Assembly: GCF_014696065.1 (NCBI RefSeq) | Contig: NZ_JACJPL010000031.1 | Coordinates: 620,001-684,000, forward strand | Reading direction: 5' to 3' | Length of the DNA: 64,000 nt | Source of the DNA: Leptolyngbya sp. FACHB-261 | Lineage (GTDB): Bacteria; Cyanobacteriota; Cyanobacteriia; FACHB-261 | Part shown: positions 1-64,000 of the stretch, piece by piece | Layout of the letters: every line of letters begins with the position of its first letter | How positions within the stretch are numbered: the stretch's first letter is position 1 | Program-made: the position numbers and the translations under genes | Notes under the pieces: model-generated | Told to the model about the DNA's origin: nothing | Database searches by the model: none | What the model saw: only the letters and a program-made list of their open reading frames with translations

Positions 1-623
1 TACCTCGCCTAATTTTATGGGCTGATGGCGTGCGGGCTTTTAATAGTGGTCGGCCAGACCGAACTTACCAGGCGATCCTGACGTCCCCAGGCTATCGACA
101 ACTCACCATAGTCCAGCCGCTCTCGGCTGGCCTGCGACCGACTCAGCTCAATGGTCCATCCTCGGCTGTAGCTAGTCCGCTTGACGAGCGTGGGTTTCTG
201 GCCGTACCCAACCGCTTTCAGCCTGCGCTCTACTATCAGCAGTATCCTCGCGTGCCTGGTCAGTTCGACGGTGATTACCAAGCCTTCCGATTATGGGGTG
301 AACAGACGGCAGCAACCACAGCCTTACTGCGCTTCACCCGCAACCGGCGCATTCCGATTGTGTTTGTCAACTTGCCTCTGACCCAGTACTACCTAGACCC
401 AACTAGGCAGCGCTACGAGCGGCAATTTCAACGTTACTTACGACGGCTGAGCCTAAGAGGTTTGATTGTCCGAGACTTCAATCAACCGGACCTAGCAATA
501 CCCGATTACTTTCAAGACCCTAGCCACCTGAATCGCTATGGAGCTGCCGCTGTTGCCAGACAACTCGCACAGGACCCAAAAATTCCTTGGCCCAAAGTGC
601 GAAGGTCCTCAAGCGCCCCATAA
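1..623 (+). CDS. C-terminal part of a DUF1574-like / SGNH-fold protein (partial)
   Basis: The reading frame is open to the left edge, so the gene starts outside the window; about 206 codons are visible. The C-terminus carries DPSHLNRYGAAAVA, which resembles the terminal Asp-x-x-His block of SGNH-type acyl-transfer or esterase folds and of cyanobacterial DUF1574 proteins. An internal IPIVFVNLPLTQYYLDP stretch is the usual central beta-strand and loop of that group. Such proteins are thought to modify exported glycans or lipids, but no substrate can be inferred here. The next gene converges on it, with a strong hairpin in between. DUF1574 is my recollection of the family, not a computed hit. 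Confidence 0.6.
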   Translation, partial: PRLILWADGVRAFNSGRPDRTYQAILTSPGYRQLTIVQPLSAGLRPTQLNGPSSAVASPLDERGFLAVPNRFQPALYYQQYPRVPGQFDGDYQAFRLWGEQTAATTALLRFTRNRRIPIVFVNLPLTQYYLDPTRQRYERQFQRYLRRLSLRGLIVRDFNQPDLAIPDYFQDPSHLNRYGAAAVARQLAQDPKIPWPKVRRSSSAP

Positions 624-764
624 AGTGCAAAGGGGAGCTAATTAATCGGTGCCGAACTTGTGAGCTGGTCTGGTATCTGCGCTAGTAGTTGATGGCCAAC
701 TTTCCCGTCTCTTGCCATTACAGGTTATTGGCGTTTGCCAGCGGACCTATCGCCAGTGGCTACC

Positions 765-824
765 GCCGATCAATGCCGATCAATATTGGCTGTTGCTAGG
801 GTTGATCGGCAATTGATCAGCGGC
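765..824. terminator. Long hairpin between convergent genes
   Basis: GCCGATCAAT occurs twice in tandem (765-774 and 775-784) and is mirrored by TTGATCGGC (802-810) and ATTGATC (812-818). The two halves can form a stem of about 16 bp (768-783 with 802-818, one bulged A at 811) and an 18-nt loop. It lies between the 3' ends of the DUF1574-like gene and the SDR gene, so a bidirectional transcription end or mRNA-stabilising hairpin is the simplest reading. There is no clear U-tract directly after the stem. Confidence 0.5.
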
Positions 825-878
825 AGTTCTTCAACTCAATTTAATTGGTTAAATCAGTCGAGTAGATGTAGATATAGC

Positions 879-1679
879 TTACTTGTTGCCTCCTGGCTCA
901 GTGAGCTGGCGGTGCTGCTCGGCACTGACGGTATCCGGCAAGACCTTGCTCACATTGCCCTGGATCTTGGTCTTAAGCGAACCGGCAATAATGGCGTCCT
1001 TATCTGCCATCAGAGCTTCAAAACCTTGTTTGGCAACCTGAGACGGGTCGTCCTTCTTGCTCTCACCGACATTGGTGTCATCCATACCGGCCCGGTGGAA
1101 AAAGTTGGTGTCAGTCGGTCCGGGCATGAGCGACGTGACGGTGACACCTGTGTCCTTCAACTCGTTGCGTAGCGCCTCCGCGAAGGAGTGCACAAACGAC
1201 TTTGAGGCTGCGTAGACCGCTTCAAAGGGTCCAGGCATTATGGCTGCAATTGAGGCAGTGAAGAGCATCCGACCCTGGCCACGCTCGACCATATCCTTCA
1301 CCACCCGTTTGGCCAGATGGACGGTGGAAACAACATTCAGGTTAATCAGATTGAGTTCGTCTTTTAGATCAGTGTCGCGAGCGAACTCACCGCCAACCCC
1401 AACGCCTGCATTGAGCGCAATGGCTTCAACAGGGCGACCAGTGGCCTTAATTTGGCTGTAGAGTGACTCGACACCGTCATAGGTAGCCAAATCCGCTTGT
1501 ACCGTCTCGACCTTGGCACCTAGCTGCTCAAAAGCTCTGGCGGCTTCGTTGATGCTGAGTCCTGTAGCTGTGACTAGGAGATCAAAGCCGTTTTGGGCAA
1601 ACTGTTTGGCAAGTTCGTAGCCGATGCCGTTGGAGGCACCCGTCACGACAGCTAGGGGTCGGGTTGATAAACTGTTCAT
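879..1679 (-). CDS. SDR-family NAD(P)-dependent oxidoreductase
   Basis: A 266-aa classical short-chain dehydrogenase/reductase. The Rossmann glycine motif TGASNGIG is at about residues 14-21, NAG at about residue 90, a catalytic Ser in the FTAS region near residue 140, and the YxxxK pair in YAASK near residue 157. A good Shine-Dalgarno sequence (TAGGAG) lies 7 nt before the ATG. Length and motif order fit the classical subfamily acting on small carbonyl or alcohol substrates; the substrate is unknown. The gene stands alone on the minus strand and converges with the upstream fragment. Confidence 0.9.
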   Translation of the reverse strand: MNSLSTRPLAVVTGASNGIGYELAKQFAQNGFDLLVTATGLSINEAARAFEQLGAKVETVQADLATYDGVESLYSQIKATGRPVEAIALNAGVGVGGEFARDTDLKDELNLINLNVVSTVHLAKRVVKDMVERGQGRMLFTASIAAIMPGPFEAVYAASKSFVHSFAEALRNELKDTGVTVTSLMPGPTDTNFFHRAGMDDTNVGESKKDDPSQVAKQGFEALMADKDAIIAGSLKTKIQGNVSKVLPDTVSAEQHRQLTEPGGNK

Positions 1680-1979
1680 AATTCAAACTCCTATAGGACT
1701 GTTCTGCACTCGCTTGTCCTGGCTCGCGGCTCGTGGCCAGACAGCCTCAATTGATGGTGTGCTTTGAACCCTCACAATCCTAAGAAGGCAGCAATGTGCT
1801 TGCGTCTTTCCAATGAAGTATCGCCGGGTGTCTGAGATTAATTTGCTATTGGAGACATGAAGGAGAAGAACTGTTCGCAATAGCAGAGCCAGCTTTTAAG
1901 AGTCTTATAGCGCGTGCCATCTCTAAAAAACCTGAGCACTCAACAGATAATCCTTGTCTCTCTTTTAGGTTAGCGCTTT
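1680..1979. other. Intergenic stretch, no gene recognised
   Basis: The 300 bases lie between the SDR start and the end of the dienelactone hydrolase gene. They carry the SDR ribosome-binding site and presumably its promoter. Short frames here have no family resemblance and poor starts. Confidence 0.5.
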
Positions 1980-2702
1980 TCACACAGCATTCTGTAGATG
2001 TTGATGCAAAAACTGTATAAGCTCTCGCCAAGCATCCTCGGCTGCCAAGCGGTTGTAGGAAGAACGCTCGTGGCAGAAAAAACCATGATTGGCATCACTG
2101 TAAATCTTTAACTTGTACTTTTTGCCAAGTTCCTTAAACCGGGACTCGATTTGCTTGATGCGTTCGAGCGGAATGAAAGGATCAGCACCGCCGAAGAACA
2201 AGTAGACGGGCACTGTAATGTTGACCACTTCGTCAATCCAATCATCTAAAACCATGCCGTAAAAGGGAGCTGCTACCGCGATTTTGTCTGCGAATTTGCA
2301 GGCAGTGAGAAAGGTCAGGCCACCACCCAAGCAAAATCCTGTCACGCCGATCCTATCGGGGTAGAGGTTGGGTTGTGACTTAAGGTAGGCCAATGCTGCC
2401 CCAATGTCTTCCTCAATAGGTTGGCCGAAATCGAGACGGTACATCATCGCCATTGCTGGCTCAACCTCGTCATAGCCAAACTTATTGTTCGGCAACTCGC
2501 GATAATACAAATCCGGCGTGAGCACCACATAACCTTCGTTGGCAATTCGAGTTGCTACGTCTCGAATGTGCGATGTTAAGCCAACGGCTTCCATCAGCAG
2601 GAGAACGGCTGGCTTGCGGCCCTGCTCAGTAGGTGTACACAAGCAGGCAGGCATTTGCCCGTCAGGCGTGGAGATGACCACTTCTGATTGTTCAATTTGC
2701 AC
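1980..2702 (-). CDS. Dienelactone hydrolase family protein
   Basis: A 240-aa alpha/beta hydrolase. The nucleophile elbow is GFCLGG, with Cys in place of Ser as in dienelactone hydrolases; the acid lies in GGADPFIP and the base in NHGFFC. I chose the GTG at 2702 because AGGGGG sits 7 nt upstream and the protein then begins directly before the conserved TPDGQMPAYL-like strand; a longer in-frame start at 2771 adds unconserved residues. Family members hydrolyse lactone or ester bonds, such as dienelactone in chlorocatechol breakdown, but in cyanobacteria the natural substrate is usually unknown. It lies just downstream of an AraC-type regulator on the same strand, which may control it. Confidence 0.88.
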   Translation of the reverse strand: MQIEQSEVVISTPDGQMPACLCTPTEQGRKPAVLLLMEAVGLTSHIRDVATRIANEGYVVLTPDLYYRELPNNKFGYDEVEPAMAMMYRLDFGQPIEEDIGAALAYLKSQPNLYPDRIGVTGFCLGGGLTFLTACKFADKIAVAAPFYGMVLDDWIDEVVNITVPVYLFFGGADPFIPLERIKQIESRFKELGKKYKLKIYSDANHGFFCHERSSYNRLAAEDAWRELIQFLHQHLQNAV

Positions 2703-2804
2703 GTTATTCCCCCTGCTTATTCTTGAGCCTCTAGTAGAACTTGCCAATAGATTAGAAAGGCTGGAGTTCAAGGCTCTAGAAAAAAGTTGCGGGATCTTAG
2801 TAGA

Positions 2805-3716
2805 TTATTGCGGTTGAGCTTGTAGGAGTTGCCTTGGCGTGACACCAACAATGCGTTTGAAATATCGAGTCAAGTGGCTTTGGTCGCAAAAGCCAACGTG
2901 AGTTGCAATATCTGCAATGCTGAGTTCGCTGTACTGCAACAGATGCTTTGCCTTCTCGATCCGACGCTGCAAGATGTATTGATGAGGAGTGAGGCCGATA
3001 CTTTGCTTGAATAGACGCAAAAAGTGATACGGGCTCATCTGGGCAATTGCAGCCAAGTCAATGAGCTTTACGTCTTGGAGATGGTCGTCGATATATTCTG
3101 TCAACTGACGCAGCTTTGATTTAGGCAATCCATCTGCATAGCTGGAGAGCTTGGGTTGCGTGGCGCAATATTTTCTTAGCAGGTGAATCGCTAACGTCGT
3201 CTTGAGGCTATCGATTAACAAATAGCCACCGATTTGACTAGACTCTAATTCTTCTTGCAAAGTGGAGAAGACGCCTTGGATTAGTGCATCTTGCTCATTC
3301 ATAAAACGAGGAATGAGTTCAATGCGATCAGGATCAACCAAATCTTGACCAACTTGTTGGAGCAGTGCAGGCTCAATTGCCAAAACTGCAAATTGGGCTG
3401 AGGTATTCCAGTTACAGCGATGGGAAATACCCGCAGGGATGATCGCGATGTCTCCCTGACTCCGCGTCTCTCTCGTCAGCTTTCCATCTAACCAGCGTTC
3501 TCCTGGTGAGCAGGGCAGTGGTGAGCAAGCAAGCCCATAAGCAATAACGTGCATGGTGTGCTGATGCTCAGCAATGTCAAACTTGGGCTGTTGATGGAGT
3601 TCGAAATGCATGCTGTCCCAACCGGAGCTTGAGAGAACAGCAGGTTTAGGAAGTAGGAAGTCTGTTGCCTTCTCTTGGCGAAAATCAAGGATCTTAACCT
3701 GCCCTTGTGCACTCAT
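2805..3716 (-). CDS. AraC-family transcriptional regulator
   Basis: A 303-aa protein with an N-terminal cupin-like sensing half (about residues 30-130, with HQHTMHVIAYG) and a C-terminal AraC/XylS DNA-binding domain of two helix-turn-helix motifs: LIDLAAIAQMSPYHFLRLFK and SIADIATHVGFCDQSHLTRYF followed by the signature VGVTPRQL. It is oriented toward the dienelactone hydrolase gene and divergent from the XRE-Clp_N gene, so either or both could be targets. The effector cannot be inferred. Confidence 0.92.
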   Translation of the reverse strand: MSAQGQVKILDFRQEKATDFLLPKPAVLSSSGWDSMHFELHQQPKFDIAEHQHTMHVIAYGLACSPLPCSPGERWLDGKLTRETRSQGDIAIIPAGISHRCNWNTSAQFAVLAIEPALLQQVGQDLVDPDRIELIPRFMNEQDALIQGVFSTLQEELESSQIGGYLLIDSLKTTLAIHLLRKYCATQPKLSSYADGLPKSKLRQLTEYIDDHLQDVKLIDLAAIAQMSPYHFLRLFKQSIGLTPHQYILQRRIEKAKHLLQYSELSIADIATHVGFCDQSHLTRYFKRIVGVTPRQLLQAQPQ

Positions 3717-3813
3717 CTCTGGCTCAAACCGGTTGGAGCTTCTTCATTCTGGCTGTTTTTGTCCGACTGTATTTAGATAGGGGGGCGCCTCACCCTAGCA
3801 TCGTCAGCAGGCT

Positions 3814-3842
3814 AGCAGTGTCAAGCAGCACTTGACACTGCT
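3814..3842. promoter_or_regulatory. Perfect 12-bp inverted repeat, candidate operator
   Basis: AGCAGTGTCAAG (3814-3825) is followed by five bases and its exact reverse complement CTTGACACTGCT (3831-3842). The half-site CTTGACA recurs at 3866-3872, directly before the start of the XRE-Clp_N gene. The arrangement in the divergent AraC/XRE intergenic region is what an autoregulated XRE repressor would use. TTGACA inside the right arm could also serve as a -35 element, so binding would block RNA polymerase. Function is inferred. Confidence 0.65.
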
Positions 3843-3888
3843 CTGACCCTAAATGTAAAGTGTTACTTGACAGCGGGTGAATCAAGTG

Positions 3889-4551
3889 ATGAAGAACCGA
3901 CTGAAAGAGCTTCGACAACTGCACCACTGGTCGCAAGCGGACTTGGCCAGGGAGTTAGGAGTCAGTCGTCAGGCGGTCAATGGTTTTGAATCAGGCAAGT
4001 TCGATCCCAGTCTGGACATGGCTCTGAAGATTGCCAGCCTGTTCAACGTTGCAGTTGAAGACATTTTTATCTACGAGGCAAAGAGTGCTGTGCAAATCCT
4101 GGTTGAGCGGTTCAAGAATTACTTTGGTTTCGAGTTTGGTTTTGAGAGGTTCACTGAAGAGGCCATCAACGCGATCCAGTTTGCTCGCAATGAGGCGGCA
4201 GGTTCACAGCAATCACAAGTTGAACCAGAACATTTGCTGGCTGGCTTGTTGGCTGAGCCAACTACCACCTCTGCTCGTTTACTGCGAGCTAATGGCGTGA
4301 CCTTGGGTACTGAAACCAAGGAACCTGCTTTTGAGTCCCGTGATCAAAAGTTTAGCCCAGAGAGTAAGTTCGTTCTAGAGCTTGCCTTGCAAGTTGTTCG
4401 GCTTCAGGGTAAGAAGTCGATTGGCACTGAACATCTCTTGTGGGGCTTAGTGCGCCTGACCGAAACGGATAAGACTACTCTGAGAGACCTGTTTCAACGC
4501 TACGGAGTTGATCTCGAAGCGTTGAACAATCAACTGGTGGAAGTGGTTTAG
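3889..4551 (+). CDS. XRE-family HTH regulator fused to a ClpC-type N-domain
   Basis: A 220-aa protein. Residues 1-62 are a Cro/CI-type helix-turn-helix of the MKNR-x-KELR class (ADLARELGVSRQAVNGFESGKFDPS), whose relatives begin exactly at MKNR; hence the ATG at 3889 rather than the GTG at 3877. Residues of about 85-220 match the duplicated N-domain of ClpC/ClpA: FERFTEEAINAIQFARNEA, EPEHLLAGLL, then KFVLELALQVV and GTEHLLWGLV in the second repeat. No AAA+ ATPase follows, so this is a DNA-binding protein carrying a Clp substrate- or adaptor-docking domain. It may sense Clp clients or be tethered to ClpS/ClpP machinery. A perfect inverted repeat lies upstream. Confidence 0.88.
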   Translation: MKNRLKELRQLHHWSQADLARELGVSRQAVNGFESGKFDPSLDMALKIASLFNVAVEDIFIYEAKSAVQILVERFKNYFGFEFGFERFTEEAINAIQFARNEAAGSQQSQVEPEHLLAGLLAEPTTTSARLLRANGVTLGTETKEPAFESRDQKFSPESKFVLELALQVVRLQGKKSIGTEHLLWGLVRLTETDKTTLRDLFQRYGVDLEALNNQLVEVV

Positions 4552-4605
4552 CTTCAGACACAAAATTGGCTGAGCTTTGATTTCTCTAAATGAGAGTTAC
4601 CCATC

Positions 4606-4663
4606 AAAACCCCACCGCTTACGCAACCTCCCCTTGCCAAGGGAAGGGGAGGTTGGGAGGGGT
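4606..4663. repeat. Dispersed palindromic repeat, copy A
   Basis: The palindromic core pairs AACCTCCCCTT with AAGGGGAGGTT. On the reverse strand the element reads from ACCCCTCCC through the core to GCGGTGGGGTTTT, which matches the element at 12065-12151. It lies between the convergent XRE-Clp_N and cupin genes and abuts the cupin stop codon, so it may also act as a bidirectional terminator. Confidence 0.65.
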
Positions 4664-5115
4664 CATTGAAGCTGTAGGCCATGCTTGGCACAGATCTTCT
4701 GAAAAATGGCTGGATCAGGAGGTAGGGTGGTGATTTCTGCTCCAAGTTCCCGGTAAAAGGCTTCTGCGGCGGCAGGAGAGATAATCACAAGAACCCGAGC
4801 TGTTGCAGAACAGATCTTGAAGGTATGCATAGCATTGGCAGGGATGTGAGCTACTGCTCCTGCGGTAGCCATCGTTCGCTGATTGCCAATTTGTACTTCT
4901 ACTTCGCCCTCAAGGATATAGAAAGTTTCATGCCAGGGGTGGCTGTGGACAGGCGGCTGACTCCCAGCCGTATCAAGCATCTCAAACATTGCCCAGTCAC
5001 CCTCTGTGTCACTGGAAGTGATCTTGCGGACTAGGGTGTGAGCCAACATTTGATAAGAATCGCCTTCGCCGGGCGCAAGAATTTTTGGCATTGGTTGCTG
5101 TACTGCAATAGCCAT
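4663..5115 (-). CDS. Cupin-domain protein
   Basis: A 150-aa single-domain cupin. The first metal-binding motif is at about residues 57-72 (HSHPWHETFYILEGE, with two His and a Glu), and the second follows as HIPANAMHTF. GGGAG lies before the ATG. Small cupins of this type bind a metal and act as dioxygenases, isomerases or sugar-binding proteins; no specific activity can be read. The gene is isolated: a repeat lies at its 3' end and 800 bases without genes lie upstream. Confidence 0.85.
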   Translation of the reverse strand: MAIAVQQPMPKILAPGEGDSYQMLAHTLVRKITSSDTEGDWAMFEMLDTAGSQPPVHSHPWHETFYILEGEVEVQIGNQRTMATAGAVAHIPANAMHTFKICSATARVLVIISPAAAEAFYRELGAEITTLPPDPAIFQKICAKHGLQLQ

Positions 5116-5918
5116 GAGGTTTCTCCCAAGATTGAATAGATTTACAGAATTCGAGCTAACTGGCGGGCTTAGCGTTAACCTTCCATCGCTGTTCCCTATA
5201 AGCCTCTACCGCGCCTAGGGCTTCTGCGATGGATCGAATCCGGAAAGCAAAGGCAAGGTGATCAAGCATAAAGGGCTTCTACAGGCTTAAGAAGAATCCG
5301 AACTGGACTGCACCGTTTGCATAAACACAGGCTAGGATGCACAGTTTGGTTGTGTCACTCCTCTAATCGGGTGAACTAATTGGGTGAGGGGTTCAAGTAG
5401 TTCCAAATTGGGCAATTCGAGATGCCACATCTGGAAACATGTTTAGGACAAAACAGAGAGTGTTACTAACACTGCCTTGAGGGGCAGCGGTTTAACCAGG
5501 ATGATTTGATTGAACAGTCTATAGCGGTAGCAATTCTCGCAAAGAGAAATGACTTACAAATAATTTCACAAGCAGATCAGGCAATCTTGAGAGAGATAAC
5601 GACAAGATGCTTGCACGGTAGCTGGGAAGCGGCCAGATGCGAGCTTTCGAGTAGTGGGTCAAGTTCTAGCGAATTGTAGGTACGAGAGGTGTATCTAACC
5701 AATCGAGATTTAGCTTTCAGCATTTAATCAGAATTTAATCTGAAATAGGGCTCGAAGTAATAGATAATTGCTTGATTTTGCGACTACTAAATGCCGAATC
5801 AATATTGAAAATTCCACATTTGCTACATCTATTCCTTTAGATGGATACTGACAAAATCAACGCAATATTTGTGGCAACTACGTTATGGTCATTACAGATA
5901 CACAAACTAGGTAATTGA
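5116..5918. other. 800-base intergenic stretch
   Basis: It separates the divergent cupin and fasciclin genes. It becomes AT-rich toward the right (about 5700-5850), as expected for a promoter. I see no open frame with family resemblance, no tRNA-like fold and no tandem repeat. Confidence 0.5.
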
Positions 5919-6320
5919 ATGTCTGACATTGTTGACACCGCCGTTAATGCCGGTTCATTCGGCACCTTAGTGGCTGCTGTCAAAGCTGCTGGTCTAGTAG
6001 AAACACTGAAGGGTTCTGGACCATTTACACTATTTGCACCCAACGACGAAGCATTTGCTAAGCTTCCTGCGGGCACTGTTGATTCACTGCTCAAAGATAT
6101 CCCGAAGCTCAAGCAAATTCTCACCTACCACGTTGTCTCTGGCAAAGTGATGGCGGCTGATGTTGTGAAGCTGAAATCAGCCACCACGGTTCAGGGTTCA
6201 GACGTGAAAATTGATGCCTCTAAGGGTGTCAAGGTTAACGATTCTACAGTGACAACGCCAGATGTTGCGGCTGACAATGGCGTCATTCACATCATCGACA
6301 CCGTGTTAATTCCTGCGTAA
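5919..6320 (+). CDS. Fasciclin (FAS1) domain protein
   Basis: A 133-aa single FAS1 domain. The H1 box is [15 protein letters not shown] (about residues 37-51), followed by the YHVV core (near residue 70) and the H2-like [14 protein letters not shown] terminus. There is no signal peptide, so this is the short cytoplasmic-type form common in cyanobacteria. FAS1 domains mediate adhesion in secreted proteins; the role of the unexported forms is unclear. A strong hairpin follows the stop codon. Confidence 0.93.
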
Positions 6321-6343
6321 CTGAACGCCTAAATAGCGTCTTA

Positions 6344-6378
6344 TTTGGGGCAGCAACCTTATGGGTTGCTGCCCCAAA
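6344..6378. terminator. 15-bp hairpin after the fasciclin gene
   Basis: TTTGGGGCAGCAACC (6344-6358) pairs with GGTTGCTGCCCCAAA (6364-6378) around a 5-nt loop, 24 bases after the stop codon. The stem is GC-rich and perfect. The T-rich run comes only later (about 6400-6406), so it is either a terminator or an mRNA-protecting hairpin. Confidence 0.7.
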
Positions 6379-6685
6379 AACTGTTTGAGCCTTTATTGTT
6401 TTTTGAGTAGTCTCTTGGTGAGAAGTCACAATCAATTGCCGATTGATCTCTGCGGATAAACTTGCAATCTTTCAGAAGTCTTTATTGACTCGCTGCACGT
6501 TATCCCTCTTTATCTCCTAAGTTGAAGCTTACATTTTCATAGATATCTTAATTTGACATCTTGATATTCGAGACCTTGATGGAACCTCAAGAGGCAAGGA
6601 TTCAGAATTGGCTCTGTACGTTGCTCTTGGGAAACTGGCCTTGAATTAGGAATATATCTTTTCTACAGGCTACTTTTCAGTATTA
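6379..6685. other. Intergenic stretch without recognised features
   Basis: An AT-rich gap between the fasciclin hairpin and the 3' end of the TetR gene. I see no coding frame and no repeat. Confidence 0.4.
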
Positions 6686-7252
6686 CTAGCTAGCGTCAAT
6701 TAAGACAGACAGGGCTTTGCGGGCATATTGTGCTCCAGTTGGATTGCCCTCGATAGTCGCCATTAAACTGGCTCCGCCAATTAAGAGCAAATATTGCTGT
6801 GAAAAGGAAGCAGGGTCATGCATTCCTAATTCAGAGGCTAACTGCATGATGTAAGTACGGATAGCTTCTCTTAAATTGATCGAGACTTGATGAGCTGGAT
6901 GGGACGCATCAGCAATTTCTAAGACTGCATTGATGAAGGGGCAACCTCGGAAGTCAGGCTCTGAGTACCAACTCTGGAGAACATCAAAGGTTGCCAGTAA
7001 CCGCTCTTTGGGGGTGTTTCCTTTGTCTGAAACCGCATCTTCAAACCAACACAACCATTGAGTCGCGCGATATTTCATGACTTCCTCAATCAGTTGGTCT
7101 TTTGAAGAGAACCAGCGGTAGAGGGTTCGCTTTGCCACGCCAGAGGCAGCAATGACTTCATTGATGCCTACATGCTGGATGCCCTTTTGATAGAACAGCT
7201 CAGAAGCGGTTTCTAGAATTTGCTGACGGGCCGCACTTGATTCGGTGGTCAT
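6686..7252 (-). CDS. TetR/AcrR-family transcriptional regulator
   Basis: A 188-aa protein. The N-terminal TetR DNA-binding domain is evident at about residues 8-55: ILETASELFYQKG, then INEVIAASGVAKRTLYRWFSSKDQLI. The C-terminal half (GCPFINAVLEIADASHPAH) resembles the ligand domain of the QacR/YcdC-like subgroup. It is divergent from the AhpD-like gene, and two palindromes lie in the 98-bp intergenic region, one 7 bases from this start codon. It therefore very probably represses itself and its neighbour, with release on binding an unidentified small molecule or oxidant. Confidence 0.93.
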   Translation of the reverse strand: MTTESSAARQQILETASELFYQKGIQHVGINEVIAASGVAKRTLYRWFSSKDQLIEEVMKYRATQWLCWFEDAVSDKGNTPKERLLATFDVLQSWYSEPDFRGCPFINAVLEIADASHPAHQVSINLREAIRTYIMQLASELGMHDPASFSQQYLLLIGGASLMATIEGNPTGAQYARKALSVLIDAS

Positions 7253-7259
7253 GACTCCG

Positions 7260-7278
7260 GGTAGACAACTCTGTCTCC
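7260..7278. promoter_or_regulatory. TetR operator 1 (imperfect copy)
   Basis: GGTAGACAACTCTGTCTCC is an imperfect copy of the perfect palindrome at 7305-7324. It lies just upstream of the TetR start codon. Confidence 0.75.
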
Positions 7279-7304
7279 ATGGGGCTATACTAGCACCCGT
7301 CCAA

Positions 7305-7324
7305 GGTAGACAGCTCTGTCTACC
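7305..7324. promoter_or_regulatory. TetR operator 2 (perfect palindrome)
   Basis: GGTAGACAG and CTGTCTACC are exact reverse complements separated by two bases. The site lies between a TATACT box (7286-7291) and the start of the AhpD-like gene. Symmetry, length and location between divergent genes match TetR-family operators. Confidence 0.8.
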
Positions 7325-7350
7325 ACACGGTTTTTAGGAGAGATAGACCC

Positions 7351-7911
7351 GTGGAATTTACGATCTACACGGTTGAAAATGCGCCAGCAGCCTCGAAGGA
7401 AGCGCTCATCCATGCCAAGGAGACGTTTGGTTTGGTGCCAAATTTGGAGGGAATTCTTGCAGAAGCTCCCGCTACCTTGAAAGCTGGAATGGCCTTGTGG
7501 GACTTATTTGAGGCGACCAGCTTTACGCCGGTCGAACAGCAGGTTATCTATCTCACTGCTAATTACGAACATGACTGTCGCTACTGCATGGCAGCCCATT
7601 CCGGTTTGGCAAAGATGATTGGAATGGCGTCTGAAGATATTGAGGCGCTCCGAGCTGGTCAACCTCTGGCAAATCAAAAGTTGCAAGCGCTGCGGCTGTT
7701 CACTCAACGCATGATTGAGGCGCGAGGTTGGGTCAATGATCGAGAAATTGAAGAGTTTTTAGCAGCAGGTTACACGAAGCAGCAGGTTTTGGAAGTCATT
7801 TTGGGAATTGCTGTCAAAATTATCCACAACTACACTAACCACATTGCTAAAACTCCTTTAGATAAGGCCTTTCAACCTCATGTTTGGTCAAAGCCTGCGG
7901 TAGCTGTGTAA
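7351..7911 (+). CDS. AhpD-like / carboxymuconolactone decarboxylase-family protein
   Basis: A 186-aa helical protein with the AhpD-type redox motif CRYCMAAHSG near residue 76 (Cys-x-x-Cys followed by His). NYEHDCRYC and the downstream helices fit the peroxidase-related branch of the CMD fold. Such proteins reduce peroxides or detoxify electrophiles using the vicinal cysteines. The start is GTG, with TAGGAGAGA upstream. It is divergent from a TetR gene and shares two operator palindromes with it, so it is probably induced when the repressor is released. Confidence 0.9.
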   Translation: MEFTIYTVENAPAASKEALIHAKETFGLVPNLEGILAEAPATLKAGMALWDLFEATSFTPVEQQVIYLTANYEHDCRYCMAAHSGLAKMIGMASEDIEALRAGQPLANQKLQALRLFTQRMIEARGWVNDREIEEFLAAGYTKQQVLEVILGIAVKIIHNYTNHIAKTPLDKAFQPHVWSKPAVAV

Positions 7912-8206
7912 GCGCTGATAACCTCACTTCAACTTGGCTATAAGCATTGACAGACACGCTTTCGGTTACGTCTCTGCCGATAGCTTAGGCCGCATAATAA
8001 GCTATTAGATTATTAGCTGGAACCTTCCAGGTGTCATTTCTTGTGAGGTAGAAGGCTTCAGTACATGTTTAGGTGAAAGGCTGAGAGTTTCAGTGTGATG
8101 TCCAGTAGGTAGATAGGCTGAAACTCTCTGTATATTCTGGTAGGTAGGATCTCCCTCAAGAAGCTAATTAACGGGACTGGTCAGGGGCAATGTTATGCTT
8201 TGTTCG
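7912..8206. other. Intergenic stretch between convergent genes
   Basis: About 295 bases between the AhpD-like gene and the end of the membrane-protein gene. No coding frame or clear terminator was recognised. A GAAACTCTC stretch and its near-complement about 30 bases upstream may form a weak hairpin. Confidence 0.35.
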
Positions 8207-8656
8207 CTACAGTCTCAAGACAATAATCGTCAGAATAAGACCAGCGATGGCGATTGAGATATGAAGCGCTACCCAAAGCTGATGGGGATAAATCTTTGTC
8301 ATTAAGGGATGGCGTTTTTCGTGAAAGTCTTTTGCTTGGATTCTAAGTTTTTCAATTTGAGCGTCAGGGTATAGTTCGTCCAGCTTGTCGCGATAGAGTT
8401 TTAAGATGGAGAGGCTGTAGTGAATACGCTCTCGATATTTGCGTGAGCCAATGGCCCCATAGATGCCTAAGAAAATAAGAAGTAGAGATAATGGCAGGTT
8501 GTTTCTGTCGAGTCCTTTTTGCGTGAAGACTCCGACTATGGCTGAGGCAATCAGAAGGATTATGTTGCTGAGAGCTGACCTCTGATCCTCGGCCTGCTTG
8601 ACTTCGGCCCATCTTTGCTCACAAAGCTTTAGCAAGACATCTGTTGAGTCTGCCAT
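8207..8656 (-). CDS. Small three-helix membrane protein, SLATT-like architecture
   Basis: A 149-aa protein not assigned to a family. Hydrophobic segments lie at about residues 30-46, 54-70 and 128-148; a charged cytoplasmic region between them carries a KLYRDKLDELYPD stretch. The layout of two close N-terminal helices, a soluble helical insert and one C-terminal helix resembles SLATT-type proteins proposed as membrane pore effectors in defence systems. That is an architecture comparison, not a motif match. AAAGGACA provides a good ribosome-binding site. It lies 95 bases downstream of the HEPN-like gene on the same strand, so the two may form one unit. Confidence 0.6.
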   Translation of the reverse strand: MADSTDVLLKLCEQRWAEVKQAEDQRSALSNIILLIASAIVGVFTQKGLDRNNLPLSLLLIFLGIYGAIGSRKYRERIHYSLSILKLYRDKLDELYPDAQIEKLRIQAKDFHEKRHPLMTKIYPHQLWVALHISIAIAGLILTIIVLRL

Positions 8657-8751
8657 TTTGTCTTGTCCTTTGAACGATAGCTGCGCTCTGTTCTCACTCT
8701 ATACTTTACTGGTTTGTGATTGCGGTGGTCTGGGAATGTGGGTGCTGTTGC

Positions 8752-9534
8752 CTAGTCTCTTGCACCTACGTCCCCGTCTATATCATCCAGCATTTTGAGC
8801 AGCAAGTCGATAAATACGATGATTGCTCCACCAACCTCTGGGCTAGGATCTATCACTCGATGTGCGTAATGATTGCGAAAAACAGCCATCATACCTGCAT
8901 ATAAATCACGATATCCTTTAAGCTGCTTATCATTAAGCTTGTCGCCCAAAACTGAACTTTTAACACCGAAAATCGTGTTCACAATGGTGTCACCAGTAGC
9001 ATCGGGCTTAATAGATTCAGTTCCTCCAAGTTTTCTCAAACGCTCCTCCAAAATCACCAGTGCTGTACGAACGGCTTTATCCCAGGCTTTAGGGTCATTT
9101 CCACCAGCACTTAATGAAAAGTGGCATCTCTCCCATAACTCAGCATCTAAATGCTTAATTTCAGTTAAGGGAATCAAATGGGTGATAGCGGATAGGTTGG
9201 GCGCACCAAAATCAGAGTCAACAGCTTCATAAGCTCTGCTGGTGAGAGAATACTTGTACTGATTCAACTGGCTTCGGTCGCGTGAGAGACAGCCACTGCT
9301 CTGCAATGCGTCAAGAGTTGTTGTCTCTATATTTGGAACATCTCCCTTATAGCCATCTAAAGTTGTGCCATCACGGGACCGAAGAAACCAAATTTTCTCC
9401 TCGCCTAGCTTTCCAGCTCGTACTTCTTCAACTAACCACCGCAAAAGTTTTTTCTGGGTCTCGGTTAAATTCAAGATCTTCACCTGGGAGAGACTATATG
9501 AGTCAAACCATTCTAACTCCGCTTTTTTGAGCAA
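8752..9534 (-). CDS. HEPN-like, TIGR02391 (Ymh)-type protein
   Basis: A 260-aa protein. Its C-terminal part has the TIGR02391/Ymh layout: WDKAVRTALVILEERLRKLGG, then DTIVNTIFG, then the R-x4-H RNase signature of HEPN domains in FRNHYAHR (about residues 218-225). The N-terminal 90 residues include a helical stretch (ETQKKLLRWLVEEV) and may form a winged helix. HEPN proteins of this type are candidate RNases in abortive-infection systems. The only upstream start after an in-frame stop is TTG at 9534, so the N-terminus is uncertain. It is followed by a small membrane protein and is divergent from a TIR gene. Confidence 0.72.
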   Translation of the reverse strand: MLKKAELEWFDSYSLSQVKILNLTETQKKLLRWLVEEVRAGKLGEEKIWFLRSRDGTTLDGYKGDVPNIETTTLDALQSSGCLSRDRSQLNQYKYSLTSRAYEAVDSDFGAPNLSAITHLIPLTEIKHLDAELWERCHFSLSAGGNDPKAWDKAVRTALVILEERLRKLGGTESIKPDATGDTIVNTIFGVKSSVLGDKLNDKQLKGYRDLYAGMMAVFRNHYAHRVIDPSPEVGGAIIVFIDLLLKMLDDIDGDVGARD

Positions 9535-10039
9535 GCATTACTCTGCTTTAGTTACTTCACCAACAACTTTATGCTTACTTGATCTATAAGCTCACGATAC
9601 TGCCTCCGTTAGCAGCCTATGTATCCTGCGCTAAATTACTCTCGGCGCACGGCAGCTAGACTTCTTCCTACTTGAGAGATTTATAAGTCTCTCAACAAGA
9701 TGAGAATCTGAGCATTCGGCGGACCTTTGTGGATTCAAGGCAATTGTGGCGACAATCGTCGATCAGTGTGGGCATCAAACTCGGTGCAATCTACTCTAGA
9801 ACGTCAATCAAAGCGCATTCGACCTGCCCCTGGAGCAGCAGCCCAATTCACTTGAAGTAGGCTTTATAAGGGTATGACCTGCGTGTTTTAACGATTTGAT
9901 CAAGACTATGGGGTCAAGTCCGATGATTTACTTCCAGTAATTTGAAGAGGGTGAGTCTTGAAGAGCGCGGCCCAGTGGTTCCAGTGATTGAAGAGAAGGG
10001 CTCGTAGTAGTGGCCAGTGTTTAGCGTAAGGACAGATCT
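9535..10039. other. Divergent intergenic region between HEPN-like and TIR genes
   Basis: Five hundred bases with no coding frame of note. A palindrome lies at 9672-9695: TTGAGAGA and TCTCTCAA flank TTTATAAG. Placed between two defence-type genes, it could be an operator or a hairpin in either transcript. The rest is unremarkable. Confidence 0.45.
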
Positions 10040-10732
10040 ATGAACTCAATTGACATCTTCCTCAGCCACAGCAGTGCAGACGCAAAGGTGGCCAAGGCCT
10101 TGATCGACTTGCTCCGCGACGCCTTTCATATCGAACCGAGTAAAATCCGTTGTACTAGTGTAGAGGGTTACAAACTCAAAACGGGCGCGCATACAGAAAC
10201 CCAATTACGCCAGGAAATCCATGATGCTCGCGTCTTCATTGGCCTTCTCACTGAAGTTAGTTTGGAATCTGCATACGTGCTCTTCGAGTTAGGTGCACGC
10301 TGGGGCAGCATGCAGAGCTACGGAGTGTACAACAGTGGGATGATAGGGTTCAAAGGCAAGATTTTTCCCATCCTTGCTGCCGGTGCTACTGGCAGTATCG
10401 TGCGTGATCCTCTTAAAGCATATAACGCACTCAGCTGTGAAAAAGCGGGAGATTTGCACCAATTAATCAGTGAAATAGGTCAGGAGCTAGGCAAGCAACC
10501 GGGGAGCGCTGCAGCCTATCAGGATAAAATCGACGCCCTAATCAGCGCCTCCAGACGACTTAAGGCCAAACGCAAAAAAGAGGAAAATCAGAGGGCAACT
10601 AAAGGCGCAACCCTACCTAGTGATAGTGATAGCAAGAAACCTGTGACTCCACGTCCTAGCACAGCCGTTAACCGTAGTAGTAGTAAGTCAAGAACACGCA
10701 AGGCTAGACCCAGTTCTACTAAGAAGAAGTAG
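10040..10732 (+). CDS. TIR-domain protein with lysine-rich tail
   Basis: A 230-aa protein. Residues of about 1-150 form a bacterial TIR-like domain: DIFLSHSSADAKVAKAL at the N-terminus, and SAYVLFELGARWG near residue 82, whose Glu corresponds to the catalytic position of NADase TIRs. After about residue 165 the chain becomes low-complexity and strongly basic (Lys, Arg, Ser), ending in KKK; such a tail could bind nucleic acid or membranes. AAGGA precedes the ATG. A lone TIR beside a HEPN-like gene suggests a small antiphage module, though no separate sensor gene is visible. A 21-nt repeat array follows 296 bases downstream. Confidence 0.85.
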   Translation: MNSIDIFLSHSSADAKVAKALIDLLRDAFHIEPSKIRCTSVEGYKLKTGAHTETQLRQEIHDARVFIGLLTEVSLESAYVLFELGARWGSMQSYGVYNSGMIGFKGKIFPILAAGATGSIVRDPLKAYNALSCEKAGDLHQLISEIGQELGKQPGSAAAYQDKIDALISASRRLKAKRKKEENQRATKGATLPSDSDSKKPVTPRPSTAVNRSSSKSRTRKARPSSTKKK

Positions 10733-11028
10733 AAGAAAGACAGGCAGCAACTAACGCTAGCTAAACTGCGAAGTAATCATGGAATTGCCATCGAGGATCT
10801 AATTCACGATTACAAGCCGCATCAGGGAATCAGCCAAGATAGAGCTCGTGTCGGACAACCAACAGTCAGGTGTCTATAGCGTCATTTGGTGCGGGTCAAC
10901 GACCAAGGAAGAGGCTGATATTCAACTAGGCAAGGTAGATGACACCAACAGGTCGGAGTAACCAACGAACAGGAGCCAGCCCAGAACGACCTAACTATCC
11001 CGTAGTAACACCTAGAGCAGTCAAGCTG
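10733..11028. other. Gap between the TIR gene and the repeat array
   Basis: Nearly 300 bases without an open frame of interest. No terminator hairpin was recognised after the TIR stop, so transcription could run into the array. Confidence 0.35.
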
Positions 11029-11406
11029 CAATCTATGTCTGACCCAAAGTGAAATAGGTCAGACCCAAAACGAAGTGGGTCCAACCGAGACCAAATCTCA
11101 TGCTGACCCAGAATGAACTATGCCGAGTGAGATGCAATCTATGTCTGACACAGAATGAACTATGTCCAAGTGAGATCAAATCTTGTCTGGCATAGATTCA
11201 TCTATGTCGAGTGAGATGCAATCTATGTTTGACACAGAATGAACTATGTCAAGTGAGATCGAATCTTGGTCTGACATAGATTCATCTATACCAGACATAA
11301 AACAATCTATGCCAGAGATAGATTCATCTATGCCGGACATAAAACAATCTATGCCAGAGATAGATTCATCTATGTCAGCTATAGAATGGCCTGACACAGT
11401 AGCGAG
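11029..11406. repeat. 21-nt tandem repeat array 1 (about 18 units)
   Basis: Read in steps of 21 bases from 11029, every unit aligns without indels to 11385 (17 units), plus a degenerate 18th. The right-hand units (from about 11281) are nearly identical and alternate in a 42-nt super-repeat; the left-hand units are diverged. The motif ATAGATTCATCTAT inside several units is itself an inverted repeat. On the minus strand the right part reads as seven-residue repeats such as SISGIDC and FMSGIDE. Confidence 0.9.
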
Positions 11407-11412
11407 ATTCAC
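11176..11412 (-). CDS. Possible 78-aa heptad-repeat peptide encoded by array 1
   Basis: The minus-strand frame is open through units 8-18 and reads as seven-residue repeats around a G/D-I-D core. It ends at a TGA created by a point change at the start of unit 8, and the older units further left contain further stops. There is no convincing ribosome-binding site. Coding is possible but unproven; an open frame is expected whenever a 21-nt unit lacks stops. Confidence 0.25.
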   Translation of the reverse strand: MNLATVSGHSIADIDESISGIDCFMSGIDESISGIDCFMSGIDESMSDQDSISLDIVHSVSNIDCISLDIDESMPDKI

Positions 11413-11629
11413 TGAGACTCTCTAAGAGCAGCGACGCGGCCTAAGTGAGAGTACGAGTTCGTCAGGCTTTGTCTGGGGCCTTCTTGATTGAACGCTTGGC
11501 AGTCTCTTCCAGAACTTGCACAGCCGAGACGCATCTGAATGCAAGTTCTGACTTGCAGATAAATTGGACTTGCCAAACGCAGAGCTTTGTTTTATCGTTT
11601 CGTTCAGTCCAGTTTCTAAGCGCCGCCGA

Positions 11630-11813
11630 GGGTTGTTATCGCCAACCCTGGGCGACTGACCTCCAGGTTGGTTTGTGCCAGCCCAAAGGCTACGACGGAG
11701 TTTAGCACTCCGTTGCGGTTAACCCCATGCAAAGCGGGTCAGGTGGGGACCTAAGAGAAGGAGCGAAGGGGCGATCTTCACCGATTGCCCCTCAAAACCT
11801 ATTGAGGATTTTT
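11630..11813 (+). ncRNA. Candidate structured leader RNA upstream of the 73-aa gene
   Basis: Consecutive hairpins can be drawn: GGGTTG/CAACCC (11630-11648), GGTTGG/CCAGCC (about 11667-11684), ACGGAG/CTCCGT (11695-11713), GGGGCGATC/GATTGCCCC (11768-11791) and CTCAA/TTGAG (11791-11806). The last is followed by TTTTT (11809-11813) just before the ATG at 11818. It would act as a terminator and also hide the GAGG ribosome-binding site. This could be a regulatory 5' leader or an independent small RNA. No known riboswitch class was recognised. Confidence 0.4.
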
Positions 11814-11817
11814 CATC

Positions 11818-12039
11818 ATGACTCAATCGTCAGCCCCCACTTTTAGCGACAGCGATTTACACATTTTGAGCGTATTAATGCAGCGCTACAGCCTCTCCGT
11901 CATCGTCGCTGCCCTGAGTCGAATTTGTCTCTGGCAAGCAGAACAAGCAGCCACCCAACACCAAAATCGAGAAACCATTCGCGAATGGCGCGAAGACGCC
12001 AGCATCTTGAACAAAACCGTCGTTCAGCTCAACCATTAG
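11818..12039 (+). CDS. 73-aa orphan protein, paralogue of the gene at 53706
   Basis: The family is not recognised. It is a 73-aa acidic helical protein whose core RYSLSVIVAALSRICL and tail EWREDASILNKTVVQLNH closely match the 73-aa protein at 53706 (RYTLSTVIAALSRICL and EWRKDASILTKALIQLKH). Equal length and conservation across two loci argue that both are real. It sits behind a folded leader whose last hairpin covers the ribosome-binding site, and just before a dispersed repeat. The hydrophobic stretch is too short and polar for a sure membrane helix. Confidence 0.75.
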   Translation: MTQSSAPTFSDSDLHILSVLMQRYSLSVIVAALSRICLWQAEQAATQHQNRETIREWREDASILNKTVVQLNH

Positions 12040-12064
12040 GCCCACTAAAAGCACCACATATTCA

Positions 12065-12151
12065 ACCCTCTCAACCTCCCCTTGCTAAGGGGAGGTGCCG
12101 CAGACGGTAGGGTTCTTTGCCAAGGTAAGGTGCTGCAGGCGGTGGGGTTTT
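12065..12151. repeat. Dispersed palindromic repeat, copy B
   Basis: CTCAACCTCCCCTT, AAGGGGAGGT and GCGGTGGGGTTTT occur in the same order as on the reverse strand of copy A (4606-4663). Copy B has an extra internal near-duplication (GCCGCAGACGGTAGGGTT followed by a second GCTGCAGGCGGTGGGGTT), so it is longer. It lies between the 73-aa gene and the 3' end of the UPF0182 gene. Confidence 0.65.
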
Positions 12152-12156
12152 AGCGG

Positions 12157-15100
12157 TTAACGTCTACCCGTCGGCCCCGCCTGCTGTTCCAACTCACGCA
12201 GCGTCTCGTATAGCTCCCGTTGCAATCGACCATACTCAGTCCAGTTCCCCTGCACCAGAGCCTGCTGCCCCGCCTCCCACTGCTGAAGCGCTTGCTGCAC
12301 CAAATCACTAGCAATCGGATTGCCCCCCGTCGGCAAATTAGCCACAGAAGGCAGAGTTGGAATGGGGTCGCCCCCCGCATCTGGACTCGCAGCAACATTC
12401 CCTGCCGGTTGAGCCCTTGGCGTCGTCCCTCGAAACACAATGCCCAACGCCTCATCCAAAGTCGGTGCCATCACCACCTGATTTTCGTAGGCCACAATCA
12501 CTCGTCGCAACTCCGGCAACCGGCTCTGCTCCGCTTCCAAATACAACGGTTCCACATACAGCAGCGAACTGTTAATCGGAATCACCAACAAATTGCCTCG
12601 ATACACCTGAGAACCCCGCTGATTCCAAAGCGAAATCTGCTGCGAAATCACCGGGTCCTGATCAATCCGAGCTTCAATTTGTCGTGGCCCGTAAATCAAC
12701 TCCTGCTTCGAAAATTGATAGGCCAGCAGCTTGCCATACGCCTGTCCATCCGAGCGAGCCGCCACCCAGGCAATCAAATTATCCTTACGAGTCGGCGTAA
12801 AAGGCGTCATCAAAATGAACTCCTCCCGACTCTCACCTGGCAACTTCATCACCAGATAGTAAGGCGGCACCACAATCGGTTCACTACCCAACAATTCCAG
12901 AGGAATCTGCCATTGGTCCTCCTTGTTGTAAAACACCTGCGGATCACGCATGTGATAAGTGGCATACAGCCGCGACTGCGCCGCAAACAAACTACTGGGA
13001 TAGCGCAGATGCATCCCTAATGCAGGCGACAACGCCGACAACGGCTGGAACAACTTAGGAAAGATCGCCGCATAGGTTTGAATAACCGGATCCTTGGCAT
13101 CAGAAATGTAATAGCCCACCGTGCCGTTATAGGCATCGATCACCACCTTCACCGAATTGCGAATGTAGTTGAGATCGCCCAGCCCTTCCAAAGGGTCGCG
13201 GTACTCCGGATGCTGAAGCGCTTGCGTCTCCGGATCTTCACCCTCTTGGGTTGCTCCCGTAGCATCTGACCCGGTGGGCGTGGCTGTAGGCAAAGCCCGA
13301 GTCGCACTCAAGCTCAAGGGTTCCGAGTAGGGATAGTGATTGCTGGTGGTGTAAGCATCCAGAATCCAATAGAGCTTGCCATCTGCCAGGACCAGATAGG
13401 GGTCGGCATCGTAGCGCAGAAACGGCGCAATCGTCGTCGCCCGCTCCCGGATGGCGCGGCGAAACAGAATTTGGCTCTCCGGCGTGAAGTTCTGCGTCAG
13501 CAGAATGCGCGGATCGCGGAAGTACCAGGCATAGAGCAACCGCTCTCCCAGCGAACCCACACTCAGCCCCGGCACGCCATCGTAGCGGGTGTAAGCATTG
13601 TCGTCGCCCTGGGGATAGTCCAGCTCCTGCGCTCGCGTGCGCACAAACACCGGATGGCGAGTCAGCTCGCCATAGTAAATGCCCGGAACTTGCACCGGCA
13701 GACGCTCAGCGAGTTGAGGGCTAGTCGTCACCGGCGGAATGTCTTTGATGAAGAACTCTGGCTGGCCCTCGGCAGTCACCGCATTCACCGGGCTCATGCT
13801 CAGGCCATAACCGTGGGTATAGAGAAAATGCTGGTTTACCCAGGTCTGGGCGCGTTGTGGCACCTGTTCGTAATCGAGTTCCCGTGCTGCCAACATCACC
13901 TGACGCACGCCATCGCTGAAGCGGTAGCGGTCAATATCGACATCGGCAAAGCGGTAGTAGAGCCGAATCGATTGCAGCTGGCTGTAGGCATCTAGTAACG
14001 GGCGGCTGTCCCATAGGCGAATGTTGCTGATCGTGGCGTTATTGGCTGCCAGGTCAGACCGCGTCAGATTGAATTGCACCTCAAAGGGCTGCTCGGTGAT
14101 CGCCTCCAGACCGAAGCCCTGTTGCGTAAAGGCAATGTTGCGCTCCAGGTAAGGACGCTCTTTGGCCAGTTCAGTAGGCTGCACCACAAAGCGCTGCACC
14201 AGGATCGGATAAGCAACCCCCGCTAGCAGCGACAGCAGCCCATAGCCAAACACCACTCTGCTCAGGCTTTGCCAGCTCACCCAACGCGGGTTGCGAGTGG
14301 ACCCCAGCAGCAGCAAACCCGCCACCAGCGTCACCGCAGCCAATAGGGTCTGAGCGGGCAGCGACGCTTGCAGATCGGCGTAGCCCGCACCAAACACCAC
14401 ACCCCGTTCCGAGTTCAGCAGCTCATAACGGGCCAACCAATGCCCCCAAGCCAGCACCAAGGCCAGCACACCCACCAGCCCCACCAAATGCTGCCGGTCA
14501 GAACGCAGAAAGCCGACAAACTTGTCCTGTTGCGACAGCGCACCGCGACGATAGGCATAAACCAGAGCCACCGCCAGCAGCGTCACCACCACCAGGTTGA
14601 AGCTCCAAAGCTGCAACGCCTGCAAAACCGGCAAGCTGAACACATAAAAGTTCAGATTCAGACCAAAGACCGGATCCACCTGCTCAAAGGGCTGTTGGTG
14701 CCACCAAGCCAGTAGCCGAAACCAGTTGCGCCCCAAATCCAAGGCCAACAGCAGCGCCACCACCGCTGCTGCAATCAAGCTCAGGTCGCGACCGTAAAGG
14801 CGTAGCGCAGTGGCTTTGCGATCTGGAGGTAGGGCCGCCGGTCTAGCCTGACTCGAACGCAGTACCGAGGTCACAACGCGTTGCTCTAAGCGACGAGAGC
14901 GGCGACGCGGACTATCAAGCCGGAGGTCAGCGTTTGCTTCAGCTTCCGGGTCATAACGCCAGGCCCACCACAAGTTGGCTCCGGCAAAGCTACCCGCCAA
15001 CAGCAAACCAATAGCGCTCACCAGCACCTGGGTCAACCAACGCAAGTTGAACACCTGCGCGTAGCCAACCACCTGAAACCATAGGCTTTCCACCCGCAGG

Positions 15101-15183
15101 TTCACCCCCGGCCCCAGCAACACCAGCACGATCAGCAGCAAGGGCAAGGCAATTTTGAAACGCGGCGACCATTTAGCAAACAT
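12157..15183 (-). CDS. UPF0182-family large membrane protein
   Basis: A 1008-aa protein of the UPF0182 (COG1615) family. The first 350 residues carry several membrane helices, beginning with IALPLLLIVLVLLGPGVNL at residues 11-29 and continuing through FAGANLWWAWRYDPEA. The long outer part has the family's conserved blocks, such as VNQHFLYTHGYGLSMSPVNAV, DIPPV, GIYYGE and DAYTTSNHYPYS. The function is unknown; members are conserved in cyanobacteria and actinobacteria. The C-terminus has a Gln/Leu-rich helix. It is divergent from the DUF3616 gene. Confidence 0.95.
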   Translation of the reverse strand: MFAKWSPRFKIALPLLLIVLVLLGPGVNLRVESLWFQVVGYAQVFNLRWLTQVLVSAIGLLLAGSFAGANLWWAWRYDPEAEANADLRLDSPRRRSRRLEQRVVTSVLRSSQARPAALPPDRKATALRLYGRDLSLIAAAVVALLLALDLGRNWFRLLAWWHQQPFEQVDPVFGLNLNFYVFSLPVLQALQLWSFNLVVVTLLAVALVYAYRRGALSQQDKFVGFLRSDRQHLVGLVGVLALVLAWGHWLARYELLNSERGVVFGAGYADLQASLPAQTLLAAVTLVAGLLLLGSTRNPRWVSWQSLSRVVFGYGLLSLLAGVAYPILVQRFVVQPTELAKERPYLERNIAFTQQGFGLEAITEQPFEVQFNLTRSDLAANNATISNIRLWDSRPLLDAYSQLQSIRLYYRFADVDIDRYRFSDGVRQVMLAARELDYEQVPQRAQTWVNQHFLYTHGYGLSMSPVNAVTAEGQPEFFIKDIPPVTTSPQLAERLPVQVPGIYYGELTRHPVFVRTRAQELDYPQGDDNAYTRYDGVPGLSVGSLGERLLYAWYFRDPRILLTQNFTPESQILFRRAIRERATTIAPFLRYDADPYLVLADGKLYWILDAYTTSNHYPYSEPLSLSATRALPTATPTGSDATGATQEGEDPETQALQHPEYRDPLEGLGDLNYIRNSVKVVIDAYNGTVGYYISDAKDPVIQTYAAIFPKLFQPLSALSPALGMHLRYPSSLFAAQSRLYATYHMRDPQVFYNKEDQWQIPLELLGSEPIVVPPYYLVMKLPGESREEFILMTPFTPTRKDNLIAWVAARSDGQAYGKLLAYQFSKQELIYGPRQIEARIDQDPVISQQISLWNQRGSQVYRGNLLVIPINSSLLYVEPLYLEAEQSRLPELRRVIVAYENQVVMAPTLDEALGIVFRGTTPRAQPAGNVAASPDAGGDPIPTLPSVANLPTGGNPIASDLVQQALQQWEAGQQALVQGNWTEYGRLQRELYETLRELEQQAGPTGRR

Positions 15184-15435
15184 GGCAAAGAAAACAATCT
15201 GAGGTGGAGACTGGGGCGGAGCAAACCATTGGGTTCAACGGGCTTCCTTCTAGTTTGTTCTTTGGAGAACAATTTTGTCTTAAGAACTCCGTCTGTCCTG
15301 AGAACAACCCATCACAGAGCAGCCCCTCTATGATCGGCTTAAATTGGATCGGCTTAAATTGGCTTACCGATGCTGCCAAAAAATTGTGGCTCGGCTACTC
15401 AGGCTTCAGCCTCACGATGAGCCCCAGGACAGCCT
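15184..15435. other. Divergent promoter region, UPF0182 / DUF3616
   Basis: The region contains a 14-base direct repeat, ATCGGCTTAAATTG, at about 15331-15344 and 15346-15361. It could be a regulatory site or a simple duplication. Nothing else was recognised. Confidence 0.4.
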
Positions 15436-16539
15436 ATGCAAACGACAACCTCAGCGCACCAAGTTCTGCTTAAGTTCGACCATCAATTTGAAGCACTTCG
15501 GGACAATTTATCAGTTGCCACTCTCACACCCGATGGTCACCTATGGCTGGCCTCCGATGAGACCGCCAGCTTAGAGCGGCTATCGCCAACGGCTGCTAAT
15601 ACGTTTGCTGAGCACCAACGCTTTGCGTTGTCTGAGTTTTTAGAGCTACCCGGCAGACCCAACAAGAAAAATCCACAACCAGCCGAAGTTGATATTGAAG
15701 GGTTGGCTTTTGCCGACCACTATCTCTGGTTGGTGGGTTCCCACAGTAGCAAGCGCTGCAAACCCAAGCCAGACAAAAGCGATCCTGAAAACATTCAGCG
15801 ACTAGCTAAGGTAAAGACCGATGGCAACCGCTATTTACTCGCCCGCATTCCTCTAGTCGAAGGCGAGTTACATCGAACCTGTCCCCACCCCAATCATCCC
15901 AAGCAAGTGCTTTGCGCCGCTCAATTAGAGGGCACCTACCAAAGCAATTGCCTGCTTGATGCGCTCCGCAAGGACATTCATCTGGGGCCTTTTTTGTCGA
16001 TTCCTAGCAAAGATAATGGCTTCGATATCGAGGGCTTAGCCGTTATTGGCAATCAAGTTTTTATAGGGCTGCGCGGACCGGTGTTGCGAGGTTGGGCCGT
16101 GATTCTGGAACTGCAAGTCAAGGACGCTGGCCCCAGCGCACTCAAGCTGAAAAAGATCGGCGAAGCGGGACAGCCCTACAAAAAGCATTTTGTAGACCTA
16201 AACGGTTTGGGCATCCGCGAACTCTGCCTGGACGGTTCAGACTTGCTGATTCTGGCTGGCCCGACCATGGCTCTAGATGGCCCGGTCAAAATCTTTCGCC
16301 TGCCTTGCCCAGCTCAATTGACCGCTCAGAGCCTATCCAGACCTACTGAGCTGTTCCAGGTGCCCCACGGCCAGAGTACTGACCACGCCGAGGGCATCAC
16401 CCTATGCCCTCGCTCATTATGTTCAGATTCAGGCGCAGCAGACGCGGCTCGCTCCATCCTGGTGGTTTACGACGCGCCAGCAGATAGCCGCAAGGAGCAG
16501 CCTGGTGCAGTATTGGCGGATGTCTTTGAGTTGAGCTAG
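15436..16539 (+). CDS. DUF3616-domain protein
   Basis: A 367-aa protein with beta-propeller-like repeats and the paired acidic motifs typical of DUF3616: EVDIEGLAF (about residues 85-93) and GFDIEGLAV (about residues 195-203), then DHAEGITL near the end. These loops resemble the esterase-like phytase fold. Cytoplasmic location is likely because no signal peptide is present. AGGA precedes the ATG. The biochemical role is unknown. It converges with the psa-nnr-XRE transcription unit. Confidence 0.88.
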   Translation: MQTTTSAHQVLLKFDHQFEALRDNLSVATLTPDGHLWLASDETASLERLSPTAANTFAEHQRFALSEFLELPGRPNKKNPQPAEVDIEGLAFADHYLWLVGSHSSKRCKPKPDKSDPENIQRLAKVKTDGNRYLLARIPLVEGELHRTCPHPNHPKQVLCAAQLEGTYQSNCLLDALRKDIHLGPFLSIPSKDNGFDIEGLAVIGNQVFIGLRGPVLRGWAVILELQVKDAGPSALKLKKIGEAGQPYKKHFVDLNGLGIRELCLDGSDLLILAGPTMALDGPVKIFRLPCPAQLTAQSLSRPTELFQVPHGQSTDHAEGITLCPRSLCSDSGAADAARSILVVYDAPADSRKEQPGAVLADVFELS

Positions 16540-16609
16540 CCTAAGCGGGGCCCAATGAGCCGGGCTCGTCTGGACTAAGCTTGTTTGCACTAAGCTCATC
16601 TGAGTTGAG

Positions 16610-16846
16610 CTAGTCGTCAGGTTCGTCCACCTCCACAAGTTCTACGAGTTCGGTCCACTGACACCCCAAGGCCTTAGCTAGAGCTGTGACCGTGGGAATG
16701 TGAATCTGAGAAACAGCGTGTTCGCTCAGACGTTTGACCGTCGTATAAGGAACCCGAGCTTCGTAGGACAGATCGCGCACAGACCAACCGTGTTGGTCCA
16801 TGTAGTATTGCAGCCTAAGGCGGGCTTTCAGTGTCAAGGTAGTCAT
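16610..16846 (-). CDS. Small XRE-family HTH protein
   Basis: A 78-aa protein, almost entirely a Cro/CI-type helix-turn-helix: WSVRDLSYEARVPYTTVKRLSEH, then IPTVTALAKALGCQWTELVEL. The acidic C-terminus is EVDEPDD. I chose the ATG at 16846 because the protein then begins just before the first helix; a GTG at 16870 would add eight residues. It lies downstream of nnr on the same strand, separated by 93 bases, so it may have its own promoter. Targets are unknown. Confidence 0.82.
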   Translation of the reverse strand: MTTLTLKARLRLQYYMDQHGWSVRDLSYEARVPYTTVKRLSEHAVSQIHIPTVTALAKALGCQWTELVELVEVDEPDD

Positions 16847-16939
16847 CCAGCACAGTGACAGGGTACACACTGAAATATTCCGCTACATCTGGCGCTTTAA
16901 TTCAATTTTCACAGTTTGCACAACAAACTGGTCACAGAC

Positions 16940-18517
16940 CTATACAAGCCAAACCGTCAGAGCAGGCACCAGAGAGGTCGCCAAGGTGAAGGCATCGACG
17001 CCCAATTCAGTCCGCTCCTGAGCCAGTTGAATGCCCGCCTGAGCGTGCCACCAGGCCGCACTGGTTGTTTTCGCGACTGCGGTAGGCAGGCTTAAGTTGG
17101 TTGACGCCGCAGCTTGCGCCCATAGCCCTGCTGTTAGCCCTGTCAAGACATCACCGCTGCCACCTCGAGCCAAGGCTGGTGTGCTAGCAGGATTCACCCA
17201 GACTGCTTGCGAATCCGGTCCAGCCACCACCACCCGCGCCCCTTTGAGTAAGACGATACTGCCGCAGCTATCAGCCGCAGCCTGGGTCGCGCTCAGCCGA
17301 TCCTCTAGGGTCACATTGGGAAACAGCCGCTTGAATTCACCGGGGTGCGGGGTGAGCAAGCTGGGCGCTGAGCGGCCCTGAAGTCGCTCCAAACCCAGTT
17401 CCGCCAGGATATTTAAGCCATCGGCATCGAGGACCAGGGGGCCAGTGTATTGCGGCGACAGGACTTGCTCAACCACGGCTCTAGCTCCGGCGGAAAGCCC
17501 CGGTCCACAAGCAATGGCATGAAACTGCTGCAAATCTAAATCTTCGGGCAAACTGGCAATCGCGCCTGTCTCGGTCTCCGGGCAGCCAATGACTAGAGCT
17601 TCGGGCAATTGCGCCACGAGCAGAGGCTTGATCGAGGCGGGCACTGCAATACTGAGCATGCCAACACCGCTAGCCCGCGCCCCCAAGGCTGAGAGCAAGG
17701 CAGCGCCGTTGTAGCGCACCGATCCAGCGATCAGCAGCAGATGCCCCATCTTGTACTTGTGGGTTGACTGCGGGCGTTTCAGAGGCAGCTCAGCCAGGGC
17801 AATTTCCGGCGTGATCTGGCGAGCTGTAGGCTCAGCGCCTAGGACAGCTTCGATGTCTGCCTGAGGCAGGTCAAAATCGATCAACTCTGCTTCACCGGCA
17901 TAGGCTAGGGCCTGATCTTGCAGCAAACCTCGCTTCCACAAGCCCAGACAAAGCGTATGCTCTGCTTGAATGGCTGTACCCAGGACCGTGCCTGAGTCGG
18001 TGTGCAAGCCCGAGGGCAGATCGATGCTGACGACAGGTTTAGCCCAGCCATTCACCTGCTCGATACACTCAGCCATGCTGCCGGTGATCTCACGCTCTAA
18101 GCCGAAGCCAAATAGGCCATCAATCACAAAATCACAAGCGCTCAGCTCAGCCACCTGCTGGGCCTGAGCAATGCCCAAACTGCGTCCATAGTGTGCATGG
18201 GCATCAGTGAGCGGTTTGGCCCGTTCTAGAGGCTGGTAGACGCTGACTGCATAGCCTGCAAAGTGCAACTCCCGGGCGACCACTAGGGCATCGCCGCCAT
18301 TGTGTCCGGGGCCGACCAGGACGCCGACCCGCGCAAATCTCGGCAAAGCATAGAGGGTCTGAATGCGTCGTGCAATCAGACCCCCTACTTTTTCCATCAA
18401 GGCTTCAACGGGCAGACCAGCCGCAAAGACTCGCGCTTCAATTGCACGCATCTGGTCAGCGGTGACCAAGGCCATTCTGACCAGTTGCTCTCGGCTTTGA
18501 GGCACGCTAAGCGACAC
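16940..18517 (-). CDS. nnr: Bifunctional NAD(P)H-hydrate repair enzyme (epimerase + ADP/ATP-dependent dehydratase)
   Basis: A 525-aa fusion. The N-terminal YjeF_N epimerase domain (about residues 15-220) has GPGHNGGDALVVARELH and DGLFGFGLER. The C-terminal carbohydrate-kinase-like dehydratase domain (about residues 240-520) has HKYKMGHLLLIAG, LTPHPGEFKRLF, VLLKGARVVVAGP and the nucleotide loop ARGGSGDVLTGL. It repairs the damaged cofactor NAD(P)HX. The start is GTG at 18517, 20 bases after the psaL stop; an ATG at 18475 is the alternative. The tight spacing places it in the psaF-psaJ-psaL unit, which links NADPH repair to photosynthetic electron transfer. Confidence 0.93.
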   Translation of the reverse strand: MSLSVPQSREQLVRMALVTADQMRAIEARVFAAGLPVEALMEKVGGLIARRIQTLYALPRFARVGVLVGPGHNGGDALVVARELHFAGYAVSVYQPLERAKPLTDAHAHYGRSLGIAQAQQVAELSACDFVIDGLFGFGLEREITGSMAECIEQVNGWAKPVVSIDLPSGLHTDSGTVLGTAIQAEHTLCLGLWKRGLLQDQALAYAGEAELIDFDLPQADIEAVLGAEPTARQITPEIALAELPLKRPQSTHKYKMGHLLLIAGSVRYNGAALLSALGARASGVGMLSIAVPASIKPLLVAQLPEALVIGCPETETGAIASLPEDLDLQQFHAIACGPGLSAGARAVVEQVLSPQYTGPLVLDADGLNILAELGLERLQGRSAPSLLTPHPGEFKRLFPNVTLEDRLSATQAAADSCGSIVLLKGARVVVAGPDSQAVWVNPASTPALARGGSGDVLTGLTAGLWAQAAASTNLSLPTAVAKTTSAAWWHAQAGIQLAQERTELGVDAFTLATSLVPALTVWLV

Positions 18518-18536
18518 AGTCTGCTAGTTGGTCGTG

Positions 18537-19037
18537 CTAGTTGAATACGCCCGTAGAAATGCCGTTGAGCAGATCCAGGTTAGACAGCAGCAGATAGGCA
18601 AAGCCTGCTCCACCAATGCCGCCAACTAGGAAGCCACCCGCGAACTGGCTCCAGCCTTCAGATGTCTTCAGTGCATCTGGTGGCTTAGCGGTAACCGTGA
18701 CGACCGGATCCGGTACGTCATAGGCGCTATTGCCATAGAGGGAGAGCGCCAGGGTCAGAATCACAACCAAACCTACTGCTGAGAGCAGGCCAGCGAGATT
18801 AGCCACGTCGGTGTCACGCAGGGGGCCGAGACGAGCGAAGGGACCAATTAACCAATAGCCGTGGGCCATACCGACTTCCAACCCACGCTGGAGCGGCGCA
18901 ATGCCCTTACGGTAAGCGGGCAGATTGTTAATGAAGGATTTGCTGAAGCCAGAAGCATTGATGGGAGTTTCCAGATTGCCAATCTGAGGGTCGCTGAAAA
19001 CTGGCTGGATATACTCGCGATTTCTGGGATCACTCAT
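18537..19037 (-). CDS. psaL: Photosystem I reaction centre subunit XI
   Basis: A 166-aa protein starting at MSDPRNREYIQPVFSDPQIGNLETPIN, with AAGGA 9 bases upstream. PsaL hallmarks are visible: GNLETPINAS, NNLPAYRKGIAPLQRGLEVGMAHGYW, FARLGPLRDTDVANLAGLL, then two further membrane helices (VGLVVILTLALSLYG and FVGGIGGAGFAYLLL). PsaL holds PSI oligomers together. The gene lies downstream of psaF-psaJ instead of beside psaI; that cluster order has been linked to tetrameric PSI in some cyanobacteria (recollection). A hairpin/U-tract separates it from psaJ. Confidence 0.97.
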   Translation of the reverse strand: MSDPRNREYIQPVFSDPQIGNLETPINASGFSKSFINNLPAYRKGIAPLQRGLEVGMAHGYWLIGPFARLGPLRDTDVANLAGLLSAVGLVVILTLALSLYGNSAYDVPDPVVTVTAKPPDALKTSEGWSQFAGGFLVGGIGGAGFAYLLLSNLDLLNGISTGVFN

Positions 19038-19112
19038 GCTATTACATCCTTGGTCTGGGTCAGGCGGATCTGGACCATTGCTGGCCCTAGCTTGGGCAAG
19101 AAACACAGTTTC

Positions 19113-19152
19113 AAAAAGCATTTAATGCCTGACGAATATAACTCGTCAGGCA
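19113..19152 (-). terminator. Attenuator-like hairpin between psaJ and psaL
   Basis: On the minus strand TGCCTGACGA (19152-19143) pairs perfectly with TCGTCAGGCA (19135-19126) around a 7-nt loop. A T5 run follows about 8 bases later (19117-19113). The structure begins 6 bases after the psaJ stop. It should end a share of psaF-psaJ transcripts or protect their 3' end, and so set the psaFJ:psaL ratio. Confidence 0.7.
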
Positions 19153-19158
19153 TGTCTG

Positions 19159-19281
19159 CTATTGAAACGTGATGATGTCTGGGAAGTACCAATTGATCAA
19201 GATGAAAACCGTAACCGCCAATGACGCGAAGGTAATCAAAGTGACCGAAGGAACCGACAAGAACTTAAGGAAATCTTGCAT
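19159..19281 (-). CDS. psaJ: Photosystem I subunit IX (40 aa)
   Basis: A 40-aa single-helix protein: it begins MQDFLKFLSVPSV, continues with a hydrophobic helix, and ends in NWYFPDIITF. This fits the PsaJ pattern M-x2-FLK-YLS, one transmembrane helix and a FFPDLL-like end. It lies 30 bases downstream of psaF on the same strand, the usual psaFJ arrangement. PsaJ stabilises PsaF in the PSI complex. Identity rests on size, pattern and position. Confidence 0.9.
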   Translation of the reverse strand: MQDFLKFLSVPSVTLITFASLAVTVFILINWYFPDIITFQ

Positions 19282-19311
19282 GACGAGAACTCTCTGGAAG
19301 AGGACAAAAGG

Positions 19312-19872
19312 CTAGCGAGGCGATACAGGAATCTGCGTATCTGGAACTTGAAGTTCGCCGCTCAGCAATTCCTTCACAAACACTAAAGGCCAGGCAATGG
19401 AAGCAGCAAAGCTCTTCACAGCCAGAGGCACATCAATGATGTATTCCTTCTTCTCAGGCTCGGATTCTTTACGGGTTTCATTCAAGTAGAAACGACCCGC
19501 CCAACCTAACCAACCAGCTAGATAGAGAAAAAGAAGTCCAGGCAGAAGAAATTCACCAGCATGGTCCAAACGGCCATCGGTGATCAGGTGGGGCAAACCC
19601 TCGGGACCACAGGCCAAGCCAGACTCGGTATAACCTTGGAAGCGCTCACGAACTTTATCAATTTTGCCCTGGAGATAGAGCGCAGGGGCGCTACCTGGCT
19701 CATACAAGCTCAGGCGATCCTCGAAACTGCTAATCGCAGTATCCAGGCGCTCCTGAAACTGAGGGGAGTCAGCGCAAAGGGTCAAACCCACAGCCGTGCT
19801 CTGAGCCTGGGCGCTGGAGGCTAACCCAAGCCAAACCGTCACGGTCAGCAGGAGAGCAAGCAATCGACGCAT
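19312..19872 (-). CDS. psaF: Photosystem I reaction centre subunit III
   Basis: A 186-aa precursor starting at MRRLLALLLTVTVWLGLASSAQAQ, with a signal peptide probably cleaved after AQA. AAGGGA precedes this ATG, so the longer upstream frame is not needed. Family blocks are LTLCADSPQFQER, then RFQGYTESGLACGPEGLPHLI, DGRLDHAGEFLLPGLLFLYLAGWLGWAGR and the C-terminal helix SFAASIAWPLVFVKELLSGEL. PsaF sits on the lumenal side and contributes to plastocyanin/cytochrome c6 docking. It heads the unit psaF-psaJ-psaL-nnr. Confidence 0.97.
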   Translation of the reverse strand: MRRLLALLLTVTVWLGLASSAQAQSTAVGLTLCADSPQFQERLDTAISSFEDRLSLYEPGSAPALYLQGKIDKVRERFQGYTESGLACGPEGLPHLITDGRLDHAGEFLLPGLLFLYLAGWLGWAGRFYLNETRKESEPEKKEYIIDVPLAVKSFAASIAWPLVFVKELLSGELQVPDTQIPVSPR

Positions 19873-20053
19873 AGAACTGTTTCCCTTTATTACAGAGTGC
19901 AACGTTCTTTGAAGAAAGATGGAGATAATTGAAGTGAGTGTTGAGTGTTTTGAGTAACCTTGTACATTACCTCCCAACGCCGTAACGATAACATTTAGCT
20001 CTTTAGGTTACTCTTACAGAACTCAATCCTCAACCATAGAAAAATAGCAGCTT
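19873..20053. promoter_or_regulatory. psaF: Divergent promoter region psaF / tsaD
   Basis: The 180-base AT-rich region between the divergent psaF and tsaD genes must carry the promoter of the photosystem cluster. A short direct repeat lies around 19930-19955 (GAGTGTTGAGTGTTTTGAG). No exact -35/-10 pair can be fixed by eye. Confidence 0.5.
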
Positions 20054-21100
20054 ATGGTAGCGGTTTTGGCAATCGAAACTAGTTGTGATGAAACTTCGGT
20101 TGCAGTGGTGGAAAACTATCAGGTTCACAGCAACCTGGTCGCTTCGCAGATCGACTTGCATCGGCAATATGGGGGGGTCGTGCCAGAGGTTGCCTCCCGT
20201 CAACATGTCGAGACCCTGAATCCACTGATTGCCGATGCACTGGCCCAATCAGGGCTGGGTTGGGACCAGATTGATGGCATTGCTGTAACCTGTGCGCCGG
20301 GTTTGGTGGGGGCATTGCTGGTCGGGCTGACGGCGGCTAAAACGCTGGCCCTGGTGCACAACAAACCTCTGGTAGGCGTGCATCACCTGGAAGGGCATCT
20401 CTACGCGGCCTACTTGAGCGAGCCTGAGCTGAAGCCGCCGTTTCTGTATCTGCTGGTGTCGGGGGGGCATACCAGTCTGATTGCGGTTCGCGACCACGGT
20501 CTGTATGAGCTGCTGGGCCAGACGCGGGATGATGCCGCTGGTGAAGCCTTTGATAAGGTGGCGCGGCTATTGGGGCTGGAGTATCCCGGTGGGCCTGCGA
20601 TCGACAGAGTAGCCCATGAAGGCAATCCCCAAGCTTTTGCACTGCCAGAGGGCAAGGTCAGCCTGGGCGACGGTAGCCGCAACTTCCATCCCTACGACAC
20701 CAGTTTCAGCGGCCTTAAAACCGCCATGCTGCGCCTGGTGCAGCAATTTGAGCGTGAGGGTAAGCCTCTGCCCGTAGCTGACCTAGCAGCCAGCTTTCAA
20801 GAGACGGTGGCGCGGGTGCTCACCAAGCGCACGCTGGCTTGCGCCCTAGACCATGACCTGAGCACGATCATTGCCGGTGGCGGGGTAGCAGCCAACAGTC
20901 GCCTGCGCAGTCAACTCACACAGGCGGCAGCTGAGCGGGGAGTCAAGGTGATTTTCCCGCCGCTGAAGTTCTGCACAGACAATGCCGCGATGATTGGCTG
21001 TGCAGGTGTGATGCATTTGGCTCAGGGGCATGTCTCGCCGCTGACGCTGGGAGTGCAGTCGCGGCTGGCCCTAACCCAGGTGATGAGCTTATACAGCTAG
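20054..21100 (+). CDS. tsaD: tRNA N6-adenosine threonylcarbamoyltransferase
   Basis: A 348-aa protein of the Kae1/TsaD family. [15 protein letters not shown] begins the ASKHA ATPase fold; [10 protein letters not shown] (near residue 111) holds the two metal-binding His; LVSGGHTSL and [11 protein letters not shown] are further signatures, and the C-terminal [10 protein letters not shown] provides the metal Asp. Together with TsaB, TsaC and TsaE it makes t6A37 on tRNAs that read ANN codons. Its 3' end overlaps the convergent oxygenase gene by 12 bases. Confidence 0.97.
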
Positions 21101-22093
21101 GGCAGCACTGTCGTTTAGGGCGTTGTCGTTCAGGGCGTTAATCGTTTCTTTCGCGCGCTCACGCAGATGTTCCCCGGCGATCACAGGTGCGTGCAGTGGT
21201 GGGCGCTCCGGTCCCTGGCAGGTGCTCAGACAGGCAACCTCAACGTCGTTGTTGGGTTCACAGAAGAAGGCACTTGAATAGCGCGACTGCTGCACTTTAG
21301 CGCCGGTAGGAATCGCCACGCGGTGCCAGGTTGAGCGCAACTCTTGGTTGGTCCACTGCTGGAGCAGATCACCGATGTTGACAATGACGGTGCCGGGAAT
21401 TGGGGGCGCGGCAATCCACTCGCCCTGGGCAGTGCAGATCTCCAGGCCGCCAACGTTGTCCTGGAACAGCAGGGTGAAGCTGCCGTAGTCGGTGTGGGTA
21501 CCGGAGCGCAGTTGACCGGGTTCGGGCTCTTGGTGCAGGGGGGGATAGTGAATCAGGCGCAGGATGTTGTTTTGCCCATGTCGAACCTGAAAAAAGGACT
21601 CGGGCAGGTCTAGGCCCAAGGCAAAGGCGCGCAAGACTTGATAGGAGGCTTCGGTGCAAGCAGTCTGGAATTCCAGCCCAACGGTTTGCAGATTGGTTTG
21701 CTCGGTTAGCGTCTGAGCGGGAGGATTTGGGTTGTGGACAAAGGCTTCCTGGTAGTAGCCCTCTTCTCTAAAAATATCGAAGGTTTCTTTGAGGTCATCG
21801 GGCTGGGAAGGGTCACTGCGTTCTGTGCCCAGGCCCATATAAACGCAGCGCTGGCCAGGGGCAATGGTTCTGGATTCAGTCACCTGCTCTTTGAGAGCTG
21901 AGGGGAGCGCAAAAAACGACTGAGCCCGGTTGAAAAACTGCTCGATTAGCGTTTGAGAAATGCCAATGTTTTTCAAATACATGAAGCCGAGTTCGTGGCA
22001 GGTTTGATGAATCTGTTGAGCAACGGCTCGTTGTGCGGCTTGATCACCGATGAGAAAAGGCTCGAAATCAATGACTGGTATTTGCACAGGCAT
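21089..22093 (-). CDS. 2-oxoglutarate/Fe(II)-dependent oxygenase, isopenicillin-N-synthase-like
   Basis: A 334-aa protein with the double-stranded beta-helix iron site: [12 protein letters not shown] (His-x-Asp, near residue 198) and STWHRV (distal His, near residue 255), and the 2-oxoglutarate-binding Arg in RYSSAFF. The N-terminal DIOX_N part is VPVIDF-like, ending in [13 protein letters not shown]. It matches the group of plant-like and fungal-like oxygenases common in cyanobacteria, whose substrates are mostly unknown. AGGAG lies upstream of the ATG. A 15-base duplication (21110-21139) makes the C-terminal [10 protein letters not shown] repeat next to the overlap with tsaD. Confidence 0.9.
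21110..21139. repeat. 15-bp tandem duplication at the oxygenase 3' end
   Basis: GTCGTTTAGGGCGTT and GTCGTTCAGGGCGTT lie side by side with one mismatch. They encode NALND twice near the protein's C-terminus. Confidence 0.8.
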
Positions 22094-22136
22094 GGAGCGA
22101 AATTCTCCTAAATCTAGAGACCTAATCTAGAGACTT

Positions 22137-22169
22137 AAAAAAGCACAGTTCCATTGCTGGAACTGTGCT
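22137..22169 (-). terminator. Intrinsic terminator for the Ser/Thr-rich secreted protein gene
   Basis: AGCACAGTTCCA (22142-22153) and TGGAACTGTGCT (22158-22169) form a perfect 12-bp stem with loop TTGC. Read on the minus strand, it is followed by a T6 run (22142-22137). It lies 100 bases after the stop of the gene at 22270. Confidence 0.85.
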
Positions 22170-22269
22170 CATAGTAAACATTTCAAGCTCTAGAAAAGCT
22201 AAGTCGTCTCGTTTTGAGCCAGAGAGTTAAGAGGGCGCTAGCGGTTTACAAGCGCGTAAAGTTTGGGAT

Positions 22270-22755
22270 CTACCACAGGGCTCGAACGGCGGCAGGTTCG
22301 GTGCGGGTGTCTTCGTAGGTGGGGGCTGGGCGGCTCACTGGGGCAGGCTGGGCCGCAGGCTCGACCGTTGTGGTGGTGGTTTGGGTGCGACGCTCAATGA
22401 CGGTGTTGCTACGCTCGACGCTTGCGTCGGTGGTGCTGCCGTCTTGGGCGGTGGTGACGGTGCTGCTCTCTGTAGTGTTGCTGTCGGCGGTGTTGGCCCC
22501 GGTGCTGTCTTCAGTGCTAGTGGTGCTGGTATTGGTCGTGGTGCTGGCTTCGTTGCGGTTGCGGTTTGTGTTGACGCGGCCACTGGCAGTTGCGGTGGCA
22601 GGGTCGTCGCTGACGCCGTTCGCCTGAGTGTCTGTGACTCGTTGGTTGACAGTACCCAGGCGGTAGCCGTCCCGTGCAAAGGCAGGCGAGATGCTGGCGG
22701 CTAATAGCAGGACGGAAGTGATTGGCAGAGCTGCAATTCGAATGGATAGTTTCAT
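22270..22755 (-). CDS. Secreted Ser/Thr-rich protein of unknown function
   Basis: A 161-aa protein. The start at 22755 has AAGGGGC upstream and gives a clear signal peptide: MKLSIRIAALPITSVLLLAASISPAFA, cleaved after AFA. The mature chain is low-complexity, dominated by Thr, Ser, Asn and Asp (about residues 40-130), ending in a Pro-rich tail with YEDTRTEPAAVRALW. No enzyme domain is visible. It is probably periplasmic or surface-associated and disordered. A strong terminator follows. Confidence 0.75.
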   Translation of the reverse strand: MKLSIRIAALPITSVLLLAASISPAFARDGYRLGTVNQRVTDTQANGVSDDPATATASGRVNTNRNRNEASTTTNTSTTSTEDSTGANTADSNTTESSTVTTAQDGSTTDASVERSNTVIERRTQTTTTTVEPAAQPAPVSRPAPTYEDTRTEPAAVRALW

Positions 22756-22909
22756 GGTTGCCCCTTTAAGTGGGTGGAGACTTCTTTTCCATTCCAAAAT
22801 TTGGCAACTCTATCCGGCAGGTCAGCACTGTCCGCAGATAGAGGAGCTTCAAAAACTCAATTAGAAATTTCTATCTGCGGATGGCTTAGCGGCAGTTATG
22901 TAACAGTTG

Positions 22910-23236
22910 TTACTCTGGATTTCTCGCCCATTGCTGAGCACTGAGAATGAGTTGAGGCGAGAGGTTAAATAAAGTGCTTGGCGGTCGGCTAATGTCATCG
23001 CCCGGTAGGATGAGTTTGCTGAGCCGATTGCTGGTTTCTAAACGCACGATGTAGCGGCGAACGTCGCTTTCTTCGACGTCACCATCACGGACGAAGAGGG
23101 AGATGGGCAGGTTGGCACGACCGGTGCGCGGGTCGGTGTAGTTGGCAGCAACGAGTAGCAAAATTTTGGCGGAGGCGGGCAGGTTTTGTCGGCGGCTAAT
23201 GTAGTCCCACAGGGCAAGGCGAGTTTTGGAAGACAT
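22910..23236 (-). CDS. 108-aa orphan protein, possibly winged-helix
   Basis: Not recognised. The sequence begins MSSKTRLALWDYISRRQNLPASAKILLLVAANYTDP and continues with SDVRRYIVRLETSNRLSKLILPG. The alternation of short helices followed by a two-strand turn could be a winged helix as in replication-initiation or plasmid-type regulators, but no signature is decisive. It lies 144 bases after another small unrecognised gene on the same strand; the two probably form a unit and may derive from a mobile element. Confidence 0.55.
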   Translation of the reverse strand: MSSKTRLALWDYISRRQNLPASAKILLLVAANYTDPRTGRANLPISLFVRDGDVEESDVRRYIVRLETSNRLSKLILPGDDISRPPSTLFNLSPQLILSAQQWARNPE

Positions 23237-23380
23237 GGTTTTGTTGGGTTGGGTGAGGTGAATTTGGGTGTCGCAGGAGTTAATCTTTCAGCTCTCTTTT
23301 GGGTGGAGAAAGCAGGAGAAATTGAGCTGCTTTTTCTACAGAAAGAGGAGCTAGGGAAGGGGTGTTTTCAGGTTAAGAAC

Positions 23381-23728
23381 TCAGGCGGCGATGCGCAGTT
23401 GGTAGTGGCGCTGTTCCCAGAGTTTTCGCCAGTGATTAAGTACGGCTTCGGGATAGGAAAAACGCTGGCATTCGCGTTTAATTACCTGGCCTAGCCATTC
23501 GAGGACGCGTAAGTCGGTGCAACCTTGGATGGTGAGGGCGCAGGCTTCGATCCATTCGCTGAATTTGCGGTAGCTGATGAATTGGCCGCCTCGGTCGGTG
23601 CGATGCACAAAGAGCTGGTGGGGCCAGTGTTCGTAGCGGCAGATTAGGTGTTCGGGGATGCCAAGGAAGCGGGCAATTTGCGTCAGGGAGATGTTGAGCT
23701 GCGGTTGCAGAATTGGCGTGAGATGCAT
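23381..23728 (-). CDS. 115-aa orphan protein
   Basis: Not recognised. The N-terminus (ISLTQIARFLGIPEHLICRYEHW) looks like a helix-turn-helix, and QLFVHRTDRGGQFISYRKFSEWIEAC resembles the linker of excisionase- or MerR-type small DNA-binding proteins. AGGA lies 9 bases before the ATG. With the downstream 108-aa gene it may be a remnant of an integrated element; no integrase or transposase is adjacent. Confidence 0.55.
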   Translation of the reverse strand: MHLTPILQPQLNISLTQIARFLGIPEHLICRYEHWPHQLFVHRTDRGGQFISYRKFSEWIEACALTIQGCTDLRVLEWLGQVIKRECQRFSYPEAVLNHWRKLWEQRHYQLRIAA

Positions 23729-24068
23729 GGGGGAAGTGTCCTAAATGGGATTGGTTTGTAGAGAACCAAAACCAAAGCCACCCCGCTTCTGTGACCATAG
23801 GAAGTCTGGGTGGCTAGTATGGAGTGTTAAACTTCCTCCTAGCCTCCAGGCTGGCTGATACAGCGTGGGGGTTAGCCGTTTAGGGTTGTTGCAAGCTGCC
23901 CTAAATGGCGCTTCAGTTTTGCGGAGTTGAGGCTGTTTCGTCTAGGCAGAAATTGATAAGGTTAGTGGAAAGAAAATATCAAATTCTAAAACCACAGTCA
24001 AGCTTTAGAACGAGATTTATCTTGGGAGAAAACTCGTTAGGCAGTTGCAGGGCTGGGTAGCTGCGCTT
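23729..24068. other. Intergenic stretch between the orphan pair and the NB-ARC gene
   Basis: The 340 bases hold no gene. TTTAGGG and CCCTAAA (about 23879-23905) can form a 7-bp stem. AGCCTCCAGGCT is a small additional palindrome. Nothing else was recognised. Confidence 0.4.
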
Positions 24069-26312
24069 TTAGGCGTTTGGCTCCTGTTGTATTGCATCGC
24101 GTAGGGATTTGAGATTTCTGCGATAGAGAACTGTACTGAGATGATCAACCCCTAATACCCGCTCAGCGATTTGCAATGCCTGCTTGTACAAAGGCTCTGC
24201 CTCACGGTAGTGACCTTGGGATTTGTAAAGCAATGCCAAATTGTTCAAGCTAATGGCCATATCTGGATGCTCATCGCCCAGCAGACGTTGTCTGAGTTTC
24301 AATGCCTGCACAAGCAAAGGCTCTGCTTCGCTGTAGCGGCATTGGAAGTAGTAGAGCAATGCCAGGTTGCTCAGGCTTTGCGCTACATCTGGATGCTCAT
24401 CGCCCAGCAGACGTTGTCTGAGTTTCAATGCCTCCTTATGCATGCCCTCCGCCTCGCTATAGCGATCTTGGGAAGAGTAGAGTGATGCCAGATTGTTCAG
24501 GCTACTGGCAACATCTGGATGCTCATTGCCCAGCAAGCGTTGTGCTAGTTCCAACGCCTGCTTGTACAAAGGCTCTGCCTCGCTATAGCGACCTTGGGAA
24601 TGGTAGAGCCCTGCCAAATTGTTCAGGTGACCAGCAACAATTGGATGCTCATTGCCCAGCAAGCGTTGTGCTAGTTCCAACGCCTGCTTGTACAAAGGCT
24701 CTGCCTCACTGTAGCAACCTTGAGATTCGTAGAGCCCTGCCAGATTGTTCAAGCTTGTGGCAGTATCTGGGTGCTCATTGCCTACCAAACGTTGGCTGAG
24801 TTCCAGTGCCTGCACAAGCAGAGGCTTTGCCTCACTGTAGCGACCTTGAAAGTAGTAGAGCGATGCCAGATTGTTCAGGCTAGTGGCAACAGCTAGATGC
24901 TCATCCCCTAGCAAGCGTTGGGTAAGTTCCAAGGCCTGCTTGTACAAAGCCTCTGCCTCACTGTAGCGACCTTGAGAATAGTAGAGCAATGCCAGATTGT
25001 TCAGGCTAGTGGCAACAGCTAGATGCTCATTACCAAAGCGGGTCTTGACAGCCGATAAACATTGCTCGTACCAGGGTTCTGCCAAGGTATAAAGTCCTTG
25101 GCCTTCGTAAAATTTGGCTGAAGCGGCAAAGGGCAAATACAGATCCTCATCGTTGAGAAATTGAGATAGCCCTTTGGCGGCCTCTGCAAGGTGAGGAACG
25201 GCATGAGATACCAATCGAAGCTGTTGACGAGTTGGCGAGTATGGAATTTGCTTGGCAATCACCACCATTGCTTGGCAAAAGGCTCGTTTTTGCTCGTCTG
25301 CCTGAGCTGATACTGCCATCTTCTCTTGCAGAAACTCGCGGATTAATTGATGCAGTTGATAGAACCCTTTGCCCTTTTCCTGGAGCAAATGCAGATTCAG
25401 CAGGCCATAGTCTCGGATTTCTTCTAGTTCCTCTAGGTCCATGTCTGGCCAGCACTGCTCTACTAGCGACCAGGAAATTGGAGCCAGAGCAAACAGGCTT
25501 AGCAAACAACCCAACTGTTTAGCGGTCTCATCCAACGCCTGCCAGCTCAGCTCAAAGGCTTCTTGCACTCCAAGCGGCGCAGTCATGTCATCTTCTGACT
25601 TGTGCTTTTTTAGCGAGAGATGCTCTAACCGTTTGTTCTCCAACCGCGTCAGCATCTCAGCCAGTGTCAGCTCAGTTTTCCGCTTCAGGTATCGCCCTAC
25701 CAGCTCCAAGCCCAGAGGCAAATAGCCCAACTGTTTGCAGAGATCTCTAGCAAGTTGGATCTCTTGTTGCAGTCGTTCCTCGCCGATCAGCGATTCCAGC
25801 AACTTCAGAGCCGCCTCCGGTTGCAATACATCCAGAGAAAGCTGTCCGATGGATGCCCCCAGATGTAACCGGGTCGTGAGCAGGATCTTAAAGCGGGAAG
25901 CTTCTGTGGGCAGGTAAGGCTTGACCTTCGCATAGTCCGTCACATCATCCAATACCAGCAGCACCTCACCCTCCGGCCAATGCTGCCAGCAGAAGCGCAC
26001 CTGAGTCTCAACATCCAGTTCCTCTGCCGGCTTTAGGTCGAGCATAGCTTTAGCAAACCGCACAATCTGAATGCCAATATCTCCCCCACTTCGAGCCGAG
26101 ACCCAACAAATCCCACCGGAGTAGCTTTGCTTCTGGGCTAGGGCGTATCGAATCGCCAACTCCGTCTTGCCCACACCGCCCATGCCTGCCACCGCTGCAA
26201 TTGCAACCCGGCGTTCCTCTTGCAAGAGCTGATGCAGACGATCTAACGCCTCCTCCCGCCCCACAAACTCACCCGCTCCACTCAGAGGAATGTTGTTTGG
26301 GACATTTGCCAA
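24069..26312 (-). CDS. STAND ATPase: NB-ARC domain with TPR repeats
   Basis: A 747-aa NLR-like protein. FVGREEALDRLHQLL is the entry motif; AGMGGVGKTELA is the P-loop (about residues 41-52), LLVLDDV is Walker B, and LGYLPLGLEL is the GxP motif, followed by a winged-helix region. Residues of about 395-735 hold eight kinesin-light-chain-type TPRs of 42 residues (LNNLALLYYSQGRYSEAE-like), highly alike at DNA level. The start given is TTG with AGGAT before it. The frame stays open upstream into the TIR gene in -1 relation, so it may also be reached by frameshifting from TIR. It probably senses a phage or stress ligand through the TPRs and activates TIR. Confidence 0.9.
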   Translation of the reverse strand: MANVPNNIPLSGAGEFVGREEALDRLHQLLQEERRVAIAAVAGMGGVGKTELAIRYALAQKQSYSGGICWVSARSGGDIGIQIVRFAKAMLDLKPAEELDVETQVRFCWQHWPEGEVLLVLDDVTDYAKVKPYLPTEASRFKILLTTRLHLGASIGQLSLDVLQPEAALKLLESLIGEERLQQEIQLARDLCKQLGYLPLGLELVGRYLKRKTELTLAEMLTRLENKRLEHLSLKKHKSEDDMTAPLGVQEAFELSWQALDETAKQLGCLLSLFALAPISWSLVEQCWPDMDLEELEEIRDYGLLNLHLLQEKGKGFYQLHQLIREFLQEKMAVSAQADEQKRAFCQAMVVIAKQIPYSPTRQQLRLVSHAVPHLAEAAKGLSQFLNDEDLYLPFAASAKFYEGQGLYTLAEPWYEQCLSAVKTRFGNEHLAVATSLNNLALLYYSQGRYSEAEALYKQALELTQRLLGDEHLAVATSLNNLASLYYFQGRYSEAKPLLVQALELSQRLVGNEHPDTATSLNNLAGLYESQGCYSEAEPLYKQALELAQRLLGNEHPIVAGHLNNLAGLYHSQGRYSEAEPLYKQALELAQRLLGNEHPDVASSLNNLASLYSSQDRYSEAEGMHKEALKLRQRLLGDEHPDVAQSLSNLALLYYFQCRYSEAEPLLVQALKLRQRLLGDEHPDMAISLNNLALLYKSQGHYREAEPLYKQALQIAERVLGVDHLSTVLYRRNLKSLRDAIQQEPNA
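24160..25050. repeat. 126-bp DNA repeats coding for the TPRs
   Basis: Seven to eight units of 126 bases encode the 42-residue TPRs. Segments such as TGCTCATTGCCCAGCAAGCG and TACAAAGGCTCTGCCTC recur almost unchanged, so the array is prone to recombination and copy-number change. Confidence 0.75.
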
Positions 26313-26356
26313 GTTATCCTGCCCCTCCGACGATTGGCCGTCAGCGGTCGAAGGGG

Positions 26357-26369
26357 CTACTGAGGGTTT
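26357..26369 (-). promoter_or_regulatory. Candidate -1 frameshift site at the end of the TIR gene
   Basis: The TIR codons GCA AAC CCT CAG TAG contain A_AAC_CCT, which fits the X_XXY_YYZ heptamer (26369-26363). Slipping one base back reads AAA CCC and enters the frame that continues without stops into the NB-ARC domain. No downstream pseudoknot was modelled. Confidence 0.4.
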
Positions 26370-27064
26370 GCTGCTGCTTCGATCTCCTCGCAGATTTTGA
26401 CTAGTTCTCTGTTCAAGTCTGGGGGACTGAGGCTGTCGAGAGGTTTAGACGGGTCATTCACTGCCTGGTAGCTATTGAGAGCCGTCTTCTTATACATAGA
26501 AGCGCTCACCGCCACCCACAAAATTGTGAGTCCCTCCTCCTCAGCCGCCTTCAACAGCGCTGGAAACTCCCGTTCGGCAATAAAGTCTGAATACAGGAAA
26601 TTAGAGCTAACCAGAAGCACAGCTACCTTTGCGCGAGCCAATGCCTGTTCAATTTCTACCTCCCACTTCGCCCCTTTTTTGATGCGAGTGTCATCCCACG
26701 GATCAATAGTCCCGTTCCGCACCATCGGCTTCAGCATCGTCTGAAGCTTCTTGAGCCATTCCGCATCCTCATGGCTGTAGCTCACAAAAACCTGGTCACG
26801 TACAGGCTCCGGCACCGGCTTCTTCCTTTCTAGGCATTCTTTTTCTGGTTGCACTGTTGACTGAGAGGGTATTGCCACCGGAGGCGTAGCTGTTGACGCT
26901 CGCAACCGTTGAATCTGTCTATTAGATTCGTCAATCTGTTCTTGAAGCTCAAATCGCTGACTCGCATTCGATGTCCTGGCTAGCTCCTGCTCCAAAAAAG
27001 CCAGCTTGCGCTGCCAAGTCTGAAGCGCACCGTTCGCCGAGTGATCAGCCCCATCTGAAGCCAT
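26357..27064 (-). CDS. TIR-domain protein with N-terminal coiled coil, partner of NB-ARC/TPR
   Basis: A 235-aa protein. Residues of about 15-60 form a coiled coil ([31 protein letters not shown]). The TIR domain (about residues 88-230) has [60 protein letters not shown], and [10 protein letters not shown] with the catalytic-type Glu. It ends 44 bases before the TTG of the NB-ARC gene on the same strand. Together they reconstruct the TIR-NB-ARC-TPR layout, here split by a -1 frame change. The A AAC CCT heptamer precedes its stop codon. Confidence 0.88.
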
Positions 27065-27260
27065 TCAGAGAACCCCTTTAGCCCAGTTGCCACCCTAGCC
27101 TCAAGCAGGCCAAGTTAGCCGCCAGTATAGGCGCGCCCACCCCTGACCCGCCTAAATTTGTACTGGTCATAAACTCAAGCCCAAGGACCAGAAGCTAGCA
27201 AAACTCCATTTCGCCCCAAACTTGGGGGGGCTAGGGGGCATTCTCTCCAACCATCCCATC
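27065..27260. other. Upstream region of the TIR gene
   Basis: About 200 bases with the TIR promoter. The last 30 bases are G-rich on the plus strand (AAACTTGGGGGGGCTAGGGG). No gene. Confidence 0.4.
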
Positions 27261-27470
27261 ATCTAGTTTCAGCAGCCCCAAACTGAGCTTCATCGCGCTT
27301 GAGCCTAGTTTCACCATGCGCAAATCTAGTTTCATCGTGCTTGAGCCTAGTTTCACCCCGCTAAAACTTAGTTTCACCACGCGCAATTCTAGTTCAATCG
27401 CACTGAAATCTAGTTCAATCCAGATTTAGTTTAGTTTTACCGTGCTTACTTTTAGTTCAAGCGTAATTTT
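27261..27470. repeat. 21-nt tandem repeat array 2 (10 units)
   Basis: Ten successive 21-base units align from 27261 without indels. Most begin with TCTAGTTTCA or CCTAGTTTCA, and the second half of each unit varies. On the minus strand part of the array reads as heptads such as SSTMKLD and LRMVKLG, open for about 60 codons but lacking a good start. The sequence differs from arrays 1 and 3; only the period is shared. Confidence 0.9.
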
Positions 27471-27631
27471 TGGGAACGCTAGACCCTTATCCCTAACTTG
27501 CAGCAACCACGCCCATAAACTGCTAGAGCCAACAACGACCCCAGCAAAACCACGCAAAAGAAAAACTCAACATCAAAAAAAGGCATCCACTTTTCCTAAA
27601 TTTTTCAGGAGACTGTTGCCCTGCTAACCGT

Positions 27632-27823
27632 TTAATTTACATTTATAAATTCGAGTCCCAAACACTCATTAAAGAGGTTCAAAGGCTCATTCACGAGCAT
27701 TAGAGCCTCATTCACGAGTCTCAAACACTCATTCACAAGACCCAGAGCCTCTGCTTTACCCACCCTTAACTCCCAGCTAAACCTAAATGTATTATTTCTT
27801 ACCTTCTTAAAGAGACTTTGCAA
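27632..27823 (-). CDS. Possible 63-aa heptad-repeat peptide encoded by array 3
   Basis: The frame begins with TTG and reads into five heptads (EALGLVN, ECLRLVN, EALMLVN, EPLNLFN, ECLGLEF). The Leu/Val spacing would form an amphipathic helix or coiled coil. There is no recognisable ribosome-binding site, so expression is doubtful. Confidence 0.25.
   Translation of the reverse strand: MQSLFKKVRNNTFRFSWELRVGKAEALGLVNECLRLVNEALMLVNEPLNLFNECLGLEFINVN
27653..27757. repeat. 21-nt tandem repeat array 3 (5 units)
   Basis: Five units of 21 bases, most with CTCATTCAC at the end. It lies 180 bases right of array 2 and upstream of the glycine-zipper gene. On the minus strand it encodes NE(A/C)L-x-LV heptads. 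Confidence 0.85.
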
Positions 27824-27921
27824 TTAGCTTTACCCAGCTCCTACCACAGACAGACGGACACCTCAGCCAAACCCCATTAGGCTCTAAGAGCTGTGATAGA
27901 TGCTACAAGGGAGTACGCTTC

Positions 27922-28446
27922 ATGAGCGACAACATCAAGAAAGACCACGATTCCGATGCTAATCCCGACCCCATCACCGGGCAACCCGGCTCCCATCCAG
28001 TCGGCACAGGCGTAGGCGCTGCCGGGGCTGGCACAATCGGGACCGTGATTGGCGGTGCCCTTGGTGGCCCAGTTGGCGCAGTCGTCGGCGCAGCAGTTGG
28101 CGCCGTAGCCGGTGGCTTAGCAGGTAAGAACGTCGCCGAGCAGATCGACCCTAGCGTCGAAGATAACTACTGGCGCCAGAACTACGCCACTCGCCCCTAC
28201 GTCCAACCAGACCACAGCTACGAAGACTATCAACCCGGCTATCGCACCGGCTACGAAGGCTACGGTCGCTACGCTGGAAGCGGCCGCACCTACGACGAAG
28301 TCGAGCCCTATCTCCAGAGCGACTACGAAACCAACCACGGCGGCAAAGCAAAACTGGGTTGGGACAAAACTAAGCATGCTGCTCGCGATGCCTGGGACCG
28401 CGTTGAGCGTGCAATCCCCGGCGACGCCGACAGAGACGGACTCTAA
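27922..28446 (+). CDS. Glycine-zipper domain protein
   Basis: A 174-aa protein. Residues of about 30-72 are a Gly/Ala-rich hydrophobic zipper (GTGVGAAGAGTIGTVIGGALGG, then VGAVVGAAVGAVAGGLAG) like those of stress-induced membrane-associating proteins. The rest is acidic and Tyr-rich (SYEDYQPGYRTGYEGYGRY). GGGAG precedes the ATG. It is convergent with the low-temperature-type stress gene; both are typical stress-response products in cyanobacteria. The exact function is unknown. Confidence 0.75.
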   Translation: MSDNIKKDHDSDANPDPITGQPGSHPVGTGVGAAGAGTIGTVIGGALGGPVGAVVGAAVGAVAGGLAGKNVAEQIDPSVEDNYWRQNYATRPYVQPDHSYEDYQPGYRTGYEGYGRYAGSGRTYDEVEPYLQSDYETNHGGKAKLGWDKTKHAARDAWDRVERAIPGDADRDGL

Positions 28447-28507
28447 ATAGAGATTAGGTTTCTCTTGCAGATTGGGACCGACGATAAGACCAGTTAGATG
28501 ACGCAAA

Positions 28508-28536
28508 GGCGGCTCAACGAGTACAGTTGAGCCGCC
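28508..28536. terminator. Hairpin between convergent stress genes
   Basis: GGCGGCTCAAC (28508-28518) and GTTGAGCCGCC (28526-28536) form a perfect 11-bp stem with a 7-nt loop, 61 bases after the glycine-zipper stop. It probably ends transcription of that gene. Confidence 0.7.
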
Positions 28537-28633
28537 TCCAATCCAGAAGCGCCTAAGGCAAACGGATCAATTCAGCCTTAATTTTTAGCCAATTTTAGCC
28601 AAATTCCTACCTAACAGGCCTGACAGGAATCGC

Positions 28634-29182
28634 TTAAGCTCCTGCATAAATCGCCCACTCTTCAATGCCGCGATTCTTTAAGCTCGATTCAGCTTGACGA
28701 ACCTGCTCATCCGGCCCTTCGATCAGAACCAAATAATCGCCCCGATGCAGACGGTTGCTATAAACCAGCGCCCGTTCTTGTGGCATACCCGTATCGGTTA
28801 AGGCATGAATCAAACGATCAGCCGTTGAGGCTTCAATCGCCGAACCCGTGACCGTTGCCACTAGGGCCGCCGCTAGACTACCCGCCGCCAGCACCGGCCC
28901 CACACCCGGAAGCGCCAGACTGCTCAGGCCCACCAGCGTTGTGCCCCAAGCGCTAGCCGTCGCCACATCTTCAGACAACCCTCTCTGAGTCTCCACCGAC
29001 TCATCGCCGACTCGCTCACTCGTCTGAGCGCCGCCCACCGACTCAACCTGTTCGGCCTCCTTGCCGATCACAGAAACCTTATCCATCGGGAAATTAGCAG
29101 CATTCAATTCATTGAGCGCCTGCTCGACAGCTTCGCGATTGTCAAATATGCCAGCGGCGCGGCTTTGTTGAGTTACAGCCAT
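28634..29182 (-). CDS. General stress / low-temperature-induced protein, YflT-like
   Basis: A 182-aa protein. The N-terminal part (RAAGIFDNREAVEQALNELNAANFPMDKVSVIGKEAE) is the YflT/DUF1269-like domain of bacterial general stress proteins and of cyanobacterial low-temperature-induced proteins. A Gly/Ala-rich hydrophobic hinge (residues of about 83-118) and a C-terminal domain that repeats the fold (GDYLVLIEGPDEQVRQAESSLKNRGI) follow. AAGGAG is well placed. The role is probably protective; no enzyme motif is seen. Confidence 0.8.
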   Translation of the reverse strand: MAVTQQSRAAGIFDNREAVEQALNELNAANFPMDKVSVIGKEAEQVESVGGAQTSERVGDESVETQRGLSEDVATASAWGTTLVGLSSLALPGVGPVLAAGSLAAALVATVTGSAIEASTADRLIHALTDTGMPQERALVYSNRLHRGDYLVLIEGPDEQVRQAESSLKNRGIEEWAIYAGA

Positions 29183-29474
29183 TGTTTTAACTCCTTCAAA
29201 ATGTGCAGTGAATGGGTAGTTCTAAGTGAGGCCAGCTAGGTGAGACAAGTTAGATGAAACAAGCTAAGAAAAGTAGCTTTGGCTACGGTTCTCCTAGTGT
29301 GTAAAATCCACCCCATTCGCTCCAACACCTTGAGGAAGACTTCAGTCGCCAGAAATTCAAGCGAAATTCAAGCGAGACTCAAGCAGAGATCCAAACCAGC
29401 TAGCTATAAGTGCAAGCCCCTATCCCTGGCACGCATCGAGGGAACTCTAGGCAAGTCGTCTCTGCCATCCCCTC
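29183..29474. other. Intergenic stretch
   Basis: Close to 300 bases between two divergent genes. Small repeats of CAAGCGAAATTCAAGCGA and AGACTCAAGCAGAG occur near 29357-29392. No gene was recognised. Confidence 0.35.
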
Positions 29475-29750
29475 ATGGAAGAATTCTTTCTCTTCAACCC
29501 CAACGATCCAGATGACATCGCCTCCTGGGTACAGGGACGCCGCCAGCTGATAGACCGGTTAGAAGAGCTGGAATGGGAAGCAGGCGTGCATTTTGCCCTC
29601 TACCCAGACGGACGCTTGGGCTTCTGCGAAGAACTGATTTTGTCGCTGCACGAAGAAGTGCCCGTGCAGACTGGCCACTTGATCGGTGCCGATCTAGTTT
29701 TCCGCGCAGCCGAACTGGACGAGAAAGCGCTAGAACACGAAGCTGACTAG
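29475..29750 (+). CDS. 91-aa acidic conserved-hypothetical protein
   Basis: Not assigned. It is an acidic protein (many Glu and Asp) starting MEEFFLFNPNDPDDIASWVQGRRQLIDRLEELEW and ending in ELDEKALEHEAD. Small acidic proteins of this look are found in cyanobacterial genomes without known function. It converges with argJ. Confidence 0.65.
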   Translation: MEEFFLFNPNDPDDIASWVQGRRQLIDRLEELEWEAGVHFALYPDGRLGFCEELILSLHEEVPVQTGHLIGADLVFRAAELDEKALEHEAD

Positions 29751-29781
29751 GGCCGTTGGTCGGTCTTGAGCTGTTTCTGTC

Positions 29782-31023
29782 TCAAGTCGTGTACTCGGCG
29801 TTGATTTTGACGTAGTCGTAGCTGAGGTCGCAGCCCCAAGCGGTGCCGTTGCCCGGACCATCACCTAGGCTGACGCTGATCACCACATCTTTCTGCTTCA
29901 GGTAATTGCTGGCACTGGCGCGGTCAAAAGGCAACGGCGTTCCCGCTTCCATCATTAGGAAGTCGCCCAGTTTCACCTGGAGTTGGCTGGGGTCGAAGGC
30001 AACTCCAGCTCGACCAGCCGCCGCGGCAATCCGACCCCAGTTGGGGTCGCGACCAAACACCGCTGACTTAACTAGAGAAGATCCAGCAATCGTGCGGGCT
30101 ACCTGACGAGCCGCGGCTTCATCTGTCGCCCCGCTCACCTGGATTTCTAACAGACAGGTTGCGCCTTCGCCATCGCGAGCAATCGCCTTGGCCAGATCCA
30201 CACAGGCGGCAGTCAGCATCTCCTGCAACTGCTGGGCATGGGGGCTGTTTTCATCGGTGATTGCTGGCGTACGGGACAGACCATTGGCCAGGGCCAGCAC
30301 AGTGTCGTTGGTGCTGGTGTCGCCGTCTACCGTGATTTGATTGAAGCTTTGATCCACAGCTTTGACCAGCATCTGCTGCCACAGGCTCGGCGTCACCGCA
30401 GCATCGCAAGTAATAAAGGCCAGCATCGTTGCCATGTTGGGATGGATCATGCCGGAGCCTTTGGTCATGCCGCCGACGCGCACCGGACGACTATCAACCA
30501 TTGCTTCTAGAGCCACGGTCTTGGGCACTAAGTCAGTGGTCATAATCGCGCGTGCCGCCTCTGCTGCGGCCACTTCAAGATCCTTGTTGGGATCCATCGC
30601 CTCAGCCACCAGCCGAGGAATTGCCGCTTTTAGCGGTTCCATTTTGATGCGCTGGCCAATCACCCCCGTCGAAGCTAGCAGAATTTGTTCTGGTGGCACT
30701 GAGAGTGCCTGTCCCAGCACTTGGGCGCATTCCAGCGCATCGGTCATGCCCTGAGCACCAGTACAGGCATTGGCTTGACCAGCGTTAATTAAGATGGCGC
30801 GAGCAGCCGGTTTTTCCTGAAGGCGTTGCTGGCAGTAGTCCACCGGCGCTGCACGCACTTGCACCTGCGTGAACACACCAGCCGCAATCGCTGACTCTTC
30901 CGACACAATCAGGGTCAGGTCAGGGGCACCAGAGGGCTTCAAACCTGCAACAATCCCAGCAGCTCGGTAGCCTCGGGGAGCGGTTACGCCGCCGGAAATT
31001 ACCTGCCAGTCCTGTGTCGTCAT
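29782..31023 (-). CDS. argJ: Bifunctional glutamate N-acetyltransferase / amino-acid acetyltransferase
   Basis: A 413-aa ornithine acetyltransferase. The autocleavage site lies in IHPNMATMLAFI (between Ala and the nucleophilic Thr, near residue 195). Other blocks are ASTGVIGQ, TDLVPK, FNQITVDGDTSTNDT, RDGEGATCLLE and GRDPNWGRIAAAAGRAG. It recycles the acetyl group from N-acetylornithine to glutamate in cyclic arginine synthesis. I give the ATG at 31023; a GTG at 31032 is in frame. Its substrate N-acetyl-L-glutamate would also be the product of the dgcA/dgcN pair at 33304-35386. Confidence 0.95.
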   Translation of the reverse strand: MTTQDWQVISGGVTAPRGYRAAGIVAGLKPSGAPDLTLIVSEESAIAAGVFTQVQVRAAPVDYCQQRLQEKPAARAILINAGQANACTGAQGMTDALECAQVLGQALSVPPEQILLASTGVIGQRIKMEPLKAAIPRLVAEAMDPNKDLEVAAAEAARAIMTTDLVPKTVALEAMVDSRPVRVGGMTKGSGMIHPNMATMLAFITCDAAVTPSLWQQMLVKAVDQSFNQITVDGDTSTNDTVLALANGLSRTPAITDENSPHAQQLQEMLTAACVDLAKAIARDGEGATCLLEIQVSGATDEAAARQVARTIAGSSLVKSAVFGRDPNWGRIAAAAGRAGVAFDPSQLQVKLGDFLMMEAGTPLPFDRASASNYLKQKDVVISVSLGDGPGNGTAWGCDLSYDYVKINAEYTT

Positions 31024-31113
31024 CTCGCTCACACCCCTTGCGAAAACCTGACCCTGATTTTACTCTTGTGACCCTTGCCTGAACTGTCGTTCTGAACCCC
31101 GTGCCAGGTCGCT

Positions 31114-32166
31114 TTATGCTATCGGCTCCAACATGCGGAAGCGATTGTTAGCGACTAGATAACGACGGCCCAAAACTTCGTCAGGGGCACGGTTGCGCAG
31201 GACTTGCCGCATGTCCGCCGCGATCCGAGGCACATTTAGGAAATAGCCATGCTCTGAGGGTTCAGCGAAACGGGCCACAACTCTTGTGCAATCGATGAGG
31301 GCAACGTTGCGAGGCACCTGCTGCGGGTGGATGGGACCATCATTGCCCAGCCGCGTGGGATTGCCCTTGAGCGTATCGCTAGCCCATAGCGCCAAATCGC
31401 CATTGTTGAAATAGACACTGGTGCGTCGGCTTAGGCGGGGCAGAGAGAGCAACTTGTGCTCGAATTCAAAGGCATCATCATCTTCATCGGCTGCCATCAT
31501 CAACACTTGGTCAAATAGCCTGGGCAACTGTTCGCCCACCTGCCGTTTGAGTTCCTGCAAAGCATTGCGCAGAACATAAGCGCCCATACTGTGGGTAAGC
31601 AGATGCAAGCTCTGTTTACACTGCTGTTCAGGCGGCACTTGATTAATGAAATCGGCAACCTTGAGCAGACCCCGTGCAAAAGCAGACCCCGAAGCAGCCG
31701 CATCTAAGCGGTCATTTTTGTAGGCGACAATATCGCGGGATTGAGTTTTGCTCAGCAGTAGCGCCCCATCCGAAGGCCAGGAGAACAACACCATGTTCAA
31801 CTTAATGGGGTCGTTGGGCGCGAGTGGATCGGCAGCAGTCAAAATTTGCTTGAGTTGAGCCGCTGCGGTTAAAGCACTTTTGAAGGACGTATTAAAGCCA
31901 TGAATAAAGATCATGGTGTCCTTGGCGTTCTGGAACATCTCACGCCGGACGCGATCGAAGACGGCTTGGCTACCCAAAACGGGCGGCGTTACTGAGAAGT
32001 TTTCGGGGGCAACGGCGATTTGATACTGGTCGAAGTTAGGCCCGGTTACTTGTGCTTGCCCAAAACGCAAGTTGGCTAAACCATCACTGCTAAACTCACT
32101 ATCAAAATCATCAGGATTGGTGGGCCGATTGGGACGTCGATTGGTCGCAAAATAGATTGTCGTCAT
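31114..32166 (-). CDS. DUF900 alpha/beta hydrolase
   Basis: A 350-aa protein starting MTTIYFATNRRP, typical for DUF900. The hydrolase strand IFIHGFNTSF (near residue 95) provides the oxyanion region, and THSMGAYVLRN (near residue 190) is the nucleophile elbow G-x-S-x-G. A catalytic Asp region (VLMMAADEDDDAF) and a His near EPSEHGYF follow. It is probably an esterase or lipase of unknown substrate. It is separated by 413 bases from the next, divergent gene. Confidence 0.85.
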   Translation of the reverse strand: MTTIYFATNRRPNRPTNPDDFDSEFSSDGLANLRFGQAQVTGPNFDQYQIAVAPENFSVTPPVLGSQAVFDRVRREMFQNAKDTMIFIHGFNTSFKSALTAAAQLKQILTAADPLAPNDPIKLNMVLFSWPSDGALLLSKTQSRDIVAYKNDRLDAAASGSAFARGLLKVADFINQVPPEQQCKQSLHLLTHSMGAYVLRNALQELKRQVGEQLPRLFDQVLMMAADEDDDAFEFEHKLLSLPRLSRRTSVYFNNGDLALWASDTLKGNPTRLGNDGPIHPQQVPRNVALIDCTRVVARFAEPSEHGYFLNVPRIAADMRQVLRNRAPDEVLGRRYLVANNRFRMLEPIA

Positions 32167-32578
32167 TGCTTAATCTCTATGCCTTTGCAAGCATCTGTGC
32201 CCACTCTCTTCTTTGTCAAGTTCTGAGTCTCCGGAACCAGTTGAGTTAGCGATAAACTCGGCTTGCTTTGCCTTGCTTTAATACATCAATATATCTTTCA
32301 ATACATCTTTAATAGTTCAGTTCAAGCCTTTGCCACGCCTAAACTGAAAGCTCTACTCGTTAATTCTCTTGACTGTTTGGAAGTAGACCATAATCCAGTT
32401 TAGTTGCTGAGGGACAAACGAAATCTTAATATTTCTAATCGCAACTTAACTGTCTTGATGGCCTTCTGGATTGCGTTGGCTTCAAGTCTTAGGGCTGTAA
32501 TCCTTAGCACTGTAATATTTATCACTTAGGCATTGCTTCAAGCAGACAACTTATCGCTTTTGCAGTCTAAGCGTATGA
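32167..32578. other. Divergent intergenic region
   Basis: The 412 bases are AT-rich; CAATATATCTTTCAATACATC forms short repeats near 32288-32310. No gene or clear operator was recognised. Confidence 0.4.
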
Positions 32579-33253
32579 TTGCCACAGATACTTTTGGCCG
32601 GACGCTATCTGAGGGCATCTGTGGGAGCACCTGTGAGAGCACAGTGGATAACGCAGGATGTAATCTGGACGGCTTGGCAGCAGCCTGGCTTAGAACATCT
32701 CCAGCTAACCGAACAGGAAGATCAGGTTCTAGCCGATAGCCTGCTGATCGGCATGCATAAGCAAAAGCCCTTTCGGGTGCGCTACACGATTGTCTGTGAT
32801 TTGCAATGGCAAGTGCGCAGGCTGAGTCTAGATCTGTTGAGTGGCGGTGGACAAGCCATTGAGTTGTGGTCTGATGGCAACGGTCAGTGGACGACTCAGT
32901 CTGGTTTTGCAGTGTCCGCTCTGGATGGCTGCTTGGATCTAGATCTTGCAGTCACTCCCTTCCCCCACAGCCTAGCGATTCGTCGTTTAGCCTTAAACCC
33001 AGGCGAATCTGCTGAAGTGAAGGCGGTTCATTTAACCGTGCCTAAGATCAAACTGCAAACCAGTCAGCAACGTTACACCTGTCTTGCTACTGGCTCTGAA
33101 GCGAATGTAGAGGGTAACGCTGGGGATAAACCCGAGGGCGGCTTGTATCGCTACGAAAACTTAGGCACTGGCATCCAGGTTGAGTTGCGCCTGGATGCTA
33201 AAGGTCTGGTCATCGATTATCCTGAAGCGTTTAGACGGGTGTGGTCCCAGTAG
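32579..33253 (+). CDS. Putative glycolipid-binding protein (PF06475-like)
   Basis: Up to 224 aa from a TTG at 32579; a GTG at 32633 gives 206 aa and begins just before the family-like core, IWTAWQQPGLEHLQL. The body has FRVRYTIVCDLQWQVRRLSLDLL, ELWSDGNGQW, GCLDLDLAVTPFPHSLAIRRL and RYENL near the end, the block order of the PF06475 glycolipid-binding family. The fold is a beta-barrel; the ligand and physiological role are not established. It starts a collinear group of six plus-strand genes. Confidence 0.8.
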   Translation: MPQILLAGRYLRASVGAPVRAQWITQDVIWTAWQQPGLEHLQLTEQEDQVLADSLLIGMHKQKPFRVRYTIVCDLQWQVRRLSLDLLSGGGQAIELWSDGNGQWTTQSGFAVSALDGCLDLDLAVTPFPHSLAIRRLALNPGESAEVKAVHLTVPKIKLQTSQQRYTCLATGSEANVEGNAGDKPEGGLYRYENLGTGIQVELRLDAKGLVIDYPEAFRRVWSQ

Positions 33254-33303
33254 TGGCGATTAACCTTGATTGACCTTCAGCAATCCAGCTCAGCTCAACT
33301 CTT

Positions 33304-34356
33304 ATGCGCATTCGCGTTCAGCCCTTCACCGTCCATAAGCGATTTGCCTTAACTATTAGTCGTGGCACAACGGCGCAGAGCACGAACTTGTGGGTGACGG
33401 TGATCCAAGATGAACTAGAGGGCTGGGGCGAGGCTTCTCCCTTCGCCGCCGATCAGCAGCCTCAAACCAGCGAGCGGATTTTGGCGGATTTGCAACGGGC
33501 GATGCCGCTGCTGGAGCAATTCAGCCCGCTAGACCAGCAAGCGATTGAGCAGGTTTTGCGGAAGGCGGAGATTGGGTCTGCTGCGCGTGCGGCTCTGGAT
33601 GTGGCGATGCATGACTGGTTGGGCAAGCGGGTGGGGCTACCGCTGTGGCAATTGTGGGGTCTGGATTGCAGCCGCATTGTGCCTACGTCGGTGACGATTG
33701 GCATCAACACGCCCGAAGCGGCCCGAGCCCGTGTGCGCGATTGGCTGGACTTCGCTGCGCCTAAGACTTTGAAGGTCAAACTGGGCAATCCGGCTGGCAT
33801 TGAGGCAGATCGGGCAATGCTGCTGGCGATCCGAGAGGAAGCGCCTAGCCAGCCGATCAGCGTAGATGCCAATGGCGGTTGGAGCTTAGCGGATGCAGTC
33901 AAGATGTGCGACTGGTTAGCCGAGCAACAGGTGACTTACGTTGAGCAACCGTTGGCCAAAGGCCAGGAAGCTGACTTGTCTGAGCTCAACCAGCAATCGC
34001 CCCTGCCGCTGTTTGTCGATGAGAGCTGCTGGACTAGCCATGACATTGTGCGGCTGGCAGACCGAGTGCAGGGGATTAACATCAAACTAATGAAATGTGG
34101 CGGTTTAACTGAGGCCAGACGCATGGTGCATACGGCGCAAGCTTGCGGCTTGCAAATTATGTTTGGCTGCTATTCCGACAGTTCGCTGGCTAATACGGCA
34201 TTGGCTCAGCTTTCGCCCCTGGCTGACCGTTTGGATCTCGACAGCCAGCTCAACCTGGTCGATGACCCGTTCGCGGGAGCAACGTTGCAAGACGGACGCG
34301 TGATGCCAAACGATCGGCCTGGATTGGGAGTGCAACGCCATGCGGCTAACGCCTGA
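33304..34356 (+). CDS. dgcA: Dipeptide epimerase-type enolase-superfamily enzyme (DgcA-like)
   Basis: A 350-aa muconate-lactonizing-subgroup enolase. Lysine pair KVKLG (about residues 157-161), metal ligands in SVDANGGW, EQPL and VDES, and the second catalytic Lys in INIKLMKCGG are all present. It was classically assigned as L-Ala-D/L-Glu epimerase. The overlap of 17 bases with a DgcN/DUF1611 gene suggests the DgcA role, epimerising N-acetyl-D-glutamate to N-acetyl-L-glutamate. The gene symbol is by pathway inference from the neighbour. Confidence 0.82.
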   Translation: MRIRVQPFTVHKRFALTISRGTTAQSTNLWVTVIQDELEGWGEASPFAADQQPQTSERILADLQRAMPLLEQFSPLDQQAIEQVLRKAEIGSAARAALDVAMHDWLGKRVGLPLWQLWGLDCSRIVPTSVTIGINTPEAARARVRDWLDFAAPKTLKVKLGNPAGIEADRAMLLAIREEAPSQPISVDANGGWSLADAVKMCDWLAEQQVTYVEQPLAKGQEADLSELNQQSPLPLFVDESCWTSHDIVRLADRVQGINIKLMKCGGLTEARRMVHTAQACGLQIMFGCYSDSSLANTALAQLSPLADRLDLDSQLNLVDDPFAGATLQDGRVMPNDRPGLGVQRHAANA

Positions 34357-35386
34357 GCATCGAGTGGCGGTGCTGTTGCACGAGGGCATCCTCGGCAGCA
34401 GTGGCAAAACTGGTCTGTCGCTGTTGCGTTACAGCGAAGCGCCGATTGTGGCGGTGATCGATGAGCAATGCGCCGGTGGCTCGTTGGCAGAACTGACAGG
34501 CATTGCGCACCAGGCACCGATTGTGGCCTCAGTCAGCGAAGCCTTGACGTTACAACCGAATGTGCTGGCTATTGGTCTGGCGCCCTCGGGGGGAATCTTA
34601 CCCGAGGCGCGACGACAAGAAATTAAGCAGGCGGTTGCGGCAGGCCTATCGGTGATGAACGGCTTGCACACGCTAATGGCCACCGATCCAGAGCTGAAGG
34701 CGCTGCTTCAGCCGGAGCAGTGGATTTGGGATATTCGTCAGGAACCGCCAGGGCTGAAGGTGGGCAGTGGTCAGGCGCGTCTGCTTCCCTGTCGGCGGTT
34801 GCTGCTGGTAGGCACGGATATGGCGGTTGGCAAGATGTCGACGGGCTTGGAGGTGCAACGGGTAGCGCGTCAGCGGGGCTTGCGATCTAAGTTTTTGGGC
34901 ACGGGTCAGGCTGGCTTAATGATCGCAGGCGATGGCATTCCCTTGGATGCGATCCGCGTGGATTTCGCGGCGGGTGCCGTGGAGCAACTGGTGATGCGCT
35001 ACGGCTACGACCACGACTTGCTGATTGTGGAGGGCCAGGGTTCGCTGCTGCATCCCGGCTCGACCGCGACCCTACCTCTGTTGCGCGGCAGTCAGCCGAC
35101 GCATTTGATCCTGGTGCACCGAGCCGGGCAGGCGCACATTCGCAACATTGAGCAGGTGCCGATTCCCCCACTCAGCGCCGTTGTGCCGCTTTACGAAGCG
35201 CTAGCCGCGGCAGGGGGAGCCTTTGCGCCAGCAGCAGTGGTGGCAATTGCCTTGAATACGGCTCACCTGGATGAGGCTGCCGCCCGAGCCGCCGTAGAGC
35301 AAGCCCAGGCCGACACCGGTTTGCCTTGCAGCGATCCAGTCCGGTTCGGCGCAGAGGTGCTGTTAGACGCCGTGATCAAGCCTTGA
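34340..35386 (+). CDS. dgcN: DUF1611 / DgcN-family protein, putative D-glutamate N-acetyltransferase
   Basis: A 348-aa P-loop-type protein of the DUF1611 family. The N-terminal domain has VAVIDEQCAGG and NVLAIGLAPSGG. The C-terminal domain has the loop LLVGTDMAVGKMSTGLEVQRVA, the block SKFLGTGQAGLMIAGDGIPLDAIRVDF, and the strand DLLIVEGQGSLLHPG. DgcN N-acetylates D-glutamate, and DgcA then epimerises the product. It overlaps the epimerase gene, which fits that two-step route. In this cyanobacterium the product could feed arginine synthesis through argJ, 3.3 kb away (inference). Confidence 0.85.
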   Translation: MRLTPEHRVAVLLHEGILGSSGKTGLSLLRYSEAPIVAVIDEQCAGGSLAELTGIAHQAPIVASVSEALTLQPNVLAIGLAPSGGILPEARRQEIKQAVAAGLSVMNGLHTLMATDPELKALLQPEQWIWDIRQEPPGLKVGSGQARLLPCRRLLLVGTDMAVGKMSTGLEVQRVARQRGLRSKFLGTGQAGLMIAGDGIPLDAIRVDFAAGAVEQLVMRYGYDHDLLIVEGQGSLLHPGSTATLPLLRGSQPTHLILVHRAGQAHIRNIEQVPIPPLSAVVPLYEALAAAGGAFAPAAVVAIALNTAHLDEAAARAAVEQAQADTGLPCSDPVRFGAEVLLDAVIKP

Positions 35387-35396
35387 GCCGCTCAGC

Positions 35397-36212
35397 ATGA
35401 AGATTCAGCGACTCGATCATTTGGTGCTGACGGTTCGCGATCTGGAGGTGAGTTGCCAGTTCTATGCTCAGGTGTTGGGCATGGAGGTGGTGACCTTTGG
35501 CGAGGGACGCAAGGCACTGCACTTTGGTCAACAGAAAATCAATTTGCATGAGCTGGGCCGGGAGTTTGAACCCAAGGCGGAGCGAGCTACGGCGGGTTCT
35601 GCGGATCTGTGCCTGCTGAGCGAAACTGCGTTGACTCAGGTCATTGAACATCTGCAGCAGTGTGGGGTTGAAGTGCTAGAGGGACCAGTGCGCAGAACCG
35701 GTGCCCTGGGTCCTATCGACTCGGTTTATTTGCGCGATCCCGATGGCAATCTACTAGAGGTATCGTCGATGCAGTCTGAATCCACGCCAGCGTCAGCAAC
35801 CCAGGCAGCTGCCACACAGGCAGCCACGGCAGCAGGACTACAGCTCAGCGTGCTAGCTGAGCGATTGGCGGTTTGCCGGTTGGAGCCAACGGAGCCAATT
35901 CCAGTTTGGGCGGTGAGCGGTGCATTTTTTGCCGTGGTTAAAACCGTTGAGGAACTCTCGATTGTCTGTCCGCAGAGCCAGGTGCCTGATGGCGTGATCC
36001 ATGAGGCCAACTGGCAAGGGTTCAAAGTTGCCGGTCCGTTGAATTTTGCCTTGACTGGGATTCTGGCTGCCTTGGCTAATCCATTAGCGCAAGCAGGCAT
36101 TAGCATCTTTGCGGTGTCAACTTACGATACCGACTACTTGTTGGTTCGAGAACAACATTTAGAACAGGCAATTGCCGTGCTCAGGCAGGCGGGCCACCAA
36201 GTCCAGGCCTAA
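35397..36212 (+). CDS. Fusion of a VOC (glyoxalase-like) domain and an ACT domain
   Basis: A 271-aa two-domain protein. Residues of about 1-125 are a vicinal-oxygen-chelate domain (IQRLDHLVLTVRDLEVSCQFYAQVLGM, ending YLRDPDGNLLEV). A linker rich in Ala, Thr and Gln (about 130-150) leads to an ACT-type domain (about 155-271; VWAVSGAFFAVVKTVEELSIVCP, then ISIFAVSTYDTDYLLVREQHLEQAI). The second half matches the amino-acid-binding ACT proteins usually found as separate genes. It begins 10 bases after dgcN and is followed 3 bases later by a GNAT gene. The ACT domain may bind an amino acid and control the VOC enzyme. Confidence 0.85.
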   Translation: MKIQRLDHLVLTVRDLEVSCQFYAQVLGMEVVTFGEGRKALHFGQQKINLHELGREFEPKAERATAGSADLCLLSETALTQVIEHLQQCGVEVLEGPVRRTGALGPIDSVYLRDPDGNLLEVSSMQSESTPASATQAAATQAATAAGLQLSVLAERLAVCRLEPTEPIPVWAVSGAFFAVVKTVEELSIVCPQSQVPDGVIHEANWQGFKVAGPLNFALTGILAALANPLAQAGISIFAVSTYDTDYLLVREQHLEQAIAVLRQAGHQVQA

Positions 36213-36215
36213 GTC

Positions 36216-36779
36216 ATGGAACTTCAAACATCCAGATTGGTGCTCAAGCGCCTGGATGCCAGTACTGCGCCTGAGGTTCTGGCCTATTTTGAGCGGAATC
36301 GAGAGTTCTTTCAGCCCTGGAGCCCGACGGTACCGCCAGACTTTTACACCTTGGAATTTCACCGCAGAAAATTACAAAAGGAACTGGAGCGTTGGGCCGA
36401 AGGTCAAACGCTGCGCTTGTGGTTGTTTAAGAAGGAAGCACTATCTAATACTTTGATTGGCGACCTAGTTTTAACGAACATCACTCGCGGTGCTTTTCAG
36501 TCTTGTCACTTGGGCTACAAGCTGGATCGCCAATGGATCAATCAGGGCTTAATGACCGAAGCGCTGAGCACTGTGCTGCCTTTTGCCTTTCAGAGCTTAA
36601 AGCTACATCGCGTCGAAGCCAATATTATGCCTAGAAATCAGCGTTCGATCCGCGTGGTTGAGAAGTTAGGCTTCGTTAATGAAGGGCTGTCCAGACAATA
36701 CCTGAAAATTAATGGTGTCTGGGAAGATCATTGGCATTACGTCATGCTCAATCCGGTGGCTCCGGCAGAATTGCTATAA
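36216..36779 (+). CDS. GNAT-family N-acetyltransferase (RimJ/RimL-like)
   Basis: A 187-aa GNAT: LQTSRLVLKRLDASTAPEVLAYF at the start, IGDLVLTNI as the central strand, then GYKLDRQWINQGLMTEAL (acetyl-CoA region) and VEANIMPRNQRSIRVVEKLGFVNEG, which is typical of ribosomal-protein and small-molecule RimJ-type acetyltransferases. It starts 3 bases after the VOC-ACT gene, so co-expression with the D-glutamate group is likely. The substrate is unknown. Confidence 0.9.
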   Translation: MELQTSRLVLKRLDASTAPEVLAYFERNREFFQPWSPTVPPDFYTLEFHRRKLQKELERWAEGQTLRLWLFKKEALSNTLIGDLVLTNITRGAFQSCHLGYKLDRQWINQGLMTEALSTVLPFAFQSLKLHRVEANIMPRNQRSIRVVEKLGFVNEGLSRQYLKINGVWEDHWHYVMLNPVAPAELL

Positions 36780-36819
36780 ACGGTCGGCTCGCTTTCAAGC
36801 TGTGATTAAAGAGGTTGCA

Positions 36820-37608
36820 ATGGGACTAACGATTACTCAAGTCGATGCCTTTACCGCTGAACCGTTTGCCGGTAATCCTGCCGCAGTTTGTATTTTGCCA
36901 GAGCCACGAGATGAAGTGTGGATGCAGAAGGTAGCACAGGAAATGAACCTGTCTGAAACGGCCTTTCTGCACCGTCAAGCCGATGGTTTCAGTTTGCGTT
37001 GGTTCACGCCTGCGGTTGAAGTTGCTCTCTGCGGTCACGCGACGTTGGCGAGTGCCCATGTTCTGTGGGAAGCAGGACATTTGCAGCCCCAGGAACAAGC
37101 GCGATTTCACACGCTCAGCGGCCTTCTGACGGCGGAGCGACGCAGTGATTGGATTGAACTAGACTTTCCCGCCAAGCTAGAGGAAGCCACAACAGCCCCT
37201 CCAGATTTATTGAAGGCGTTAGCAGTCAGGCCGGTTTACGTGGGCAAAAATCAGTTTGATTATGTGGTCGAAGTGGAGTCTGAACAAACGGTTCGGGCTC
37301 TCAATCCCGATTTCACGCTGCTGCGAAAACTGCCCGTTCGAGGTGTGATTGTGACCAGCGCCGCCACTTCGCCCGAATACGATTTTGTCTCACGCTTCTT
37401 CGCTCCCGGCTCTGGCGTTGACGAAGACCCCGTGACGGGTTCGGCCCACTGTTGCCTCGGTCCATTCTGGCAACAACGCTTGGGTCGGCAGGAGTTTGTC
37501 GCCTATCAAGCTTCGGCACGGGGCGGGGTCGTGCGCGTGCGCTGTAGCGGTGAGCGCGTGGCTTTAGGCGGTCAGGCAGTTACGGTTTTGCGGGGGGAAT
37601 TGTTATAG
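36820..37608 (+). CDS. PhzF-family isomerase
   Basis: A 262-aa protein starting MGLTITQVDAFTAEPFAGNPAAV, with GAGG 9 bases before the ATG. Family blocks follow: LSETAFL (catalytic Glu region), LRWFTPAVEVALCGHATLASAHVL, and VDEDPVTGSAHCCLGPFW near the end. PhzF-like proteins isomerise aromatic or diamino compounds; the cyanobacterial substrate is unknown. It closes the collinear group that begins at 32579. Confidence 0.93.
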   Translation: MGLTITQVDAFTAEPFAGNPAAVCILPEPRDEVWMQKVAQEMNLSETAFLHRQADGFSLRWFTPAVEVALCGHATLASAHVLWEAGHLQPQEQARFHTLSGLLTAERRSDWIELDFPAKLEEATTAPPDLLKALAVRPVYVGKNQFDYVVEVESEQTVRALNPDFTLLRKLPVRGVIVTSAATSPEYDFVSRFFAPGSGVDEDPVTGSAHCCLGPFWQQRLGRQEFVAYQASARGGVVRVRCSGERVALGGQAVTVLRGELL

Positions 37609-37924
37609 CGCCGCTCCTGCCATCGACAAGTTGCTCTCTGCAATAGCTCTGTGATCGCGGAGATTACGGAATGCGGCTCAAGCCATTAGTAATGCAGGCA
37701 GGATGATCATCAATGTCAGTCGATCCATTGGCAATGTCACTGCGGATATTACTGAGTGCAAGCGGCTGCATTGAGATGGGAGCAAGCACAAATCTAATGA
37801 TCATTGGGGCCAATGCTTAAGCAGGGTTTGAGGGTAAGCAATCGGTTGACGCCAGCGAAGGGGCGGCGTGGCATTCTCACGAGTTGTGGGCACTTTAGCA
37901 AGGTATTGCACTCACACCGTTACT
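37609..37924. other. Intergenic stretch, no gene recognised
   Basis: About 316 bases after phzF. Short ambiguous frames exist, but none has family resemblance. The start of the next gene is taken at 37925. Confidence 0.4.
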
Positions 37925-38293
37925 ATGTCGACCCAAAGTAGCAATCGTCGTTTGTCTCCTCAAGTGATTAGCCAGGATATCGATGCCCTCAATGGTTTGG
38001 GTGCTATTCCTAACTACGAAACCGCCCGCATTGAAGCAACATCCAAGGCATTGCAAGCCGCCTATCAGGCGATGATCATGCAGCAGCAAGCGGAAACCGA
38101 AAGACAGGCGATGTACCGGGCCACAGTCAACGCGGCACGGTTAGCAGAATGGAACTTTCACAACGCTGTATTGGCGATGAAAGAAGTCGTGCGGGGACAG
38201 TTTGGTTCAGACAGTGATGAAGCCCAAGCCGTTGGCTTGAAGAAGAAATCTGAGCGTAAGCGCCGGGTGCGTGCCAAAGTGGTGAGCGCTTAA
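37925..38293 (+). CDS. 122-aa helical hypothetical protein
   Basis: Not recognised. From the ATG at 37925 the protein reads MSTQSSNRRLSPQVISQDIDALNGLGAIPNYETARIEA, followed by a long Ala/Gln/Met-rich helix (KALQAAYQAMIMQQQAETERQAMYRATVNAARLAEWNF). The strongly basic end (KKKSERKRRVRAKVV) could bind nucleic acid. A longer start at 37868 adds unlikely residues. A terminator hairpin follows. Confidence 0.65.
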   Translation: MSTQSSNRRLSPQVISQDIDALNGLGAIPNYETARIEATSKALQAAYQAMIMQQQAETERQAMYRATVNAARLAEWNFHNAVLAMKEVVRGQFGSDSDEAQAVGLKKKSERKRRVRAKVVSA

Positions 38294-38307
38294 GGGCAAG
38301 ATGAGCC

Positions 38308-38350
38308 AATCCCCCTCAAGTTTCCCAGTTGAGAGAACTTAAGGGGGATT
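38308..38350. terminator. 15-bp hairpin after the helical hypothetical gene
   Basis: AATCCCCCTCAAGTT (38308-38322) pairs with AACTTAAGGGGGATT (38336-38350) with one mismatch and a 13-nt loop. It lies 15 bases after the stop codon and before the convergent giant gene, so it may serve both strands. Confidence 0.65.
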
Positions 38351-38438
38351 GCTAGAGGTGAATGTATAGATTCAGCTAGTTGCCACGGCTTCTATTTTCA
38401 AGTCGCCACTGGGCCCTCACTCAAGCCGTAGTTACCTC

Positions 38439-41400
38439 TTAGACACTCACAAATGCCGCCGAGGTCAGGCTGCTAACTTGCACATCGTTGAGTGTTGCCA
38501 ACAGCTCACCGCTACTGGTCAAGCGGACCAGGGTGTCATCAGCTTTGCCGCCAGTGCCCTGCGTCAGGCTTAAGTCTGCGAAGGTCAAACCATTGGCTAG
38601 ACCCAAGCGGTCGCCCTGGCCTAGGCGCAAGTCATAGATCGAGTCGCTGCCGTCTCCAGCTCTGAGCACAAAGACATCGCTGCCCTTGCCACCGTTGAGC
38701 TGATCGTTACCCTTGCCACCGTCGAGCAGGTCATCGCCCGCGTCACCCCAGAGTTGGTCGTTGCCCGCCTCGCCATACAGCAGGTCATTGCCCGCTTTGC
38801 CGCCCAAGCGGTCGTTGCCGTTGCCGCCATAGAGTAGGTCGTCGCCGCCATTGAGGCCACCGGCAGTGCGGATGTTCTGATCGCCACGCAGGACATCGTT
38901 GCCGTTGCCGCCGTAGAGGCGGTCATTACCTTGCAGACCGGCAAGCGTGTCGTTGCCGCCCAAACCGAGAATGAGGTCAACCTCTGCGGTACCGACCAGG
39001 GTTTCGCCCCGATTGCTGCCGTTGATCGCGCCAGTCAGGTTGATTTCATACAAGGTGGTGGTGCCGCTGACTTCGTTGCCGACCGCCAGCAGGGGTTTGC
39101 CGTTGGGGCTATCGTTAGCGCTGATGAAAGCCAAGCCTTCCGGCCCCAAATCGCCTGCTGTGCCCGTCTCGGCATCGCCGCTGAAATCGCGGTTGTTGAT
39201 GTACTGCACAAAGCTGGCGCTGTAGGGATCGGTGACGTCGTAGACCATGACACCGCCGATGCGTTCCAGGCCGATGAAGGCATAGGTGCGCCCGTCGATC
39301 ACGCCTGTGGTCACGCCTTCGGGTTCAGGTCCCTTATTGTCGCTGCGGCTGTCCAAGGAGCCATTTTCGGCGTTGTCTGAGTTGAACTCATTGGGCAGCA
39401 GAGCCGCAGTAATTCGCTCAAAGTCGTCGCCACTGTCGAAGACCAGTTGCCCTTCGGCCGTGCGAATCGAGAATGAGCGACCACCAAAGGCGTAAAGCTG
39501 ATCAAAGTCGCCATCGCCATCGGTGTCACCGTTGGCAGTAGTCACATTCAACCGGCCCAATTGGTCATCGGCTTGCAATTGCGCAGCATTGGGGAAAGCC
39601 GTGGGATCCAAGCTGAGATCCTTGACCCGCGCTTCTTCAGCAAAGGCATCGTAATCGCGGGCATCGCCTTCATTGGCAGTGACGATAAAGGTTTGACCGT
39701 TAACCTCGTAAGCGGCAATGCCGTCGGGTTGATACAAGCCCAACACGGGTTGACGCGCGATATTGATGCCGCCATCGCGATCGCTGACATCTAAACCGTT
39801 GCCCGCTTGGCTGTGGTCTTTGGCACCTAATGGCAAGATGTCGGTAACTTTTCCGGTGGCTAGATCCACCACAGCTAGCGCGTTGTTTTCCTGCAAAGAA
39901 ACCCAAGCTTTGCTGGAATCTTCAGAGACGGTAATGTATTCCGGTTCGATATCTTGAGCCACACTGGCATTGGGACCAAAGATGCGAACGCCCTCGCTCC
40001 TCAAGGCGCCAAGTTGATTATTGAAGGCCCGGAAATCAGCTGTGGTGACATCGCTTTGACTAAGGTTAGCCACGCCAGCTGAGAGATCAATAATGCTGAT
40101 CGAACCTTCTGGATCCACGCTGTAATCGCTGCTGGGTTCGCCTTCATTGGCAACCAAAACTTTGCGACCATCGGGGCTGAAGGTCACCATGTCGGGTAAC
40201 GAACCCACAGTGACTGAATTCAACAGCTGGCCGTTGACATCAAAGAAGCCAACCACGCCAGGCGCCTGCGTATTCTCATTCTCAATCGCCGCTGCCACGA
40301 TGCCGTTGTAGACATCAACACTGTTGACCTGCGCGCCCAAACTTGAGATATCAATCGATTGCAATAGCGTCGGTTGGCTGGGATTGCTGGCGCTGAGAAT
40401 ATCGATCGTGGCGTTTTCAGCGTTGACCACAAACAGGCGTTGCGACTGCGGGTCGTAAGCCACAATCTCAGCACCACCCGCATCGAAAATGCCACTGGCA
40501 TAAGTGCCGATGGCTTTCAACTGAATCGCTGGTTCAGCAACCGGCGATGTGATCGGCGTAGGGTTGCGCGGATCGAACGAGTTAGGGTCAATCTCTAGGG
40601 GCTCAGGGAAGGCATTAGCGACATCTTGCCAGCCCACAAACTTGAAGTTGGTGCTGGTGTTTTCCAGCTCTCCGTCGTCCGCTGCCACCACCTGAGGATC
40701 GTTGGCGCCATCGTGCACGACTAGCAAACCGAAGGGGTACTGCGGTCCCAAAGGCACATTGATCAAGTCAGCGCCGTCCGATTCTTCAACGCTGTCGATG
40801 CTGCCCGAGGCGCCAACCGCGAAGTTGCCCACATAGGCGTTGCCACCCTCGCGTCGGTAAACCGCAAAGGTGCTGTCGCCCTGGCTGGAGGCCAGCAAGT
40901 AGCCCTTGCCATCGGCTCCGTAATAGATGGTCAAGCCCTCAGCATCGGCTTCCAGGTTGCTGCCCTCCGGTTTCACGGCGTCGAGCAGGGTTCCGGTTGT
41001 GCTGCCTCCTGGCTCTGCCGAGAACTTGTAGATGCCCCTGTTTTCCTGGGCCACGTACAGATAGCCCAACTCGCGGTCGGCTACCATGCCCTCGACTTGG
41101 GCATCTTCGAGTTCGCCGCCCTCAGGAATGGGCACAGTTAGCGTCCGCACCGGAACCGCGGTGACCTTGCCACTGCCGTCGTCTACCAACTCCAACTGTG
41201 CAATCTGGTCGCCTTCGCGCTGGCTGACGAAGACAAACTGCTTGCCGCTGATCGGGCTGGTGTAGGTCGTCAAGCCGTAGGCGGTTTGTTCGCCATCATC
41301 CAGGCCGAAGATCGAGCCAGGAATAGCGCTGGACGTGGCATTGTTGAGCCGTCCGGTGGCCGGGTTGATTTGGTAAATCGCCAGCGTGTCGTTCTCGCGA

Positions 41401-43913
41401 TCGGAAGCAATCGCCAAGTCCACCGTCCGACCGCTCAACTCAAAGCCATAGAGCACATCAACGTTGTTGTAGCGGATGTCGCCATACTCGGCAGGCAGAA
41501 CCGATTGCACCAGAGCGCCATTGAGGTCAAAGACCGCCAGGCCTCCATCCTTGAGCGAGCTAATCACCAAGCTCTTGGCCGAATCCGTGGGATTGACCCA
41601 AATCGCCGGATCGTCAGCATCACCGGCAATCGCACCGCTGGGCACCGCCTCATCGGTGTCCAAAACCTGCGGCGTCTCAGTTTGAGGCAGCACCACGGGG
41701 ATGTTGTCGACATCCAAGGCCAGAGTAATGAACTGAGTGGCCTGGGCCGGGCTGAAGTTGTTGTCGGCCACCACAATCAGGGACTGGCGACCATCGGGCA
41801 GCTTGGGTCCCAGGGTAATGCCTTCTAAGTTGTCTGGGGTCAGACCTAAGCTGGCGAAATCCAGCAGCTCGCGCTTAGCAACTGGCGGGTCGATCTCAAA
41901 GGGAGCGCCGGTTGCTTCGTCGAACAAATCGTTTTGGCCGCTGACATCTAAGGCACCCTGGGTGCGAATCTCGAATAGCTTGACCGTGTTGCCAACCCCA
42001 GTCGAGAACGAACGCTCCAGCGCCAGCAAAGTGCCACTGTTATCAATCGCCAGCAAGTCCACCAAGCCATTGGTGCTGAAACCCTCCGGTGGGTTGGGTA
42101 CAGCCGCAACGGGCTCGGTGAGGTAGACAAATTCGCCGACTTCCTGCCGGGTCACCAAGTCGTACTTGAGGATGCGTGAGGGGCTGCCTTGGGTGGGATC
42201 GGCAGCGGGACCATCTTGCTTCAGGGCGTTCTCGGTGGCGGTGTAGAGGTAGCGACCGTCGGGCGAAATCGTCAGGCTCTCAAAGGCCAGGTTGTTACGA
42301 ATACCACTATTGTCTGGGGAAGCCAGGAATCGGTCCGGGATGGGCAGAGCGCTGAGCTGCTGACCCGTGAGTGAAAACTCGTTGACAAAGGGATTTGTGA
42401 CCCGTCCCAAGTCTGGGCGAACTTCTCCTTCTGAGGAAACAAACACCGTGCCTTGCTCGGTGAGAGCAATGCCTTCCGGGTCCAGGCTCAAAGGAGCAAA
42501 GGGATTGCCACTGGCATCGCGCAGCGTGGTCACATCCTCAAAGGTGACATCACCGCTATCGAGGCGACCATCGCTCAAGTTGATCGAAAGCGTGTAAAAG
42601 CGGGCCGGGTTAAATTCACTGCGGTCGTCCGCAATGCTGTAGTAAAGGTTGCGGCTCGGGTCATAGGTAATGCCCGATAAGCCACCCACTTGAGTACCGT
42701 TAAACTGCAAACCGGTGGGAAACGTGAGTTCACCCAAAAAGCTGACATTGCTGACGGTGCTGCGGCTGGGAATCACCGTGTCCACCCAAACTAGACGGTG
42801 GTCCGAACTGGGAAAGCCACCGGGCAGAGTCGGATTAAACGTCCCAACTAGCGAAAACTGAGGGTCACTACTTTCGGGCCAGAACACTTGAGCGTCAGTA
42901 ATCTGCAAGTTGTTTGATGGCAACACGTAATCAGCCCGCAGGTTGCCTGGCGTCGTGTCGGCAAAGTCGGCGGTATCGAAGCGAGGGTCGCTTGCATGGC
43001 TGGTATTGGCACCGCCTTGCAGGGCGGCCTGTTCTGGGCCACCGGGGCTGGTCGGCGTCACACTGGTGTTGACCAGTGGATTGTCGAGAAGCTGCTGAAT
43101 TGCGCCGGGGATGCTGTCCCCATCCAATGGGTCCGAGTTCTGGTCGCCCATGATCACAAAGCGTGACCCAGGCGTCAGCCCGCCTCTACTGCCCTGGTCG
43201 TCGTAGATGTAGCTACCCTGTCCAGGCGTGATGTAATCCGACCAGAAGCGAATTTCATCAGCATTGCGAGTGCCGTTACGGTCTTCAGGACCATCGAAAA
43301 CTGGTGGCGTTGGATGGCTGACCAGCGCATGGATAATTTCGCCATTCACCTCAATTGGCACATCCCAGTGGCTCTTAGAAGAGAGCCGAACCACATCCAG
43401 TTCTGCTGCGGAATACCAGTCGTTGGGCTGCGCTGTATTGGGGTCATCCGGCAAGCGGGCATCAGGCATGTCCTTCCACAAAAAATCTTGGAAGGTACGG
43501 ACGTTGGCGGTCTCAATCGGGTACTTGGAGTACACCACCATGCCATATTGTCCAGGGAAAAAACCAAACCCTAAAGCATCATTAGGACCGCCGACCGAGC
43601 CACTATTATCTAAATCAAAACCTGAAGCAACGCCCGTGTTAGAAGGGGCAACGTAAGCGTAGGGATATTCAACGGGAGCAGCACCGTTCTGGCTCAGACT
43701 CAAATAATTTTGTCGAAATAGATCAACCGCTTGGCCTTCAGCATCGTAATCAAATTCGTTAATCAGCAGGACATCTGGATTGCTGCGCTGAATAATTTCT
43801 GCGACTGCTTTGGCTTGGGCATTGTTGGGGGTAGATAGATCGGTAACCAGTTGGCCTTCCGCATTGCGGTTTAGGGACGCGTTAAAGGTCGCAAAGCGAA
43901 TGGAGTCCGCCAT
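38439..43913 (-). CDS. Giant secreted multi-domain nuclease/phytase with RTX repeats
   Basis: An 1824-aa protein. Approximate layout: endonuclease/exonuclease/phosphatase domain (1-385; INEFDYD, IMGDQNSDP, SSDHRLVW); esterase-like phytase domain (390-735; LSGITYDPSRN, NLEGITLGP); beta-propeller phytase-like domain (745-1110; GDADDPAIWVNP, YNNVDVLYGF, ADAEGLTIYYG); choice-of-anchor-I-type propeller (1140-1600; EPEYITVSEDSSKAWVSLQENNALA); RTX nonapeptide repeats (1620-1770; GGNGNDxLxGG) and a C-terminal secretion signal region. The start has AGAGG upstream. RTX repeats point to type I secretion and calcium folding. It would release phosphate from nucleic acids and phytate outside the cell, which fits the Pho-like upstream repeats. 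Confidence 0.9.
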   Translation of the reverse strand: MADSIRFATFNASLNRNAEGQLVTDLSTPNNAQAKAVAEIIQRSNPDVLLINEFDYDAEGQAVDLFRQNYLSLSQNGAAPVEYPYAYVAPSNTGVASGFDLDNSGSVGGPNDALGFGFFPGQYGMVVYSKYPIETANVRTFQDFLWKDMPDARLPDDPNTAQPNDWYSAAELDVVRLSSKSHWDVPIEVNGEIIHALVSHPTPPVFDGPEDRNGTRNADEIRFWSDYITPGQGSYIYDDQGSRGGLTPGSRFVIMGDQNSDPLDGDSIPGAIQQLLDNPLVNTSVTPTSPGGPEQAALQGGANTSHASDPRFDTADFADTTPGNLRADYVLPSNNLQITDAQVFWPESSDPQFSLVGTFNPTLPGGFPSSDHRLVWVDTVIPSRSTVSNVSFLGELTFPTGLQFNGTQVGGLSGITYDPSRNLYYSIADDRSEFNPARFYTLSINLSDGRLDSGDVTFEDVTTLRDASGNPFAPLSLDPEGIALTEQGTVFVSSEGEVRPDLGRVTNPFVNEFSLTGQQLSALPIPDRFLASPDNSGIRNNLAFESLTISPDGRYLYTATENALKQDGPAADPTQGSPSRILKYDLVTRQEVGEFVYLTEPVAAVPNPPEGFSTNGLVDLLAIDNSGTLLALERSFSTGVGNTVKLFEIRTQGALDVSGQNDLFDEATGAPFEIDPPVAKRELLDFASLGLTPDNLEGITLGPKLPDGRQSLIVVADNNFSPAQATQFITLALDVDNIPVVLPQTETPQVLDTDEAVPSGAIAGDADDPAIWVNPTDSAKSLVISSLKDGGLAVFDLNGALVQSVLPAEYGDIRYNNVDVLYGFELSGRTVDLAIASDRENDTLAIYQINPATGRLNNATSSAIPGSIFGLDDGEQTAYGLTTYTSPISGKQFVFVSQREGDQIAQLELVDDGSGKVTAVPVRTLTVPIPEGGELEDAQVEGMVADRELGYLYVAQENRGIYKFSAEPGGSTTGTLLDAVKPEGSNLEADAEGLTIYYGADGKGYLLASSQGDSTFAVYRREGGNAYVGNFAVGASGSIDSVEESDGADLINVPLGPQYPFGLLVVHDGANDPQVVAADDGELENTSTNFKFVGWQDVANAFPEPLEIDPNSFDPRNPTPITSPVAEPAIQLKAIGTYASGIFDAGGAEIVAYDPQSQRLFVVNAENATIDILSASNPSQPTLLQSIDISSLGAQVNSVDVYNGIVAAAIENENTQAPGVVGFFDVNGQLLNSVTVGSLPDMVTFSPDGRKVLVANEGEPSSDYSVDPEGSISIIDLSAGVANLSQSDVTTADFRAFNNQLGALRSEGVRIFGPNASVAQDIEPEYITVSEDSSKAWVSLQENNALAVVDLATGKVTDILPLGAKDHSQAGNGLDVSDRDGGINIARQPVLGLYQPDGIAAYEVNGQTFIVTANEGDARDYDAFAEEARVKDLSLDPTAFPNAAQLQADDQLGRLNVTTANGDTDGDGDFDQLYAFGGRSFSIRTAEGQLVFDSGDDFERITAALLPNEFNSDNAENGSLDSRSDNKGPEPEGVTTGVIDGRTYAFIGLERIGGVMVYDVTDPYSASFVQYINNRDFSGDAETGTAGDLGPEGLAFISANDSPNGKPLLAVGNEVSGTTTLYEINLTGAINGSNRGETLVGTAEVDLILGLGGNDTLAGLQGNDRLYGGNGNDVLRGDQNIRTAGGLNGGDDLLYGGNGNDRLGGKAGNDLLYGEAGNDQLWGDAGDDLLDGGKGNDQLNGGKGSDVFVLRAGDGSDSIYDLRLGQGDRLGLANGLTFADLSLTQGTGGKADDTLVRLTSSGELLATLNDVQVSSLTSAAFVSV

Positions 43914-44058
43914 AAATGCCTCTCTAATCAATCGACAATTGCAGGTATTAGGCCCAGCGTCAGCAACCAGCGCCAAACGCGCCTGGTTTTACCCTGCTGA
44001 CCACAATTTCCGTATTCTTACGGAGCTAGCAAGCCGATCAAAATCTACCGGCCTAGCG

Positions 44059-44117
44059 TTAAGCGAAAAATATAGAAACTCTAACGCAGGATTAACAACT
44101 GCTTAATAGAAGCCTAA
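44059..44117 (-). promoter_or_regulatory. Pho-box-like array upstream of the giant phosphatase gene
   Basis: TTAA or TTAG cores occur at 44114-44117, 44103-44106, 44092-44095 and 44081-44084 (as CTAA or TTAA on the plus strand), exactly 11 bases apart; a further TTAA at 44059-44062 is two periods on. Cyanobacterial Pho boxes are 8-bp PyTTAAPyPy(T/A) repeats with 3-bp spacers, i.e. an 11-bp period. The flanking bases match only partly. It lies about 170 bases upstream of the start codon. Confidence 0.55.
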
Positions 44118-44280
44118 AAGCTGATTTCTTCTTCAAAACTTTACATAGGAAACAGAGGCTGGACGAGCAGTTTCAATGCAGTGCTAAGGGCTTGGCAATG
44201 CCAAACTCATACACAGGGGTGAATAGCAATCGATTATGTCCACCACAACCTTCGCGCTCGACCTTGGGCATTGGATGGGC
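44118..44280. other. Rest of the gap between the Pho-box-like array and the DUF4079 terminator
   Basis: No gene recognised. CTAAGGGCTTGGCAATGCC near 44183-44201 is the only notable motif. The giant gene (left) and DUF4079 (right) are both on the minus strand. Confidence 0.35.
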
Positions 44281-44304
44281 AAAAAAAAGTCCGCCGAAGC
44301 GGAC
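44281..44304 (-). terminator. Intrinsic terminator of the DUF4079 gene
   Basis: On the minus strand GTCCGC, TTCG and GCGGAC form a stem with a stable tetraloop, followed by T8 (44288-44281). It lies about 60 bases after the DUF4079 stop. Confidence 0.9.
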
Positions 44305-44361
44305 TAAACCAACAAGAAATAGTGGAACAAATTCAAAGGGACAAATTCAAAGCAAACTCAA

Positions 44362-44832
44362 CTACATTTGGCTAATAATTTTCTGCACGATTTGCACACC
44401 TGTAACCGCTTGCCAACCGAATAGCCCCAGCAAAGTCACGTTCAGAAAGATGTGCGTGTAGCGAGCGAAATCATTGCCCTTTTGCATAAAGGGAGTCAAA
44501 GCCGCCGAGACTGCGATCAGCGAAGCCATGCCCAGACCCGCGATTAAATGCGGACCGACAAACAATTTGCCATTGTTGATGTAGGTGACCGCCATGCCAG
44601 CTACTGTACCGATAATCATCAGCGCCAGCAGCACGGAGCCGATTTGGTGGTGTTTGATACTATAGCGGCCCTTGATCAACTCCTTCTTGAGATCCCCTTC
44701 AGCCGTTCTGGTTCTGCGAAGTTGAACCCCCAGATACAACGCGTAGATCGAGATCGCGAGCAGCACCCACATCAGGAACGGGTGGATGAAATTCAGCCAG
44801 GGCTTGATCGAGGCAGGGATTTCCAGGCTCAT
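44362..44832 (-). CDS. DUF4079 four-helix membrane protein
   Basis: A 156-aa protein with four hydrophobic helices (about residues 14-35, 62-83, 92-112 and 126-150). Conserved-looking His residues occur at FIHPFLMW, IKHHQIGS, GPHLIAG and YTHIFLN, a layout close to b561-like haem-binding membrane proteins and typical for the cyanobacterial/plant DUF4079 family. Haem binding is an inference. A strong intrinsic terminator follows. Confidence 0.88.
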   Translation of the reverse strand: MSLEIPASIKPWLNFIHPFLMWVLLAISIYALYLGVQLRRTRTAEGDLKKELIKGRYSIKHHQIGSVLLALMIIGTVAGMAVTYINNGKLFVGPHLIAGLGMASLIAVSAALTPFMQKGNDFARYTHIFLNVTLLGLFGWQAVTGVQIVQKIISQM

Positions 44833-44911
44833 AGAAGTCCGAAGGTCATGAAACGGCTGTCATAAAACTTAGCACAGTCACTAACCGCCTACTCATCAGC
44901 TTCTAATAGCG

Positions 44912-45526
44912 TCAAGCGACAGCTGAATCGTGCAATCTGATTTGTCGCTTGGCCCGCGAGATCACGCCTTCGTGCTCTAGTCGGCCCAGCGCCCGTGAAA
45001 GGGTTTCAGGCGTTAAGCCAAGGTCATTAGCAACATCTTTGAGCGGACGGTCGAAGATCACCAGATTGGTATCGTTAGGTTCAGCTATAATCCGCAGATA
45101 TTGCAGCACCCGTTGATGCGCAGAACGGACGTCTCGCAATTCCAAGCGAGATTGCAGAACCTGAATGCTACGCACTAACTGAACCACAAAATCCTCGGTT
45201 AGATCTGGATTCTCACGAAAGGCAGTTACTAATAACTGCTTGGGGTAAATAGCAACCCGCGATTGGATTTCAGCAATCGCATCCGAGGTGTAAGTTTCAG
45301 AGAACAGAGCCGCTTCGGCAAAGCTTTCGCCCGCTCGGATCACTTGAAAAGTGACCAGTTTGCCCTCAGAAGTATTGCGGCTTAAGCGCACTCGACCAGA
45401 TTCAACTCCAAACATCGCAGCCGTAGGATCACCCTGCTGAAATAATGCCTGACCGGGTACTAAATCTTGATAGGTAATGGCGGCACGTACATTGGACGAG
45501 AGGCTATCTGGGCTCAAAAAACTCAT
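44912..45526 (-). CDS. Crp/Fnr-family transcriptional regulator
   Basis: A 204-aa protein with a cyclic-nucleotide-binding-like beta-barrel (about residues 15-115; GQALFQQGDPTAAMFGVESGRVRLSR, then AGESFAEAALFSE) and a C-terminal winged helix (DRPLKDVANDLGLTPETLSRALGRLEHEGVI). The barrel lacks an obvious cAMP-type phosphate cassette, so the ligand is unknown. No [Fe-S]-ligating cysteines are visible. It is separated by a large hairpin from the pirin gene. Confidence 0.92.
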   Translation of the reverse strand: MSFLSPDSLSSNVRAAITYQDLVPGQALFQQGDPTAAMFGVESGRVRLSRNTSEGKLVTFQVIRAGESFAEAALFSETYTSDAIAEIQSRVAIYPKQLLVTAFRENPDLTEDFVVQLVRSIQVLQSRLELRDVRSAHQRVLQYLRIIAEPNDTNLVIFDRPLKDVANDLGLTPETLSRALGRLEHEGVISRAKRQIRLHDSAVA

Positions 45527-45632
45527 AGTATTCCTATAGAAGTGCCAAACTGAACAAAACCAACAGCACGACTAGCACAACAGCTTAAATATTCGATTGG
45601 CCATTAATTTGGCCATTAATCTGGCTCTTAAA

Positions 45633-45678
45633 TTAGGCGTTGCACTTAGATTGCTCTTGCTTAACGTGCAACGCCTAA
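45633..45678. terminator. 13-bp stem with 20-nt loop, end of the marR-pirin unit
   Basis: TTAGGCGTTGCAC (45633-45645) and GTGCAACGCCTAA (45666-45678) are perfect reverse complements. The hairpin lies 51 bases after the pirin stop. Short tandem copies of TGGCCATTAAT (45600-45625) adjoin it. Confidence 0.65.
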
Positions 45679-45728
45679 ACTTAGAGCCTTACTTGAGCCA
45701 TTCTCAATTGACTCAAGCAGCCACTCTT

Positions 45729-46427
45729 TTAAGCCAAATCAAACAGCAATACCTCTGCCGCAGCTTTGGCTTCAATCGTGATCTTGTCTTCACTGCTAAT
45801 CGCAGCCCCATCACCAGCCTTAAGGGTCAAACCATTGAGGGTAACAGTGCCCTGGACGGCTTGTACCCAAGCGTGCCGATTAGGTTTGAGGGTATGAATC
45901 ACCTGTTCATCAGCAGCTAAAACAGTGGCGAACAAGTCAACATCTTGGTGAATTGTGACTGAGTTCTCGCGGCCTGTCGGGGAGGCAATCAAACGCAGTT
46001 GGTCTCGCTTTTCTTCCAGGCTGAATTGGCGCTGTTCATAACCGGGTTTAATGCCCTGCGCTTGGGGCAAAATCCAGATTTGCAGCAAGTGAACCGACTC
46101 AGATTGCGAGTGATTGTATTCGCTGTGAGTAATGCCAGTTCCGGCGGTCAGGCGTTGCACTTCGCCTGGATGAATCACCGAGCCATTGCCCATACTGTCT
46201 TTGTGCTCTAGCGCTCCCTCAATCACATAGGTGAGGATCTCCATGTCGCGGTGACCGTGAGTGCCGAAGCCATGACCAGGCTGAACTCGGTCTTCATTAA
46301 TCACCCGCAAATTACGGAAACCCATATGCTGCGGGTCATAGTAGCTAGCAAAGGAAAAGCTGTGGTAGCTATCTAACCAACCGTGGTTTGCATGGCCGCG
46401 CTCATCGCTAGGGCGTAGAGTAATCAT
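45729..46427 (-). CDS. Pirin-family protein
   Basis: A 232-aa bicupin. The ATG at 46427 has AAGGAGG before it and gives the normal pirin start [26 protein letters not shown]. The N-terminal metal site lies in [26 protein letters not shown] and HSEYNHS. Pirins act as redox-sensitive cofactors or quercetinase-like dioxygenases. It lies 104 bases downstream of a marR gene on the same strand, so the two are probably one unit in which MarR controls pirin. Confidence 0.93.
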
Positions 46428-46531
46428 TCCATCCTCCTTGGTTCTGAAAAGAGTTGACTTGAAGGTTTTAGCCAAGATTTTCTGACCCTAGACGCTTCAA
46501 CATTGAACGATTGGGGCAAAAAAAATGGGGC

Positions 46532-46981
46532 TTAGCTCAGTTCGTGCTTGCCGAGCTTTCGGCAGAGTCGACCCAGTTCTTCCTGCTCAGCCACGCTCAG
46601 CACACTGAGTTCTGCCACCACAGCCGTGACATGGCGAGGAAAGAGCTCAGCGATTAACTGCTGTCCAGCTTCAGTTAGACAGACGGTAATGTAACGACGG
46701 TCGCTGGCGTCTCGCTTGCGCTCAACCAAATGCCGCTTCTCCAAGTTGTCGATCACCATCGTGATGTTGCCGCCACTTTTGAGCAACTTTTTACCGATGT
46801 CTCGTTGGCACAAAGGCCCCAAATGCCATAGCGCCTCCAAAACCCCGAACTGACTGCTTGTGAGATCTGCATCGGTCATACGTTGATGAACCCGAGCGCT
46901 GACGGATTCAGCTGCTCGCAACAACTTGACGTAGGCACCGAGGGCGCAGACCTCTTCTCTCGAACCTTGAAATTGAGGCAA
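46532..46981 (-). CDS. MarR-family transcriptional regulator
   Basis: A 149-aa winged-helix regulator: LTSSQFGVLEALWHLGPLCQRDIGKKLLKSGGNITMVIDNLEKRHLVERKRDASDRRYITVCLTEAGQQLI contains the recognition helix and the DxRxxxxxLT-type wing. It lies upstream of the pirin gene on the same strand and divergent from an Lrp/AsnC gene. The ligand is unknown. Confidence 0.93.
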   Translation of the reverse strand: MPQFQGSREEVCALGAYVKLLRAAESVSARVHQRMTDADLTSSQFGVLEALWHLGPLCQRDIGKKLLKSGGNITMVIDNLEKRHLVERKRDASDRRYITVCLTEAGQQLIAELFPRHVTAVVAELSVLSVAEQEELGRLCRKLGKHELS

Positions 46982-47104
46982 CTTAGACAGTTGAACATTA
47001 AATTATCTAGGGTTAATTTATCGTTTTATTACTGCCTTGTCAAGCGCCGGTTTTGTCTTCGATTAGAAAGTGATATAGATGTATTTGTTTCTAATCCAAG
47101 GTCA

Positions 47105-47596
47105 ATGCTGCTCGAAACTATAGATTTAAAAGCTATCCGTCAGCTCATGACGCAAGGACGCACAACCTGGGCCGAGTTAGCTGGTGTTTTAGGACTGTCA
47201 GCTCCAGCCGCTGCTGATCGGGTACGGCGACTAGAGGAACGCGGCGTGATTCGCGGCTACGCAGCCCTGATCCAGCCCGAAGCGGTGGGCTATGACCTGA
47301 CGGCCTTTGTCGCCGTCACCCTGGAGCGACCCGAACACCGAGCTGCTTTTCTGCAACTAATTCAGAACCTGCCGGAGGTTCAGGAATGCCATCACATTGC
47401 CGGTGACGATGACTACTTGCTCAAAGTGCGCTGCTTGAACACCCGCGATCTGGAGCGCCTAGTGAGTGACCAACTCAAGGGCCTGTCAGGAATCGTGCGC
47501 ACGCGCACCACGATCGTGCTCTCCACTCTGAAAGAAACGCCTGCTCTGCCGCTGCCTTCACCTAATAGCCCTTCTGGAGATCGCAATGAGCTTTGA
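47105..47596 (+). CDS. Lrp/AsnC-family transcriptional regulator
   Basis: A 163-aa protein from the ATG at 47105: MLLETIDLKAIRQLMTQGRTTWAELAGVLGLSAPAAADRVRRLEERGVIRGYAA is the HTH, followed by the RAM effector domain (VEAVGYDLTAFVAVTL, then HHIAGDDDYLLKVRC). Its stop overlaps the start of a LysE-type exporter by 11 bases, the common pairing of an amino-acid-sensing Lrp protein with its exporter. The longer open frame upstream overlaps the marR promoter and is not needed. Confidence 0.93.
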   Translation: MLLETIDLKAIRQLMTQGRTTWAELAGVLGLSAPAAADRVRRLEERGVIRGYAALIQPEAVGYDLTAFVAVTLERPEHRAAFLQLIQNLPEVQECHHIAGDDDYLLKVRCLNTRDLERLVSDQLKGLSGIVRTRTTIVLSTLKETPALPLPSPNSPSGDRNEL

Positions 47597-48230
47597 TTTT
47601 TTGCTCCGTGGCTTGATTGTTGGAATTTCGCTTGCTGCCCCAGTTGGGCCGATGGCGGTGCTGTGTATTCGCCGCACCTTGGTAGAAGGACACTTTTCTG
47701 GCCTGATCACCGGCATGGGAATTGCCACCGCCGATGCCCTTTACGGATGCATCGCAGGCTTTGGCTTGACCTTCATTTCGAGCCTCTTGCTAAGCCAGCA
47801 AATCTGGATCCGGCTGCTAGGGGGAGCGTTCCTCTGCTACCTAAGCATCACAACCTTTCTGGCTCAACCCACTGAACAAGGGGTGCCACTGCAAAGCCCG
47901 GAAGCGCATCGGGGAGTCCAAGGTCAGAGCATTTGGGGAGCCTACCTCTCAGCCCTATTTTTAACTCTGACCAATCCCCTGACGATTCTGTCGTTCGTGG
48001 GCGTCTTTGCCGGGTTGGGACTTGCCAGTAATGGCAGCGACTACCGCTCGGCCGGGCTCTTGGTACTAGGCGTTTTTCTAGGTTCGGCCTTATGGTGGCT
48101 AGCGCTAAGTAGTATAGCCAGTAGGTTTCGCCACCGATTCAAGTCCCACACCTTGCGCTGGGTCAATCGCCTCTCCGGCAGTTTGATCGGGGGCTTTGGC
48201 CTGCTGGCCTTGCTGAGTTTGTGGCGCTAA
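47586..48230 (+). CDS. LysE-family amino-acid exporter
   Basis: A 214-aa inner-membrane protein with about six helices. The family entry motif is GLIVGISLAAPVGPMAVLCIRRTLVEG, with GMGIATADALYGCIAGFG in the second helix; LTLTNPLTILSFVGVFAGLG is the helix-4 motif. It probably exports an amino acid or related compound. It is translationally coupled to the Lrp gene upstream, so expression should rise with its substrate. Confidence 0.94.
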   Translation: MSFDFLLRGLIVGISLAAPVGPMAVLCIRRTLVEGHFSGLITGMGIATADALYGCIAGFGLTFISSLLLSQQIWIRLLGGAFLCYLSITTFLAQPTEQGVPLQSPEAHRGVQGQSIWGAYLSALFLTLTNPLTILSFVGVFAGLGLASNGSDYRSAGLLVLGVFLGSALWWLALSSIASRFRHRFKSHTLRWVNRLSGSLIGGFGLLALLSLWR

Positions 48231-48250
48231 GGGCAGCGAGTCAACGGGCT

Positions 48251-51200
48251 TTATCCGGGCAACCTCAGTTGGGGATAAGGGCCGAAGTCAGGCAATTGAA
48301 CCGGATGTTGTTCCAGTTGTTCCAGCACCAGCTCAATCGCTCGTTCGAGTTGGGGGTCCTGGTCTTGGCCCCAAGCTTGAGGCGTGATTTCTACCTCAAT
48401 ATCTGGATCGGTGCCGTAATTTTCCACACTCCAGCCCACATCCGTGAACCAGAAGGAGAATTCCGGCTGGGTCACCACACTGCCATCAGCCAGAGCATGG
48501 CGGGGCCAGATGCCAATAACACCGCCCCAAGTGCGTTTGCCAATCAAGGTGCCCAACTGCATGAGCTTGAAGCAATGGCTGAAAATATCGCCATCGGAGC
48601 CTGCGTGTTCATTGGTGATCGCCACGACAGGTCCCAGTACCGAATCGGCGGGATAGGGCTCTGGCTTACCCCAGCGTGAAATGTCGTAGCCAATGCGTTT
48701 GCGCGCCAATTTCTCCAGCAGCAGTTGCGAAACATGGCCACCGCCGTTGTAGCGCACGTCAACAACCAGTGCCTCTTTCTGTACCTCTGCGAAGTAATAG
48801 CGGTGGAACTCAGCGTAGCCACTCGGTCCCATATCCGGAACGTGGACGTAGCCCACTCGGCCATTGGTCGCTTCGGTGACAGTTTGGTGATTGCGCTCTA
48901 CCCATTCGCGATAGCGGGCTCGGGTTTCGTTGCCCAAGGTTTTGACGGTGACTGTGCGAGGCTCTTCTGGGATGGCTCCAGCAAAGGTCAGGGTTACTTC
49001 GCAGTCAGCCTGGTGAACTAGCAAGGCTTGGGGTGGCAACTCGCGGCTGACCCGTTGCCCATTCACGGCTAAGAGCAGATCGCCCACCTGCACATTCACC
49101 CCCAACCGATGCAGCGGTGAGTCTACCTTGTCTTGCCAGGAGTCGCCCTGCACCACATGCGCAACTCGGTAGCCATCGGCAGCCGAATCGTAGGTAAAAT
49201 CAGCACCTAAAAAGCCGACTTGGTAAGGCGGCGCTTTGCGGTAGTCGCCGCCGTATTCGTAGGCGTGGGAAGTGCCCAGTTCGCCCTGCATTTCCCAAAC
49301 TAAGTCTGAAAACTCAGAACGGGTACTGACGCGGCTGAGCAGGGGAGCATAGCGCTGATACACCTGCTCCCAGTCCAAACTAGCCATGTCTTCTTTCCAG
49401 AAGTGCTCTCGCTGCAAGCGCCAAATCTCGCGCAACATTTGCTGCCACTCCGGCAAGGGAACAACAGAAATTCGCAGACGCTTGAGGTCGAGCCAACCGG
49501 TTTTTCGGCCTGGATGCTTGTCGTTGTTTTTGTTCTTGTCTTGAGGCGCAATTGCACAGATGCGTAGGCGCTTTTTAGAGCGGTAAATCACTGTTTCGTT
49601 GTCTTTCGCGACCCTGAAACTGGTGACTTCTGTAGCAATTGTTTCGCGTTTTTGTTCCTCAAAGTCATAGAACTCCAAGGTTGATTCGGCTTCAGCTTCT
49701 TCATCCGCTTGACCGTTCAAACTGCCTTTGATTGGCAATGAGGTGAATAGAGCCTTGCCTTTCACACCCCAAATTTGGCCATAGCGCCCTTCGGGAACTG
49801 GGAATCCAACCACACGGTGCTCGATTCCATCAAAGTCAATTTCAACCGTGGGTATCTTTTTCTCGACGCTTTTGTCGTTCCCTTTGTCCTCGTCCTGCTT
49901 GTCTTCGCCATTGCCATTTTTGGCCTCTGGTTTGCCATTAGCTTTACCTGGCTTCAAAGGTTTGGGAACTGGCACAAAAGGCGAGGGCGTTTCTTTCTTC
50001 AAGGCAATCAGAAATGGGCGCATGCCGCGTGGGAAGCCCAAATCAAAATACATACTGTCGTAGACCGGATTGAACTCTCGATACGACAGAAAGTAAATGA
50101 ACTTGCCCTCAGGGTCGAAAGCCGGGCGAATATCTTTGAATCTGGGTGGGGTTAGGCAATAAGTACTACCATCTTGAATTCGACAAATTTTGATTGAGGC
50201 TGTCTGTTGATTCTCTGCACAACTGTAGGCCACCCATTGCCCATCGGGGGACCAGCAAAAGCCATGAATGCGTTGGTATTGGCTCGCATCTAGAACCTGG
50301 CGCTGCTTTGTATTCAGATCGACCAGGACCAACTCCTGCCGATGGTTGGACAAAACCACTTTGTCCTCAGTAGGCGAAATCTCCAAGCTGAGGGCGCGGC
50401 CCAAATCTAATTCTTCTAAGCGCTCGACTTCTAGATTCACACCGGGGTTGTGAATCTCTAGAGCCTCAAAGCCATCGCGATCTGCAATGGTCACTAGTCG
50501 TCGTTGATCGTTGAGCCAGCGAGTCAGCCGAGAACGCACGCCATCGGTTGGATTCAGCGGCGTAACAGCTCCTTCCCAATTGCCAAAATAAAAGCTTTTG
50601 CCTCGACTCGTAACCAAGGTCGAATGACCTTCGGCATGCAGCGTGTAATCTTCTAAAAACTCGCCTGCTTCCACAAACTTTCGCTGTCGCTGAACTTGAG
50701 GACTGCGAAAATCAATTTCAATGCTGTTCTGAGACCCAGTTTCAGTATCTAGGCAAAATAAATCAGCACCCGCGTGATAGACGATGCGGCGACCATCGCT
50801 GGTTGCGTTGCGCACATAGTAATCGCGGTTATGGGTGTGAGCTTGCAGATCTTCTCCCGCTGATGTGCAGGAATACAAATTGCCAACGCCTTCGTGATCA
50901 GAGATAAAAAAGACTCGATCACCCACCCACATTGGTGCCGCTAAATTGCCCTTGAGATCGATCAGTTTGCGAAATTCACCTGTGCCCTGTGCATCGATCC
51001 ACAGTACACCTGCTGTACCCCCCCGATAGCGTTTCCAGCGAGCTGGATCAGCTGTATTTCTGCCCAGCACAACGCCACCCTCTGAGCCATAGGAAATGGT
51101 ATGAGCTAACCCGAACGGTAGACGTTCAGGCATGCCACCCTCAGGCCTAATCTGATACAGATTGAAGATACGACCAAAGGGCTGCGCTGAGTTGCTAGCA

Positions 51201-51511
51201 AATAGGATTGATTGCCCATCCGGGCTCCAGCCCACTACCGAGGTCATCGCCCCCAAAAAGGTGAGCCGAGTTGCGGCCCCACCTTCGGCAGGCATCCAGT
51301 AGACCTCACGATTGCCTTCTTCTCGCCCAATAAAGGCTAACCCTGTGCCATCGGGTGACAAAAAAGGATGGGAAACTTCACCCAAATTCGAAGTTAGCCG
51401 AACGGCAATCCCACCTTCTACTGCAACGCTCCAGAGATCGTCTTCGCAAACAAAAACGATCTGGTTGCCCTGAATGGTAGGAAACCGATAGTAGCCAGAT
51501 TGCCGGACCAT
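48251..51511 (-). CDS. Tricorn protease homologue (S41 family)
   Basis: A 1086-aa protein. Beta-propellers cover about residues 10-640 (PTIQGNQIVFVCEDDLWSVAVEGGIAVRLTSN, then SPDGTGLAFIGREEGNREVYWMPAEGG). A Lys/Glu/Asn-rich insertion occurs near 520-555. The helical C1 region ends in GELGTSHAYEYGG, which provides the catalytic His; a PDZ domain follows (GVNVQVGDLLLAVNGQRV). The C2 catalytic region has VDVRYNGGGHVSQLLLEKL and the Ser nucleophile in TNEHAGSDGD. It cleaves peptides released by other proteases. No other protease gene is adjacent. Confidence 0.95.
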   Translation of the reverse strand: MVRQSGYYRFPTIQGNQIVFVCEDDLWSVAVEGGIAVRLTSNLGEVSHPFLSPDGTGLAFIGREEGNREVYWMPAEGGAATRLTFLGAMTSVVGWSPDGQSILFASNSAQPFGRIFNLYQIRPEGGMPERLPFGLAHTISYGSEGGVVLGRNTADPARWKRYRGGTAGVLWIDAQGTGEFRKLIDLKGNLAAPMWVGDRVFFISDHEGVGNLYSCTSAGEDLQAHTHNRDYYVRNATSDGRRIVYHAGADLFCLDTETGSQNSIEIDFRSPQVQRQRKFVEAGEFLEDYTLHAEGHSTLVTSRGKSFYFGNWEGAVTPLNPTDGVRSRLTRWLNDQRRLVTIADRDGFEALEIHNPGVNLEVERLEELDLGRALSLEISPTEDKVVLSNHRQELVLVDLNTKQRQVLDASQYQRIHGFCWSPDGQWVAYSCAENQQTASIKICRIQDGSTYCLTPPRFKDIRPAFDPEGKFIYFLSYREFNPVYDSMYFDLGFPRGMRPFLIALKKETPSPFVPVPKPLKPGKANGKPEAKNGNGEDKQDEDKGNDKSVEKKIPTVEIDFDGIEHRVVGFPVPEGRYGQIWGVKGKALFTSLPIKGSLNGQADEEAEAESTLEFYDFEEQKRETIATEVTSFRVAKDNETVIYRSKKRLRICAIAPQDKNKNNDKHPGRKTGWLDLKRLRISVVPLPEWQQMLREIWRLQREHFWKEDMASLDWEQVYQRYAPLLSRVSTRSEFSDLVWEMQGELGTSHAYEYGGDYRKAPPYQVGFLGADFTYDSAADGYRVAHVVQGDSWQDKVDSPLHRLGVNVQVGDLLLAVNGQRVSRELPPQALLVHQADCEVTLTFAGAIPEEPRTVTVKTLGNETRARYREWVERNHQTVTEATNGRVGYVHVPDMGPSGYAEFHRYYFAEVQKEALVVDVRYNGGGHVSQLLLEKLARKRIGYDISRWGKPEPYPADSVLGPVVAITNEHAGSDGDIFSHCFKLMQLGTLIGKRTWGGVIGIWPRHALADGSVVTQPEFSFWFTDVGWSVENYGTDPDIEVEITPQAWGQDQDPQLERAIELVLEQLEQHPVQLPDFGPYPQLRLPG

Positions 51512-51630
51512 ACTTCGCTATCTTCGCTTGCTGAGACAGTTGAAGCTGCATCTTAAAGCCTGGTCTCAGTCCGCACCAGGGATTACACAGATTTCCTTAA
51601 TTTGATTTCTTCAGATTGAGGGGGAGCAGA

Positions 51631-52023
51631 TCAAGGAGCTTTGGCGCGTTCCTCAATGTCAATTAGGGCGTTGAGCAGCAGGCGCTGAGCTTGCAACTTC
51701 CAACCCCACCACTGAATGCCAAAGGCGGCACCGACACCCGCCAAGGCGGCTACCCAGCCCGCCGGAAAGCCAACGAATCCCTCCAGTACCCCTAAGCCTG
51801 CAATGCCCCAAAAGGGTAGAGCCACGGTTTGCCGCTGTTTCTCTAGCAAGTCATTGAGTCCCCCTGTCAGTTCAGCCTCTAACTCGCTCTTGAGTTGCTG
51901 CTGCTGATTTCGGTTGGTCTGAAACACAATTTTGGGACGGAGCTTTTCCATCTTGCGAGCGTCGGTGCTGTATTCAGCCAACTCATTCTCTGCTAGTTGC
52001 AGTAGACGCTCTTTCAGTTCCAT
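51631..52023 (-). CDS. 130-aa membrane protein with N-terminal helical domain
   Basis: Not assigned to a family. Residues of about 1-65 are charged and helical (ELKERLLQLAENELAEYSTDARKMEKL), then two hydrophobic segments lie at about 70-88 and 90-112 (GIAGLGVLEGFVGFPAGWVAALAGVGAAFGIQWWGW). It could be a helical-hairpin membrane protein similar to other small cyanobacterial proteins. It stands alone. Confidence 0.65.
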   Translation of the reverse strand: MELKERLLQLAENELAEYSTDARKMEKLRPKIVFQTNRNQQQQLKSELEAELTGGLNDLLEKQRQTVALPFWGIAGLGVLEGFVGFPAGWVAALAGVGAAFGIQWWGWKLQAQRLLLNALIDIEERAKAP

Positions 52024-52723
52024 CTGCTGACGCCCCCATTATTAACAGTCATGATCATTGTGAGTCTGCAAGATTAAAGCTACCAGGATTTGCCTGGATT
52101 GTTGCGGTATCAACATCATCTATTCCAGAGACTGACCTGAGCTGATGTTTGGCCCCAAGCTTGATGTTCTCTAGCAATTGTGAGACCGTTCAGGCCCAGA
52201 TATTTGGCTATTCGCAGATATCTAGCCGAACTTCAGCATCGCTGTTGGCGCAGCTTTTCAGATCCTACCAAGTTCAGTAATATCTCCCAAGGAGATGTCT
52301 CAAATATCACTAAACTAAGCTTTTAATCAAACAAGTTCATGTCAGGAGCCAAACATTTCTCTCAAATTTTTCCTGAAGCGACAAGAAGCTTTAGTAAACA
52401 GAGCGTGAAGGCGGCTTTTATGGGGGATGAGCAATACACCGATTCAGGTGTTAGGCACGCCTTCTGTAGCTACCCATTCAACTTCTGGTGTTCCCAACGT
52501 AGTGTTCCTAATCTGCACGTTTACGCAGGCCATCTTGACCGCACTGTAAACCGGACACTCACTCCATTTTGCTAATTTTCCAAACAAACAGAAGAAAGCA
52601 GGACAGCTTGTAATCTATCGCCTGCTTGTGCAGAAATTTTGTGCTGAATTGACACTGCTTTCTCAAGGCCAGGGTCAGGGTGCTACCTGCCTAAAGCTCA
52701 ATGACTTCTAGCTTGGAGAGAAT
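52024..52723. other. 700-base intergenic stretch
   Basis: It lies between a membrane-protein gene and the polysaccharide-lyase-like gene. A frame at 52339-52575 (78 codons) has odd composition, no family resemblance and no strong ribosome-binding site, so it is not annotated as a gene. No repeats were recognised. Confidence 0.45.
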
Positions 52724-53563
52724 ATGATGCTGAAGCGGCGTAAGCTGTTGGTTTATTTCTCAGCGGGCACATTGCTTTCGGTAATGCCTGCTCTGAGAGC
52801 AAATAGTGGAACGCCTAGCCGAGGATCTTCCTCACTCTGGTCTGATAGTTTTGCCAACAAGGAGTGGATGGATAAATGGCATCTCAGGGAGCATGGTGAT
52901 TGGGGGCTTAGTAATGCTCGAAGGATCAGTGATCCCAGCGGTCGCTTTTCTAAAATTCTCAGGGTGAGTTATCCAGCCAATTCCGCCAGCCCCACGGTGA
53001 CCCGAGCCAGTGGTGCACCAGTAGGTGGTGCCCAGTTTTATGCAGATTTGGGCTTACCTCCCAGGGATTCTCTCTACTTGCGTTACTACGTCAAATTTGC
53101 CAGCAATTTCAGCTTTGTGAAAGGCGGCAAGCTACCAGGTCTTTTTGGCGGCAGGGTGAATAACGGCCGAAAGATTCCCGATGGAACCAATGGCTTTTCG
53201 ACCCGGTTTATGTGGCGACGCCAAGGTGACGGCGAAGTCTACGCTTATCTGCCCACCAGCGAGGAGCGCGGCTCCTCTCTAGGCAGAGGCAACTGGCGTT
53301 TTCAACCCAATCGCTGGTATCGCTTAGAGCAAGCAGTGGTCTTAAATAAACCCAATGTTAAGGATGGGGTGATTCGGGTTTGGGTTGATGGCAAACTCGT
53401 GCTCTCAGAGAACGACCTACTGTTCCGAACTACCTCGGATCTCAAGATAGAAGGCATCTTTTTCTCTACCTTCTTTGGAGGCAATGACCGCACTTGGGCG
53501 ACGCCTTCTTCAACTTACGCAGACTTCGCTGATTTTGCGGTCAGTGCCAATATCCCTCAGTGA
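52724..53563 (+). CDS. Secreted polysaccharide lyase-like protein (PL14-type)
   Basis: A 279-aa protein with an N-terminal signal (MMLKRRKLLVYFSAGTLLSVMPALRANS). The beta-jelly-roll core carries LYLRYYVKFASNFSFVKGGKLPGLFGG (about residues 112-138), a hallmark of PL14-like lyases, then GFSTRFMWRRQGDGEVYAYLP and WYRLEQAVVLN, DGVIRVWVDGKLVL. Such enzymes cut uronate-containing polysaccharides such as alginate. Since exact catalytic residues cannot be checked by eye, the substrate is left open. Here it could remodel exopolysaccharide. Confidence 0.8.
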   Translation: MMLKRRKLLVYFSAGTLLSVMPALRANSGTPSRGSSSLWSDSFANKEWMDKWHLREHGDWGLSNARRISDPSGRFSKILRVSYPANSASPTVTRASGAPVGGAQFYADLGLPPRDSLYLRYYVKFASNFSFVKGGKLPGLFGGRVNNGRKIPDGTNGFSTRFMWRRQGDGEVYAYLPTSEERGSSLGRGNWRFQPNRWYRLEQAVVLNKPNVKDGVIRVWVDGKLVLSENDLLFRTTSDLKIEGIFFSTFFGGNDRTWATPSSTYADFADFAVSANIPQ

Positions 53564-53705
53564 GGGTTTGAGTTGAAGTCTTGACTTGTTAGCTGCTTCT
53601 CAGGTCCTGTGTTCCCTGCTTTCCAGCTTGTTCTATTTATTTGTGAATCTATTCAGTCTCAGGCTACTCAGCAAAAACTGAGTCAGTGCTCTAGGATTGC
53701 TTGCT

Positions 53706-53927
53706 ATGTCTCAGATTCCAGGTTCAACCTTCGACGAACGCGATTTCAATCTCCTGCTCACCCTGGTCGAACGCTACACTCTTTCCACTGTCATTGCTGC
53801 CCTCAGCCGCATTTGCCTGCGCTCAGCAGCCCGCAACGAAGTGCTGCATCAGGCTCAAGATTCCACTAGTGAATGGCGCAAGGACGCAAGCATTCTCACT
53901 AAAGCACTCATCCAGCTCAAACACTAG
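53706..53927 (+). CDS. 73-aa orphan protein, paralogue of the gene at 11818
   Basis: Of equal length to the paralogue at 11818, from the ATG at 53706 (upstream in-frame M at 53697 is possible). Shared core: RYTLSTVIAALSRICL and EWRKDASILTKALIQLKH. The pair probably forms a small family of unknown role. Unlike the 11818 copy, no terminator-like leader precedes it. A small hydrophobic gene region follows. Confidence 0.75.
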   Translation: MSQIPGSTFDERDFNLLLTLVERYTLSTVIAALSRICLRSAARNEVLHQAQDSTSEWRKDASILTKALIQLKH

Positions 53928-54167
53928 AATCAGCCCCCGATCTCTTGCCGCTAATTGCGGCCGGGACAAGCTGCTTGCTTGTCCTACTTTTGTTGCTACA
54001 ACTGGCTCAACACGTGGAACCCGGTGCTCATTTTGACCGTCTACTTTACAAATGCACCTACTCCAGGCTCCCACTCATGATTCCCGAACACTGTACCCCA
54101 GGCCAAGTACGCTTCAGCCTCCAGCAATTGATGAGTGCCGTCCACCCCCTAGCCCCTCAGCCTGCCC

Positions 54168-54416
54168 ATGAACGCGATCCTGACCTTCGTTCTCAGTGTG
54201 GTTCTACCTTGGTTGCTACGCAGATCCGCTGAAACCGTTTTAGACAAGCTTCTAGACGAGTTATTCAGTGAGGAAAACCTCTCCGGTCTGACCCAGTTTC
54301 TAAAGCTACAACTATTGGTGCTCTACCTCGATTGGCTGCTGCAAAAGTCTCCCGTCAAAAAGTTACCAGAGCAGCGAAAAAGCCATAAGGTTTTAGTTAA
54401 ACTTTCCAGATCTTAA
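54168..54416 (+). CDS. Possible 82-aa membrane-associated protein
   Basis: Not recognised. The protein begins MNAILTFVLSVVLPWLLRRSAETVLDKLLDELF, a hydrophobic helix followed by an amphipathic one, and ends with a basic stretch (KKLPEQRKSHKVLVKLSRS). The frame is compact, but no homologue comes to mind and the ribosome-binding site is weak. A second frame at 54077-54232 overlaps it in another register. Real expression is uncertain. Confidence 0.4.
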   Translation: MNAILTFVLSVVLPWLLRRSAETVLDKLLDELFSEENLSGLTQFLKLQLLVLYLDWLLQKSPVKKLPEQRKSHKVLVKLSRS

Positions 54417-54490
54417 AGGCTCAGGGGTTGAAAGTTAGGCAGTCCAATTTTCAACCCCTAAGTCACTTACAATTCAATACTTCTTCTGAG

Positions 54491-55381
54491 CTAACTGATC
54501 AGCCTTTGTCCCGCTCTATGCAAATCCTGCCCCTGTAGTGCTAGGCGAGTCAGAACCAGCATCAGAATTAACGCGAGGAAACTTAGGCCCATCAGGCCCG
54601 CCAGTGGATTATTGCCAATCCCGGTTACCAGAGGCGGCACAGCACCGGTGTAGTGGACTAGGCCCACAATGTTCACTGCTGTGATGCTGCCCACCCAGCC
54701 CGCATGCAAACCAATTGGCAGCGCCAGCCGTCCTTGCCCTGCTAGACGGGCACAAATCAGGATTAGCCCCAGTAAACAAAGCCCTGGAAACTGTGGCCAG
54801 CTCTCCAAGATCGCCTGTATTGGCTTGATAAAATGCAGCAGTGCGTAGATCACGCTGCTGCCTAGCAGCGCTCCAGCCGTACCGTAGTCTCGCGCCAACT
54901 CACCAGCCAACCAACCGCGAAACAAAAGTTCCTCAGCGAGAGCTACCCCCAGCCCAACCGCCACACTATTTAAACCTACACCTGCCCAGTTCACCACGGG
55001 GGGCACAGCAAACTTCAACCAGCCCAGAGAGCCTTCTAAGGCAAACAGACCTGCCAGGCTTAGCAGTGCAAAGCTGATGCCCAGCCCAAGCTCTTGTGCG
55101 GCCCGTCCACGCCAAATCAACCCATACGCTTTGAAAGGGGCCAACTGGGCACGAACCCAGCGACCCCAGACATAAAGCGCTACAAACAGCAGTGCATAGA
55201 GCGAGACTACCGCTAGCTGACCCGACAACTGACCACCACCGGTTAGCACATACAGCGGAACTGCCAACGGTAGCCAGAGCACGCCAAGTAGCACAAAGAA
55301 CAAGACCAGTCGAACCAGCACCGGGTAGCCAGCCCAGCCTATGAGCATTCGGTGCATCAGAAGTTTATTCAGCTGGTTCAA
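54491..55381 (-). CDS. CPBP-family intramembrane metalloprotease
   Basis: A 296-aa polytopic protein with the CPBP/Abi motifs: EELLFRGWL (motif 1, near residue 152), SVIYALLHF (motif 2, His near residue 188) and GLHAGW (motif 3, His). These residues form the zinc-type active site of Rce1-like proteases. The start given overlaps the clpS stop by 17 bases; ATGs at 55357 and 55348 are alternatives. Coupling with clpS suggests a shared transcript. Confidence 0.9.
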   Translation of the reverse strand: MNQLNKLLMHRMLIGWAGYPVLVRLVLFFVLLGVLWLPLAVPLYVLTGGGQLSGQLAVVSLYALLFVALYVWGRWVRAQLAPFKAYGLIWRGRAAQELGLGISFALLSLAGLFALEGSLGWLKFAVPPVVNWAGVGLNSVAVGLGVALAEELLFRGWLAGELARDYGTAGALLGSSVIYALLHFIKPIQAILESWPQFPGLCLLGLILICARLAGQGRLALPIGLHAGWVGSITAVNIVGLVHYTGAVPPLVTGIGNNPLAGLMGLSFLALILMLVLTRLALQGQDLHRAGQRLIS

Positions 55382-55646
55382 TCGTGCTGCTCAGGCCGCT
55401 ACTCTTTAGCGACTCGCAGTAGAATTCTGCATGCTCCTGAACACAGGTAATCACCAAGGCTTTTCCAGCATTGTGCGCTTCCATCATGATGTCGATGGCT
55501 TGCGGCTGGGACATACCCGGCACCGTTTTCATCAGCACTTGAACCACATACTCCATGGAGTTGTAGTCGTCATTGTGAAGCAAGACCCGGTAGCGCGGCG
55601 CGAGCTTCCGGGCAGTTGAACGCTGTTCAATCGTCTCAGTAGACAC
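55365..55646 (-). CDS. clpS: ATP-dependent Clp protease adaptor ClpS
   Basis: A 93-aa protein. The ClpS core is YRVLLHNDDYNSMEYVVQVLMKTVPGMSQPQAIDIMMEAHNAGKALVITCVQEHAEFYCESLKSSGL, with the N-degron-binding Asn-Asp-Asp and His residues visible. ClpS binds the N-domain of ClpC/ClpA and delivers N-degron substrates. It overlaps the CPBP protease gene. The XRE-Clp_N fusion at 3889 carries the same type of docking domain. Confidence 0.96.
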   Translation of the reverse strand: MSTETIEQRSTARKLAPRYRVLLHNDDYNSMEYVVQVLMKTVPGMSQPQAIDIMMEAHNAGKALVITCVQEHAEFYCESLKSSGLSSTIEPAE

Positions 55647-55692
55647 TTCCGGTTTCCTCTGATCTTCAATTCACTTCAAGCGGGAATTCAGG

Positions 55693-56136
55693 ATGCTACC
55701 TAGGCTAGCCAGGCTTGATCCTCCTGAATGGTACCTACAGTTTCAACGGTTCCTGACAGGACATCCCGTTACAATCGTACACATGAATTCTGTTTCCATG
55801 TTCGTGCCCTGTCAAATTGTTTACCTTCCTTATCAGCAGCAGAGGCTCTACGCCGAGGTGATTCAGACCTTAGAGGCAACTGGCAAAGGTTGGGTGCGTC
55901 CTCTAGCATTGGCAGAACTGGAGGGAGACGGCAGCCCCGTTACGATCCATGATCTACGCTTTACCTCAGATTTGCTCTGGCCTCTAGACGGATTTCAGAT
56001 CGCTCTAGATACCGAAGTGCTGCCGGTGTTAGAGAGCATTACTCACCAAGAGCCGGTGGATGTCTCTGTTTCTCGTGCTCATCTACACCGCTTTATTGCT
56101 CAACTTTGGGCAACTGAGAACTCAAAAAATCACTAA
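55693..56136 (+). CDS. Cyanobacterial conserved-hypothetical protein
   Basis: Not assigned. The coding part probably starts at ATG 55783 (MNSVSMFVPCQIVYL) or 55798 (MFVPCQIVYL); the upstream codons read unlike protein. The body (YLPYQQQRLYAEVIQTLEATGKGWVRPLALAEL, then DLLWPLDGFQIALDTEVLPVL) looks like a small alpha/beta protein. The 3' end overlaps the convergent SPFH gene by 44 bases. Confidence 0.6.
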   Translation: MLPRLARLDPPEWYLQFQRFLTGHPVTIVHMNSVSMFVPCQIVYLPYQQQRLYAEVIQTLEATGKGWVRPLALAELEGDGSPVTIHDLRFTSDLLWPLDGFQIALDTEVLPVLESITHQEPVDVSVSRAHLHRFIAQLWATENSKNH

Positions 56137-56974
56137 AGTTGAGGATCACGTTGGGATCCGCCAAAATTGTCTGCGTGTCGTCCGGCAGGCGACGCACATA
56201 CTCTAGGCGAATGACGTCCGGGTTCTGGGCTAAGGCTGCGCCTCGTAAGCGCAATGACTCTGCTTCGCCCTGAGCTTGAACGATGCGCCGTTGTTTTTGC
56301 AGTTGGGCCTGCTCGACTCGATAGCGCTCGCGCTCTTTCTCTTGCTCGGCGATCTGCTTGGCCTCAATCGCCTCCTGAAACTCACGGCTGAAGTCAACAT
56401 TACGCAGCAGCAAGCTCTGGAGAACTAAGCCTTCTTGCCCCATCAAGCCGCCTAAGTCCTGCTCCATCCGTTCCTGCAATTCCTGCCGTTGACCCGAGTA
56501 GACACCAATCGCTGAATAGAGAGCAACATCATTGCGCACCACGGCCTGAGAAGCGGGCCGAATAATTTTGTTCAGAAAATCTGGCCCTGTATTGCGGTGC
56601 AGGGGAGGCAATTGGGCGGGGTCAAGGCGATAGCGCACGGAGATATCCAAATCGACGCGTTGGCCATCGGCAGTCAGGGCGGTCAGGGAATCGTCAGCAA
56701 CCGCTCGCTCTTCGGCTCGCCCCGCCATGGTGTAGGTCTGGGTGCGAATGTCGTAGAGGATCGGCTCTTCCACCAGTGGGATCAGCAGATGAATGCCTGT
56801 GGCGCGAGTGTTTGGCTCCAGCCCTGTCAATCGGTTAAACACGACTGCCTCATAGCCTGGCTGCACGAGCAACAAGCCCTGGCTCACTACAACTAGCAAC
56901 AGGAGCAAAAGCCCTCCAATAATGGCAAGCTGAGGCCAATAGGCGTTGAGCAAATCTTCTGGACGGCGTTGCAT
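56093..56974 (-). CDS. SPFH / prohibitin-family membrane protein
   Basis: A 293-aa protein with one N-terminal membrane helix (about residues 16-36; LAIIGGLLLLLLVVVSQGLLL), a SPFH domain (VQPGYEAVVFNRLTGL, then VDLDISVRYRLDPAQLP) and a C-terminal coiled coil rich in Glu, Gln and Arg (about residues 195-245; EAIEAKQIAEQEKERERYRVEQAQLQKQ). It matches the prohibitin/HflK-like group that forms membrane rings and regulates proteases or membrane domains. Confidence 0.92.
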   Translation of the reverse strand: MQRRPEDLLNAYWPQLAIIGGLLLLLLVVVSQGLLLVQPGYEAVVFNRLTGLEPNTRATGIHLLIPLVEEPILYDIRTQTYTMAGRAEERAVADDSLTALTADGQRVDLDISVRYRLDPAQLPPLHRNTGPDFLNKIIRPASQAVVRNDVALYSAIGVYSGQRQELQERMEQDLGGLMGQEGLVLQSLLLRNVDFSREFQEAIEAKQIAEQEKERERYRVEQAQLQKQRRIVQAQGEAESLRLRGAALAQNPDVIRLEYVRRLPDDTQTILADPNVILNFSDFLSSQLPKVEQ

Positions 56975-57232
56975 TAATTAGCTAGGGGCAAAGTGTTCTC
57001 CTGCCTTAGCGTAAACCAGGCTCATACCAATCCCAGCTTCACCTAGCCAACTTGCAAGCTGGGTCTTGCCTCAGAAAGTCTCAGCAGCTTCAGCCAAGCT
57101 GCAAAAAAGGCCAAAAAAAGAGAGGACTTCGCCAAGCCCTCCCACAGACGAACACCACAAACGCCAAAGATAAAATAATGAGTGCGTTTTGCTTTTCGTA
57201 AACAAATGCAAACTAAGCGCTTGTAAAAGTGC

Positions 57233-57882
<650 letters not shown>

Positions 57883-58275
57883 GTGGAAGCAGCCCTGGCT
57901 TACGGTTCCTACATGGTGGCTCTTGGCGGCATGGTGAAGTTCTTCGATCAGCGCATCTTCCCAATCACTGCCTTCCTGCCTGAAGACCTCTACCGTCAGC
58001 TCACCGGCTTCCTGCTAGTCACTCTGTATTTAAGCTTTGGCTGGTCTTACTCCGACATGGCTCAGTCTCTAACCTGGCCAATGATCGCCATGACCGTTGC
58101 CTGGGTGGGCTTGTGCTGGTGTTTGATTAGCCGTCACCTGGGTCATCCTGAAGCACCAGAACATACCCTGGGCTGGTTGGGCAATCATCTTTTGCTATCA
58201 GGTAGCTTCTTTCTACTGTTTTGGGCCCAGAGCACAATCCCACAGTTGCTGCAGGGAAGTTACTCCTGGGGTTGA
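57883..58275 (+). CDS. Small polytopic membrane protein of unknown function
   Basis: A 130-aa protein with three to four hydrophobic helices (about residues 6-22, 38-58, 64-84 and 102-122), from a GTG start. It reads MEAALAYGSYMVALGGMVKFFDQRIFP and ends in LLSGSFFLLFWAQSTIPQLLQ. It is not PsaI, PsaM or another named small photosystem subunit by length and pattern. Its 3' end overlaps the convergent gene at 58260 by 16 bases. Confidence 0.65.
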   Translation: MEAALAYGSYMVALGGMVKFFDQRIFPITAFLPEDLYRQLTGFLLVTLYLSFGWSYSDMAQSLTWPMIAMTVAWVGLCWCLISRHLGHPEAPEHTLGWLGNHLLLSGSFFLLFWAQSTIPQLLQGSYSWG

Positions 58276-58835
58276 ATCTCAAGCTCAGCTTCATCCTCCG
58301 CTAACGCTTCGGAGATGGGGGTATGGCAGATATAGGGCAGAGCCGCTCCTTTTAGACCTTTAATGATGCGCTGCGGCGTGTCGGGAAACAGAACAAATAG
58401 AGGATAAAAATCCTCTGCCCCCTCATTGAGAATGTCTTTGTAGCGACGGGGCATCACCCAATAATATTCCTGGCCAAGCAGGATCTCCGTCTGCCGCCAA
58501 CGACTGAGGAGGTCTGAAAAGTTCTCTTCGGGTTGATGGATGAAAATAAAGATCTCAATGCCAGTTTTGACCTTCCACTCTGGGTCACAGAGCAGAACAC
58601 CAACATCAGCTGCAACCCGGTGACTGCTGTACTCACGAGTGGTGCGATCCCGTAACCGCACAATGGGTAAGGGAATCGTGATAATGCTCTCCAGGGGCCG
58701 CCGCATGCTGGGCATAAGCTCCAGATAGGGCCGGTGCTGCTTGAGTAGCTCTAGCACCTCTGCTGGCTCGCTGTAACAAGCAAGTAGCTCGTCATACTGG
58801 GCGCGCTGGGCATCCATACCAGGTGGGGGCTCCAC
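58260..58835 (-). CDS. Conserved-hypothetical cyanobacterial protein
   Basis: A 191-aa acidic protein, not assigned. It begins with helical segments (AQRAQYDELLACYSEPAEVLELLKQ) and continues in a strand-rich region (IEIFIFIHQPEENFSDLLSRW, YYWVMPRRYKDIL). The ATG at 58817 is an alternative start. No catalytic motif is visible. Confidence 0.65.
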   Translation of the reverse strand: MEPPPGMDAQRAQYDELLACYSEPAEVLELLKQHRPYLELMPSMRRPLESIITIPLPIVRLRDRTTREYSSHRVAADVGVLLCDPEWKVKTGIEIFIFIHQPEENFSDLLSRWRQTEILLGQEYYWVMPRRYKDILNEGAEDFYPLFVLFPDTPQRIIKGLKGAALPYICHTPISEALAEDEAELEIQPQE

Positions 58836-58972
58836 GAATCATAAAGGCTAACTCTAACCTTCCACATGAAGTGAGTTTTACGATCAACCCTACGACTAGT
58901 GTCTAGACCTCAGAAGGTCTTCTAGATTCACAGGTCTAGATTCACAGGGCCTTTACAGCGCTAGGAGTCAAA

Positions 58973-60493
58973 CTAGAATTTGACCAGGGCAACCTGCCAC
59001 TCTGGACCAAGCCGGGCCAACCGAAAGCTAGGCCGCCTCTGCAAGAACTTGCGCAGACTTTTACCTAAAAATAAGCGGCGGATGACTACTGTAATCGCCA
59101 AACCGTACTCTCGATTAAATTCCCGGCTTAAGTCCGAGATTGGGATATAGCCTCCTGATGTTTGCTGAGTTAACTGCTCGATCAAGCTAGCTAATGCTGC
59201 TTCTATTGCAGCTTCTGAGTTGAGTGATAGCAGAGCAGGGCTCCAATTGGCTTGGCTAGATAACGGCTGAGAACTGGGCAGCAGAGTGACATACACCTCA
59301 GAATGATCTTGAGTCTGATGAATCAGAAAGCCCCCCAAGCGCCGTCTGAAAGCTTCGTGAGCTCGATAGCCTAGGCGGTGAGCCACAACAGCTTCAGAAA
59401 GTTCTAAATCGTACTTTTCTTTAAATAAAACTTCCAGCCTAGATAGGGTGACCCACTCAGAAGAGGAGAGTGCCTGTTCTAGTTCTACTAAATTCCTGAG
59501 TTCTAGAATCAAAGCTTCTGGCGAAGGAAATAATTGTCGCACTTCAGAAGTATCGATCTCAACTAAGCGTGTCTGAGGCAGGTTCTTTTTGCGACTGGCC
59601 GAGGTGTAAATTGCGGTTTCCCCTGTCTGACTACTGATTACAGTCAGCGCTTCTCCTTGGCGGCGTATCCAATAGGCATTGACGCCACACTGATGCAGTG
59701 AGGTGTAAAGGCAATCCATGATCCGATCGGATGAGCAGATCAGAACTTCCTGGGTATAAGGGTAAAGCTTCAAGATCGAAGACCCGAAGTCCACCATTTT
59801 CAAGTCAGCATTATTTTTGCCTGGGGGCACATGGATGAGTTCGTAGCCACGGCTGTACAACTCAGCATCTCTTCGGCCCAGATTGCGCCAATTACCAAAG
59901 GCGACCTTGACTTGAAGGGGATACCGGCAGACTTGAGCTAGAAAATTTTCAATTTCCGCGCTCACGTGCAAATTCTCTGCGTCCAATAGCAGAACGGCCA
60001 TGCCGTAGTTCTCTGGCAATTCTGCCTGAGGATTGCTTGCATTAATATCCCCAGCAATACCAATACCAATACCTAGGCCGACCTCACTATCTATGCTGAG
60101 ATCAGTGCCCAGATCACTGGCCAGACCCCCGGCCTCTTCTATATCAACTTCAGAATCAGCTTCAGGATATGTAAGTTGAAAAACTCGCTCCATCAGAATC
60201 TGAAAGGTGTCAGAGCCGAAAAAATCTGGAGCCAACAATAAGTGCAGAATGCGTTTAAGCTGCGAAATCAGCTCCTCGACGTCTTCAGCTTTTCTGAGTT
60301 CCGCTGCTAACTTGTCAATGAAGGTAGCTCGACGCTCTTGCCAAGCAAATGCCTTAGCCTTTGCGCTCAGCAACTCGGGTTGTTGCTGTTGAACGGCCAC
60401 AATTGCTTGATAGACGTAGAGACTGATTAAGTTAATAACCGCAGGTTCACTCACTCCTGGTGAATTCAACGGCGAATTTAAGTTGGCAGGCAT
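58973..60493 (-). CDS. NYN-domain protein with LOTUS/OST-HTH domains
   Basis: A 506-aa protein from the ATG at 60493 (a longer frame to 60547 lacks support). Residues of about 165-320 form a NYN/PIN-like nuclease domain with the acidic positions typical of the fold: VLLLDAENLHV, then FGNWRNLGRRDAELYSRGYELIHVPPGKNNADLKM and VLICSSDRIMD. The C-terminal part has two LOTUS/OST-HTH-type wings (about 350-415 and 440-500; WVTLSRLEVLFKEKYDLELSEAV). It is probably an RNA-targeted nuclease or RNA-binding regulator. Confidence 0.85.
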   Translation of the reverse strand: MPANLNSPLNSPGVSEPAVINLISLYVYQAIVAVQQQQPELLSAKAKAFAWQERRATFIDKLAAELRKAEDVEELISQLKRILHLLLAPDFFGSDTFQILMERVFQLTYPEADSEVDIEEAGGLASDLGTDLSIDSEVGLGIGIGIAGDINASNPQAELPENYGMAVLLLDAENLHVSAEIENFLAQVCRYPLQVKVAFGNWRNLGRRDAELYSRGYELIHVPPGKNNADLKMVDFGSSILKLYPYTQEVLICSSDRIMDCLYTSLHQCGVNAYWIRRQGEALTVISSQTGETAIYTSASRKKNLPQTRLVEIDTSEVRQLFPSPEALILELRNLVELEQALSSSEWVTLSRLEVLFKEKYDLELSEAVVAHRLGYRAHEAFRRRLGGFLIHQTQDHSEVYVTLLPSSQPLSSQANWSPALLSLNSEAAIEAALASLIEQLTQQTSGGYIPISDLSREFNREYGLAITVVIRRLFLGKSLRKFLQRRPSFRLARLGPEWQVALVKF

Positions 60494-60789
60494 AACTCTC
60501 CACCCAACGTAGACATGCAGGCTCAATACGACGCAATTTGAAAGCAATTAGAGATGACCGTCCTCTATGCTCTCTGGCAGGACGGTCTAAGCTAGACTTA
60601 GCGTTTCAACTCTGAATCCAACTCCACCCTGTCACCCTCTCCCCCCAAAAGCGATTCTTGGAGGGGGATTATACTCTTCTCTTGTGCCGCTAATTGTACC
60701 GTTAGCTAAAATTTTGTCTTAATTTAACTCAGTGCTTCAAGTTGCTGAAGCTTTACCAGTTAGGCAGCTCTGGTTTTAGCAGATCTAGT
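60494..60789. other. Intergenic stretch
   Basis: It lies between the NYN gene start and the PPOX gene end, so it holds the NYN promoter. TCCCCCCAA and TTGGAGGGGGA (about 60638-60669) can pair, probably a terminator for the PPOX gene. Confidence 0.45.
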
Positions 60790-61365
60790 TTATGGATTAA
60801 GACTTTGCACAGTCCAGTCTCCTTCGCACAACTGATAAACTGTCCGGTCCTGAGGACTGCCCCGTAGTTCTAAATGGTCCACACTCACAGGCTCTAGCAG
60901 CAGCAAGCAGAAGTTGGTCAAGGGCTCAACGGCATCAGGAGCAGCGCTCGTGAATAGAGTCTCGGGCTGTCTAGGCTGCGCTGGTGTGGGCCAGGAAAAC
61001 TGAGCGCGAGCGGCCTCGGAGAGCACTTGCCAGGCCTGGTAGCGCCAAGACTGCTGAGGCTCCGGAGCCTTGGCATCAATCAGGAGCAGTTGTCCTTGTA
61101 AGCGGAACTGTTCGCGGGTGTTGGGGAAGTACCAACAAGCCTCTGCCCAGGGCTGTAGGCTCAGCTGAACCACTTTCTCGCTGCGAACGTCCGTAACTAT
61201 CTTGAGGCGGTTGGTACCCTCCAAGAAGTCACGAAAGACAACGGTGCGGTTGGCGGGTCGGCCATCGGCGCTAACAGTGGCCAACTGAAAATAGCGGGCG
61301 TAGGGCAGGCTACGGTTTCGATGCAATGCCCGTGCCAGAATAGAGCGCCAGGGAGCCAGGGTCAT
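60790..61365 (-). CDS. Pyridoxamine 5'-phosphate oxidase-family (PPOX) FMN protein
   Basis: A 191-aa protein of the cyanobacterial/plant PPOX-like group: LPYARYFQLATVSADGRPANRTVVFRDF (FMN-binding strand), DVRSEKVVQLSLQPWAEACWYFPNTREQFRLQGQL, and the C-terminal block HLELRGSPQDRTVYQL. It binds FMN and probably acts as a flavin-linked reductase or oxidase; it is not the biosynthetic PdxH. Confidence 0.88.
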   Translation of the reverse strand: MTLAPWRSILARALHRNRSLPYARYFQLATVSADGRPANRTVVFRDFLEGTNRLKIVTDVRSEKVVQLSLQPWAEACWYFPNTREQFRLQGQLLLIDAKAPEPQQSWRYQAWQVLSEAARAQFSWPTPAQPRQPETLFTSAAPDAVEPLTNFCLLLLEPVSVDHLELRGSPQDRTVYQLCEGDWTVQSLNP

Positions 61366-61674
61366 AGTTTAAGCCTATCAGGCCCTGCTTCATGTGCTAT
61401 CGCCTCATGTTCTAAGTACGTTTTCTATGTATGCCATGAGTCATAGCAGTTAGATCGACTGGATCAATCAAGCGGACAACTTCACTCATGCACCCAGCAG
61501 ATCAACCCACTAGATAGACTAGATCTGAAAACAACCTGCGATTGTGGCCATGCTCCTGAAATTTGGGCTAGCCTCGCAGGTGGAGCTTTAAAGACTCATT
61601 CGGCTTTGATGTTCCCGACAAAGGCTGCGGAGATAGTCCGCACTTTTGTGGAGAGTCAAGGGTAACCTCGAAGC
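61366..61674. other. Intergenic stretch
   Basis: The 309 bases have no gene recognised. CTGCGGAGATAGTCCGCAC (about 61623-61641) is a small hairpin. Confidence 0.4.
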
Positions 61675-61914
61675 GTGCATTCCGAGCACTACGGCCCTAT
61701 GTACCCTATCAACCCCACTGATTATGGCTACGAGTTTGCTGACCCCTCAGGCCAGTATTTGGCCCGTCAAGAGCGGGGACGCTGGGCAGTCTTGTACTTC
61801 TCGGCCAAAGGTAGTGCCGCTGGCTACGGAGATGATTTAGCCACAGCAATGCTGAGTGCTGAATGTGGAGCTTTTATCCAGTACTGGCGACGAGCCTCTA
61901 GTGAATTGGGCTAG
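61675..61914 (+). CDS. 79-aa hypothetical protein
   Basis: Not assigned. The GTG start yields MHSEHYGPMYPINPTDYGYEFADPSGQYLARQERGRWAVLYFSAKGSAAGYGDDLATAMLSAECGAFIQYWRRAS. The composition is that of a real small protein (balanced, with aromatic residues), probably a beta-sheet and helix. It is followed by the HEAT-repeat gene after 123 bases. Confidence 0.55.
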   Translation: MHSEHYGPMYPINPTDYGYEFADPSGQYLARQERGRWAVLYFSAKGSAAGYGDDLATAMLSAECGAFIQYWRRASSELG

Positions 61915-62037
61915 TTCTAAAAGTTGGAACTGAAAAACTAGTTGAAATCTAAATAGTCGTGAGGGGGACTCATCGACTAGACTAAGCGCGAGGGAATAAT
62001 CCCTCCTGACTGCCTGCCCTGCCGTTGCTTGCGCGTT

Positions 62038-63018
62038 ATGCCGATTGATAGCGACGCGGGCCTGATGGCCCTCCCTCAGCCCGCTAGGTTCTCTTTCACC
62101 ACGCTTCGCCTGGGGGACGCTAACGCCAACAGCGCCTACCTGCCCATTGCTCAAGTCAGTACCCCGACTGAGCGAAGTGGCACATTCAGCTCGGATTCGG
62201 TTCCCGCTTTACAGCCGATTATCACTAATCATGGCTGGACCGCTTTCGCGATTATGCTGCTGTTAGCACTAGGGGGCTTGGCTTATGCAGGGCTCAATCG
62301 GCATCTACGCTTGCTCAATCAGCGCCAGGAAGACCCAGAGGTGACGCAGGAGTTGCGCCGCCCCCCTAACCGTCAGCCTGCCCGCGAAAGCCTACCTCCC
62401 AACAGCAGCAGCATGGGACAGGCACAGAAGATAGACCACTTCCACGAACTCGCGCAAATGCTGCGGGACCGTGATCCCCAAGTGCGTAAACTGGCAGCGT
62501 GGGAGCTGAAGAAGCTCAAAGACCCGCGTTCAGTTCGCCCGCTTGTGCAGGCGATGGTTGAATCGGTGCCCGAGCAGCGCAGCCTGATCCTGGCGGCGCT
62601 ATCCGAGATCGGTTACGACAATCTGGTCTCTGTGTCACGAGCCCTAACCCTGGCGCTGCAAGACGAAAATCCAGAGGTGCGCCAAAATGCAGTCCGCGAA
62701 TTGACTCGCATCCAAGCGGTTAGTAGCCGCAATGCTCAGTTGCTACTCAATGCTGTAGGCGATTCTGATCCCCGTGTGGCTGAGACGGCTCGTTGGGCAG
62801 TCGGCAAGATCCAGCAAAGTCAGCGTCAGTTCAGCGCTCAGAGCGAGTTCTTAGAGTCCTACGGTGCCATCTTTGAGGGGCAACAGGCCGCCCAGACACA
62901 CCGACCCGTTTTTCACGAACAAGCAGCTCCTCCAACAGAACCACCCAGGACAGCGCGCAGCCAACCGCCTGCCCAGTCCCCTCGTCAGCAACGCCATCCC
63001 CATCATCCTCAGGCTTAG
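62038..63018 (+). CDS. Membrane-anchored HEAT-repeat protein
   Basis: A 326-aa protein. One membrane helix lies at about residues 65-82 (AFAIMLLLALGGLAYAGL). Residues of about 140-265 hold HEAT repeats (LRDRDPQVRKLAAWELKKLKDPRSVRPLVQAMV, then LQDENPEVRQNAVRELTRI, then VGDSDPRVAETARWAVGKI). The C-terminal region is Pro/Gln/His-rich. HEAT domains bind proteins; phycobilisome-lyase relatives belong to the same fold, but no chromophore residues were recognised. The ATG at 62038 is preferred over the TTG at 62029. Nine bases after its stop begins the next gene. Confidence 0.85.
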   Translation: MPIDSDAGLMALPQPARFSFTTLRLGDANANSAYLPIAQVSTPTERSGTFSSDSVPALQPIITNHGWTAFAIMLLLALGGLAYAGLNRHLRLLNQRQEDPEVTQELRRPPNRQPARESLPPNSSSMGQAQKIDHFHELAQMLRDRDPQVRKLAAWELKKLKDPRSVRPLVQAMVESVPEQRSLILAALSEIGYDNLVSVSRALTLALQDENPEVRQNAVRELTRIQAVSSRNAQLLLNAVGDSDPRVAETARWAVGKIQQSQRQFSAQSEFLESYGAIFEGQQAAQTHRPVFHEQAAPPTEPPRTARSQPPAQSPRQQRHPHHPQA

Positions 63019-63027
63019 GATCGCGTT

Positions 63028-63549
63028 ATGGATCTCGACGCCCAAATTGCGGAGTTGCTGCACAATGCTCCCGACGATACTGCGGCCCGTGCGATTCAGC
63101 TAGCGGCCCCCGTTTTCAAGAGTCTGGCTCAGCAACTCGGCCACCTTGAGTATTTTGTGGTGCAGTCGCCAGAGGAAGCCTGGATTGTAACGACCCTGAG
63201 CAGTCGCCATCAACCTGAGAAGCAAAAGACGGTTGTTTACGCTTATCCCACAGAGCAAGACGCAGCAACAGGCATCCAAGGACTAGAGAGTGACCCATTA
63301 GTTGCCCGCAAACAAGGCGTCATCGACATTCTCTTTCAACTATTAGCGCTGAACGTGGTCAATGCCTTGGTCTTCTTCGATACGCCTGGAGATGTTAACC
63401 GAGGCACAGAGATCAAACGCGCTGATCTCAAACACTTAATTGATCTGCAACTTCAACAGGGCAGTGCAGCCAAAGGCTTTAGCCCACGCCCTAATCCAGG
63501 GAAGCGGAACAAGCGCGAACGCAACTCCATTCCTCCAAACTTTGCTTAG
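63028..63549 (+). CDS. Cyanobacterial conserved-hypothetical protein
   Basis: A 173-aa protein, not assigned. The body (ARAIQLAAPVFKSLAQQLGHLEYFVVQSPEEAWIVTTLSSR and KTVVYAYPTEQDAATGI) looks like an alpha/beta protein. The C-terminus is basic (PNPGKRNKRERNSIPP). The 9-base gap from the HEAT gene implies one operon. Confidence 0.7.
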   Translation: MDLDAQIAELLHNAPDDTAARAIQLAAPVFKSLAQQLGHLEYFVVQSPEEAWIVTTLSSRHQPEKQKTVVYAYPTEQDAATGIQGLESDPLVARKQGVIDILFQLLALNVVNALVFFDTPGDVNRGTEIKRADLKHLIDLQLQQGSAAKGFSPRPNPGKRNKRERNSIPPNFA

Positions 63550-63555
63550 GCTTGA

Positions 63556-63966
63556 TTAGTCTTGGAATTCTAAATTCCTAATTTGCAGTTCCAGATAACT
63601 AGTGTCTGGATCAGGAGCACGTTCAAACACACAATGTTCCAGTTCCCCAATCACTAGCTCTGCTGTGGTGTAAATCCGACACCCCTGTTTGACATGACCG
63701 CCAATCGTTCGGCCTGTACTATCAGCCAGAGATAGGTGCAGGTGTAAGCCATGCACGGAAAGCGTACCAACTAGGGAAACGATCTCGAATCGGTCTTCTA
63801 AAAGGGTTGCTGTTGGCTGACCGGCAAAGCGCAGTGCGGCTCGATTCAAGCTACCCACACAAGTCAGGATGAACCCAGCTTGGAGTTGTTGCTCGTTTGC
63901 AAACTCACCTAGAGCCTGCATTAAATCTTGGCCGGGTCGGAGACGTAGCGCCAAGGTTTTCATCAA
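63556..63966 (-). CDS. PPC/DUF296-domain DNA-binding-like protein
   Basis: A 136-aa protein matching the PPC (plant and prokaryote conserved) domain found in AHL DNA-binding proteins: MKTLALRLRPGQDLMQALGEFANEQQLQAGFILTCVGSLNRAALRF, then LVGTLSVHGLHLHLSLADSTGRTIGGHVKQGCRIYTTAELVIGEL. It is a trimeric fold; the bacterial role is unknown. The metal-like His residues (HGLHLHLS) are present. The start codon lies 34 bases from the window end. Confidence 0.92.
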   Translation of the reverse strand: MMKTLALRLRPGQDLMQALGEFANEQQLQAGFILTCVGSLNRAALRFAGQPTATLLEDRFEIVSLVGTLSVHGLHLHLSLADSTGRTIGGHVKQGCRIYTTAELVIGELEHCVFERAPDPDTSYLELQIRNLEFQD

Positions 63967-64000
63967 TGATTTCCTTAAAGCTTGAACTCGAAGAGCTTGA

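Follow-up and report, generated by a model that had tools for sequence, protein, structure and literature searches.

A non-coding 21-nt tandem array of Leptolyngbya sp. FACHB-261 and a class of arrays in which period and position persist while unit sequence turns over

Architecture of array 1 and its neighbourhood

We analysed a 64,000-nt window (C31:620001-684000) of the 6.9-Mb genome of Leptolyngbya sp. FACHB-261; positions given without a contig name refer to this window, and arrays and their parts are given without strand. A 21-nt tandem array, array 1, occupies 11029-11406. To its left, a plus-strand gene at 10040-10732 encodes a TIR domain (PF13676, E 1.7e-7). To its right, the plus-strand dispersed element e (11542-12039) consists of a conserved leader of ~250 nt and a 73-aa open reading frame (ORF) at 11818-12039, which starts 412 nt downstream of the array. 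Element e is multicopy, with a further copy in the window at 53706-53924. A short hairpin-like sequence (CCTCCCCTTGCTAAGGGGAGG...) at 12066-12116 is REP- or MITE-like and has ~45 dispersed copies in the genome.

Array 1, delimited by self-match lags and TRF, holds 17 units in 21-nt register over 11029-11385, followed by a degenerate 18th that runs to 11406. Self-identity reached 0.48 when the array was shifted by 21 nt and 0.61 when shifted by 42; lags of 7, 14, 18-20 and 22 gave 0.22-0.25. Lags 7 and 14 show nothing, and seven-nt STRR-type repeats were rejected on that ground. TRF called periods of 21, 42 and 84 across 11037-11385 with 2-3% indels. A preliminary description of this DNA had counted seventeen units free of any indel and a degenerate 18th. 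The register and the 18th unit stand, but a compensating +1/-1 indel separates two 84-nt super-units, 93% alike, at 11113-11280: between the copies at 11113-11196 and 11197-11280, the +1 lies near 11166 (GTCCAAG vs GTCAAG) and the -1 near 11185 (CTTGTC vs CTTGGTC).

The same description saw a right half that is uniform in 42-nt super-units and a diverged left half broken by stops. Stops are indeed present in the heptad frames on the left. The most uniform end, 11281-11385, alternates in 42-nt super-units by both TRF and lag-42 identity. The latter, 0.36-0.62 over 11029-11113, rises to 0.95 at 11281 and is 0.88 at 11302. However, the middle 84-nt duplication, with a lag-84 identity of 0.88 at 11113, is almost as young as the right end; the age gradient within array 1 is therefore not simple. 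Self-alignment, which had been expected to confirm period and polarity, thus bears out the period and a gradient, but not a simple one. A CATAGATTCATCTATG-type palindrome at 11192-11207 is one of four, the rest lying near 11276, 11318 and 11360; the palindrome ATAGATTCATCTAT, supposed to recur in each unit, is confined to four of the 18 (near 11193, 11277, 11319 and 11361).

A sister array homologous to array 1, at C31:425830-426279, is built of five 84-nt units, 98% identical. It ends 167 nt before a 156-aa gene (C31:426446-426916) of the uncharacterised M family, which was found in 63 of the 291 genomes searched from the taxonomic class and on a gammaproteobacterial plasmid. Two M-family copies in this genome (C31:426446 and C1:245989) stand ~170 nt after 21-nt arrays. 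Of the seven TIR genes on C31, six have an array no more than 1.3 kb away, whereas for all genes the share is 5.4% (p 1.6e-7); TIR genes elsewhere in the genome mostly have no adjoining array. Tight linkage of arrays to element e was rejected: a 21-nt array precedes four of its seven near-full copies, among 11 paralogs of its protein in all. This protein was absent from 290 other genomes of the taxonomic class, and the element had no match in Rfam.

A genome-wide class of 21-nt arrays

We scanned ~2.05 Mb of the genome, plus selected loci, for intergenic self-matches by lag. In the 2.05 Mb, 15, 18 and 15 loci matched at lags 21, 42 and 63, respectively, against 0, 1, 0 and 0 at lags 19, 20, 22 and 23. 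Other intergenic lags with several loci, such as 14, 11 and 13, belong to separate short-repeat classes. Pooled identity at lag 21k was 0.49-0.62 for k=1-10 and fell to 0.23-0.27 one base off. The register is kept over at least ten units, with the signal extending to 210 nt and none at plus or minus 1, and single-base register slips were rare among ~230 units examined. Unit sequences fall into unrelated families, several of which occur at two or more places. Arrays that recur in this way sit inside larger duplicated segments, and unit number varies between the copies.

The window holds two more such arrays, both called by TRF: a second, of the CTAGTTTCATC family, at 27264-27470, with a paralog at C31:390017 and an adjoining TIR gene, and a third, of the TCATTCACGAG family, at 27656-27751. 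Near them, at 24069-27064, an NB-ARC-TPR gene adjoins a TIR-domain gene.

Further loci illustrate the range of forms that the arrays take. At C31:929592-929801 the units flip orientation (GTTGACGTTACTCCCGGAC and its reverse complement) with the register intact. A dispersed 300-650-nt element at C31:191000-206000 and C13:147000-153000 carries alternating palindromic units of the GAGTACTC and GCGACCGC types, whose number varies from copy to copy. Two paralogous two-gene units, at C31:207658-208665 and 786477-787396, encode proteins beginning MHLTQVLQPQL... and M(S/T)xNLRLALWDHI...; at both, a 21-nt array lies between the genes, and the unit sequences of the two arrays are unrelated.

Array 1 had no match in 95 other genomes of the taxonomic class, none of them of the same genus or family, and none in plasmids. 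In four relatives, searched over 100 kb each, no such intergenic arrays were found, which implies that the class is not essential. An enrichment of arrays between divergent promoters, which had looked strong by eye, was rejected once weighted by intergenic length (8 observed vs 8.5 expected). A class-wide polarity, with the fresh end towards the gene, was at first positive and then traced to array trimming; restricted to interior units, the trend was absent (22 of 51 negative, p 0.30). The model of growth at the right and ageing at the left that had been proposed therefore draws on array 1 alone: the gradient there is real, but its class-wide counterpart was an edge artefact that vanished on correction.

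Linkage to the Y gene family

Arrays of the class often precede small genes, most clearly those for an uncharacterised protein family of ~125 aa that we label Y. The best homologues of Y are all cyanobacterial. We sampled 80 Y loci (L238-L317) from other cyanobacteria, including Nostoc, Fischerella, Tolypothrix and Leptolyngbyaceae. A TRF array with a period of 21 or a multiple lay within 1 kb upstream of Y at 72 of 76 loci and downstream at 4 of 79. By lag scan, the best lag was exactly 21 upstream at 61 of 77 loci and at 0 of 79 downstream. Leptolyngbya sp. FACHB-261 itself has 12 Y copies, eight of which carry an upstream 21-nt array by TRF and about ten by lag scan. In Y-linked arrays the commonest 9-mers recur 266 times at a spacing of 21 and 53 times at 42, with other spacings almost absent.

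The position of the array is kept, whereas the units are not. In pairs of Y proteins that are 92-96% identical, with 90-nt leaders 79-89% identical, array units may be at random identity (0.43-0.52). Of 73 distinct loci, 68 share a conserved leader motif, TGnGgaTTTTgCTGAACcaaaA, at ~66 nt from the Y start codon on its upstream side (10-90% range 65-67), and a short hairpin may come after it. How far the array lies from the Y leader differs widely between loci (10-90% range 33-270 nt), and none of 63 gaps between array and Y gene contained a terminator-like hairpin. Structure prediction (pLDDT 85) gives Y as a helical protein that carries a basic tail; a fold search of the PDB with this model gave no match, and neither Pfam nor NCBIfam gave one over cut-off.

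Array 1 is untranslated and non-coding. Its heptad frames hold stops, and other arrays contain uncompensated +1/-1 indels. Among 63 gene-linked arrays from other genomes, open frames were at chance, with 39 in sense against 35.8 +/- 3.7, and 37 in antisense against 32.2 +/- 3.5, in column-permuted controls. In the paralogous arrays 390017 and 647263, the substitution-rich phase is the one whose frames are full of stops. The heptads follow from a unit that is 21 nt long and partly palindromic, and both strands look heptad-like because array 1 resembles its own reverse strand (71% identity over 242 nt, E 1e-17).

Taken together, the arrays form a class in which the period of 21, equal to two turns of B-DNA, and the genomic neighbourhood are kept while the unit sequence turns over. 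Since units can be wholly different even between 95%-identical Y proteins and open frames are at chance, the target of selection appears to be period and position rather than a peptide or a sequence. The preliminary description had seen a hint of selection on a coding or a spacing property; the stops, the indels and the frame counts do not support the first, and the second is supported for the class, given the lag-21k signal and the replacement of units at constant period and position.

Array 1 departs from this layout, with no recognisable Y gene beside it. At its right flank, a weak plus-strand match to the Y-locus leader motif (11401-11422, score 1.4, with ~0.06 expected per 130-nt strand window) is suggestive only. 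Flanked as it is by the TIR gene and the 73-aa gene of multicopy element e, array 1 is probably a member of the class that was orphaned or displaced, and we infer its descent from a gene-linked copy.

Known repeats, possible functions and their weighing

Constant-size, variable-sequence tandem repeats of 20-21 nt were described in many bacteria, including Cyanobacteria, by Subirana and Messeguer (2021, PMC8161180), who point out the two turns of DNA and leave function open. Those repeats are likewise non-coding, with several unrelated families per genome and size kept but not sequence. Array 1, with 17 units of 21 nt against their minimum of four repeats of 20-21 nt, lies in a genome with several unrelated families of the same period, does not encode protein, and has a species-specific sequence, as judged from the 95 other genomes (none of the same genus or family) and the plasmids searched. 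By the features that could be tested, it is one of these repeats. The link to a gene family and the in-place turnover beside a conserved gene are seen here and not in the accessible text of PMC8161180. In a limited search we found neither in the literature, and we regard the linkage to Y and the in-place turnover of units as new.

Other repeat systems share single features with the arrays. REP and BIME sequences are also short, palindromic, intergenic and present in many copies, but REPs have one common sequence with GTAG or CGTC tags, whereas units here differ between unrelated families and are tandem and phased at 21; a single candidate RAYT (Y1_Tnp) transposase gene lies on a different contig. 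In plasmid centromere and iteron arrays, direct repeats likewise follow one another at about two helical turns close to a small gene, but with a single recognition sequence throughout. The arrays described here have free sequence, and we identified neither Rep nor Par genes. Type III toxin-antitoxin loci (ToxIN, CptIN, TenpIN) likewise place a tandem array upstream of a small gene. Their repeats, about 34-47 nt long, form pseudoknots in RNA, and a terminator precedes the toxin gene. Arrays of the class also have a small gene downstream; for array 1 this is at most the 73-aa ORF, 412 nt away. By contrast, the present units measure 21 nt, the 63 gaps showed no terminator, and Y gave no sign of a ToxN/AbiQ-like toxin in the Pfam, NCBIfam and PDB fold searches. 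PARCEL elements (PMC2996958) are tandem units with dyad symmetry that encode a 25-residue repeat; the arrays share tandem dyad-symmetric units, but have a seven-codon period in frames that are not open.

Self-complementarity is pronounced in this genome. Against dinucleotide shuffles, array 1 folds with z of -8.1 and -10.0 on the two strands, mainly as one long imperfect hairpin. Twenty-two arrays of this genome fold better than their column-permuted versions, as much on one strand as on the other (Stouffer about -11 for each), and unit dyad symmetry exceeds that of column-shuffled controls (Fisher p 1.7e-7). In gene-linked arrays of other genomes, mean fold z was only -0.3 and -0.6; hairpins are thus a feature of this genome's arrays and not of the class, and per-unit hairpins were rejected as a conserved property. 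Of the RNA hairpins once suggested for each unit, what stands is the strong self-complementarity of array 1, not a hairpin in every unit nor a trait common to gene-linked arrays elsewhere. The dyad symmetry and strand-equal folding in this genome fit a property at the DNA level.

We weighed readings in which the arrays act as DNA, as RNA, as peptide or not at all. Our preferred reading, held tentatively and with somewhat less than even confidence, is that array 1 belongs, probably as an orphan, to a genome-wide class of untranslated, 21-bp-phased arrays whose role would lie in the DNA itself, as a platform with a phase of two helical turns. A protein that tolerates almost any sequence, perhaps the linked Y or some other DNA binder able to oligomerise, would line up on one helix face once in every two turns; so placed, it might control or insulate the neighbouring gene or organise local DNA. 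Both the binding and its effect are conjectural. The missing PDB match for the predicted Y structure and, at array 1, the lack of a nearby Y gene and the weak leader-motif match count against a platform, as does the absence of intergenic arrays from the 100 kb searched in each of four relatives, and the variable 33-270-nt distance to the Y leader disfavours a simple helically phased activator. A more specific proposal is possible but doubtful: a two-part cyanobacterial locus, in which a sequence-free array at exactly two helical turns precedes a small, basic, helical Y that polymerises on it, with selection on spacing and position, continual rewriting of the sequence and array 1 as an orphaned platform.

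Less probable than the DNA platform, yet a serious contender, is that array 1 has no function, being a relic or a neutral minisatellite grown by replication slippage in 21- and 42-nt steps, and that the class reflects a mutational preference for two-turn units. The partial decay of array 1 and its want of a Y gene agree with this, as do the lineage-specific sequence and the differing unit numbers in duplicated segments. Placement almost exclusively upstream of Y (72/76 vs 4/79) and replacement of units with period and position retained are hard to obtain neutrally, however, and single-base slips are rare over ~230 units. We think it improbable that the arrays work as transcribed tandem-repeat RNA, whether bound by the downstream protein in the manner of type III toxin-antitoxin systems or serving as a regulatory sponge. 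The order of array and small gene, the folding of array 1 far beyond its shuffles and of the 22 arrays beyond their column-permuted versions, and covarying palindromes in some arrays (half-unit covariation being marginal overall, p 0.03) speak for it. Yet the fold excess is equal on both strands, so RNA is not favoured, and is nearly absent in Y-linked arrays elsewhere; terminators are missing from all 63 gaps, Y has no toxin-like fold or domain, and the arrays have no Rfam match. The asymmetry of G-T vs A-C mismatches that would indicate RNA is mixed (6 vs 7 in array 1). A role of the arrays as recombination substrates that mark islands of accessory or defence genes would explain the TIR neighbours on C31 and the position of arrays in dispersed duplications, but TIR genes elsewhere mostly have no adjoining array and the fixed period and upstream placement at Y are left unexplained; we give this little credence. 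Least credible is that the arrays encode heptad, coiled-coil peptides and keep a multiple of three on that account: the period does equal seven codons, the heptads carry I-D cores and an open frame of 151 aa is present in the sister array, but the stops, the uncompensated indels, the chance-level open frames and the stop-rich frames of 390017/647263 all oppose it.

Constant-size, free-sequence repeats have long been noted in bacteria, have been called enigmatic and have had no function assigned. Now that arrays of period 21 can be tied to one defined gene family, and to a constant place upstream of it, there is a concrete protein and a concrete site to test. Recognition of DNA by spacing alone, if a protein does achieve it, would be out of the ordinary.
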